Shown piece by piece: positions 1 through 36,216 of a DNA stretch of 36,216 nucleotides. The notes under the pieces are model-generated. The model was not told the origin of the DNA. It made no database searches and saw only the letters and a list, made by a program, of their open reading frames with translations. This DNA is from Acidobacteriota bacterium (GTDB lineage: Bacteria; Acidobacteriota; Terriglobia; Acidiferrales; UBA7541): positions 1-36,216 of the forward strand of contig QHYS01000333.1 in NCBI GenBank assembly GCA_003223325.1. Direction: 5' to 3'. Positions within the stretch are counted from its first letter, which is position 1. Every line of letters begins with the position of its first letter. The position numbers and the translations under genes are program-made.

Positions 1-1199
1 TGCAGTGTCTGCTAAATAACTAAGCACTTATCGCTTCCGCTTTCTGGACTTGGGGCTGGTACAGCCGGGCTGGATCTGCTCCAAAGTCCGCCGACAGCGA
101 GTGAGTTTTTCCTGAATCGATTCGACGGTGGCGGTCCACACGAAGGGTTGAGGATTCTCGTTCCAAACCTTGAGAAAGGTCGCGATGGAGGCCTGCAGGT
201 CGGCTACGCTGAGGAAGACGCCGCGGCGGATGGCCTTGTTGTCCAGGTGGCCGAACCATCTCTCCACCAGATTCATCCAACTGGAACTGGTGGGCACGAA
301 GTGCGACACGAAGCGCGGGTGACGTTTTAGCCACGCCTTCACTTTCGCATGCTTGTGCGTCCCATAATTGTCCATGATCAGATGGAGCGGGACATCGCCG
401 GGAAACTCGGTATCGAGTCGGCGCAGGAATTTCAAAAATTCCTGATGTCGGTGTCTCTCATGGCACTCGCCGATGACCTTACCCTGTAACGTCTCCAGAG
501 CCGCGAACAGAGTGGTTGTGCCGTTGCGTTTGTAATCATGGGTCCTGGTGCCGCAGCGCCCCGGTTTGATCGGTAACCCAGGCTGGGTGCGATCTAGAGC
601 TTGAATCTGACTCTTTTCGTCGACGCAGAGTACGATCGCTTGTTGCGGAGGATTGAGATACAGACCCACTACATCGGTCATCTTTTCCAGAAACTTCGGA
701 TCGCGCGAGAGCTTAAAGGTTTTCGTGCGATGGGGCTGGAGATTGTGGGCGCGCCAGATGTTGTTCACCGTGGACTTGCTGACGCCCTGGCTGTGCGCCA
801 GGGTTCGGCAACTCCAGTGCGTCATCCCCGCCGGTTTGGTTTGCAGGGTTGCATCCACGATGGCGGCGATCTTATCGATGGAATACAGGGGCTTTCGTCC
901 GCGGCCGGGAGCAATATCCCACAGACCGTCGAGTCCTTCGTCGGCAAACCGCTTCCGCCACAGAATCACCGTATTGCGGTTCACGGAAAGCTGCTGGGCA
1001 ATGGCGACATCGGATTCACCTGCGGCGGCGGCCGAGACGATACGGCAGCGCAACGCCACCTGCTGTGGAGTGCCGTGCGCTGCGATCCAATGCTCAATTT
1101 TTTGCTGCTCTACGCCGGAGAGCTGACATGCCTTGCCCATACCCCCCCAGCATAAAGGGGGTCGGTCCACTATGTCTAGTTATTTGTTGGACACTACAC
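1..1199 (-). mobile_element. IS630-family insertion sequence, nearly complete
   Basis: The element consists of one transposase gene on the minus strand between terminal inverted repeats. The left end (1-24, TGCAGTGTCT...AAATAACTA) matches the reverse complement of the right end (1175-1198, TGTAGTGTCC...AAATAACTA) at 17 of 24 positions. A TA dinucleotide follows the right end at 1200-1201, as expected because IS630/Tc1/mariner elements insert at TA. If the right end includes the base at 1199, the left boundary lies one base before the window, so the left TA copy cannot be seen. The intact transposase and recognisable ends suggest recent, possibly still active, insertion. Family is established by the transposase; exact ends are inferred. 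Confidence 0.85.
28..1140 (-). CDS. IS630-family DDE transposase
   Basis: A 370-residue protein counted from the ATG at 1140, which lies inside the right end of the element. Residues ~10-140 form helix-turn-helix DNA-binding modules with the signatures VNRNTVILWRKRF and SKSTVNNIWR. Residues ~165-330 are a DDE_3 catalytic domain with candidate catalytic residues D174 (CVDEKSQ), D257 (MDNYGTHK) and E293 (NLVERWFG). It would cut and paste the element at TA sites. Length and motifs are normal for the family and the frame is open, so the enzyme looks functional. An in-frame upstream ATG at 1170 would add ten residues but sits closer to the inverted repeat, so the 1140 start is preferred. The C-terminus is strongly basic. 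Confidence 0.92.
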   Translation of the reverse strand: MGKACQLSGVEQQKIEHWIAAHGTPQQVALRCRIVSAAAAGESDVAIAQQLSVNRNTVILWRKRFADEGLDGLWDIAPGRGRKPLYSIDKIAAIVDATLQTKPAGMTHWSCRTLAHSQGVSKSTVNNIWRAHNLQPHRTKTFKLSRDPKFLEKMTDVVGLYLNPPQQAIVLCVDEKSQIQALDRTQPGLPIKPGRCGTRTHDYKRNGTTTLFAALETLQGKVIGECHERHRHQEFLKFLRRLDTEFPGDVPLHLIMDNYGTHKHAKVKAWLKRHPRFVSHFVPTSSSWMNLVERWFGHLDNKAIRRGVFLSVADLQASIATFLKVWNENPQPFVWTATVESIQEKLTRCRRTLEQIQPGCTSPKSRKRKR

Positions 1200-1295
1200 T
1201 AGAATGGTCATCCCTACCCAAGGATTCGTGGTTGTGTCGCCCCTCCGGACCGAGCGGGGAGTGCAGCTCGAAGTATGAAGAAGGAGGAGACGCTG

Positions 1296-1865
1296 GTGAG
1301 ACTCAGAGCAGTTGCCCAAGTTCTTGCTGTAACCTTGCTGACTGCAGGTTTGTCGAGTGGCAAGGATTCACCCGACCAAAAACGGGAAAAGACTCGCAAG
1401 ATGGCAGCCCAGACGTTGGAGGATCTATATAAGCTTCAACCTTCATCTCAGGCGGGGATCCAAAAGTCTTCCGGATATGCCGTCTTCAACAACATAGGGA
1501 CGAACGTATTGCTGCTGAGCACGGCGCGTGGCGCAGGAATCGCCGTCAACTCCAATACCAAGCAGGAAACCTTCATGAAGATGATTTCGGCTGGCGCCGG
1601 TCTAGGTGTGGGAGTGAAGGACTATCGTGTGATCTTCGTCTTCGAGACCGATAAGGCGTTGGCCCGATTCCTTGATTCTGGATGGTCCGGTTCAGCGCAA
1701 ACGGACGCAGCGGCCAAGGTAGGCAAGTCGGGTGGGGCTTACTCGGGAGCGGTCGAGGTTGCCCCAGGTGTCTGAGTTTACCAAATTACCAGGAATGGTC
1801 TCGCTCTCCAGCTGACCCTGCAGGGTACGAAGTATTACAAGGACGACGACCTCAACAAATCATAG
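1296..1865 (+). pseudogene. SYLF (Ysc84-type) lipid-binding protein, interrupted by TGA
   Basis: The reading frame runs from a GTG at 1296 with a strong ribosome-binding site (AAGGAGGAG, about 1281-1289), then a signal peptide (RLRAVAQVLAVTLLTAG). Next comes a SYLF domain with the typical GYAVFNNIGTN and SAGAGLGVGVKDYRVIFVF segments. A TGA at 1773-1775 stops it. The same frame continues for 29 codons to TAG at 1863-1865 and encodes the end normally found in this family (VYQITRNGLAL...TKYYKDDDLN), so the stop interrupts the gene. An ATG at 1275 is in frame but lies upstream of the Shine-Dalgarno. SYLF proteins are secreted or periplasmic phosphoinositide/lipid-binding proteins of poorly known role. 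The product would lack its last conserved strand; a sequencing error at one base is the alternative. Confidence 0.8.
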
Positions 1866-2233
1866 CCCCTGGGTTGCTGGCGGGAAAGTGCGCCGTGAAA
1901 AGGCACTGGACTTCAGCGGGTCCGACTCCGGCCCGGTAACTGGTTCGCGCCACCCGGTAGCTATCGAAGCGGCAGTGGAGGCAACGAAGCTGTCGGAGCT
2001 TTCGGTAGCCAACAAGCTCCGTCGGACGTGCCGGTTATTGAGATGGCATGTAGCCAGAATTAGACTAGACGCAACACAGGAAGCCCAGCTGTGATCGCAG
2101 AGAGGCGGACGACGCTGCAGGATGCCTGGTGCTTCATCTGACGGTTGAGCTTCAGCCAGTATGAACTGAGAGTTTAATAGTCTGCTCTATCGGAAACGCG
2201 CTTCAAACCTCTTTGGCGCGGAGAGGAGCAACC
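1866..2233 (+). other. Intergenic stretch with a low-grade open segment
   Basis: No gene is recognised. The frame of the SYLF gene becomes open again from about 1899 to 2063 and encodes a Gly/Ser-rich segment (NWFAPPGSYRSGSGGNEAVG). That could be a scrap of a decayed secreted protein or chance. The last ~15 bases (GAGAGGAG at 2220-2227) provide the ribosome-binding site for the aquaporin remnant. Confidence 0.3.
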
Positions 2234-2978
2234 GTGAACTTAACCAAGCGTACGATAGCAGAGTTTTCGGCAGCTTTTAGCTGGTTTTCGGCGGGTGCGG
2301 GAGCGGCCTACTGGCCGAATCTTTTCCGCAACTGGGGATAGGCTTCCCAGGGGTGGCCATTGCCTTTGGACTCACCGTTTTAACAATGGCCTACGCCATT
2401 GGGTACATATCGGGGTGCCACCTCAACCCCGCAGTTTCGGTCGGACTGGTGGTGGGGAAGCGTTTTCCCGCTTCGGACTTGTTGGCCTACGTTGTCGCTC
2501 AGGTGATCGGGGCTCGCCTGGCGCTGCAGTTCTGTACTTAATCGCGAGCGGGAGAGCGGGGTTCGACGTGAGCGGAGGGTTTGCTTCGAACGGGTACGGG
2601 GCGCACTCTCCCGGTTGGTACTCACTGCCGGCGTGCCTTGTCGCTGAAGTGATGCCCACGTTCTTTTTTCTGATGATCATTATGGGGCCACAGAGCGGCG
2701 AGCACCGGCTGGCTTTGCGCCCGTTGCAATCGGATTAGGGCTAACCCTAATTCACCTAGTTGGAATTCCGGTCACGAATTTGTCCGTCAACCTTGCCCGG
2801 AGCACCTCACCTGCGATCTTCGTGGGCGGATGGGCGGTCTCGCAACTTTGGGTCTTCTGGGCGGCCCCGATTGATCGGCGCAGCCCTTGCCGGAGGGTGA
2901 TACGCCATGCTCTTCGAGACAGAAGCGAGCAATTTAGTTCAGACTCAAGCGCGGGTAGTCACCAGCTCTGGACGCTAG
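2234..2978 (+). pseudogene. aqpZ: Aquaporin Z-type MIP channel, multiply frameshifted
   Basis: Piecing three frames together recovers almost a full MIP-family water channel. The start is GTG 2234 ([11 protein letters not shown]) behind GAGAGGAG. Then come [19 protein letters not shown] and the first NPA loop ([13 protein letters not shown], about 2414-2446), then [20 protein letters not shown] and FFFLMIIMG. Next is [20 protein letters not shown] with the second loop, ending in [17 protein letters not shown] and a tail to TAG 2976-2978. Frame changes are needed near 2330, 2515, 2690 and 2870. The second pore motif reads NLA instead of NPA, so even the frame-corrected protein carries a pore-motif change. 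This is an old pseudogene, not a sequencing artefact of one base. Confidence 0.88.
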
Positions 2979-2985
2979 AGTCATC

Positions 2986-3249
2986 TCTGACCAGGACATC
3001 GCATTGTTGCGGCAAGACATCCGCTCGCAACGAAAACGAATCATGGGCCTTTCCGCCTCGCCCAATCGTCCAGGCCCAACACGCAGGGCGCAATCGGAGT
3101 CGACTTCGGCGCTAGGGGCATACGTCGAAGCTGGCGTAGCCGTTACAATTATGAGGAGGAAGGAGTTCGAGGCCCAAACGCGAATCGGTGCAGAGAGATG
3201 GAAGGGTGGCGAATGGGGCATTGACGAAGATTTGGAACAGGCAGGATGA
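2986..3249 (+). pseudogene. Short remnant of a secreted helical protein family
   Basis: The segment begins [20 protein letters not shown] and continues as an open frame to TGA 3247-3249. The opening matches, from memory, the N-terminal part of a small exported acidobacterial family that usually continues into an 'LT.AEA..FWP.Y..Y' motif. That motif is absent here, and the downstream residues look unlike it. Another piece of what appears to be the same family lies at 19737-19859. I treat it as a truncated fragment. Naming the family would need a profile search. Confidence 0.35.
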
Positions 3250-3255
3250 ACCTCT

Positions 3256-4284
3256 TCATTGGTAATGAACGGCTGAGTGTTCTGCGCAGATCCTTTCGAA
3301 GATTGGACTGCCTTCCCCGTGCGGAAAGGCACTCCATAAGTACCCACATAGAGTATCTACGCGATAGGTTTTAGTGATCTCGTTCCACAGGTGTTCAAGC
3401 TGAATGGCCGCCTCCGCATTCCCTTCGGCCAACAGAGTCGGTGCGCATTCTCCGCAAAATGTAACCCGAGGATGTTCCCCCTCTGCGCTCTTGGCCGCCT
3501 TCGTAAGGAGATCGCCCACCACCTTCGCATAGTGAATAGGATCAAGTACATCGTTGATCATGAGTGTTGACACCGTCTCGACGGCATCCAGCGATAGGTA
3601 TCTCCCTTGTTTGATGGCGGCGCCAACGTCCAAACCCTTCGCCTTCAATTTCTGAAGAATGCCACTCCGGTGTGATTCGGTCGCAATAAGGATGGCTGCA
3701 TTCCCGGCATCTAGAACGGCTTCGATGAAGGCCGCAAATCCTGTTACGAAAGCTGCATCGTCGGAGTAAAACTCAACTTCGTGGCGAATCTCCGCGTTCT
3801 GTGTTGGTGGCGGTTCGACGCTCCTCTCGCTGCGAGGATCATCGGCAGTGTACTCATCTTTGGAATCAGTGAAATCTTGTTCGCGTAGACTGCCACTGAC
3901 AAACTGCTTGCCTTGAAGAACCGCTTCCACAGCGGGCACTAGGTCGCGTCCAGCGTCCGACTTGACAACGTAACCGCCTGCACCCGTGCCCAAAGCTTCT
4001 TCCGCGATGTCCCAAGAGCGACCTTCGCTTAAGAAGAGGATTTTGGACGTGGGGGACAGCCGTCGGATTTGGCGAGCGGCCTCAATCCCATTCAGGGTCG
4101 GAAGTCCAATGTCCATCAGGATCAGGTCTGGTTTGAGTTCTTGGGTTTTCTGAACCGCTTCACGTCCATCCGAGGCTTGCCCGATGAACTTAATACCCAG
4201 CTGTTTCTGAAGGGTCGAACTGACGAAGTATCGCCACGGCTGGTAATCATCGACCAGGAGAACTCGAATCATTGATAGTTCCAA
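3256..4284 (-). CDS. REC-MEDS fusion response regulator
   Basis: A 338-342 residue protein. Residues 1-125 (from ATG 4272) are a CheY-like receiver: acidic pair DD at 8-9, phospho-acceptor D54 in LILMDIGLP, and the conserved lysine in GYVVKSD. After a charged linker (~130-160), residues ~163-338 match the MEDS/DcmR-like sensory domain, with EVEFYSDDAAFV, AILIATESHRSGI and FCGECAPTLLAEGN. No DNA-binding domain is visible, so output is probably by protein interaction or by a ligand-dependent switch in MEDS. TTG 4284 is better spaced from AAGGAG (about 4291-4296) than ATG 4272; either start is possible. The gene faces away from the IS3 scar and lies near another REC protein and a histidine kinase. 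Confidence 0.85.
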   Translation of the reverse strand: MELSMIRVLLVDDYQPWRYFVSSTLQKQLGIKFIGQASDGREAVQKTQELKPDLILMDIGLPTLNGIEAARQIRRLSPTSKILFLSEGRSWDIAEEALGTGAGGYVVKSDAGRDLVPAVEAVLQGKQFVSGSLREQDFTDSKDEYTADDPRSERSVEPPPTQNAEIRHEVEFYSDDAAFVTGFAAFIEAVLDAGNAAILIATESHRSGILQKLKAKGLDVGAAIKQGRYLSLDAVETVSTLMINDVLDPIHYAKVVGDLLTKAAKSAEGEHPRVTFCGECAPTLLAEGNAEAAIQLEHLWNEITKTYRVDTLCGYLWSAFPHGEGSPIFERICAEHSAVHYQ

Positions 4285-4320
4285 TAGCAGCTCCTTGGGT
4301 ATTCAGAACCCTACCCTTAG

Positions 4321-4339
4321 CGGATAGTTGCTAAACGGA
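4321..4339 (+). repeat. Direct repeat copy 1, CGGATAG-N5-AAACGGA
   Basis: A 19-bp site with two conserved 7-base blocks separated by five variable bases. The same arrangement recurs at 4429-4447, 108 bp away on the same strand. The site begins 37 bp upstream of the TTG start of the REC-MEDS gene, so a regulator-binding site is possible. Nothing identifies the binding protein. Confidence 0.4.
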
Positions 4340-4428
4340 TATTGTCGGCTTCGCAAGGGACCCTCACCACGAGGGAGGACGGTGTGGTGCGGAAAGCTGC
4401 AGAAAGCGTTCCAAATAGTACCACTTTC

Positions 4429-4447
4429 CGGATAGCGAGCAAACGGA
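4429..4447 (+). repeat. Direct repeat copy 2, CGGATAG-N5-AAACGGA
   Basis: The second copy of the bipartite repeat at 4321-4339. Both 7-base blocks are identical and the 5-base spacer differs (CGAGC against TTGCT). Conservation of the blocks with a free spacer is more suggestive of a protein-binding site than of a recent duplication. Confidence 0.4.
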
Positions 4448-4625
4448 ATTTGGCTGTCATGGGCTGTCATGGCACTATCGGAACATTCCAAGTGGCTTTG
4501 GGCAATCGGTGTGACCGGCGAAATCAGACGGGATAAGAAGGCCGGTCTTCCACGGGATGCGGTACGCTCCCAAAGTTATCGACGCCATCGAACCGCAAGA
4601 GATAAAAGGAGATCGGCCTGGACGT

Positions 4626-4793
4626 GGCTGGATTCGCGACCAAACGGAGGCCAAGCAGGTCATCGAGTCTTGGAGGCGCGAATACAATGAGAGTCTCCCT
4701 CACCAATGTCTGGAAGATCGGACGCAGTTCGCTTGTCAGATCGCTTTCAATGGCGATCTAACAAGCTCACAAACTGCCGAAAATTCACCTTGA
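4626..4793 (+). pseudogene. IS3-family transposase (OrfB) C-terminal scar
   Basis: The open frame encodes the end of an IS3-type integrase-fold transposase: EAKQVIESWRREYNES, PHQCLEDRT, then FACQIA and SQTAENSP before TGA 4791-4793. The residues usually found between the 'RT' and 'FA' positions of this motif (P-x-E) are missing, so there is a small in-frame deletion. Everything upstream, including the DDE core, is gone. No terminal repeat could be identified downstream to 4990. This is a relic of a past insertion. Confidence 0.75.
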
Positions 4794-4990
4794 AGGTGTT
4801 GCCGAAAAACGGGACCGATCAAGAAGCCCGGCGAAGCCTCACGATCCGTGGAGTAAAATGCGGGCCGGGTCAGGTCAGATAAATCGTGACCCCCTGGGCG
4901 AGACTAGGCGGGGGAACGGATTGTCGGCCGGTCCTCGAGTTTGGTGGAGGAAAATGACCGGTGGCCGAGCACGTTCCAAGTGCCAGTCGT

Positions 4991-5452
4991 TTAAGCTCGA
5001 ACGAACGCTTCAATGTCAAGTGCGGTCCCGATGGACTCACAGTCCATGCGAAAACAGCTTGTTCCGCTACTGACAGAGCTCCGGTTCTGAAGAACAGCTA
5101 CGACAGCAGTTAAGAGTTGGGTTGCGGCGCTTAGCTTGTGCACGTATCCCGATGCCCCAGAGCTGAAGGCGGCCTGTATCATATCTGCATCATTGTCCTG
5201 AGATAAGAACAGTAATTTCGATAGCGGAGAGACTTTGGATATTTGAACAGCTGCCTTTAGTCCATTGATTTTGGGCAGCACGATGTCGAGCACAATCAAG
5301 TCTGGCTTCAGTTCTCCGGCTTTTTGGACAGCCTCCACTCCATCTGAAGCTTCCCCGACGACCCGCAATTCTGGGTCTTTTTCGAGAGTTGAACGAACCG
5401 CATGTCGCCAGTCCTTGAAATCATCAACTACCAGAATTCGGCTCAACGCCAT
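4991..5452 (-). CDS. Single-domain response regulator (REC only)
   Basis: A 153-residue protein from ATG 5452, preceded by AGGAG. It is a CheY-like receiver with D9-D10-D11-type acidic cluster (LVVDDFKDW), phospho-acceptor D56 in LIVLDIVLP, LFLSQ for the switch residue and lysine in GYVHK. About 25 residues of unassigned sequence follow, with no output domain. The frame stays open upstream to 5638, but that extension has no family features and the Shine-Dalgarno decides the start. Its receiver resembles that of the REC-MEDS protein (similar SDG..AVQK..ELKPDLI segments), suggesting a local duplication in which this copy lost or never had an output domain. The nearby histidine kinase is a possible partner (inference). 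Confidence 0.85.
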   Translation of the reverse strand: MALSRILVVDDFKDWRHAVRSTLEKDPELRVVGEASDGVEAVQKAGELKPDLIVLDIVLPKINGLKAAVQISKVSPLSKLLFLSQDNDADMIQAAFSSGASGYVHKLSAATQLLTAVVAVLQNRSSVSSGTSCFRMDCESIGTALDIEAFVRA

Positions 5453-6090
5453 CAGCAATCTCCTGCACAGGCTCGACGGACAACTGAAGCGTGTCCATTG
5501 TGCTCCGGCAGAATGAATCGCACTATAAAGTAAACACCGGAGATCCTCCCGGAAGATGCTGCTGTCAAAACTTACAGTTGCCTGAAGCTCGAGATTGTGC
5601 TTTGTGCTGCCCTGGACCAGCAAACGTACCCAGTGCACTCGGGTTTCCTAGTGCAGACTAAAAGGAGTATAGTATACGCGTCACAATGATGCAGGACCAA
5701 CAGCATGTATCTCGAGTCGCTCCTGAACCTCTGATCGAGCTAAAGCCAAACAGAGACATGAGATGTGCCGGGCTGCGATTCGCAAATCGTCGAGAGTTGC
5801 CTGTCTTGCCCATGTTGCAAGGGCAACTTTTTCTTCTTCCGCACTCTCTCGAACGTTACCCTTAATGCGTGGTTCTCTAACCACTCCATTTTCATAAGAG
5901 GCGTGATGATTGCGGAGGAGCACCCACGGCATTTCTCAATGCCGCTCCAAGAATCGACTCTTCAGTCTGTACTCGAGATATGGTTGCAGGTGCAAGTACC
6001 TACGAAAGGCCCGGCAGATGGTGTGGCAGTAGTGGTGGATCTATTCGCGGAATCTTCCAATGAAGGATGCTGCGGTTCAGAAACAGTGTG
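5453..6090. other. Divergent intergenic region between REC gene and kinase
   Basis: This should carry promoters for the leftward REC gene and the rightward histidine kinase. Apart from one doubtful small minus-strand frame (5681-5932), I see no gene. Confidence 0.5.
5681..5932 (-). CDS. Possible small protein, unknown
   Basis: An 83-codon frame from ATG 5932 to TGA 5681. The middle is amphipathic and charged (SAEEEKVALATWARQATLDDLRIAARH), reading like real helical protein rather than random translation. The ribosome-binding site is weak and no family is recognised. It could equally be a remnant or a chance frame. Confidence 0.25.
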   Translation of the reverse strand: MPWVLLRNHHASYENGVVREPRIKGNVRESAEEEKVALATWARQATLDDLRIAARHISCLCLALARSEVQERLEIHAVGPASL

Positions 6091-8088
6091 ATGTCTCAAG
6101 GAACTAAGTCGTTTCGGCCTCTGAAGAGGTACCTTGTCCAGTCTGCGATTATCTTCCTGGCATATGTTATCGCGGGCAAACTCGGCCAAGCCACCACGAA
6201 CATCAGGAGCAGTAATCTGGGGCCCGTATGGCCCGCATACGGCGTCGCGGTTGCTGCGATTTTAGTTTGTGGATACCGTGTATGGCTCGGGCTGGCGGCC
6301 GGGGCTCTTCTCGTCGCATACTACAGCCCCGTTCCGCTCATCGCTGCACTCGGGCAAGCGGCGGGAGCCACAGTAGCGGCAATTACTGGTGCTTTCCTTC
6401 TCAATCATGTTGCCAGCTTCCGTCCGTCTCTCTCTCGTTTGTCTGACGTACTTGGTTTAATTGTGCTCGGCGCATGGGGCAGCGCCATAGTCAGTGCATC
6501 CGTTGGAGTCTCGGTTCTCTACGCGACTCATGTGCATGCTTATTCCGGGGTGGGTCCAGCATGGCTGATTTACTGGCTAGGAGACTCCACCGGGGTGCTG
6601 TTGGTGACACCGCTCGTGCTGACGTTCACTGATCTTTTCAAGCTTCGTGATCCGCATCGCATGACCGAAGTTGCTGTTCTTCTGCTGTCGCTTACGGGGA
6701 CTGCGTTCGTTGTCTTTAGCGATTTGCCTTTTGTGCCAGTCAAGTTGCATGTCATGGCTTTAGCGGTAGTACCATTCGTAATCTGGGCAGCGGTCCGCTT
6801 TGGAATGAGTGGGGCGGCTCTTTCTGTTTTTTTTGTTGCCACAGTAGCCACAGTAGCCACTGCTTATGGCTCGGGGCCATTCGCGCAAGACACTCCATTC
6901 AAGAATGCTGTCCTCTTGGATGTATTCTTCGCTGTGATTTCAGCGACCGGGATGACAACGGCAGCCGTGATCGCTGAACGGGAACAGCTTCTTCGTCAAC
7001 AAACAGCGATGGAGGCACGGCTACAAGCCGAGGAGGCAGTACGCGAGAGCGAGGAGCGGCTGCGTTTGGCTGCTCAGGTGGGCAGGATGTACGCGTATGA
7101 CTGGGATGTCGCAACCGACATGGTCGTGCGATCTCCGGAGTATATGAATATTCTTGGCTTGACAGGTGAACCGACACGACTTACACATCAGGAGATATTG
7201 GAGAAACTCCACCCGGACGACCGCGCAAAATACATTGCTGCCATTGATAACCTCACTCCCGACAATCCAAACAATCAGATTTGCTGTCGTGTCCTGTGTG
7301 GTGATGGCTCCATAGTCTGGCTGGAGGAGAATGGGCGCGCCTTCTTCGACAATAACGGTAAGATGCTGCGGATGATAGGTATGGTGGCGGATGTCACGGA
7401 GCGCATGCTGGCGGAAGATGCTCTCTCCAATGTGAGCCGCAGGTTGATTCAGGCGCAGGAGCAGGAAAGTCGTCGGATTGCCAGAGACCTTCATGACGAT
7501 GTCGCCCAGCGACTCGCATTGTTGGCTATCGAACTGGAACAATTACAAACGAGTCCTCTCGATTCGGTTTCTGAACTTCGTACGCGCATAGAGAGTCTGC
7601 GAGAGCAGATGTTAGAGGTGTCAACCAATGTCCAAACGATGTCGCACCAATTGCACTCCTCGAAGCTGGAGATATTAGGCATAGTCGCGGCGATTAGGAG
7701 CTTCTGCAAAGAGTTCGGCGAGAAACAGAAGGTGAAAATTGACTTCAAGATCCACGATGTACCTACTGCTGTGCCACTGGAACTTTCTGTATCTCTGTTC
7801 CGAGTCTTACAGGAGGCATTGCACAATGCTACCAAGCACAGTGGGACCAAGCACTTCGACGTGCAACTATGGGGAAGTTCCGACGCGATTAATTTGAAGA
7901 TCAGCGATCTCGGTGTGGGCTTCGACACGGAAGCCGCGATGAAAGGTAGTGGGCTTGGTCTCACGAGCATGCTGGAGCGCATGCGGTTGCTGAATGGAGA
8001 GCTTTCGATCGACTCGCAACCGCAGCGCGGCACGATTGTCCATGCTCGGGTTCCCTTTCCTTCAAATTCCGCAAAGGCGGCGGGATAG
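6091..8088 (+). CDS. MASE1-PAS hybrid-free sensor histidine kinase (NarX/DesK type)
   Basis: About 665 residues from ATG 6091; an in-frame start at 6067 would add eight. Residues ~10-300 are a multi-spanning MASE1 integral-membrane sensor (YVIAGKLGQ, LGPVWPAYGVAVAA, WLIYWLGDSTGVLLVTP). A short coiled linker (residues ~300-325) leads to a PAS fold (residues ~330-440; YDWDV, LHPDDRAKY, DGSIVWLEENGRA, IGMVADVTER). HisKA_3 carries the phospho-acceptor H468 in ARDLHDDVAQRL. The HATPase domain has an N-box (LQEALHNATKHS) and G-boxes (DLGVGFD, GSGLGLTSMLERM). HisKA_3 kinases normally pair with NarL/LuxR regulators. Two such regulators occur in this window (21783 and 31313), but none is adjacent, while two REC proteins without HTH lie just upstream. 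The signal sensed is unknown. No receiver domain is attached. Confidence 0.93.
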   Translation: MSQGTKSFRPLKRYLVQSAIIFLAYVIAGKLGQATTNIRSSNLGPVWPAYGVAVAAILVCGYRVWLGLAAGALLVAYYSPVPLIAALGQAAGATVAAITGAFLLNHVASFRPSLSRLSDVLGLIVLGAWGSAIVSASVGVSVLYATHVHAYSGVGPAWLIYWLGDSTGVLLVTPLVLTFTDLFKLRDPHRMTEVAVLLLSLTGTAFVVFSDLPFVPVKLHVMALAVVPFVIWAAVRFGMSGAALSVFFVATVATVATAYGSGPFAQDTPFKNAVLLDVFFAVISATGMTTAAVIAEREQLLRQQTAMEARLQAEEAVRESEERLRLAAQVGRMYAYDWDVATDMVVRSPEYMNILGLTGEPTRLTHQEILEKLHPDDRAKYIAAIDNLTPDNPNNQICCRVLCGDGSIVWLEENGRAFFDNNGKMLRMIGMVADVTERMLAEDALSNVSRRLIQAQEQESRRIARDLHDDVAQRLALLAIELEQLQTSPLDSVSELRTRIESLREQMLEVSTNVQTMSHQLHSSKLEILGIVAAIRSFCKEFGEKQKVKIDFKIHDVPTAVPLELSVSLFRVLQEALHNATKHSGTKHFDVQLWGSSDAINLKISDLGVGFDTEAAMKGSGLGLTSMLERMRLLNGELSIDSQPQRGTIVHARVPFPSNSAKAAG

Positions 8089-8162
8089 GGGTTCAGTTGG
8101 CTGAGATTGTTTGGGCGTGAGACCTGAGCACAGAAGCATACCCTGTAAACCGGCTGCTTCGC

Positions 8163-8420
8163 TAGACCGGCGTGGATGCCCTGAATCTTGTTGGCACAGA
8201 CCGATGCGCCAACGCGGCTACGACAAATCGCCGCCCCCCGTTCTACGTCTCCGGCGTGACGGCTCGCGGAAGAGGAACGACGAAGTCTTGATGATCGTCA
8301 AGTGGATCGCGTTGATGGGCAGCACTGAAATCAAAACCCTCATGCCCCGTCTCACCAGGGTGAACGGCAGCTCTCGCTTCAAACCTAACCACCATGAACG
8401 GTCCCGATTCCGACACTCAT
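8163..8420 (-). pseudogene. rpiB: Ribose-5-phosphate isomerase B (RpiB/LacB family) remnant
   Basis: From ATG 8420 (behind GGAG) three frames together give a recognisable RpiB N-terminal half. They read VGIGT.HGG, LKRELPFTLVRRG, then GHEGFDFSAAH, PLDDHQDFVVPLPRAV, and VERGAAICRSRVGASVCANK followed by IQGIHAGL. Family homologues read 'DHGG..LK..L...L...GHEV.DFG...DDYPDF....A.AV...GI..CGSG.G.S..ANKI.GI.AGL'. At least three frame changes are needed and the C-terminal half is absent. RpiB interconverts ribose-5-phosphate and ribulose-5-phosphate. Its position directly after the DUF2090 and acetate kinase remnants on the same strand indicates a former carbohydrate operon. Confidence 0.75.
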
Positions 8421-8512
8421 CTTGTTCTCCGTTTTCAGTCGGACCGGGGAATCAGCGCCGAAGCCGGATGCTATGTGGGTACACTTGGTCCATCCTACAA
8501 AGCGTGCCGGCT

Positions 8513-9204
8513 TCAGGCGGCATGGGCAACATGAGCTCGTTCAAAGAGGCCCGCAACCTCCCCGTAGCGGCGGGCAATCTCAGCCGCTGCGGCTTCGCGC
8601 GTTGTCTTCTTGTTTCGCCAGTTCACCAGCGGATCCCAGAAGACCGTGCGACCTACAGCAAAGCCGATGAATCCTGGAACTCCGGCTGCCGTCGTCAGCC
8701 ATTCAGAAACTTTCTGGTCATCCTCACCCCGTCCCAGGACAATACAGCCCACTCTGTCGCGCCCTGCCCGGTGAACACCCGCGACAACCTTCTCGCAGTC
8801 CAGGCGGCGGTCCAAGCCCTCGATCTTCCAGACGTCTGGCTCTACGCCGGCTTCCTGAAGTTGTTCAATGGCCTGGACCATCAGTCGAGGACGCACCTCC
8901 AGATCAAAGGCCTTTTTGTCGCCCTTGAGCTTCGCGAGCTGCGCCTTATCCGGCGGCACCAGGAGCTCGAACATAAACAGGCTCCGGCTCCCACCATGTA
9001 GATAGTCCGACAGCCGCTGCAGTCGAGCTGACTGCCGCCGATTCAGGGCGGCCTCGCCCTCGGGGTTGTAGCGCACCAGGACTCTACAGAAGGTGGGGTG
9101 GAAAGCTTCGATGTGCTCGGCGAAGTCCTCGCCGAACTCGAACTGGAACTCATCTTGTCCGCTCATCTCCGCAGGACATGAGGTCTCTGCCGAAGAGTTC
9201 GCGA
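8513..9204 (-). pseudogene. DUF2090 aldolase-like protein, N-terminally truncated
   Basis: The frame encodes the C-terminal ~220 residues of a DUF2090-domain protein (related to 5-dehydro-2-deoxyphosphogluconate aldolase-type enzymes). Recognisable blocks are SCPAEMSGQDEF, AFHPTFCRVLVRYNPEG, GVEPDVWKIEGLD, IVLGRGEDDQKVSEWL and FAVGRTVFWDPL. Homology continues upstream of the first ATG (9166) to about 9204, proving that the missing N-terminal ~90 residues were lost rather than never present. There the sequence switches into acetate kinase in another frame. The downstream frame is intact to its stop, so a truncated product from ATG 9166 is possible but would lack part of the barrel. The join implies one deletion. 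Confidence 0.8.
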
Positions 9205-9491
9205 GCAGCCTCTATGCCAGCTGTGCTCTTGATTTCGGGTACGCCCGAGGGCTCGGATGCGATGTATCGGACAAGATATGCCAGCGCTGTTGAGATGTCC
9301 CGTAGCGATGCGCTAAATATCCGACTGGACGTATCACCTTGCTGAAAGCGGATAATCGCTTCACCGCCAATGCCCTTAATGGCGCCTCGACAGAGTCGGT
9401 CATCCTTGTTTTCTTTGATCCGACCACTATCGGTGTCAATTGCTTGAAACTTCAGGCTGGAACTCCCCGAATTCACAACCAGGACATTCAT
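9205..9491 (-). pseudogene. ackA: Acetate kinase, N-terminal fragment
   Basis: ATG 9491 opens with the acetate kinase signature MNVLVVNSGSSSLKFQAI and stays homologous for about 95 residues (LVRYIASEPSGVPEIKSTAG). After that it runs into the DUF2090 coding sequence in a different frame and stops at 9150. A full acetate kinase is ~400 residues, so about 300 residues, including the catalytic and most nucleotide-binding parts, are missing. Acetate kinase makes ATP and acetate from acetyl-phosphate. In many bacteria it follows phosphoketolase, which is not seen here. The fragment cannot be active. Confidence 0.85.
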
Positions 9492-9553
9492 TACAAGATT
9501 CCATAAATCGACTCATTGCATCATGATTCTTGCCCGAGCAACCGGCTTAAACG

Positions 9554-9709
9554 TCACCGAACCATCCCGTAGTTAGTGCTGCCCGTGTGGGAATCTTTGA
9601 AGCAGATGAAGGCATTCTGCGAGTCGTAATAGCTGTAGGCGAGGTCGACGCTGAGTTGCTCACGCGACGAAAGGGTCGCGGTAAATCCATGACGGCCAGT
9701 GCTGTTAGT
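9554..9709 (-). pseudogene. C-terminal scrap of an outer-membrane beta-barrel-like protein
   Basis: Between stops at 9710-9712 and 9554-9556 the minus strand encodes about 51 residues (TNSTGRHGFTATLSSREQLS, VDLAYSYYDSQNAFICF) with alternating polar/hydrophobic beta-strand character. It resembles the end of large acidobacterial outer-membrane barrels. The rest of the gene is absent; upstream sequence is the AspT-1 gene. The assignment is by pattern only. Confidence 0.35.
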
Positions 9710-9742
9710 TCACTCAAACTCCTCTCACTGCCAATATCTGCT

Positions 9743-11431
9743 TCAAGACATGAGCGCCACAATCACTGTGCCCCAGGTGGTCAGCAAGATATGTCCGATC
9801 GCCGCTGTGTAGGAATATCCGAGCGTCGCAACCGGGCTGTCCGACTTCTCCTGCACTGCGGCGACGCCGGCAATCATGGTTTGCGCACCGGCGATTCCGC
9901 CTAGCAGTAGCAGGGGATTGAGCTTTAGAACGTACCGCCCGAAGAAGATTCCCGAGATCAGCGGAGTGAGGGTGACCACAATCCCACCGAAGAAAAGTAA
10001 ATAGCCAGAATTTCGAACCGTGCTCACAAAAATCGGTCCGGCCTTGAGACCGACCATCGCGACAAAAGCAGCCAGACCAATCGACTTCATGAAAAGAATC
10101 GCTTCCTCGGGGATTCCTCCAAGCCACGGCCGTACTGACCGCATCCAGCCCACCACTAGCCCAGCGAGTAAAGTTCCTACACTTGTGCCTAGAGTCAGTC
10201 TCAGGTGGCCAATCGGTATGGTAATGACTGCACCTACCAACACTCCAATGAAAATTGCAACACCTAGCGTTGCGAGATCGCTCTCTTCGAGTGGACGCAG
10301 TACTCTGCCAACAGTCGGAGTCAACTTTTCTACGGCGGATTCCGTTCCCGTAATCTCAAGAATGTCCCCACGTTCCACGACTAGCTGAGTCCCTAGGGGG
10401 AGTGATTGGCCATTGCGAATTATTCGGCGCAGCAGGACGCCATGCGTCTCCTCCCGCTCCGCGAGTTCCTGGAGGGTCTTTCCAGCGATGTCCCTGCTGG
10501 TGACATACAGGTCATAAGAAGCAACAGGAATTTGTAGCAACTCCGGGTCCACGACCTCACTCGATTTCGGACCCAGAGCTTTAACCAGAATTTCAGTCCG
10601 CCCGATCACAGCCAGCGTGTCGCCAGCCTCCAGGACGGTTGTGCCTGGAGGCGAGAAGATATCGCCCTTGCGCCGGATTCGCTCCACAAAAAGACGAGCC
10701 CCAGGAACTAATTTCTCTGCCTCTGCTATTGTCTTTCCAATGACGGGCGCATCCTGCGGCACTTCATACGCGCGAAACGAAATGGGCTGCCATGCGGGAT
10801 GGACGCCGTGCTTGGTACGCCGCATCCCCAGGTTCAATTCCAGTTTCTTCGCTTCTCCTTGCAGATCGATGCCTAGCAGTTTCGGGCCCAGGCTGCTGCA
10901 GCACCAGATTACGCCTATGGTTCCGAAGAGATAGCAGATGGAATCGGCGACAGCGATGTGTCCTATCAGTTGGGTCTTTTGGTCGTCGGGTAATGACAAG
11001 GCTCGGATTGCTTCGCTCGCAGTACCGATGACCGGCGACTCCGTCAGAGATCCGGAGAGCAATCCAGCCGAAAATCCGACATCCAACTTCAGGAAGCGGG
11101 CCACCGCGTAAGCTGTCAGGAGACCGACAACAGGCACGAAAACCGCCAGAAGAGCCCATCGCCAACCATCGCCCTTGAGATTCCGGAAGAAACTGGGGCC
11201 TACTGAGTAGCCAATACCGAAGAGAAACAAAAGGAAGAGTATCGCTTTCGCCTGGTCGGAGACAGGGACATGGAAAAAATTCCCGAGGAAGATTCCTCCC
11301 AGCAAAGAACCCGTGACTGCGCCCAGGCCGACACCCCGGAACTTAAACCGTCCAATCAAATATCCGATACCGACCGCTAGATAGACCCCCATTTCCGGAT
11401 ATTTTGCGAACAACTTGGCTAGCCATTCCAT
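9743..11431 (-). CDS. aspT: Aspartate:alanine antiporter, copy 1
   Basis: A 562-residue inner-membrane protein of the AspT/YidE duplication family. Two membrane blocks (residues ~10-175 and ~380-560) flank a large cytoplasmic region (~200-375) with two TrkA-C (RCK_C) domains (e.g. LEAGDTLAVIGRTEILV, VERGDILEITGTESAV). Family signatures include GYLIGRFKFRGVGLGAVTGS, GLLSGSLTESPVIGTASEA and GIAGAQTMIAG. Known members exchange external aspartate for internal alanine electrogenically, building proton motive force with aspartate decarboxylase. The start ATG 11431 has AAGGA upstream. It is the last gene of the decarboxylation cluster, 147 bp after copy 2. The two copies are clearly diverged, so they may differ in substrate. 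Confidence 0.9.
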   Translation of the reverse strand: MEWLAKLFAKYPEMGVYLAVGIGYLIGRFKFRGVGLGAVTGSLLGGIFLGNFFHVPVSDQAKAILFLLFLFGIGYSVGPSFFRNLKGDGWRWALLAVFVPVVGLLTAYAVARFLKLDVGFSAGLLSGSLTESPVIGTASEAIRALSLPDDQKTQLIGHIAVADSICYLFGTIGVIWCCSSLGPKLLGIDLQGEAKKLELNLGMRRTKHGVHPAWQPISFRAYEVPQDAPVIGKTIAEAEKLVPGARLFVERIRRKGDIFSPPGTTVLEAGDTLAVIGRTEILVKALGPKSSEVVDPELLQIPVASYDLYVTSRDIAGKTLQELAEREETHGVLLRRIIRNGQSLPLGTQLVVERGDILEITGTESAVEKLTPTVGRVLRPLEESDLATLGVAIFIGVLVGAVITIPIGHLRLTLGTSVGTLLAGLVVGWMRSVRPWLGGIPEEAILFMKSIGLAAFVAMVGLKAGPIFVSTVRNSGYLLFFGGIVVTLTPLISGIFFGRYVLKLNPLLLLGGIAGAQTMIAGVAAVQEKSDSPVATLGYSYTAAIGHILLTTWGTVIVALMS

Positions 11432-11578
11432 ACCGTGTCCTTTTGCGCTTCAGAACAGTGGCCGACGAGTTGTCGCTCGAGTCTCGTTCGAGCTTGCTCA
11501 ATCCAACCTATCTCGAAAAGGCTCACTGCCTTGGAGGTACGATCAGAGGGTCCATGCCGATTCCATTTCAAAGTTCAT

Positions 11579-13333
11579 TCACGAAATCATTAAGATGAGG
11601 ACCATGCCCCAGATCGTCAGCAAGGTGTTTCCGACTGCATAGGTTACCGTGTACCCGAGCGCCGGCACTTGGCTCTTGCCCCGATCGCAAACCAGGCCCA
11701 GCGAAGCTGTCGTCGTGCGCGCTCCTGAAACGATGCCAAGCAGAATCGCGTCGTGGAAGCGGAAGATGTACTTGCCGATGTACATACCCAGAACCAGCGG
11801 AACCATGGTTGCCACGGCACCCCATAGGAACAGGCTGACGCCCTGCGTCCGCAAACCATTCACGAAGCCCGGACCGGCTGAGATGCCGACGATGGCAATG
11901 AAGATGTTGAGACCGACCGAGTTCATGAACCAGACCGTCGACGACGGAATGCGCCCGAACGTCGGGTGCACGGAGCGCAACCACCCGCAAACGAGTCCTG
12001 AGATGAGCGCTCCTCCTGCGGTTGACAGCGTCAGTGGCACGGCGGCAATTTTCCAGACCAATGCACCGACCAGTGCTCCGATCGCAATGCCAGCCCCGAT
12101 GAACGCGACGTCAGCGACGTCGGTCGGCCGATCCGCGGCGCCGAGAGTTTTGGCTACGGCGGCGATGTCCTGGGTACGGCCGACCAGGTTTAGGATGTCG
12201 CCTCTGTAGATTTTCGTATTTGGCAAAATCGGCATCGAGGTAGCAACTGCTCCTCTTGTGATTTTTCGGAGGAAAATGCCTCGAGCCGAAGGTAGCGTTG
12301 CAAGTTCAGCAAGGGTCTTGCCGTCTGCCTTCTTGCTGGTAACGTAGATATCGACACCCTCTACCGGCATGCTCAGCAATTCGGGATCGTCAACCTCTTG
12401 CGGACCGTCACTCACGCTTACGAGCGTGTCACGAGCACCGGACACTGCTACCGCTCTTACGCCTTGTCCAATCACATTTACGAGCACGTCCCGCGCGCCG
12501 GCCACCGCCACCACGTCGCCCTCACGCAAAACAGTGTCCGCGGTTGCGTCTTCGATCAAGTTCCCACGACGTATTCGCATAACAAAAACGCGCGCATCGG
12601 GGACGAGCGCCTCAGCCTCCATGGCTCGGAGTCCAACAATCCTCGCGCCCGGTCTTACCCGGAATGCACGCATCTCCCAGCGGTGCCAGGCCGAACCGGC
12701 CCCGCCTTGTGCCTTGGTGCCGCCCTGTTTCTCTTCGTAGTCCTTGCAGGCGGCTGCCAGATCTATGCGAAGCAATGCAGGGCCGAGTACGGCGATTACA
12801 ATCGCCGAACCGACAGTGCCGAACATATATGTCACGGCATAAGCGATCGGCATCGAATCCAGAAGGGCCTTTGCTTGATCAGCCGACAAGCCCAATCGGT
12901 TGATAGCGTCGGTTGAGAGGCCCATCGCGGCTGAGATAGTCTGAGAACCGGAATAAAGACCCGCCCCATAACCCAGGTTGTAGCCGACGATCTTCACGAC
13001 TGCGAATGGGGCAAGCAAACAGAACGCGCATTGCACGACTGAGAAGATGGCTTGCGGCAGGCCATCCTTCGCGACACCGCGCACAAACTGCGGTCCGACA
13101 CCGTACCCGACAGCAAACAGAAACATGAGGAAGACAGTTGCCTTGAGAGGAGGCGAGATCGTAATCCCCAGTTGTCCGATCAGGACACCGGCTAACAAGG
13201 TTGCGGTAACTGACCCCAGGCCGATGCCTTGGAAAGTGAACTTGCCGAAGTAGTACCCGAGAGCAAGCACGAGGAAGATGGCGATCTCCGGGTAGTGGCG
13301 GAGAGTATCAGCGAACCACGTCAATATAAACAT
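11579..13333 (-). CDS. aspT: Aspartate:alanine antiporter, copy 2
   Basis: A 584-residue paralogue of copy 1 from ATG 13333, preceded by GAAGGAGG; an upstream in-frame start at 13393 lacks such a site. The architecture is the same: N-terminal membrane block ([38 protein letters not shown]), two RCK_C domains (residues ~215-385), and a C-terminal membrane block ending [19 protein letters not shown]. It lies 75 bp after the aspartate decarboxylase gene and is the more likely dedicated partner. The first RCK_C domain contains a 20-residue tandem duplication ([13 protein letters not shown] / [13 protein letters not shown]) that copy 1 lacks, accounting for most of the length difference. Confidence 0.92.
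12420..12512 (-). repeat. 60-bp degenerate tandem duplication inside aspT copy 2
   Basis: Two ~33-bp cores begin at 12420 and 12480, exactly 60 bp apart, each starting ACGAGC and ending ACC. They encode [10 protein letters not shown] and [10 protein letters not shown] within the first RCK_C domain. The copies differ mainly at synonymous or conservative positions, so the duplication is old and tolerated. Confidence 0.7.
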
Positions 13334-13408
13334 CGTCAGCCTCCTTCTATGGAGCGACAGCGCATGCGCTTTGGCGCTCAGCCGTCGGCGCAAACGTGTC
13401 GTACCAAG

Positions 13409-15055
13409 TCACGATTGCTGGTCCTTCCAAACCTCGACTGCTCTGTGCACTACAGCCGCTAGTTGTCCACCGATCTTGCCGTATGCCTCGTCCGGGAGGT
13501 TGGCGAGCGAGACTCGAACCGACCAATCCGGTCCGGCAAAGCCGCTGCCGTTGAGAAGTACCGTGGAGAATTTCTCCGCCAGGGCGAAGAGAATGTCGAA
13601 GGGGTGGTAGTTGTTCTTGAGAAATTCGACGAACCGTGGACCGTGGGTTTTTTCGGCCCAAACCATTATGTCGAGCGTAGCGTAATAGTCGGCACGCAAT
13701 GGATCTGGTGGAAGAGGCAGATTCATCCCGTCCCAAAGGGCTTTCAACCGGCGTTGCACGATTTCTTTCGTGAGCTTCTTGTAGCGGTCTTTTTTATCCG
13801 AGAGCGCGAAGAGCGAGAACAGGGTCATCTGAACCTGTTGGGGCAGAGACAGGCCTGCGGTGTGATTGAGGGCTACGCACCGGCTATCTGCCACCATGCG
13901 ATCGATGAACTTGAGGCTTTCAGGATGGAGCGTCAGCGGACCATATCGAGTATTTAGCTGTCGACGAGTCTCATTGGGCAAGTTCGCGAGTGCCTTGTCA
14001 AAAATATTGTCTTGATGGATTGCAACCACCCCAAGGCGCCAACCCGTGCAACCGAAATACTTCGAAAACGAATACACACCAATCGTGTTCTGGGGAACTT
14101 CTGCCATGAGGGAGCGGAATCCAGGCACGAAGGTTCCATAGACATCATCGGTGACCACGATCAGGTCAGGACGTTGGCTCTGAATCAGGCTAGCCAGCCG
14201 ATTCATCGAACTTGCACGCATGGCCACGGAAGGTGGATTGCCGGGATTGACGAAGAACAACGCCTTGACCGAGGGGTCTGCCAGCCTGTCAATTTCTGCA
14301 TCCGGGTACTGCCATGTGTGGCGACCATCACTCGGAGAAACTTCATCCGCCTTGATCTCAGTGATTTCAAAATTGAAGCGGTCAAGATGGCAAATCTCGA
14401 TATACGGGGTGAACGTCGGTACAGCGAGAGCAACTTTATCCCCCCGATGCAACAGGTGATTTACGATCAGTGAATCGAAGATGTAACACATTGCAGCGGT
14501 GCCACCCTCGACCGCGAAGATGTCAATCTTCTCAGGGGCTTTTATTCCGGGGCACATTTCTTTGTTCAGGTAGGCGCGCACGACGCGTTCAGCATGGACC
14601 AGCATGCGATCCGGAGACGGGTACTGGTCTCCGATGATGCTGTCGACGAGCTCATGAACAAATGCGTCCGGATCGAACTCGAATTCCTTTACAGCAAAAT
14701 CAATGGCCGTCCGAAGCATGCTTCCACCGGGAGCATTAGGATTGCTGTCGAGAAATTGCATCAAGCGTTTCGCCATTCCGGGTTTCTGAGGCATCCCGCC
14801 AAGGTCGGGTTGGTCCCATACCCGCTTCGATTCCTCAATTGCAAATGTGCCCAGAGTAAAAAAAGCCTGACGCGGAGTGGTTGCAATCCAATTGGGGTTA
14901 CCCCGGCCAGCATTCAACATAGTCTGGGCACTCTGCCGAGTCGCCTCGCTGGCTAGCTGGATCAACTTATCTTTCAGTTCGAATGGACTCAACTTTTCAA
15001 GCTCTTTTTGTTGTTCAAGAGTTACCGAGAGATGCCGAATTACTCCAGTTGCCAT
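13409..15055 (-). CDS. aspD: Aspartate 4-decarboxylase (bifunctional aminotransferase fold)
   Basis: A 548-residue PLP enzyme of aminotransferase fold type I. It decarboxylates L-aspartate at the beta-carboxyl to L-alanine and CO2, consuming a cytoplasmic proton. The PLP lysine is K332 in YSFSKYFGCTGWRLG; other family features are NAGRGNPNWIATTPR near the N-terminus, FFVNPGNPPS and VTDDVYGTF. Length matches known AspD enzymes (~530-550). The start ATG 15055 sits behind AAGGAGGAA. The gene is 36 bp after the large decarboxylase and 75 bp before aspT copy 2, an operon-like arrangement known for AspD-AspT. The reading frame is clean, so the core proton-consuming cycle appears intact. Confidence 0.94.
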   Translation of the reverse strand: MATGVIRHLSVTLEQQKELEKLSPFELKDKLIQLASEATRQSAQTMLNAGRGNPNWIATTPRQAFFTLGTFAIEESKRVWDQPDLGGMPQKPGMAKRLMQFLDSNPNAPGGSMLRTAIDFAVKEFEFDPDAFVHELVDSIIGDQYPSPDRMLVHAERVVRAYLNKEMCPGIKAPEKIDIFAVEGGTAAMCYIFDSLIVNHLLHRGDKVALAVPTFTPYIEICHLDRFNFEITEIKADEVSPSDGRHTWQYPDAEIDRLADPSVKALFFVNPGNPPSVAMRASSMNRLASLIQSQRPDLIVVTDDVYGTFVPGFRSLMAEVPQNTIGVYSFSKYFGCTGWRLGVVAIHQDNIFDKALANLPNETRRQLNTRYGPLTLHPESLKFIDRMVADSRCVALNHTAGLSLPQQVQMTLFSLFALSDKKDRYKKLTKEIVQRRLKALWDGMNLPLPPDPLRADYYATLDIMVWAEKTHGPRFVEFLKNNYHPFDILFALAEKFSTVLLNGSGFAGPDWSVRVSLANLPDEAYGKIGGQLAAVVHRAVEVWKDQQS

Positions 15056-15091
15056 GGCTTTCCTCCTTGGGCGAGAACAATCTTTGTTTTT

Positions 15092-17314
15092 CTAGGCGGC
15101 AGTTTGCCGCTTCGTTTTCTTAACCTCTTCGGTCGGGGGCTTGCCTGTATCGCGGGCCAATTTGAGGAAGGCCGGCTTCAACAGCTTCAGTCCCAGGGAG
15201 GAACTGAATCCGTGAATTTCCTTCACGTCGAGTTGGCGCATGAACTCGATGGTTTCAGCCGTGATGACCTGCCCCGGAACCATGATCGGGAAGCCAGGAG
15301 GGTAGGGAATCACGAAGCTCGCGGATACCAACTCGGGTCCAGCCTTAAGCCGTTTGTCGATCTCCGGACTCGCCAGTTTCAGGTGCTCGCACTGGTGCTC
15401 CCGATAGGCCCCGAAGAAGGCGGAGCGTATGTTACCCTCGCTTGTCACACTCGAGGGATCCTCTCGGAAGCTATCGTGGAAACAACTGAAGTTCGGCAGA
15501 TTGGGTACATCCTCCATCAGCGACTTCACCCGCGCGGCAAACGCCTGCTGAGCTGCTTCGCCTCCCTGCGCCAGCTTCTTTTCGATTCCCCGTGAGATTT
15601 CGACGAGGACCTTAATCAGCTGGGCAATGTCGCTGCGCGTGTTGTTGATGTTGGTTTGCAGCAAAACGCTGTTGCGGCTGGTCTTGTTGAGTTGAATGTC
15701 GTACTCAGCCGCCAACAGATTCTTGAACTGGGTCCCGTCGAATCCTGCAGATCCACAAACCAGAGTGAGTCGCGTCACATCCAAGGCGAACTCATCTTCG
15801 CGAAGAGTCTTGACCGCAGTGGCCCAGTTAACTCCGGGCGTCAAATAGTCCACAAATCCAGTTTCACGAAATTCAGCGGGAATCAGCTCGTCGGCCCCTA
15901 GAATCCGGAAGTATTTCGAAACCAGGGGATGCGAGTTGATCTCGCGCCGCGCATCGAGTGCTAACTGAACGGCCCGGTTCACCAGTTCATAACCTTCGAG
16001 TTCCATCTGGCGTCTGGCGACATCTAGGGACGCGATGATCTGTAGATTTGGTGACGTGGAGGCGTGAGTAAACACGGCCTCGTGAAACTGCTCCTCGACG
16101 GTGTGGTAGTCCTGGTCCCTGACCAATACCATCGAACCTTGCCGCAGGCTGGACATCGACTTATGCGTCGAGTTGGTCTGATAGACGCGCAGGTGGACCT
16201 TATCGGGGTTGGCGAGCAACCGAGTTGTGAGGAGCCTTGGATCTTTGGGATCGAGATCAGCTCCAAGCTTCTTCTCCTGCGCCGAATAAGCCGTTCCGTA
16301 CGCGGGGTCCCTGAACTTGTTTTCCAGAATGGCAGCAGCTCCCATCGCGGTCCGCCGCCGATAGAAGGGACTCCAGCGAGCGAATCCAAACCATGCCTCG
16401 TCCCACAGGAAAATCAGATCCGCTTTGATAGCGAGGCACTCTTCCATCACCCTTTCGACGTTGTAGATATGTCCATCGAAAGTACAGTTTGTAAGTACGA
16501 GCAGCCTTGCCCGGTTCAACTTCCCTTCGACCTTCAGATCAAGCAAAGCCTTCTTAATGGTGCGCAGGGGTACGGCTCCATACATCGAGTACTGCGTCAG
16601 CGGGTAAGCCTCCAGGTAAAGCGGTAGCGCGCCGACAAGGACAGCGCCGTAATGGTGGGACTTGTGGCAGTTACGGTCGACCAACATGATGTCGCCCGGT
16701 GCGAGCAACGCTTGTTCGATCATCTTGTTCGAAGTTGAGGTCCCGTTGGTAACGAAGAAGACATGGTCGGCCCCGAACGCACGCGCTGCTTTTTCCTGTG
16801 CCACCTTGATCTTGCCGGTCGGCTCGAGCAGGCTGTCCAGGCCTCCCGTGGTGGCCGAGGACTCAGCCAGGAACAGGTTCAGGCCGTAAAACGCGCCCAT
16901 GTCCCGAATCCAATTCGACTTGAAAATGGATTTGCCCCTGGCTACAGGCAGTGCGTGGAAGGTGCCGATGGGGCGCTGGGAATACTTCTGGAGATTATCA
17001 AAGTATGGCGTATCAAACCTGTCTTGAACCGCGTCGAGGATGCTGAGGTGAAGTTCCAGGGGTTCCTCGACCTGGTAAAAGATCCGCCGAATGCAGCTGG
17101 CGGATATGTCGCCCGCTGCTTTTTCCACTTGCCGGTCGCTCAGCAAGAAAATGTCGAGCTCGGGACGAATTAGTTTCAGCCCCTTGGCTAGCGCGAGAGC
17201 GTATTCCTCCGTTTTCTGGGCGTTGCCCGTTGCGGCAAGATGGGAGGTGAGGAACTCATGTAAAACGGCACTATTATGCGAGGACGCGAATGGAATGCCC
17301 TCGTAAATCACCAC
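15092..17314 (-). CDS. Large Orn/Lys/Arg decarboxylase, PLP-domain part
   Basis: A 740-codon frame carrying the core of a fold-type-I basic amino acid decarboxylase. It has the PLP lysine K385 in NSTHKSMSSL, the aspartate D305 in FLWDEAWFGF, FFVTNGTSTSNKM, and VDRNCHKSHHYG. A C-terminal domain follows (~640-740) ending KKTKRQTAA. The first ~60 residues continue a wing-like N-terminal domain whose beginning is encoded in another frame at 17274-17831. The GTG at 17314 has no convincing Shine-Dalgarno, so this frame is probably the second half of one ~925-residue enzyme. The substrate (arginine, lysine or ornithine) cannot be told. Decarboxylation would consume a proton and release CO2 and a polyamine or agmatine/cadaverine. 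Confidence 0.85.
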   Translation of the reverse strand: MVIYEGIPFASSHNSAVLHEFLTSHLAATGNAQKTEEYALALAKGLKLIRPELDIFLLSDRQVEKAAGDISASCIRRIFYQVEEPLELHLSILDAVQDRFDTPYFDNLQKYSQRPIGTFHALPVARGKSIFKSNWIRDMGAFYGLNLFLAESSATTGGLDSLLEPTGKIKVAQEKAARAFGADHVFFVTNGTSTSNKMIEQALLAPGDIMLVDRNCHKSHHYGAVLVGALPLYLEAYPLTQYSMYGAVPLRTIKKALLDLKVEGKLNRARLLVLTNCTFDGHIYNVERVMEECLAIKADLIFLWDEAWFGFARWSPFYRRRTAMGAAAILENKFRDPAYGTAYSAQEKKLGADLDPKDPRLLTTRLLANPDKVHLRVYQTNSTHKSMSSLRQGSMVLVRDQDYHTVEEQFHEAVFTHASTSPNLQIIASLDVARRQMELEGYELVNRAVQLALDARREINSHPLVSKYFRILGADELIPAEFRETGFVDYLTPGVNWATAVKTLREDEFALDVTRLTLVCGSAGFDGTQFKNLLAAEYDIQLNKTSRNSVLLQTNINNTRSDIAQLIKVLVEISRGIEKKLAQGGEAAQQAFAARVKSLMEDVPNLPNFSCFHDSFREDPSSVTSEGNIRSAFFGAYREHQCEHLKLASPEIDKRLKAGPELVSASFVIPYPPGFPIMVPGQVITAETIEFMRQLDVKEIHGFSSSLGLKLLKPAFLKLARDTGKPPTEEVKKTKRQTAA

Positions 17315-17831
17315 CGCTAACGAACTTGTCTTGAGGCCGCCTTAGTTTGCGCAAGTCCTGAGCCAGTTCCAGACACGTTGCCGGACGGGCCGGACTCACG
17401 AACAACACTTCAAAATAAGGGCGGTGCTGCGCTCCATCCTCAATCCCACGTGGCACGCGATCGCCCAGACTGGTTGGCCCTTCATCGTTTTCCCAATCAC
17501 CGACATTGGTGCGATAAGAGTGTGTGAGCAGAGAGGCGCTAATGGACTGCGCCAGTCGGGCTGTCCCCGTGGCATCGCCCGTGTCGATACGCTCCTGCAG
17601 CGTTCTGAGCAGGGTGGGCCCCGGATAGGCGAAGAAGTCCTCCCATTGACGCAGATCTTGAAAAGACTTGGAAACTGTGGCGTACGCGGTTTCTTTGTTG
17701 GGTCGCTGTTCACCTTCCGGGCCCTCCCAGGTACGCGCTGCTTGCAGCAGCGCACGCCAGCGATCGAAACGTGCTTCTGCCACGGTGAAGAACTGGTCGA
17801 CCCGCTCGGGTTTCGCCGTTACCGTACTCAT
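17274..17831 (-). CDS. Large Orn/Lys/Arg decarboxylase, N-terminal part (frameshifted)
   Basis: A 185-codon frame from ATG 17831 behind a perfect GGAGGAAT. It encodes the N-terminal helical segment (FFTVAEARFDRWRALLQAAR, DLRQWEDFFAYPGPTLLRTL) and YFEVLFVSPARPATCLELAQ, leading to LRKLRRPQDKFV. In homologues that phrase is followed by a strand of the form VVVPSFEDA. Here the matching VVIYEGIPFASS lies in the next frame, and this frame stops at 17274 after a short unrelated tail. The two frames overlap by 41 bp, so a single-base shift near 17310-17325 would restore one protein. I see no slippery heptamer that would suggest programmed frameshifting. It is either a mutation or a sequencing error. 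Confidence 0.8.
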   Translation of the reverse strand: MSTVTAKPERVDQFFTVAEARFDRWRALLQAARTWEGPEGEQRPNKETAYATVSKSFQDLRQWEDFFAYPGPTLLRTLQERIDTGDATGTARLAQSISASLLTHSYRTNVGDWENDEGPTSLGDRVPRGIEDGAQHRPYFEVLFVSPARPATCLELAQDLRKLRRPQDKFVSGGDLRGHSIRVLA

Positions 17832-17893
17832 GATTCCTCCATTTTTCGTCTGAGTTCGTGGGAATCGCGAAGCGCACTCTCCAAACGCCACGC

Positions 17894-19444
17894 TCATTTT
17901 GTTTTCTTTGTTTCCGGGCCCCTGACAAAGTTGTACTTCGCGCTCAACATAATTCGGGGTGCGTTTCCGGATGAGCCATCTTTGTTGACCCGCCATCCGT
18001 AGAGGAATTCCGCTCCAACATTCAGGGAGCCGATTGGGTTCCAAATGAGATTGCCGGCCGCATAGTTACTCTGGTGGAATGCGGTGCCGCTTTGGAAATC
18101 CGTATTTTGGACCTGGGCAAAGCCGTAGATAACCGACGAGCGGACTTTGGGGATCCAATAGTGCTGGTAGGCCCCGTACGCGCCCACGACCGGTAAGGGC
18201 CTTAGGCCGGGGTGCGATGCGCTCATCAACGCTGCATCACTTCCCGTCCCGGAGGTGTCGTTAAGGTAGCGCTCAATGCCGTTCCCGTACTCAACTTGAT
18301 AAACCGTTGTATCTTTACCGATCTTCCTCGAGCCCGTCAGGTTAAACCCCCAAGCAAAAACCGAATCTGTTGGGCCGCTACTACCGCTCACAAAGCCCGA
18401 AACGCTTCTGAACAAGGCGGCGAGTTGCACGTGGCCACTGTTCATCTCGCGGCGAAGTTGCAGAGTTCCATCCGGGCTGGGGCTGTTCGGTTGCGCGGTG
18501 AAACCCTGGACCTTGACGTCGATGTCTGACGAAGGCTTTTCTACCGCGATAGTGAATGTTGTTTTCGGTCGAATCTTGAAGCCGTAGCGAATTTGGGGAG
18601 TGCGAATCAGTAATTGGGCGTTGGGTCCCTGGAAGTCCAGTTGATCCGGCCCTGTGTCGGGGTCCATGAAGTTCGAGAACGTTTGGCCGATTAGCAAGTT
18701 CTTGACCTGCGCGTAAGCGTGACGCAAGCGCGGCGTGGTCGCGTTAGAACCGAAAAGGTCGCCTTCGAGAAAGAATCTGACATTAAACTTCTCTGTAGGA
18801 ATCAAGAAGTCCAGGTTCAGCCGCGTAGGTCGGATGGACACCGTGGCATTGTTCACACCCGGTTGAGGTGAGGTGGGAATGCTGGAGGGAATGAATCGTT
18901 CCGCATCTCCAGCAGGCTTCAGGTCATAAATGAAGTCGGTCTTGAAGTATCCGCCAATCTTCAAGAACGTTCTCGTACCAGGAAGGCGGAAGTATCCGGG
19001 ATATCGAGGATCAAGCGGTTCATTATCAATGCGGGGCGCGGCGACCGGATCCTGGGAGGTTGTTTCATATGTCGTGGTGGCCTGGCCGATATTCTGCTGG
19101 CCAGTCCCCAGCTCCGTGGCAACCTCTGTTTTTCTGCCTGCCTGCTGAGTGTCAATCGTTCCGTTACTCGGAGTTGCGGCGGGCGGGGCTCCTGATAACT
19201 TGTTAATTTCCGCCTGAACCTCTGTCATCTGGTTCTGCAGGCTGTCGAGCTTCTTCTGAAGTGCTTCAACTTGCGCGGAGGTTGACTCTTGCGTCTGGGC
19301 TTGCGTGGCAGGCAGATCGCAAATCACGAAAATAGCGCTAAACACGAAGTAGATAATTTTCTTCTTCGAAATTGCACCAATCCATTCACGCAAGAGCGGA
19401 AGCACGATCTGATAATCAGGCATAGAGCACGGATGTCGCATCAT
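17894..19444 (-). CDS. DcaP-like outer-membrane porin
   Basis: A 516-residue exported protein. The N-terminal hydrophobic segment (KKIIYFVFSAIFVICDLPAT) ends at a probable signal-peptidase site in TQAQ. A coiled coil follows (~50-85; VEALQKKLDSLQNQMTEVQA), typical of trimeric DcaP porins. A Pro/Thr-rich linker precedes a beta-barrel with the family opening (PGYFRLPGTRTFLKIGGYFK) and blocks IRPTRLNLDFLIPT, RHAYAQVKNLLIGQTFSNF and DQLDFQGPNA. DcaP porins admit dicarboxylates and other small anions. At the head of the decarboxylase cluster it would plausibly admit aspartate (inference). ATG 19444 is preceded by GAGAGG; ATG 19423 has no such site. Confidence 0.88.
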   Translation of the reverse strand: MMRHPCSMPDYQIVLPLLREWIGAISKKKIIYFVFSAIFVICDLPATQAQTQESTSAQVEALQKKLDSLQNQMTEVQAEINKLSGAPPAATPSNGTIDTQQAGRKTEVATELGTGQQNIGQATTTYETTSQDPVAAPRIDNEPLDPRYPGYFRLPGTRTFLKIGGYFKTDFIYDLKPAGDAERFIPSSIPTSPQPGVNNATVSIRPTRLNLDFLIPTEKFNVRFFLEGDLFGSNATTPRLRHAYAQVKNLLIGQTFSNFMDPDTGPDQLDFQGPNAQLLIRTPQIRYGFKIRPKTTFTIAVEKPSSDIDVKVQGFTAQPNSPSPDGTLQLRREMNSGHVQLAALFRSVSGFVSGSSGPTDSVFAWGFNLTGSRKIGKDTTVYQVEYGNGIERYLNDTSGTGSDAALMSASHPGLRPLPVVGAYGAYQHYWIPKVRSSVIYGFAQVQNTDFQSGTAFHQSNYAAGNLIWNPIGSLNVGAEFLYGWRVNKDGSSGNAPRIMLSAKYNFVRGPETKKTK

Positions 19445-19736
19445 TTGGCCTCTCGGACGCCGAATCGGAAATCCTCTGTTGAACTTAGGTTCACTTGTGC
19501 GCGGCGACTACTGTCAGAAGTGCCAGATTCATGTGCGCCCAGAAGAACTAGCTAGCCCTTAGATCAGATCGGGTTTTACTTGGCTTGAAACGCGTTGACG
19601 GCGAGCTCAAACGGAGGCGAGCATGCATTCACAACTTATGCACAATATCGGTTTGAGTATGTCAACTCCAGCTGTTCGGTAGATCTTACTCGCGCAGAAT
19701 CCGGAGGTGAAAAGTTCCCGCGACCCGTCCAGCAGA

Positions 19737-19859
19737 AGCCGCGAGGCGATCCAGGTAGCTCGTGATCAAGTACTGATTGACCGAAAAGATTTCATGGCAA
19801 AAGCAATGCAGCTCACGGAGGAAGAGGCGCATGCCTTCTGGCCTATTTACGATCAATAG
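19737..19859 (+). pseudogene. Remnant of a small exported helical protein ('FWPIYDQ' family)
   Basis: The frame gives SREAIQVARDQVLIDRKDFM, AKAMQLTEEEAHAFWPIYDQ, then a TAG at 19857-19859, followed in frame by DDEL. The 'LT..EA..FWP.Y..Y' motif marks a small secreted acidobacterial family that I know only as hypothetical. There is no start, signal peptide or continuation. It may be related to the fragment at 2986-3249. Confidence 0.45.
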
Positions 19860-20208
19860 GATGATGAGCTTCCGACCACGAATCTGTTGCGGTAACACGA
19901 AGAGCAACGAAAGCAAAGCCAGTCGAGAGCAAGGCCACGCCCGCGAGACTCAGCCAGCGTCGTGTCAACAGGATCCGCGCCCGTCTTCCATTCATGGCAT
20001 TCATTCGAACGGCACAGCGGATAAATCCACATCTGGGTGGGCGCTCTGGCTGGCAGGAGCGAATTTCGGCTGCTTCCTGCGGTTCGGAACAAGTGCCGAC
20101 TAGGGCTTGGCACAGCACAGCATTCTTCCGGCTGGCAGCGACATTCTCCTTGCTGCCAGTCGCTATGACGGCTTCGGCCGCGGACTGACAACATTAAGAC
20201 GGACTGAT
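19860..20208. other. Intergenic, no gene recognised
   Basis: Minus-strand frames here include a hydrophobic stretch (LSLAGVALLSTGFAFVAL, around 19900-20000), but there is no Shine-Dalgarno and no family match. It is probably decayed sequence downstream of the OmpA-family gene. Confidence 0.4.
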
Positions 20209-21108
20209 TTAGCCGCCAGCAAGGCCGCGGTTTACGAGGATTTTGACTTCTACACGGCGGTTCCCTGCGCGTCCCTGTGAGGTTTCATTCGTCGCGGCCG
20301 GATCTGCAGTGCCCATGGCTCCAGGAGCTATGATGTGTCTGACCGGCACGTTGCAGTCCTGCAACAGGAAAGCAATCACTGCCTGTGCTCGATCCATGCT
20401 CAACCTCTGATTCATGGCTGGATTACCTGACGAATCAGCGAATCCTTTAACCTGGATAATGTAGCCGGTGAGATTTACCGCCTCGTGCGCCAGTTTTTTG
20501 AGAGAATTTTTGTCGCTGGTTGAGATTGTGGAACTACCGGTACGAAAATAGGCCGTAGCCTGCCCCTTCACATCGTATTCGCTAAGCTGGTCGAAACGCC
20601 TGGCGGCCTCCTGAATTTCTTGCTGGTTAGCTGCGATCTGCTCCTGGTTGGCGTTGATCCTTTCTCTGTTGGCGGCGATTTGTACCTTGTTTGCCCCAGT
20701 GTCTTGCTGGTTGGTTTCTACCGCCTCTTGCGTCTGTGTCAGGCCAGCTTGAATTGTTTCGGCGGTTTGTAAGTCGTCCCCTGAAAAGTTAATGGTCGCG
20801 GCCACCACACGGTTCTGCGCGTCACCCACGCCGTCGACTGAGATTTTGAGTCCGGGGATCAGAACCGTAGTACTCATTTGTTTCTTGCGCAGACCGAGAC
20901 CTTTTGGTTTCTGAACCTTGGTGTCATCGGTCAGCACAACCGTGACCTTCCCGGACGATGTTTTCAGTGTCAAAGTATCTCCACTGCGCCCTGTTATGAG
21001 TCCATTGAGTTTTACGCTTTCTCCATTGGTAATGCTGTATGCTGTATCCGCCGCCATCCAACATGTCAATGCGACCAGTGTGATTGCATATCTCTGTATT
21101 GCGTGCAT
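20209..21108 (-). CDS. OmpA-family protein with DUF5666-like N-terminal domain
   Basis: A 299-residue exported protein. A signal peptide (ITLVALTCWMAADTAYS) precedes a small beta domain (~25-105; VKLNGLITGRSGDTLTLKTS, LIPGLKISVDGVGD). A heptad-like Asn/Gln-rich helical spacer follows (~110-170; ANRERINANQEQIAANQQEI). Last is an OmpA_C peptidoglycan-binding domain (~180-290) with YFRTGSSTIS, VKGFADSSGN and NQRLSMDRAQAV carrying the family Asp and Arg. There is no N-terminal barrel, so it is probably a periplasmic or lipid-independent peptidoglycan-associated protein. The ATG at 21108 has AGAGGCGAG upstream. The N-terminal domain resembles the repeats of the LPKTG protein at 32320-33087. It is apparently monocistronic. 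Confidence 0.88.
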   Translation of the reverse strand: MHAIQRYAITLVALTCWMAADTAYSITNGESVKLNGLITGRSGDTLTLKTSSGKVTVVLTDDTKVQKPKGLGLRKKQMSTTVLIPGLKISVDGVGDAQNRVVAATINFSGDDLQTAETIQAGLTQTQEAVETNQQDTGANKVQIAANRERINANQEQIAANQQEIQEAARRFDQLSEYDVKGQATAYFRTGSSTISTSDKNSLKKLAHEAVNLTGYIIQVKGFADSSGNPAMNQRLSMDRAQAVIAFLLQDCNVPVRHIIAPGAMGTADPAATNETSQGRAGNRRVEVKILVNRGLAGG

Positions 21109-21782
21109 ATCTCGCCTCTCTGTTCCTTGACAAGCGGGCCGCCTGACGACGCCGCATCCTTCAACTTCATTCAGAGTGTGTAACTGAACAGTGCCTCACA
21201 AGAGCCTGAGGCGCGGTTATGTTGTGCGTGGCAGCCCTCGATTTGTTGTCTCGCACTCGTCAACTACCAGGCGCTTCTGCAAAATGAAGATTGCTGCAAC
21301 CGATACGGACCCCTTATCTGTGCCCAGCTTGTAGGACCACAAAATCCTAGGAAATCCGAACTTATCGTGCCTACTGGCAAAAATGTCAGTCTGAACACGA
21401 CTTTGATCCAGCAATCGGCAGAGAGAATTGGGGAACGAGGAAAAAATGTTCCAGCCATCAGTGCCTCACCGGCAGGCCTGACTTGGGGAGAGGTGCATTG
21501 AAAAGTATAGGTGTTAGCTGAGAAAAATGACAGTTACGGCTACCCATCTTTCGCCACTAGGATCATGAAGACGTGTATATGCGTTCTGTCTAGGCTGGCC
21601 AACGATCTTGGACAGAAGGTTTGCACCGGCACGGGCCCAAGTACCTTGCGATCCGCTTCAAAGAGCCTGATTTTGCATATGGTCCTCGGGTGGCAAAGCT
21701 CCCGGGGGACGCCAGAAACGCGGGCGGGGCAAATCAACGAAGACAGTAAACAGAAACTCCGAATGCGATACGTGATACCCAA
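21109..21782. other. 674-bp divergent intergenic region
   Basis: The region separates the leftward OmpA-family gene from the rightward NarL-type regulator and should hold both promoters. No gene, repeat or RNA family was recognised on either strand. The short open frames present show no family features. Confidence 0.5.
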
Positions 21783-22427
21783 ATGGAACAGCGCCACAAA
21801 GCTCGACTCCTCATTGCCGATGACCACACGCTCGTGGCTGAGGCATGCAAGAGGTTTCTCGAGCCGGAATTCGAAGTTGTGAGTATCGTCGCCGACGGAC
21901 GGACCTTGCTGCGGATGGTAACCGAGCTCAAGCCCGACGTCGCGATTGTGGATATCGCGATGCCACAACTGAACGGGTTGGATGCGGGCGAGCAGGTCAA
22001 GCGGATATCGCCTTCGCTAAAGCTGATCTACCTGACCATGAACACAGAACCGGATGTGGCGGCCGAGGCATTTCGGCGTGGCGCCTCCGGATACGTTGTC
22101 AAGAGCTCTGCAGCCGAAGAGTTGGTGACCGCCATTCGAAAGGCTCTGCGATCGGAATCGTACTTATCTCCGATGATCACGAAGGAGACCGTGGAATTCC
22201 TTCTCCGAAGCGGGCAATCGTACGCCGAGGAGAAAAGAATCACGCAACGCCAGAGCGAAGTCCTCCAACTACTTGCCGAGGGAATGTCCATGAAAGGGAT
22301 TGCGAGCATCCTGAATTTGAAGCCCGGCACGGTGGCCTTCCACAAATATAGAATCATGCACAATTTGGGTTTGAAGACCAACGCCGAGCTGCTTCAGTAT
22401 GCAATTAAGCACCACATGATTGCCTGA
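21783..22427 (+). CDS. NarL/LuxR-type response regulator, copy 1
   Basis: A 214-residue transcription regulator. The receiver (1-120) has DD in LLIADDHTLVAEA, phospho-acceptor D57 in VAIVDIAMP, T in IYLTMN and K in GYVVKSS. A LuxR-type HTH (~145-210) carries ITQRQSEVLQLLAEGMSMKG and GTVAFHKYRIMHNLGLKTNA. It would be phosphorylated by a HisKA_3 kinase; the MASE1 kinase at 6091-8088 is the only one in the window. It is closely related to the regulator at 31313-31960 across its whole length. The MscS channel gene starts 207 bp downstream on the same strand and could be a target (inference). Confidence 0.94.
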   Translation: MEQRHKARLLIADDHTLVAEACKRFLEPEFEVVSIVADGRTLLRMVTELKPDVAIVDIAMPQLNGLDAGEQVKRISPSLKLIYLTMNTEPDVAAEAFRRGASGYVVKSSAAEELVTAIRKALRSESYLSPMITKETVEFLLRSGQSYAEEKRITQRQSEVLQLLAEGMSMKGIASILNLKPGTVAFHKYRIMHNLGLKTNAELLQYAIKHHMIA

Positions 22428-22634
22428 AAGCTCACAAATGAAGGCAGCCGAGTAGGGCATGTAATTGTTTATTGCCGATGGCTGTATTCCGGAGCCCGCA
22501 GCTTAGAAGTCGAAGCCAAGTCGATTCATCAGACAACTCCGGCCCTGATAAGACCCCGTCGGTCCGCTGGCAGAAGTGACAGTCCCTGCTCATAAGTGGC
22601 CGTCATAGACTTTCACCATCACCGGCAAGGCGCC

Positions 22635-24506
22635 ATGAGCCCTTTCAAAATATTTTCGTTTTTCGGGCATTCACAGCTGTTTTCTGCAGAGATTGACCAG
22701 AAGGCTCGGGAATACGTGCTCGCCACACCAACAGCGGCCATTCGATGTGTATTGGCAATCATCCTTGGATCGGGGCTACTCGCACATGCGGTCGACAGTG
22801 TCAGCCGTCAGGAGACCGACGTCAGCGCTATCGAAAACCCCGGCGCAGCCATCGAGGTGGACGGCCGACCAATGCTTTTTGTCTATGCTGCCGTTGGCGG
22901 CTATTCTCCCCAGGAACGTGCGGAGCACATTCAGCAGCGTATTGTCGACGTAGCCAAGAGAACCGATATTCCTATTGAGCTCATTCGCGCCAACGAACGC
23001 GGTTCGTGGACAGAAATCCTTGCCGGCAATGATCTCGTCATGGGTGTGACTGAGTCGGACGCAAAGGCTATAGGCAGGGAACGATCGCGACTAACTGCCG
23101 AGTATGTGGAAATCATTCGTCAGGTCATAAGGCAGTATCGCGCGGAGCATACGTGGCGTGAGCTGCTGCGGGGAGTTGTCAGCACGCTCGTGGCCACGGT
23201 CGCTCTCGCGAGCTCGCTCCTTGTCCTTTTCGGCGTTCGGAGTTTCGGACGTGCTAGCATAGGGAAGCGGCTCGCTCGTCATGAAACCGAAGCCGCTGTC
23301 CAATCAGTGGGGCACCGACTCATGCGTTACGGCGGCAGGCAGTTGCTCACAATCTCTCGTATCGCTTTCTGGATCGCGGTTGTCGCTTTATTGCAGACAT
23401 ATGGCACTGTGGTTCTGCGCTTTTTCCCGGCAACTCGGTACACTTCGTATCAAATCACCAACTGGCTGTTCTCTGAACTGGGAGCATTCGGAAAAAGCGT
23501 TATTGCTTATCTGCCCAACCTGGTGTTGGTAGTGATCATTTGTGCTGGCGCCTATTACCTTATTCAGGTAAATCGATATCTTTTTTCGGAGCTGCGCGAC
23601 CAGAGGCTCGCCATCCGTGGATTCTATTCTGATTGGGCAGAACCAACGGCCAAGCTAGTACGAGTGTTGATTGTGGCCGCGGCCGCTGTCGTCGTCTTCC
23701 CCTATCTCCCGGGCTCCCAAAGCCCGGCGTTTCGCGGTATTTCAGTTTTCTTGGGCGTTCTGCTCTCCTTGGGTTCGAGCTCTTCTGTGGCGCACGGGGT
23801 TGCAGGGACCATTCTCACTTATATGCGAGCCTTCCAGGTTGGCGACTTCGTGAGGATCGGCGAAAACATCGGCGAGGTCGTCGAAAAGACCCTGCTGGTG
23901 ACACGCATTCGCACGCAAAAACAAGAAATCATTACCATCCCAAATGGCACAGTGTTGGGCGGCGTCGTCGTTAACTACAGCGCTGAGGCCCGAGGTCGCG
24001 GGGTGATATTTCACACGACTGTGACTATTGGGTACACTGCGCGCTGGCGAACGGTTCACCAATTACTCATCGCAGCTGCTCTTTCTACAGACGGCATTTT
24101 GTATGATCCGCCACCATTTGTGCTGCAATCTGCGCTCAACGATTTTTATGTCGCATACGAGCTAAACGCGTACACAGATAAGCCTCTTAGAATGCAGTAC
24201 GTATACTCGGAACTGCACCAGAATATCCAGGATAAGTTTAATGAAGCCGGCGTAGAAATAAATTCGCCTCACTATACAGCCCTGCGAGACGGCAATCGAA
24301 CGACCATACCGGAGAATTATTTGGCTGATGACTACAAAAACCCAGCATTCGAGATTCAAGAGGTTCCTCGTACCCAGCCGACTCATGAAAACGTGACCAA
24401 TCAACAAGAAGAATTCCAAGAAGCATCGGCGAGCCAAGCTGCACAGAGGCCAGCGGTTCTCTCCTCAAGACGCCAAGATTTTTCCTCGTACGACTGTCAG
24501 GACTGA
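22635..24506 (+). CDS. MscS-family mechanosensitive channel
   Basis: About 623 residues from ATG 22635; a GTG at 22596 is in frame but lacks a ribosome-binding site. An N-terminal membrane segment (TAAIRCVLAIILGSGLLAHA) precedes a ~130-residue periplasmic-like segment, then four further helices. The MscS core (~residues 360-540) has the pore helix region (GISVFLGVLLSLGSSSSVAH), beta domain signature (FQVGDFVRIGENIGEVVEKT, IITIPNGTVLGGVVVNYS) and a cytoplasmic vestibule domain (VAYELNAYTDKPLRM, FNEAGVEINSPHYTALRDGN). A Gln/Ser-rich tail follows. It releases solutes during hypo-osmotic shock. The long N-terminal extension makes it larger than E. coli MscS (286 residues). The frame is intact. 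Confidence 0.92.
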   Translation: MSPFKIFSFFGHSQLFSAEIDQKAREYVLATPTAAIRCVLAIILGSGLLAHAVDSVSRQETDVSAIENPGAAIEVDGRPMLFVYAAVGGYSPQERAEHIQQRIVDVAKRTDIPIELIRANERGSWTEILAGNDLVMGVTESDAKAIGRERSRLTAEYVEIIRQVIRQYRAEHTWRELLRGVVSTLVATVALASSLLVLFGVRSFGRASIGKRLARHETEAAVQSVGHRLMRYGGRQLLTISRIAFWIAVVALLQTYGTVVLRFFPATRYTSYQITNWLFSELGAFGKSVIAYLPNLVLVVIICAGAYYLIQVNRYLFSELRDQRLAIRGFYSDWAEPTAKLVRVLIVAAAAVVVFPYLPGSQSPAFRGISVFLGVLLSLGSSSSVAHGVAGTILTYMRAFQVGDFVRIGENIGEVVEKTLLVTRIRTQKQEIITIPNGTVLGGVVVNYSAEARGRGVIFHTTVTIGYTARWRTVHQLLIAAALSTDGILYDPPPFVLQSALNDFYVAYELNAYTDKPLRMQYVYSELHQNIQDKFNEAGVEINSPHYTALRDGNRTTIPENYLADDYKNPAFEIQEVPRTQPTHENVTNQQEEFQEASASQAAQRPAVLSSRRQDFSSYDCQD

Positions 24507-24572
24507 CAACTAGTGGGGGAAAGGCGGTGTCCTAGACTTCACCGCGGGCGCGTGTAAGAAAGACATTTGTCA

Positions 24573-25970
24573 ATGCATGCGGATGCAGCGCAGGTACAGA
24601 TGACTCGACGGTCAGCGAAGACGCTAATGCTGCAGATTGCCATCCTTCTGTTTGTGACCCCTTGCCTCGGTCAACCGTCCCCGGAAAACGCGCTCCAGAA
24701 TCCTCTCGAGCAGATCTAACGATAACGATGATGACGACGACACCGCCCGAAGCCAACGTCGCACTGAGGTCTTGACCCGAACACACTGTGTCGGATCGGG
24801 AGTGATTTTGGACTCCAGCGGTTACGTAATCACGAACTCCCACGTGCTCGAGGGCGCAAGGCGCGTACAGGTCACACTGGAGGAAAAACTCCGCAAATCC
24901 CAGTCCCGATTTGTGGGAGGCAGGGCAAGTGCGACGTTCGATGCTCAGGTAATTGGGACCTTCGAGGAGGTGGATCTGGCACTTCTGAAAATTGACGCGA
25001 CGGGCCTGCCCACGATTCCGGTTGCGGACTCCGACAAATTGCGGCCGGGGCAGGTGGTATTCGCCGTAGGGAGTCCTGAAGGGCTCAAGAATTCCGTCTC
25101 CATGGGCGTGATTAGTGCGGTTGGACGTGTTAGCGATCACGAGGGTGGTGCCACTTACATTCAGACCGATGCGGCCATTGGCTCGGGAAGCAGTGGTGGA
25201 GCGCTCTTAAATAGCGAGGGCAGACTTGTTGGGATAACTACTTTCATTGTTACGGAGGGTGGAGGCAGCGAAGGCCTCGGATTTGCACTTCCCAGTAAGC
25301 TTGTCTATTCCGTTTTCCAGGCATTGAAGAACACAGGGTATGGGCACTATGGTGACGTTGGACTTAGAGTTCAGGATGTTACAGCAGTACTGGCAAGCGG
25401 GCTTCAACTGTCGCAAGAGTGGGGCGTACTGGTCTCCGATGTGGCTGCCGGTAGCCCGGGAGCAAACGCCGCATCCAAGTGCAGGACATTATCCTTGCTC
25501 TAGACGGAAATTCGATGTTTAATTCAGCTCAATTTGTCGCTGCCTTTTACAATAAGCGGGCTGGGGACCACGTCCGGCTCGAACTGCTTCGTGGATCCCG
25601 GCGATGGGTCGTGGAAATGCCGGTTCTTGACCATGAGGTCGAATCGGAGAGGTCTCCCGGTGCCCGCCACGCTGAATATGGTCTTCTGACCAGACTGGGC
25701 GTCATGTGTGTTCCGCTCAAACCACACGATCAAGCCTCGGTTTCGGGACTGCGCTCTAACTCTGGCGTTCTAGTCGTTGCGAAACTCGCCGCTAGTGGTA
25801 GCAGGGCACATCTGATCGCGGGTGATGTTGTTCGCTCTGTGAACGGGGTGCCGGTGTTAAGCCTCGACCTTCTGCGCTCGATGATCGATAAATTGGAGCC
25901 TGGAGAAGCCGCAGTTCTGCAGATCGAACGCCGAGGTCAATTCAAGTACATCGCCATCGAGATCAACTGA
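24573..25970 (+). pseudogene. HtrA/DegP-like serine protease with two PDZ domains, broken
   Basis: Three frames must be joined. 24573-24719 gives a signal peptide (LMLQIAILLFVTPCLG) and stops after NPLEQI. A second frame (about 24718-25503) resumes with an Asp-rich stretch, then the trypsin-like domain: His in YVITNSHVLEGA, Asp in EEVDLALLKIDA and Ser in IGSGSSGGALLN, followed by PDZ1. A further shift near 25475 leads to 25479-25970, which finishes PDZ1 (VQDIILALDGNSMFNSAQF) and encodes PDZ2 (IAGDVVRSVNGVPVLSLDL). The strand normally preceding the first block ('PSVV.I...G') is missing, implying a deletion near 24720. The catalytic triad survives, so decay may be recent. Such proteases do envelope quality control. 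Confidence 0.82.
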
Positions 25971-25990
25971 ACGCGGCACCTGCCGCGTTC
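25969..25990 (+). terminator. Hairpin after the HtrA-like gene
   Basis: GAACGCGGCA and TGCCGCGTTC form a perfect 10-bp inverted repeat around CC, beginning within the stop codon of the protease frame. In RNA the innermost pairs would open, leaving ~8 bp. No T-tract follows, so it may be a weak or factor-assisted terminator, or an mRNA 3'-end stabiliser. Confidence 0.5.
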
Positions 25991-26323
25991 GGCTGGAAGA
26001 TTATCAAGCGGTTAACTTGTCGCAAGAGACTAGATCTTTTCATCAGCCACGACTGCTGCCATTTCACTCCCCGAATCGCGTGCTGTCACGTGGTGCTCGG
26101 GCTGTTAGTGTTGCCAGTTCTCACGAACTTCTCCCCATGCTGAGATGGCCTCAGCTTGGCAAACGGCGAAGAAGCGGGTCGCTCGGCCGATGTCAGAGGA
26201 TGCAAAGCTGAGCTACGCGTTGATGTGTCCAATCAGTTGACCTGCAATTTGGTAAACGCAATCGCATCGTGCCGGTCACCAACTTAAGACGACCACGATT
26301 AGCCACATTGGCCTGGGGGAATT
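25991..26323. other. Intergenic, no gene recognised
   Basis: Nothing recognisable is seen on either strand. The last bases (GGGGGAATT at 26315-26323) form the ribosome-binding site of the BON lipoprotein. Confidence 0.5.
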
Positions 26324-27214
26324 ATGCGTATGCGCACGAACGGACGTTTATCGTTGATTCTGTTTGCCGCGCTCTTGCAGGGATGTGCTGGCCGACCTGG
26401 CGACGAACAGATCCAGAAAGACATTCAGATCAAAGTCGCCGCCGAGCCGGAAGGAAAGGACTCCGATATCGCGGTGCTAGCCGAGCACGGGAAAGTCACG
26501 CTCAAAGGCAAAGTCCGGACCGAATCAGCACGCAACAAGCTGGAAAGTATCGCAAAAAATGAGCCTGGAGTGGTTGAAGTGAACGATGAAACCTCAATCG
26601 AGGAGTACCAGCCGGCTGCGGCACTGCCCGCAACCCCGGCAGGGTCGGCTGTTGTGCTACAGGCCAAGCACTCTGAGTCGCCGCCACCACCGCGGCCGCC
26701 GGTGGTCGTTCCCGCGGGAACCGTTCTTACGGTTCGGCTCGGGCAAAGCTTAGGTTCCAAGATCAGCCAAACTGGCACGGTATTTACGGCTACGATGGCC
26801 AATCCGATCACCATCAATGGCAAGATGGTTATTCCGGACAGCTCAGAGGTCATCGGCCGAGTCCGTGAAGCAAAGAAGGCCGGACGCATGAAGGGCGGAG
26901 CTGTCCTGGCTCTGGAGCTCACTGCCATCACCGTGAAAGGACACAAGTACAACATCGAAACCGAAGCCATCAGTCAAACCTCAACCGGGAAAGGCAAGCG
27001 CACGGCAGGAATGATTGTCGGTGGAACTGGCGGGGGTGCGGCGATTGGCGGGCTGGCGGGTGGCGGCACGGGAGCCGCAGTCGGCGCGTTAGTCGGTGCG
27101 GTTGCCGGGACAACGGGAGCGGCGTTTACTGGCAATCGCAATATTACGCTTGCGGCCGAATCGGCGGTGAGTTTCAAGCTGTCTCAACCACTCACTCTGA
27201 AGCGCGAGCGGTAA
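26324..27214 (+). CDS. BON-domain lipoprotein with glycine-zipper tail
   Basis: A 296-residue predicted lipoprotein. The lipobox LLQG-C21 follows a short hydrophobic signal. Residues ~25-95 are a BON domain (DIQIKVAAE, ITVLAEHGKVTLKGKVR-type core, NEPGVVEVNDETSI), usually binding phospholipid or peptidoglycan near the outer membrane. After a proline-rich linker (SPPPPRPPVVVPAGTVLTVR) comes a beta-rich domain (~130-220; TGTVFTATMANPITINGKMV, IPDSSEVIGRVREAKKAGRM). A glycine-zipper segment (~225-270; GGTGGGAAIGGLAGGGTGAA) follows, resembling membrane-inserting zippers. ATG 26324 is preceded by GGGGGAA. The gene stands alone between a protease pseudogene and a solute-binding remnant. The role is probably envelope integrity; no specific function is known. 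Confidence 0.85.
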   Translation: MRMRTNGRLSLILFAALLQGCAGRPGDEQIQKDIQIKVAAEPEGKDSDIAVLAEHGKVTLKGKVRTESARNKLESIAKNEPGVVEVNDETSIEEYQPAAALPATPAGSAVVLQAKHSESPPPPRPPVVVPAGTVLTVRLGQSLGSKISQTGTVFTATMANPITINGKMVIPDSSEVIGRVREAKKAGRMKGGAVLALELTAITVKGHKYNIETEAISQTSTGKGKRTAGMIVGGTGGGAAIGGLAGGGTGAAVGALVGAVAGTTGAAFTGNRNITLAAESAVSFKLSQPLTLKRER

Positions 27215-27282
27215 GCCAATTGATTCCGTCGCCGGACAGAGGCCAAGCCAATCAGCAAAGCTACTGAGAGCAGCGTCAAGCT

Positions 27283-27962
27283 CAGCAGGTTCGTGCCCGC
27301 CAACACCGCCACGGGCAACTGGTCGGGCTTGATAATCGAGATGGCCTATAACTTGGCACGCGTGCTTCCCTGGCTCTCGAGGTCGTGCCGATCGATCAGG
27401 AACGCCTGGAAACTCAGATCAACGCCGGCAACTGCGACATACTCATGTCCGGTATCGCGCTTACACCCCAACCGGCCGCACAGATGACCTTAGCGTCCCC
27501 TATTGCGATGGGACTCTGCCTTCGTCGTCCAAGACTATCGCCGCGAAGACTTGCGCCCCCGTGTAACCTCCGTGAGAAAAAACGACTGCGCTTGGGAATT
27601 CTTTAGCGCCCAGAATTACACCGCGGAGTCCAAGCCGTCCTGCCAGGCAGAATTGGTCGATTTGTGCTCACAACGCGAGTTTCTTCTAGAGAATGCGCCC
27701 TTGCCTTGATGCTTTTCCCTTCGACACGGACGCCGGCTCCGCCAGTACGCTCTTAATATCCCACCTTCAGAGTTGTGCTCCCTCGCCTGGGCCGTACGCT
27801 GTCGCGCGTGGCGATCAGGAATGAATGGACTTTGTGAACGTGCGGCTCGGATTCAAACTGAACGATGGCACGACGGCGCATCTCTCGATTATTGGGATTC
27901 TGAGGCGGGCCGCAGTCGAAAGAAAGCCACGCCGGTGCGTACTTCGGGACGTTCTCGATAGA
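27283..27962 (+). pseudogene. Family 3 solute-binding domain remnant (amino-acid transport)
   Basis: Fragments in different frames reconstruct the C-terminal solute-binding (SBP_bac_3) domain. They read RFVPANTATGNWSGLIIEMA, EVVPIDQERLETQINAGNCD, ILMSGIALTPQPAAQMTLAS, then VVQDYRREDL, and WMDFVNVRLGFKLNDGTTAH-like residues followed by RRAAVERKPRR. In Acidobacteria and related phyla, domains with this ending often follow a cation:dicarboxylate symporter in one polypeptide; no symporter part is present here. Several frameshifts and deletions are required (for example near 27360, 27510 and 27820). It is non-functional. Amino-acid or dicarboxylate binding is inferred from the family. Confidence 0.7.
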
Positions 27963-28161
27963 TCAAATAGAAGTCGCCTCCCCAACGTCGGCAATCGCAA
28001 CGGCATGTTCACGATCGCCCCAAGCCATGTCACTGTTAGTGGAAGCTACGATACTCCTCACAATCTGCAACGACGTGGCTTCCCCAGGTATACGGGAGCA
28101 GTAGAATCAAGCGCCAGCTATGTGGGCAGGGAACTGCGGACTTTCATTCCGGATCTTTGCT
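27963..28161. other. Short convergent intergenic stretch
   Basis: This lies between the solute-binding remnant and the 3' end of the leftward DUF2950 gene. No gene is recognised. Confidence 0.4.
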
Positions 28162-29166
28162 CTAGTCGTCGTCATTCGGGACAGGGGTCCAGGATTGGTC
28201 TGGGTTGAAGCGCTGCATCTTCTTGAATTCGTTGAAGGTTTCCAGCCCAAAATCCTTCTCGTAAAGAACGCCGTCGTGGCTAACAATGAAGGTCCTCATT
28301 CCGGTCACGCCGTATTGGGCTGGCGCAGCCACTAGGGCAAAGCCCCCGATCATTACGCCCTTCACGACAAAATCCATTTCGCCGAGCGGTGCCGCAGGTC
28401 CCTGCCCGGTCAGAATTTTGAAGAAATAGCCGTGGTATGGCTCCGCACGGCTCGTGTAGCCCTGTTCGATCGCGCGGGCAATCTTCTCCCCTATGGGACC
28501 TCCCCAGGTACCATCGGGGTTTTGCCAGGCCAAACCATCCTGCTTGCCGGGAGTACTAATAATGCGCTGGGCATACTGGTTGACCTCGTAACCCTCGCGC
28601 TTATGAAGCGCGTATTCGTGCTGCGACTCCACATAGCCATGGCAGATTTGAATGGCATCCAATTCATTGGCGCCTATGCGGCGATAGAGGAGTTCTTGCC
28701 GGCCGGCTTTGGCATCAAAGGACCATTTGTTGCCCCTCTTCACAAGCGGGACGGGGAACGGCCAGTCCTCGTTGCCCACGAGGAGGAACGCGCGGTCCCC
28801 CGTCTTCGGATCCACAGAAATACTTTTTTTTTCGCGAGCCTCAGCACTGAAATTAGCCGCGTGCTGTCGGTCTTGCGCGAATTCCCCGCTAAACACAACG
28901 TCCTCGCCAGCGGAGCCAAAAATCCGCGCGAGCGCAACCACGTCGAACTTCGCGGCAGCGTCGACTAACACGTCGACAGCCTGTTGCGGACTGGCAAACC
29001 TCCAGGCACCAGAAGCAGGAGTAGTGCTAGCGGCTGGAGTTTTTTTCACTGTGGGTCGCTGCGCAGCCACAAAAAACGGCGCGCACAGACACGCCCAGAC
29101 CATTGCGCGGAGAATGCAAAGGAGTTTGGGAAAATTTCTATCCACAGATAATCTCATTGTGTGCAT
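28162..29166 (-). CDS. DUF2950 family exported protein
   Basis: A 334-residue protein. The signal peptide (MVWACLCAPFFVAA) follows a charged N-terminus. Mature features typical of DUF2950 are RFASPQQAVDVLVDAAAKFD, LVGNEDWPFPVPLVKRGNKW, FDAKAGRQELLYRRIGANEL, AEPYHGYFFKILTGQGPAAP and GVTGMRTFIVSHDGVLYEKD. The function of the family is unknown. It is a conserved periplasmic/secreted protein usually encoded next to DUF3300, as here (31 bp upstream on the same strand). ATG 29166 has CAGGG upstream; ATG 29157 is an alternative. The sequence ends in an acidic NDDD. The intact frame in a decayed neighbourhood suggests the DUF3300-DUF2950 pair is under selection. Confidence 0.9.
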   Translation of the reverse strand: MHTMRLSVDRNFPKLLCILRAMVWACLCAPFFVAAQRPTVKKTPAASTTPASGAWRFASPQQAVDVLVDAAAKFDVVALARIFGSAGEDVVFSGEFAQDRQHAANFSAEAREKKSISVDPKTGDRAFLLVGNEDWPFPVPLVKRGNKWSFDAKAGRQELLYRRIGANELDAIQICHGYVESQHEYALHKREGYEVNQYAQRIISTPGKQDGLAWQNPDGTWGGPIGEKIARAIEQGYTSRAEPYHGYFFKILTGQGPAAPLGEMDFVVKGVMIGGFALVAAPAQYGVTGMRTFIVSHDGVLYEKDFGLETFNEFKKMQRFNPDQSWTPVPNDDD

Positions 29167-29196
29167 CCCTGATTTACATTCCGGAATCCGGGTCCT

Positions 29197-30513
29197 CTAC
29201 CTGCGTCGCCCGCCGCCACCGCGACTAAAGCCTCCGCCGGCACGATTGAAGCCTCCGCTTCGAGATCCCATGCTGGAAGCGCCGCGGCTGCTGCCGGCGC
29301 GAGCACTCGAACCGTTGTATCCCCTGGAACCCCCTCCGAAAGCATCTCGGTTTCCGCCACCACTGCGCGAGAGATCCCGGCTTCCTATGCGGTCTGCTCC
29401 GCTTCCTCCTGCTCTGTTGCCAAGGCCTGCAGCGCCCCGATTGCTCATACCATTTCCTGCGGCGCGGTTGCTGGCCAGATTGCCACCCTGTCGGCCAAGC
29501 TGTTGCCGCGCACTGGCCTGGCGGTTCGCAATAGACTCACCGCGTGTCGTCCCTCCAAACCTGTCCGCCGTCGCCCGGTCTCGATAGGGGGCACCGCCGC
29601 GATGTTCCGGTCTGTGCTGCCAGCGGTTGCTTGCATTTCCGCCTCGGTTGCCGCCACCGATGTTGGTGCGGTTACCGCCGCCGATGTTGGTGTTACGGTT
29701 GAAATTGTTGTTATGGTTGACGTAGACGTTATTGTTGCCACCCCAGCCGCAGCCCCAGCCCCAACCACCGCTCCAGAACGCGCCCATGGCCACGCCAACG
29801 CCGAAAGAAATTGCCATCCCTGCGGCATAGTACCCCGGAGGTGGATAGTAAATTGGCGGGTAGGGATAGACCGGCGGACCGTACACCACCACCGGATCAT
29901 ACGAAGGTACATACACCACTTGCGGGTTAGCCTGTTCGACGACAATCACGCTTTTGTTTTCGATGACTTTGGTTTCCACCTTCTGTTGCTCAGTCGATTT
30001 CAAATTGCCCTTTTCCTGGGCTCTCTTGCGCATTCGCTGCACGGCATCCATTACATCGCTTTGTTGCGCCAGAAAGGCGTTGCCTAGATCGGTGGTCCAT
30101 TGAATGTCGTCCGCGAGGCGTTTTACCACATCGGCCAGAGCGGCCATGGCCTGGATGCTCGGATCCCAGGGCTGTTTCGCCACAGCTTCTGCAAGGGCTT
30201 TGTCCTTCAAATTCTTGTTTTTCTCCAGCCACTGCTGGAGCTGGATGATTTCGAGAGGATATGTAGACACCGCCAGCGTCTGGGCCAGCACCGGGTCTGG
30301 ATACAAGGCAATGGGCGCCACCAGAGAGTCCAGCTGGTCGGACGGGATCTTGGATGGTTGATTCTCTGGCGAGGATGCGGGCGCTTGCCAACTGGATGAC
30401 ATGTAAGCCACGGTTTCGCCTGATACGAGAGCAATGATGCAAAGCATCACCAGCAGAGATCGCAAGGTCGCAAGGGCTCGTTTCCAATTCATGGACCGTA
30501 TTCCACTTGCCAC
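29197..30513 (-). CDS. DUF3300 family exported protein with Gly/Arg/Asn-rich tail
   Basis: A 431-438 residue protein. The start is either GTG 30513 or ATG 30492; neither has a strong ribosome-binding site. A signal peptide (LVMLCIIALVSGETVA) leads to the DUF3300 domain (~50-240): LVAPIALYPDPVLAQTLAVS, YPLEIIQLQQWLEKNKNLKD, AKQPWDPSIQAMAALADVVK and VVYVPSYDPVVVYG. A Tyr/Pro-rich stretch and a Gly/Trp-rich hydrophobic segment follow (~225-265), then ~170 residues of low complexity rich in Gly, Asn, Arg and Ser with NIGGGNR repeats, ending GGGRRR. The basic tail could bind polyanions or DNA outside the cell (inference). It is translated ahead of DUF2950, probably as one operon. Confidence 0.9.
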   Translation of the reverse strand: MASGIRSMNWKRALATLRSLLVMLCIIALVSGETVAYMSSSWQAPASSPENQPSKIPSDQLDSLVAPIALYPDPVLAQTLAVSTYPLEIIQLQQWLEKNKNLKDKALAEAVAKQPWDPSIQAMAALADVVKRLADDIQWTTDLGNAFLAQQSDVMDAVQRMRKRAQEKGNLKSTEQQKVETKVIENKSVIVVEQANPQVVYVPSYDPVVVYGPPVYPYPPIYYPPPGYYAAGMAISFGVGVAMGAFWSGGWGWGCGWGGNNNVYVNHNNNFNRNTNIGGGNRTNIGGGNRGGNASNRWQHRPEHRGGAPYRDRATADRFGGTTRGESIANRQASARQQLGRQGGNLASNRAAGNGMSNRGAAGLGNRAGGSGADRIGSRDLSRSGGGNRDAFGGGSRGYNGSSARAGSSRGASSMGSRSGGFNRAGGGFSRGGGGRRR

Positions 30514-30871
30514 AGGGGTCGCACCAATCGGCCCCAGCGCGCACTCACTTCATAATTTGCGGAGCCTGTCCACAATGCGAACGTCTCCATTTGCACTCTA
30601 GGTTGCGCCATGTCATCGCGTCAGCTGGCAAAAAGTACAGGTAAACTTTTCCTACGCTCTAGCGTGCACACACGAGGCGACCGACCAAGCTCCGGTGAGG
30701 AACGATGACCTTCGAAACTTCGAGCCCAAGTTCTGGTGTTGGGGAGAGCTTCACGGAAAGGGCGTCCTGCATAACTGCAGGTCTTATCGCCAACTACCCC
30801 TCGCAATCTGCCTGTTCAACTTTTGCGCTGTCGTCTACACCTGCTAGTTCTTATAGTGGCGGGAAAACGAG
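30514..30871. other. Intergenic, no gene recognised
   Basis: It includes the promoter side of the DUF3300 gene. The rightward part may once have encoded the beginning of the L,D-transpeptidase, but I cannot follow homology upstream of about 30870. Confidence 0.4.
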
Positions 30872-31057
30872 ATCTTCCTAAGCTTCTGCATGGAGACGGG
30901 CAGTGACAATGTGACTGTAAGCCTCGCCCTACAAGTGCCCGTCTTTATCGTCTATACGACGGCGATTGCCTAGGAAAACGACCAGGTTCACTTCTATGAC
31001 GATATCTACGGACACGAGGCAAAACTCGCACAAGCCCTGGCCAAGGGCTATCGCTAA
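30872..31057 (+). pseudogene. L,D-transpeptidase C-terminal remnant
   Basis: The frame reads METGSDNVTVSLALQVPVFI then VYTTAIA, a TAG near 30969, then ENDQVHFYDDIYGHEAKLAQ followed by ALAKGYR and TAA 31055-31057. This matches the extreme C-terminus of YcbB/ErfK-type L,D-transpeptidases ('PVFIVY.TA...DG.V.F..DIYG.D..L...L'). The YkuD catalytic domain with its cysteine is absent, and the surviving part contains an in-frame stop. These enzymes make 3-3 peptidoglycan cross-links; this copy is dead. Confidence 0.75.
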
Positions 31058-31134
31058 CTCGGAGGCAGAACTAACAAACTCAAAAACAAGTCCGACGTCG
31101 ACTGCTGCTGCCGACGTTTGGCTGGAGCTTCTTA

Positions 31135-31192
31135 GACACGGGGAGCGGGAATGAAATTACGATACTGTCAATTCTACTAGTGGCCCCGTGTC
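31135..31192 (+). promoter_or_regulatory. 9-bp inverted repeat upstream of NarL copy 2
   Basis: GACACGGGG at 31135-31143 pairs perfectly with CCCCGTGTC at 31184-31192, across a 40-base AT-richer spacer. It lies ~120 bp before the regulator's start. It could be an operator with widely spaced half-sites or an mRNA stem. Function is not established. Confidence 0.35.
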
Positions 31193-31312
31193 ACAACCGG
31201 CAGTAACGTGTTTTACCCCGCATTTGAAACGCAAGCCGGGGGACAAAATCAGGGAACCAGAAGCAGATCATCAGATTCTCTCACGGCCCTTTTTGTAGTT
31301 AGGAGGGACAAA

Positions 31313-31960
31313 ATGCAGAGAAATCATCCCCGCATTTTAATTGCCGATGACCACACCCTGGTTGCAGAGGCATGCAAGAAACTCCTCGATGCCGAATACG
31401 ACGTGGTCGGTACGGTCAGTGATGGTCGTGCCCTGGTGCGCGTGGCTGCCGAATTGAGACCGCACCTTATCATCATTGATGTTGCCATGCCTGTACTGAA
31501 TGGCCTGGACGCTGGCCAACAGATAAAGGAATTATTACCCTCGGTAAAACTGGTGTACCTGACGATGAACCACGATGCCGATCTGGCAGCTGAGGCATTC
31601 CGTCGCGGGGCATCGGGATATCTGCTCAAGACCTGTGCTGCTTCGGAATTGGTGATTGCCGTTCGCGAGGTGCTGAGAGGGAAGTCGTACCTGTCGCCCA
31701 TGATAGCCAAAGACACGGTGGATTTCTTGTTGCGCCAGGATAAGAGGCTGGTTGAGGAAGCGGCCCGGTTAACCGTGAGGCAGCGTGAAGTGCTGCAACT
31801 GTTGGCGGAGGGAAAGTGCATGAAGGAAGTAGCCGGGGTGCTGAACTTGACGACCCGGACGGTGGCGTTTCACAAGTACCGAATCATGGAGGTGCTTAAC
31901 GCCAAGAGCAATGCCGAACTGGTGCAGTATGCGATCAGGAATCACTTAATCTGTGCTTGA
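31313..31960 (+). CDS. NarL/LuxR-type response regulator, copy 2
   Basis: A 215-residue regulator from ATG 31313 with AGGAGGGA at 31301-31308; the frame is open further upstream but the ribosome-binding site decides the start. The receiver has ILIADDHTLVAEACKKLL, phospho-acceptor D56 in LIIIDVAMPVLNGLDAG, VYLTMNHDADLAAEAFRRGA and K in GYLLKTC. The LuxR HTH has LTVRQREVLQLLAEGKCMKE and TRTVAFHKYRIMEVL. It is a paralogue of copy 1, with the same order of diagnostic phrases and the same YLSPMI...TV.FLLR linker. The immediate neighbours are decayed or unassigned sequence; no kinase is adjacent. Target genes are unknown. Confidence 0.94.
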   Translation: MQRNHPRILIADDHTLVAEACKKLLDAEYDVVGTVSDGRALVRVAAELRPHLIIIDVAMPVLNGLDAGQQIKELLPSVKLVYLTMNHDADLAAEAFRRGASGYLLKTCAASELVIAVREVLRGKSYLSPMIAKDTVDFLLRQDKRLVEEAARLTVRQREVLQLLAEGKCMKEVAGVLNLTTRTVAFHKYRIMEVLNAKSNAELVQYAIRNHLICA

Positions 31961-32319
31961 GGAAGTGCCCCTCTCCGGAGCGGCGAACGTTCTCGTTGGG
32001 CGCGTCGCGATCTTGAGATGAGCCAGTATTTCGCTGCTTTCAGAGCAGCTATGGTTCGGGACGATCTGTTGGCCTGGGTGTCGATAGATGAAGACCAATC
32101 GCCCCGCATGGTTTCCACCGACTGCGACGGGCGGAACTGTATGTTGGCCGCCCGAGTTCCCGGCATTTTCGTGAGAACTTTGATTGCGTCGCCCGAGACA
32201 TACCCAGAATGAGTGAGGCGACCCAGAGGAAAATCTCTTTGTCCCCTGGGCGAGCTCTCATTTTGCAGCAAGTTCGACGGAGACCGGATGGGCATTCGCC
32301 TTTTCGCGTCCGGCAATCT
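31961..32319. other. Convergent intergenic region
   Basis: This lies between the 3' ends of the NarL regulator and the LPKTG gene. A 64-codon plus-strand frame from ATG 32018 has no family features and no good ribosome-binding site. No clear terminator was found. Confidence 0.45.
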
Positions 32320-33087
32320 TTAACCAATGCGAATTGTTTTCAACGCCAGCGAAGCCGCAAGCGACAAGCTTCCTATTAATCCGAGAAGCGGTAGCGAGCT
32401 GCCAGTCTTCGGGAGCTTCGCCGGAGCTTCTCGAACCGCGAGCGTGGGCGCCGGTGCGGCTACGGCGATCAAAATGGGCACGTTCGCCGGCGGCGGCGGT
32501 GGCGGCGGTGGCATCGAGCCGGTTACCTTTCTCTGTTGTGTGACCACTGTCTCAGGAGCTTCGACGATTTTGGTGGCCGAGACCCTCATGCCCTTTCTTA
32601 GACCCCAGGCATCCGTTTCTTGGCCATCGACCATAAACTTCTGACCGTTGGGAATCTTGAATTGCTGATTCGTTCCATTTTCCAGCGTCAGAATTACGGA
32701 GTTAGGGGGAGTTATGTGCCATACTTTTCCCGTGACCGTCTGCACCGTTGTAACGGTCTGGGGAGTGGAGGTCGTGGTGATGGTACGCTCTAGCTTCATG
32801 CCGGGTTTCAGATCATGGATTCCGAGTTCCCTACCTTCGCCCGTCACTCTTGCAGTCTCCGGCACATTGGGAATATGCCGGATCTCGCCATCTTCCATTT
32901 TGACGACTAGGTCATTACCTGAGACCGTAACCACTTCACCGCGCTCCACGGACACTTCGTGGGTGGGTTGCCCCGGTGTCGTAGTGCTTTGCGTTTTCAC
33001 TTGTGCCTTTAACCTTAAGGTGACGAGGCAAGTAGCCCCAGCCAAAAGCATCAGCCCCACTGTCATCCATCCGGCTTTTGCGTTCAT
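32320..33087 (-). CDS. LPKTG sortase substrate with two tandem ~70-residue repeats
   Basis: A 255-residue protein with all parts of a sortase substrate. A signal peptide (MTVGLMLLAGATCLVTL) is followed by two tandem beta-type repeats, residues 50-120 and 121-190, each ending TVTG/KVTG. They share the plan 'G.V......V.L..G....IP.......G......L..GM.......'. A polyproline hinge (eight prolines, 193-200) and Ala/Pro linker lead to the sorting signal: LPKTG at 225-229, hydrophobic segment 231-249 (SLPLLGLIGSLSLAASLAL) and a basic tail (KTIRIG). The start ATG 33087 sits behind AAGGAG. The gene begins 24 bp after the sortase stop, so the pair is an operon. The sortase should cleave between T228 and G229. 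The biological role is unknown; repeats resemble DUF5666-like domains. Confidence 0.88.
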   Translation of the reverse strand: MNAKAGWMTVGLMLLAGATCLVTLRLKAQVKTQSTTTPGQPTHEVSVERGEVVTVSGNDLVVKMEDGEIRHIPNVPETARVTGEGRELGIHDLKPGMKLERTITTTSTPQTVTTVQTVTGKVWHITPPNSVILTLENGTNQQFKIPNGQKFMVDGQETDAWGLRKGMRVSATKIVEAPETVVTQQRKVTGSMPPPPPPPPANVPILIAVAAPAPTLAVREAPAKLPKTGSSLPLLGLIGSLSLAASLALKTIRIG

Positions 33088-33111
33088 CGTATTTTCTCCT
33101 TGTTTTCTCTT

Positions 33112-33873
33112 TCAACGACTATAAATTCGACTTAATGACGGACGTGCAACACCGGTCATCGTGTGCTCTCGGTGTCTTTGCTGTTTGTTGATCCCGAGGT
33201 CCATTCCTTCGCTTACCGGAAAGTTCTTCGGGTCGAAATTCGTGTTCGAAGCTTGGACGATGTAGCGCTGCGGGGCACTGCCTATGAAATAGAACGGGTA
33301 ACACGTCACCAGCGTGAGGGAAGGCTGCTGCCGAGGCTGCAACACCGAGACGTCATCGGGGCTGACGATCACGATCCGGTCCACCACATAAGTATCGGTT
33401 CGCTTGGGACCCTGCAACTCAATCGCGTCTCCTGGGCCGATATCTTTCAACCCCCTAAAAAATCCATCCCGATGGCCGGCAATCCCGATGTTGCCTTCTT
33501 CCCCCGGGCCCACCGTGCCGGCGATATGGCCGACCCCGATGTTCAAGATCAGATCATCGGTCCCGCTGAATACCGGCACCTCGAGATGAACCTTGGATAT
33601 GCGTAGAACCGCCACGGGACTGTCAACGCCTATGCCAGTACTTCGTTCGAATTCCTCGATTCGCTTGCTCGACCAGAGGCTAAAATCGGGCTTTGATTGC
33701 TTCCACCGCTGAAAATCGCTTGGGCTATCGGTTGATCTCGCAACCCGTCCTCCGAATCTCCGCAGTTCGGCACGCGTCGAAATTGTTCCATGAATGCGGA
33801 CGGCAACGTAGGTCGCCAGAAGCAACAACCCACAAATGAACAGCAGCCGCTCTAGCCTGGGAAGAAACGTCAT
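33112..33873 (-). CDS. Class D-like sortase (transpeptidase)
   Basis: A 253-residue membrane-anchored cysteine transpeptidase. One N-terminal helix (LLFICGLLLLATYVAV) anchors it, and the catalytic domain (~85-215) would lie outside the inner membrane. Catalytic residues are visible: H134 in IAGHRDGFF, C191 in TLVTCYPF and R203 in APQRYIVQA. Further family phrases are GHIAGTVGPGEEGNIGIAGH and ISKVHLEVPVF. The overall pattern fits class D; the proteobacterial GN class is an alternative. It should cleave the LPKTG motif of the neighbouring product and attach it to an amine acceptor, presumably on peptidoglycan (inference). An unusual basic tail of ~40 residues (INKQQRHREHTM...) follows the catalytic domain. 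Upstream lies a folded leader (33913-33951). Confidence 0.9.
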   Translation of the reverse strand: MTFLPRLERLLFICGLLLLATYVAVRIHGTISTRAELRRFGGRVARSTDSPSDFQRWKQSKPDFSLWSSKRIEEFERSTGIGVDSPVAVLRISKVHLEVPVFSGTDDLILNIGVGHIAGTVGPGEEGNIGIAGHRDGFFRGLKDIGPGDAIELQGPKRTDTYVVDRIVIVSPDDVSVLQPRQQPSLTLVTCYPFYFIGSAPQRYIVQASNTNFDPKNFPVSEGMDLGINKQQRHREHTMTGVARPSLSRIYSR

Positions 33874-34466
33874 TACTCTATTCTTTGTGTCGTGTTTTGG
33901 ACGAGACTAGGTGCCGCTCTTGTGGGATTTAGCCGTCCCGAAGTCAGCGGCAGCTTGCCAGACACCCCTAACCTTTCGGACTCGAAGTCTAGGTAGGAAG
34001 AGTAATCGGCGTAACTGTCATTACTAACAGTATCGGCACCTACGGCTGGGTTCGAACCTCTCCTGATGGGGTTCTCTGGAGAGCTTATAGACCGCCAGAA
34101 AATAGCAACGTCGGTCGTCTCACGTCCGTGATTGTCCTCTCTGTGACGAGGCAAATTATCTGATCCGCCAGACCAGCGAGTAGTCCCGTCGAACAACCCG
34201 CTGCGAAGCAGACATCACGAGCGATGGTGATTCTGGATAGATCATTGCGACAAAGACTAGGCCAACTATCCCGCGATACCTTCGAAACTTACGAGACCAA
34301 CGCGGCGCAGTGGTGCGTGCGGCCATGGCAGCTGTTTCATTCCGTAGAGGACGAGTGGATTGTTTACAGGAATTGGGATCCTGGTTTTGCCTGTCCTTTA
34401 GATCCCCTTCGCCCCCTTCTTCGATAGCCATGGGCGAGTCGTCCTGCGGGGCCAAATTTCCGAGCA
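33874..34466. other. 593-bp leader/intergenic region upstream of the sortase operon
   Basis: Apart from one coupled frame at its distal side (34156-34467), no gene is recognised. The part near the sortase start is rich in nested complementary segments on the minus strand, suggesting a structured 5' leader. Confidence 0.5.
33913..33951 (-). promoter_or_regulatory. Nested stem-loop in the sortase leader
   Basis: On the minus strand GCCGCT (33951-33946) pairs with AGCGGC (33918-33913), enclosing GGGA...TCCC. Flanking GGTG and CACC could extend the stem. It ends about 40 bases before the sortase start codon. It does not match any riboswitch class I can name. Confidence 0.4.
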
Positions 34467-34467
34467 T
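34156..34467 (-). CDS. Possible translationally coupled small protein, unknown
   Basis: A 103-codon frame whose ATG overlaps the stop codon of the VWFA gene as TAATG. It has a polar N-terminus (DDSPMAIEEGGEGDLKDRQN), a basic middle and one hydrophobic segment (YRGIVGLVFVAMIYP). No family is recognised and composition is not clearly coding. The start-stop overlap is the only positive sign. Confidence 0.25.
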   Translation of the reverse strand: MLGNLAPQDDSPMAIEEGGEGDLKDRQNQDPNSCKQSTRPLRNETAAMAARTTAPRWSRKFRRYRGIVGLVFVAMIYPESPSLVMSASQRVVRRDYSLVWRIR

Positions 34468-35513
34468 TATTCTGGAGGAGCATAATACCCTTTCTTAGCG
34501 TTTAGCTGCAGGTGCGGTAGCCCTTTTGGAGGCGACAGTTTAATCTTTAGCTTGTGCCATCTGCCATCTCGTACTGGGTGCGCGGGGCGGTAACCGAGCA
34601 CATACTGGTTGCGCAGTTCAAGGCCAATTTTTAAGGCAACGTCGACTAACTCATTTGGATTATCGACAGTGAATGCACGTCCGCCGGTTAGCGTTGTGAT
34701 TTCATCCAGAAGCAGTGGCCCATAGCGCTCCTCGGTCGTAGGGAAGGAACGATCGTAAATGCCAATCGCGTAAATTAGGGTGTCAGCTTCCTCGACTACA
34801 GATTTGATCTCCTTCTCTGTGTAACGGCTGTTGTTATCACCACCGTCCGAGAGAATCAGTAACGCTTTCTTTGAATATTTTGCTTCCCGCATTTTGCTGA
34901 GACCCAGGTAAACAGCATCCAGCAGCGCAGTGCGCCCCTTCGGCGCGGTATAGACTAGCGGGCTGGCGATGTCCTCTACCACCGTGGTAAAGCTAGCAAT
35001 TTGCTGCGGCTTGTCAGCAAACGTAACCACGAAGAACTCGTCCTGCGGATTGGCTGCCTTCAAGAATTGCAGAATCGCCTCGCGTGCTAGTTGGATTTTA
35101 CTGTCCATGCTGCCGCTCGTGTCTAGGATCACGCCGAGAGAGACTGGTGCATCTTCGGTGGAAAAGTGCAGTATCGTCTGTGCCTCATTGTTATCGAAAA
35201 CGTGAAAATGTTCCCTATCCAATCCGGTCACCAGCCGGTCCATGGAATCTGAAACGGTCACAGTCACCAAGACTAAATCTACGTTGACTTTGAAAGGCTT
35301 GATCCTGGTATCAAAGAAAGCTTCTGGTTTCTTATTGGTGCTCATCCGCATTTCGTGACCAGGCGTGATCTCGACTTGCGTGTCGGTGATTTGACCGGTC
35401 ACAAACCTGGAACTCAGAAGAAGCAGCACCGCCAATAGTGATGCTGACCAGTTACGAATTCGCGGCCCAATTACGCATTTGCGAGAGCGAAACGTGCTTG
35501 TCATGGAAGCCAT
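34467..35513 (-). CDS. VWFA-domain exported protein (acidobacterial VWFA-related family)
   Basis: A 348-residue protein. A signal peptide (SASLLAVLLLLSSRFVTG) precedes an N-terminal beta region (FKVNVDLVLVTVTVSDSMDR, LDREHFHVFDNNEAQTILHF). A von Willebrand A domain follows (~125-310) with the metal-ion site sequence DTSGSMDSK, TAPKGRTALLDAVYLGLSKM for the threonine loop and LILSDGGDNNSRYT for the third loop. The end (YVLGYRPAHPVRDGRWHKLK, AKKGYYAPPE) is typical of the VWFA-related acidobacterial family (TIGR03436). It is presumably an exported adhesion or protein-binding module. It has no LPXTG signal, unlike VWA substrates of some Gram-negative sortases. The 5' leader contains a hairpin that may mask its ribosome-binding site. 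ATG 35504 is an alternative start. Confidence 0.92.
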   Translation of the reverse strand: MASMTSTFRSRKCVIGPRIRNWSASLLAVLLLLSSRFVTGQITDTQVEITPGHEMRMSTNKKPEAFFDTRIKPFKVNVDLVLVTVTVSDSMDRLVTGLDREHFHVFDNNEAQTILHFSTEDAPVSLGVILDTSGSMDSKIQLAREAILQFLKAANPQDEFFVVTFADKPQQIASFTTVVEDIASPLVYTAPKGRTALLDAVYLGLSKMREAKYSKKALLILSDGGDNNSRYTEKEIKSVVEEADTLIYAIGIYDRSFPTTEERYGPLLLDEITTLTGGRAFTVDNPNELVDVALKIGLELRNQYVLGYRPAHPVRDGRWHKLKIKLSPPKGLPHLQLNAKKGYYAPPE

Positions 35514-35531
35514 ATTGCCTACACTCTCCGT

Positions 35532-35562
35532 CTCCTCTCCCGTGATTACTCTGGGAGAGGAG
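35532..35562 (-). promoter_or_regulatory. Hairpin in the VWFA leader, purine arm resembles Shine-Dalgarno
   Basis: On the transcribed (minus) strand CTCCTCTCCC pairs perfectly with GGGAGAGGAG across an 11-base loop. The purine arm ends 18 bases before the VWFA start at 35513 and is followed by ACGGAGAG. The pyrimidine arm could hide these ribosome-binding sequences. A terminator of an upstream transcript is the alternative, though no T-tract follows. Confidence 0.5.
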
Positions 35563-35779
35563 GCTGTTCGCCTACGGAGCTAGGCTAAGGGAAGTATTCA
35601 GAACAGCGAACTGGCTGAAGTAACAGGGAGGGGAAGTGATGTGCACCTTGGCCTCTGTTTCGTGAAAAACCAGTTGGTGCTCGTCGGTATCTTCCGAGTG
35701 CCGGCGACATGGTTCGGGAAGAGCGCTGTGTGTCCTGGTAAGGACTTGTGTTTGACGATACAAGTTCCCGATAACGTGA
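35563..35779. other. Upstream region of the VWFA gene
   Basis: No gene is recognised. It presumably holds the VWFA promoter. Confidence 0.4.
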
Positions 35780-36094
35780 TCATTGGCGCTGCGGAATGGA
35801 ACACAAGACGATCATGATTCTGAGTGAGCACGTGCTTGGCAGGCTGTTACTGACTGATGGCGGTCCGTTGTTGCCGTGATCGGTAGGGCGGTAAGTGCCG
35901 GACTGACACTTCTTCTTGGGCGGAAAATGCTCGAGTAATTTGGCGATGGCTTTGTCGACCAGTTCTAAAGATTTTCTTTTTTTCTCAATATCGAGCTTCT
36001 CTTTTACTGTTCCGGTCCAGATCACCTTGGCACCTAAATTATGCGCAGAATCCTGCCTGGTCTGAGGTGGAGCCCCGGATCTCGCCCGCGCCAT
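35780..36094 (-). pseudogene. DUF4136-type lipoprotein, C-terminal remnant
   Basis: The frame is open for 104 codons. Residues ~21-62 (GAKVIWTGTVKEKL, SLELVDKAIAKLLEHFPPKK; about 35909-36034) match the end of DUF4136 proteins ('K.L.W.G.A...L......K....DKAV.KLF..FPPK'). Full proteins are ~170-200 residues with a lipobox and the upstream beta domain, neither of which can be traced to the window end. After the FPPKKK the frame runs into unrelated sequence. It is probably a fragment; part of the gene could lie beyond the window in another frame. Confidence 0.5.
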
Positions 36095-36216
36095 TCTTGA
36101 CCTTCGTTGCTTGATCGCCGATGGCTTCGTCGCTTCTCGCTAAGTGGCTCCTTTGTTCGCCGCTATCTCGCTGATGTTGCGGGCCTATCTGCGCATAAAA
36201 GTTTATGCACCTTTCA

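Follow-up and report, generated by a model that had tools for sequence, protein, structure and literature searches.

Textbook accounts treat the anchoring of proteins to the cell wall by sortases as a Gram-positive trait and make an exception for the class GN enzymes. What, then, is a sortase gene followed by a gene with an LPKTG sorting signal doing in a soil member of the Acidobacteriota, on contig QHYS01000333.1 (the whole 36,216-nt stretch analysed here is called the window)? LptD is present in the source genome (6.1 Mb, 98.4% complete), and a DcaP-type porin and an OmpA-family protein are encoded in the window; the cell thus has an outer membrane, in agreement with what a first, sequence-only reading of this DNA had deduced from the porin and OmpA-family genes. 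We describe the locus (Table 1) as a conserved, dedicated class D-like sortase–substrate pair of outer-membrane bacteria, for which we infer cleavage, acceptor and role.

Table 1. Features of the sortase–substrate locus, in window coordinates.
Feature	Position	Strand	Evidence
NarL/LuxR-type response regulator, convergent with the pair	31208..31960	+	Response_reg and GerE domains
Sortase substrate, 255 aa, A family	32320..33087	-	Homologs directly downstream of related sortases
Hydrophobic segment (residues 232-254) and short basic tail (K250, R253)	32320..32394	-	Helix in model; tail profile
LPKTG sorting motif (residues 225-229)	32401..32415	-	P226 invariant in 29 homologs
Two tandem beta-barrel (OB/TOBE-like) repeats (about residues 31-191)	32515..32997	-	AlphaFold2 model
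Predicted Sec-type signal peptide (about residues 1-28)	33004..33087	-	Sequence and N-terminal helix in model
24-nt spacer between the genes	33088..33111	-	AAGGAG Shine-Dalgarno at 33101-33096, read from the sequence
Class D-like sortase, 253 aa	33112..33873	-	PF04203; closest solved chain 2LN7; AlphaFold2 model
Catalytic Arg203 codon	33265..33267	-	Invariant in 12- and 35-sequence alignments
Catalytic Cys191 codon (TLVTC motif)	33301..33303	-	Invariant in 12- and 35-sequence alignments
Catalytic His134 codon	33472..33474	-	Invariant in 12- and 35-sequence alignments
W67...R71 motif (DFSLWSxxRI) before the catalytic domain	33661..33675	-	Hallmark of the window's sortase lineage

The upstream gene product belongs to the sortase superfamily by its score on PF04203 (E = 9.3e-28; 96.9 bits for a cut-off of 26.6), by its invariant residues and by its fold. 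The H134, C191 and R203 motifs that had been spotted in the sequence are borne out by this match and by their invariance in both alignments of sortase relatives; the W67/R71 motif is nearly invariant among the 35 relatives of the larger one. The AlphaFold2 model (pLDDT 84.9) shows one long N-terminal membrane helix, a catalytic beta-barrel and a C-terminal tail of about residues 215-253 that is disordered; it matches known sortases, the best at a Foldseek E of 9.3e-13. Among solved chains, SrtD of Bacillus anthracis (PDB 2LN7, E = 3e-36) comes first by sequence, followed by SrtD of Clostridium perfringens (PDB 4D70, E = 1.6e-29).

Class D is the best-scoring sortase class for this enzyme, which falls just short of the cut-off of one NCBIfam class D model (NF058671, 139.8 bits for 140) and misses that of the other (NF033746, 126.9 for 165); some relatives from the B lineage described below pass the first model, at 142-151 bits. 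It is because class D scores best yet misses the curated cut-offs that we keep the label “class D-like”, already proposed in the sequence-only reading. The profile search with sortase class models, suggested there as a check, left the other classes far from their cut-offs, be it class GN (TIGR03784, 79.2 for 158.25), the pilus class C (NF033745, 73.1 for 160) or class E. Judged by these profiles, the enzyme is class D-like by affinity, outside formal class D membership, and class GN is excluded. A GN-type system with a VIT/VWA target was rejected accordingly, the sortase being far below TIGR03784 and the substrate having neither a VIT nor a VWA domain. A VWA gene does lie upstream of the sortase, at 34467-35513 (-), and encodes an acidobacterial VWA protein (TIGR03436, 214.9 bits); it was discarded as a GN-type target, since it has no LPxTG tail, is separated by a gap of about 600 bp and is not among the recurrent neighbours of related sortases.

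The position of the sortase gene 24 bp upstream of the LPKTG gene was verified together with the coordinates, and the Shine-Dalgarno sequence is found 8 nt ahead of the substrate ATG. The signal peptide, LPKTG, hydrophobic segment and basic tail reported from the sequence were recovered in the sequence and in the model, the signal peptide as a prediction; the LPxTG, the hydrophobic helix and the basic C-terminal tail are all visible by eye. Curated anchor models gave scores on both sides of their cut-offs: TIGR01167 scores 18.7 for a cut-off of 15.9 in the genome scan, yet 14.8 in the protein scan, and PF00746 (Gram_pos_anchor) scores 17.5 for a cut-off of 20. Across the 29 substrate homologs, L225, T228 and S230 are at least 90% conserved around the invariant proline, while the transmembrane residues drift. 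The AlphaFold2 model (pLDDT 79.7 as a whole, mostly 80-95 in the barrel region) places the barrels between the signal and anchor helices, and a polyproline stretch separates the beta domains from LPKTG. The fold search yielded nothing significant (the best hit had a Foldseek E of 1.7e-3 and a TM of about 0.15; VIA Z of about 5); the weak OB-type matches may merely reflect a shared barrel arrangement, and the OB-like name used for the barrels is tentative. No Pfam model matched the bodies of this A family or of the B family of substrates introduced below, nor did any NCBIfam model match the body of the window's protein. In the OmpA protein of the window (20209-21108), a DUF5666-like domain is recognised at a score under the cut-off; a tie to the substrate is speculation.

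Is this substrate the only client of the enzyme? The search of the source genome found one sortase, and the genome scan found one LPXTG anchor above the curated cut-off, the 32320-33087 gene; a sorting-tail profile that we built from 27 sequences returned the same gene as its sole match (49.9 bits, E = 2.9e-12). With one sortase and one confident sorting signal in the genome, the proposal of a sortase dedicated to one small repeat protein is upheld, and the pair is not a chance arrangement.

The absence of the pair from related genomes had been named as the observation that would speak against it. Five further genomes of the family have the orthologous substrate directly after the sortase, and dozens beyond these, cultured Edaphobacter and Granulicella among them, have orthologous pairs in the same gene order; a related sortase is present in 26 of 61 genomes (source genome counted), and at most of the remaining sortase loci an LPxT[AG] protein with a different body is encoded close by. 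Both genes are absent from all three same-genus genomes examined (73-91% complete), so the pair is patchy.

We then have to ask whether the tail and the enzyme belong together across the phylum, or whether the LPKTG protein is a plain C-terminally anchored membrane protein unconnected with the adjoining sortase, as its tail, workable as a transmembrane helix, and the missed Gram_pos_anchor cut-off would allow. Among 396 Acidobacteriota genomes of 90% completeness or more, a sortase is present in 82 and an LPxT[AG] tail in 67; the tail occurs in 63 of the 82 sortase-bearing genomes vs 4 of the 314 sortase-free ones (Fisher p = 1e-50, uncorrected for relatedness), where three of the 63 (the source genome, G008 and G054) also contributed tails to the profile. 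The four tail-only genomes all have weak matches. Most tails (67/87) are encoded no more than 6 kb from a sortase gene, and 66 of the 67 share its strand (57 upstream, 9 downstream). No tail was matched in 19 of the 82 sortase-bearing genomes; drifted motifs such as LPxAGT, seen beside some sortases of the window's lineage, would account for part of these. Tail-free profiles of the substrate bodies gave a similar picture, again uncorrected for relatedness: the A-family body occurs in 17 of the 396 genomes, 16 of them with a sortase, and the B-family body in 49, of which 43 have a sortase. The six B-family genomes that have no sortase have no tail either. This, together with the strong co-occurrence and adjacency of tail and sortase and the conservation of L-P-x-T-[AG]-S, makes an unconnected membrane protein very improbable. 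An opinion of the sequence-only reading that did not survive is that such a pair is unusual: roughly a fifth of Acidobacteriota genomes carry a sortase gene, in most cases beside one for an LPxT protein, and the pair is more widespread than first thought, in Acidobacteriota, Gammaproteobacteria and Myxococcota.

The comparison of 162 distinct sortases separated two gene orders. In the window's lineage, defined as the 92 sequences with a profile score above 225 bits, the substrate gene lies downstream of the sortase gene in 58 cases and upstream in 8; among the remaining sortases it is upstream in 57 cases and never downstream. The W-x3-R motif follows the same division, being present in 85/91 members of the window's lineage vs 7/69 other sortases. 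At 44 loci an A-family homolog immediately follows a related sortase, and in 16 of 52 close downstream pairs the stop and start codons overlap by 4 nt (ATGA). In one Acidobacteria MAG (L277:2153-3766), sortase and A-family substrate form a single 537-aa frame, either a natural fusion or a sequencing frameshift. Members of the window's lineage include the cultured Edaphobacter aggregans, E. modestus and Granulicella, as well as gammaproteobacteria and Myxococcaceae known as MAGs; the gammaproteobacterial substrates likewise follow the sortase, but are more divergent and were classed as 'other'. In a quick tree with SH-aLRT support, whose only Gram-positive class D sampling is one distant reference, the window's lineage forms a single 87-row branch (SH-aLRT 91), and class GN sortases with VIT/VWA targets fall on a separate one. 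That separate branch holds true GN-type loci from Acidobacteriota (L073, L185, L189 and L197), so at least two kinds of sortase coexist in the phylum; GN-type sortases were noted at these four loci and at L069, three of the five adjoining a VIT/VWA-type LPxTA/LPxSA target.

The sorting motif itself varies. LPxTA and LPxTG are both common, with S nearly always next in the tail alignment; drifted forms are LP[LEV]AGT, seen in some cultured Acidobacteriaceae, and QPDSGT, seen in Terriglobus roseus. We observed LPLAGT, LPEAGT, LPVAGT and QPDSGT beside sortases of the window's lineage at five loci (L200, L238, L261, L274 and L282, T. roseus having the last motif). This drift suggests that sortase and motif change together. 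It also bears on the idea that the pair was newly acquired from a Gram-positive bacterium and does not yet have a settled role: the patchy presence and the absence from three same-genus genomes fit such a transfer, but all close relatives found come from outer-membrane phyla, and lineage structure and motif drift exist within Acidobacteriota. We therefore hold a recent acquisition to be highly unlikely, on a tree sampled with one distant Gram-positive class D reference.

As for the surroundings of the pair, the convergent response regulator has orthologs, 84-86% identical, at the same convergent place in three loci (L209, L211 and L223), while L225, L230 and L226 have orthologs at a greater distance in sequence. 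The response regulator is the most recurrent neighbour of related sortases (13 loci), a count that is partly background from an abundant family; this regulator is a possible partner of the pair. It is 62% identical to a second NarL/LuxR-type regulator of the window, at 21783-22427 (+). Promoter and terminator scans found nothing beyond chance. Elsewhere in the window, DUF2950 and DUF3300 proteins are encoded side by side at 28162-30513 (-), with DUF3300 homologs near related sortases in L208, L216, L225 and L258. The region 9743-17314 (-) carries an aspartate 4-decarboxylase gene (13409-15055), then two aspartate-alanine antiporter genes, beside an Orn/Lys/Arg decarboxylase-like gene; this is probably a cluster for energy gain or acid resistance by decarboxylation, in which the antiporter gene is duplicated. 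An IS630-family transposase gene occupies the contig edge (28-1170, -).

How would the pair work? We consider it likely that the pair is a sortase system, found in outer-membrane bacteria and dedicated to one substrate, which it anchors to peptidoglycan by transpeptidation through C191, with meso-diaminopimelate (meso-DAP) as the likely acceptor; standard sortase chemistry is expected because the catalytic triad is conserved. The substrate would be exported by Sec, and its C-terminal helix would retain it in the inner membrane beside a tethered sortase whose active site would face the periplasm. C191, assisted by H134 and R203, would attack the T-G bond of LPKTG to form a thioester, and the new C-terminus would be passed to an amine, most likely the side-chain amine of meso-DAP in lipid II. 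The two-barrel protein would end up in the periplasm, on peptidoglycan, at the end of a short proline-rich stalk. The DNPR motif is typical of MurE ligases that add meso-DAP. MurE of the source genome carries it, which makes meso-DAP peptidoglycan the likely acceptor. DapF was not found there with PF01678, as could happen if the epimerase has diverged, if meso-DAP is made in a different way or if the assembly has a gap. In B. anthracis, SrtA substrates are linked to meso-DAP in lipid II (PMC7759979), and LPXTG proteins are linked to meso-DAP (PMC3208642).

One has to consider that the sortase could act as a protease, cutting LPKTG with water as the acceptor and freeing the two-barrel protein to the periplasm or the medium; comparable tripartite tails are indeed processed in Gram-negative bacteria by rhombosortase and exosortase (PMC3237569; PMC1569441). 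The closest characterised relatives of our enzyme, however, anchor proteins to the wall. Anchored proteins have proline-rich, wall-spanning linkers before the sorting motif, which the stretch ahead of LPKTG resembles, and release is in our opinion unlikely, though it deserves some weight. Polymerisation of the substrate, or its linkage to another protein in class C fashion, is a clearly weaker candidate. Each subunit does have two domains and the enzyme reaches 73 bits on the class C model, but this is far under the cut-off of 160; operon and genome hold a single substrate gene, with no tip or base subunits, and the substrates of relatives are short (about 174-270 aa), so that we regard it as improbable. 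Within the peptidoglycan-anchoring reading, a bolder version would make the pair a tether from peptidoglycan to the outer membrane replacing Braun's lipoprotein, the barrel head gripping an outer-membrane partner, so that in these phyla a sortase rather than an L,D-transpeptidase would hold the envelope together; this is a rather doubtful speculation.

If peptidoglycan anchoring holds, Acidobacteriota, Gammaproteobacteria and Myxococcota have a class D-like sortase lineage that acts in their periplasm on small substrate families of its own, and outer-membrane bacteria have a second covalent route for fixing proteins to peptidoglycan. Covalent wall anchoring looks common in these three phylogenetic groups and apparently unstudied there; the cultured carriers Edaphobacter, Granulicella and Terriglobus make the system testable.

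A review from 2006 was aware of just a small group of proteobacterial sortases (PMC1586193), and a gene-family table lists six sortases in the Solibacter genome (PMC3174227). Beyond this count, we found no account of Acidobacteriota sortases in the literature searched, which largely leaves subscription papers uncovered, so an earlier description is possible. The nearest solved relative, the SrtD of 2LN7, goes by the name SrtC in the literature; B. anthracis SrtC recognises LPNTA, and its substrate BasI is encoded in the same operon (PMC3208642). This system resembles ours by its single operon, its meso-DAP peptidoglycan and a motif close to the LPxTA/LPxTG of Acidobacteriota, but it is Gram-positive, tied to sporulation, distant in the tree, and its substrate is not of the A family. 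C. perfringens SrtD shares the class D fold, with a monoderm host, other substrates and a preference for LPQTG (PMC5148588). Proteobacterial class GN (TIGR03784, target TIGR03788) shares the outer-membrane host and the single adjoining LPXTG-like target; that target, however, is a large VIT/VWA protein, whereas ours is a small two-barrel protein. L,D-transpeptidases attach Lpp and outer-membrane proteins covalently to meso-DAP peptidoglycan (PMC8263019), a link between envelope protein and meso-DAP peptidoglycan in outer-membrane bacteria like the one proposed here, but made by an unrelated enzyme that uses no LPxTG signal, outer-membrane proteins being attached via an N-terminal Gly/Ala (PMC8263019). 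A further parallel comes from the Acidobacteriota B-family loci found in this study, which share the sorting tail, the enzyme superfamily and one dominant adjacent substrate, and differ in having the substrate upstream, with an unrelated body (the AWFYPGxxxGQEFVYPK family), and a sortase that lacks the W-x3-R motif.
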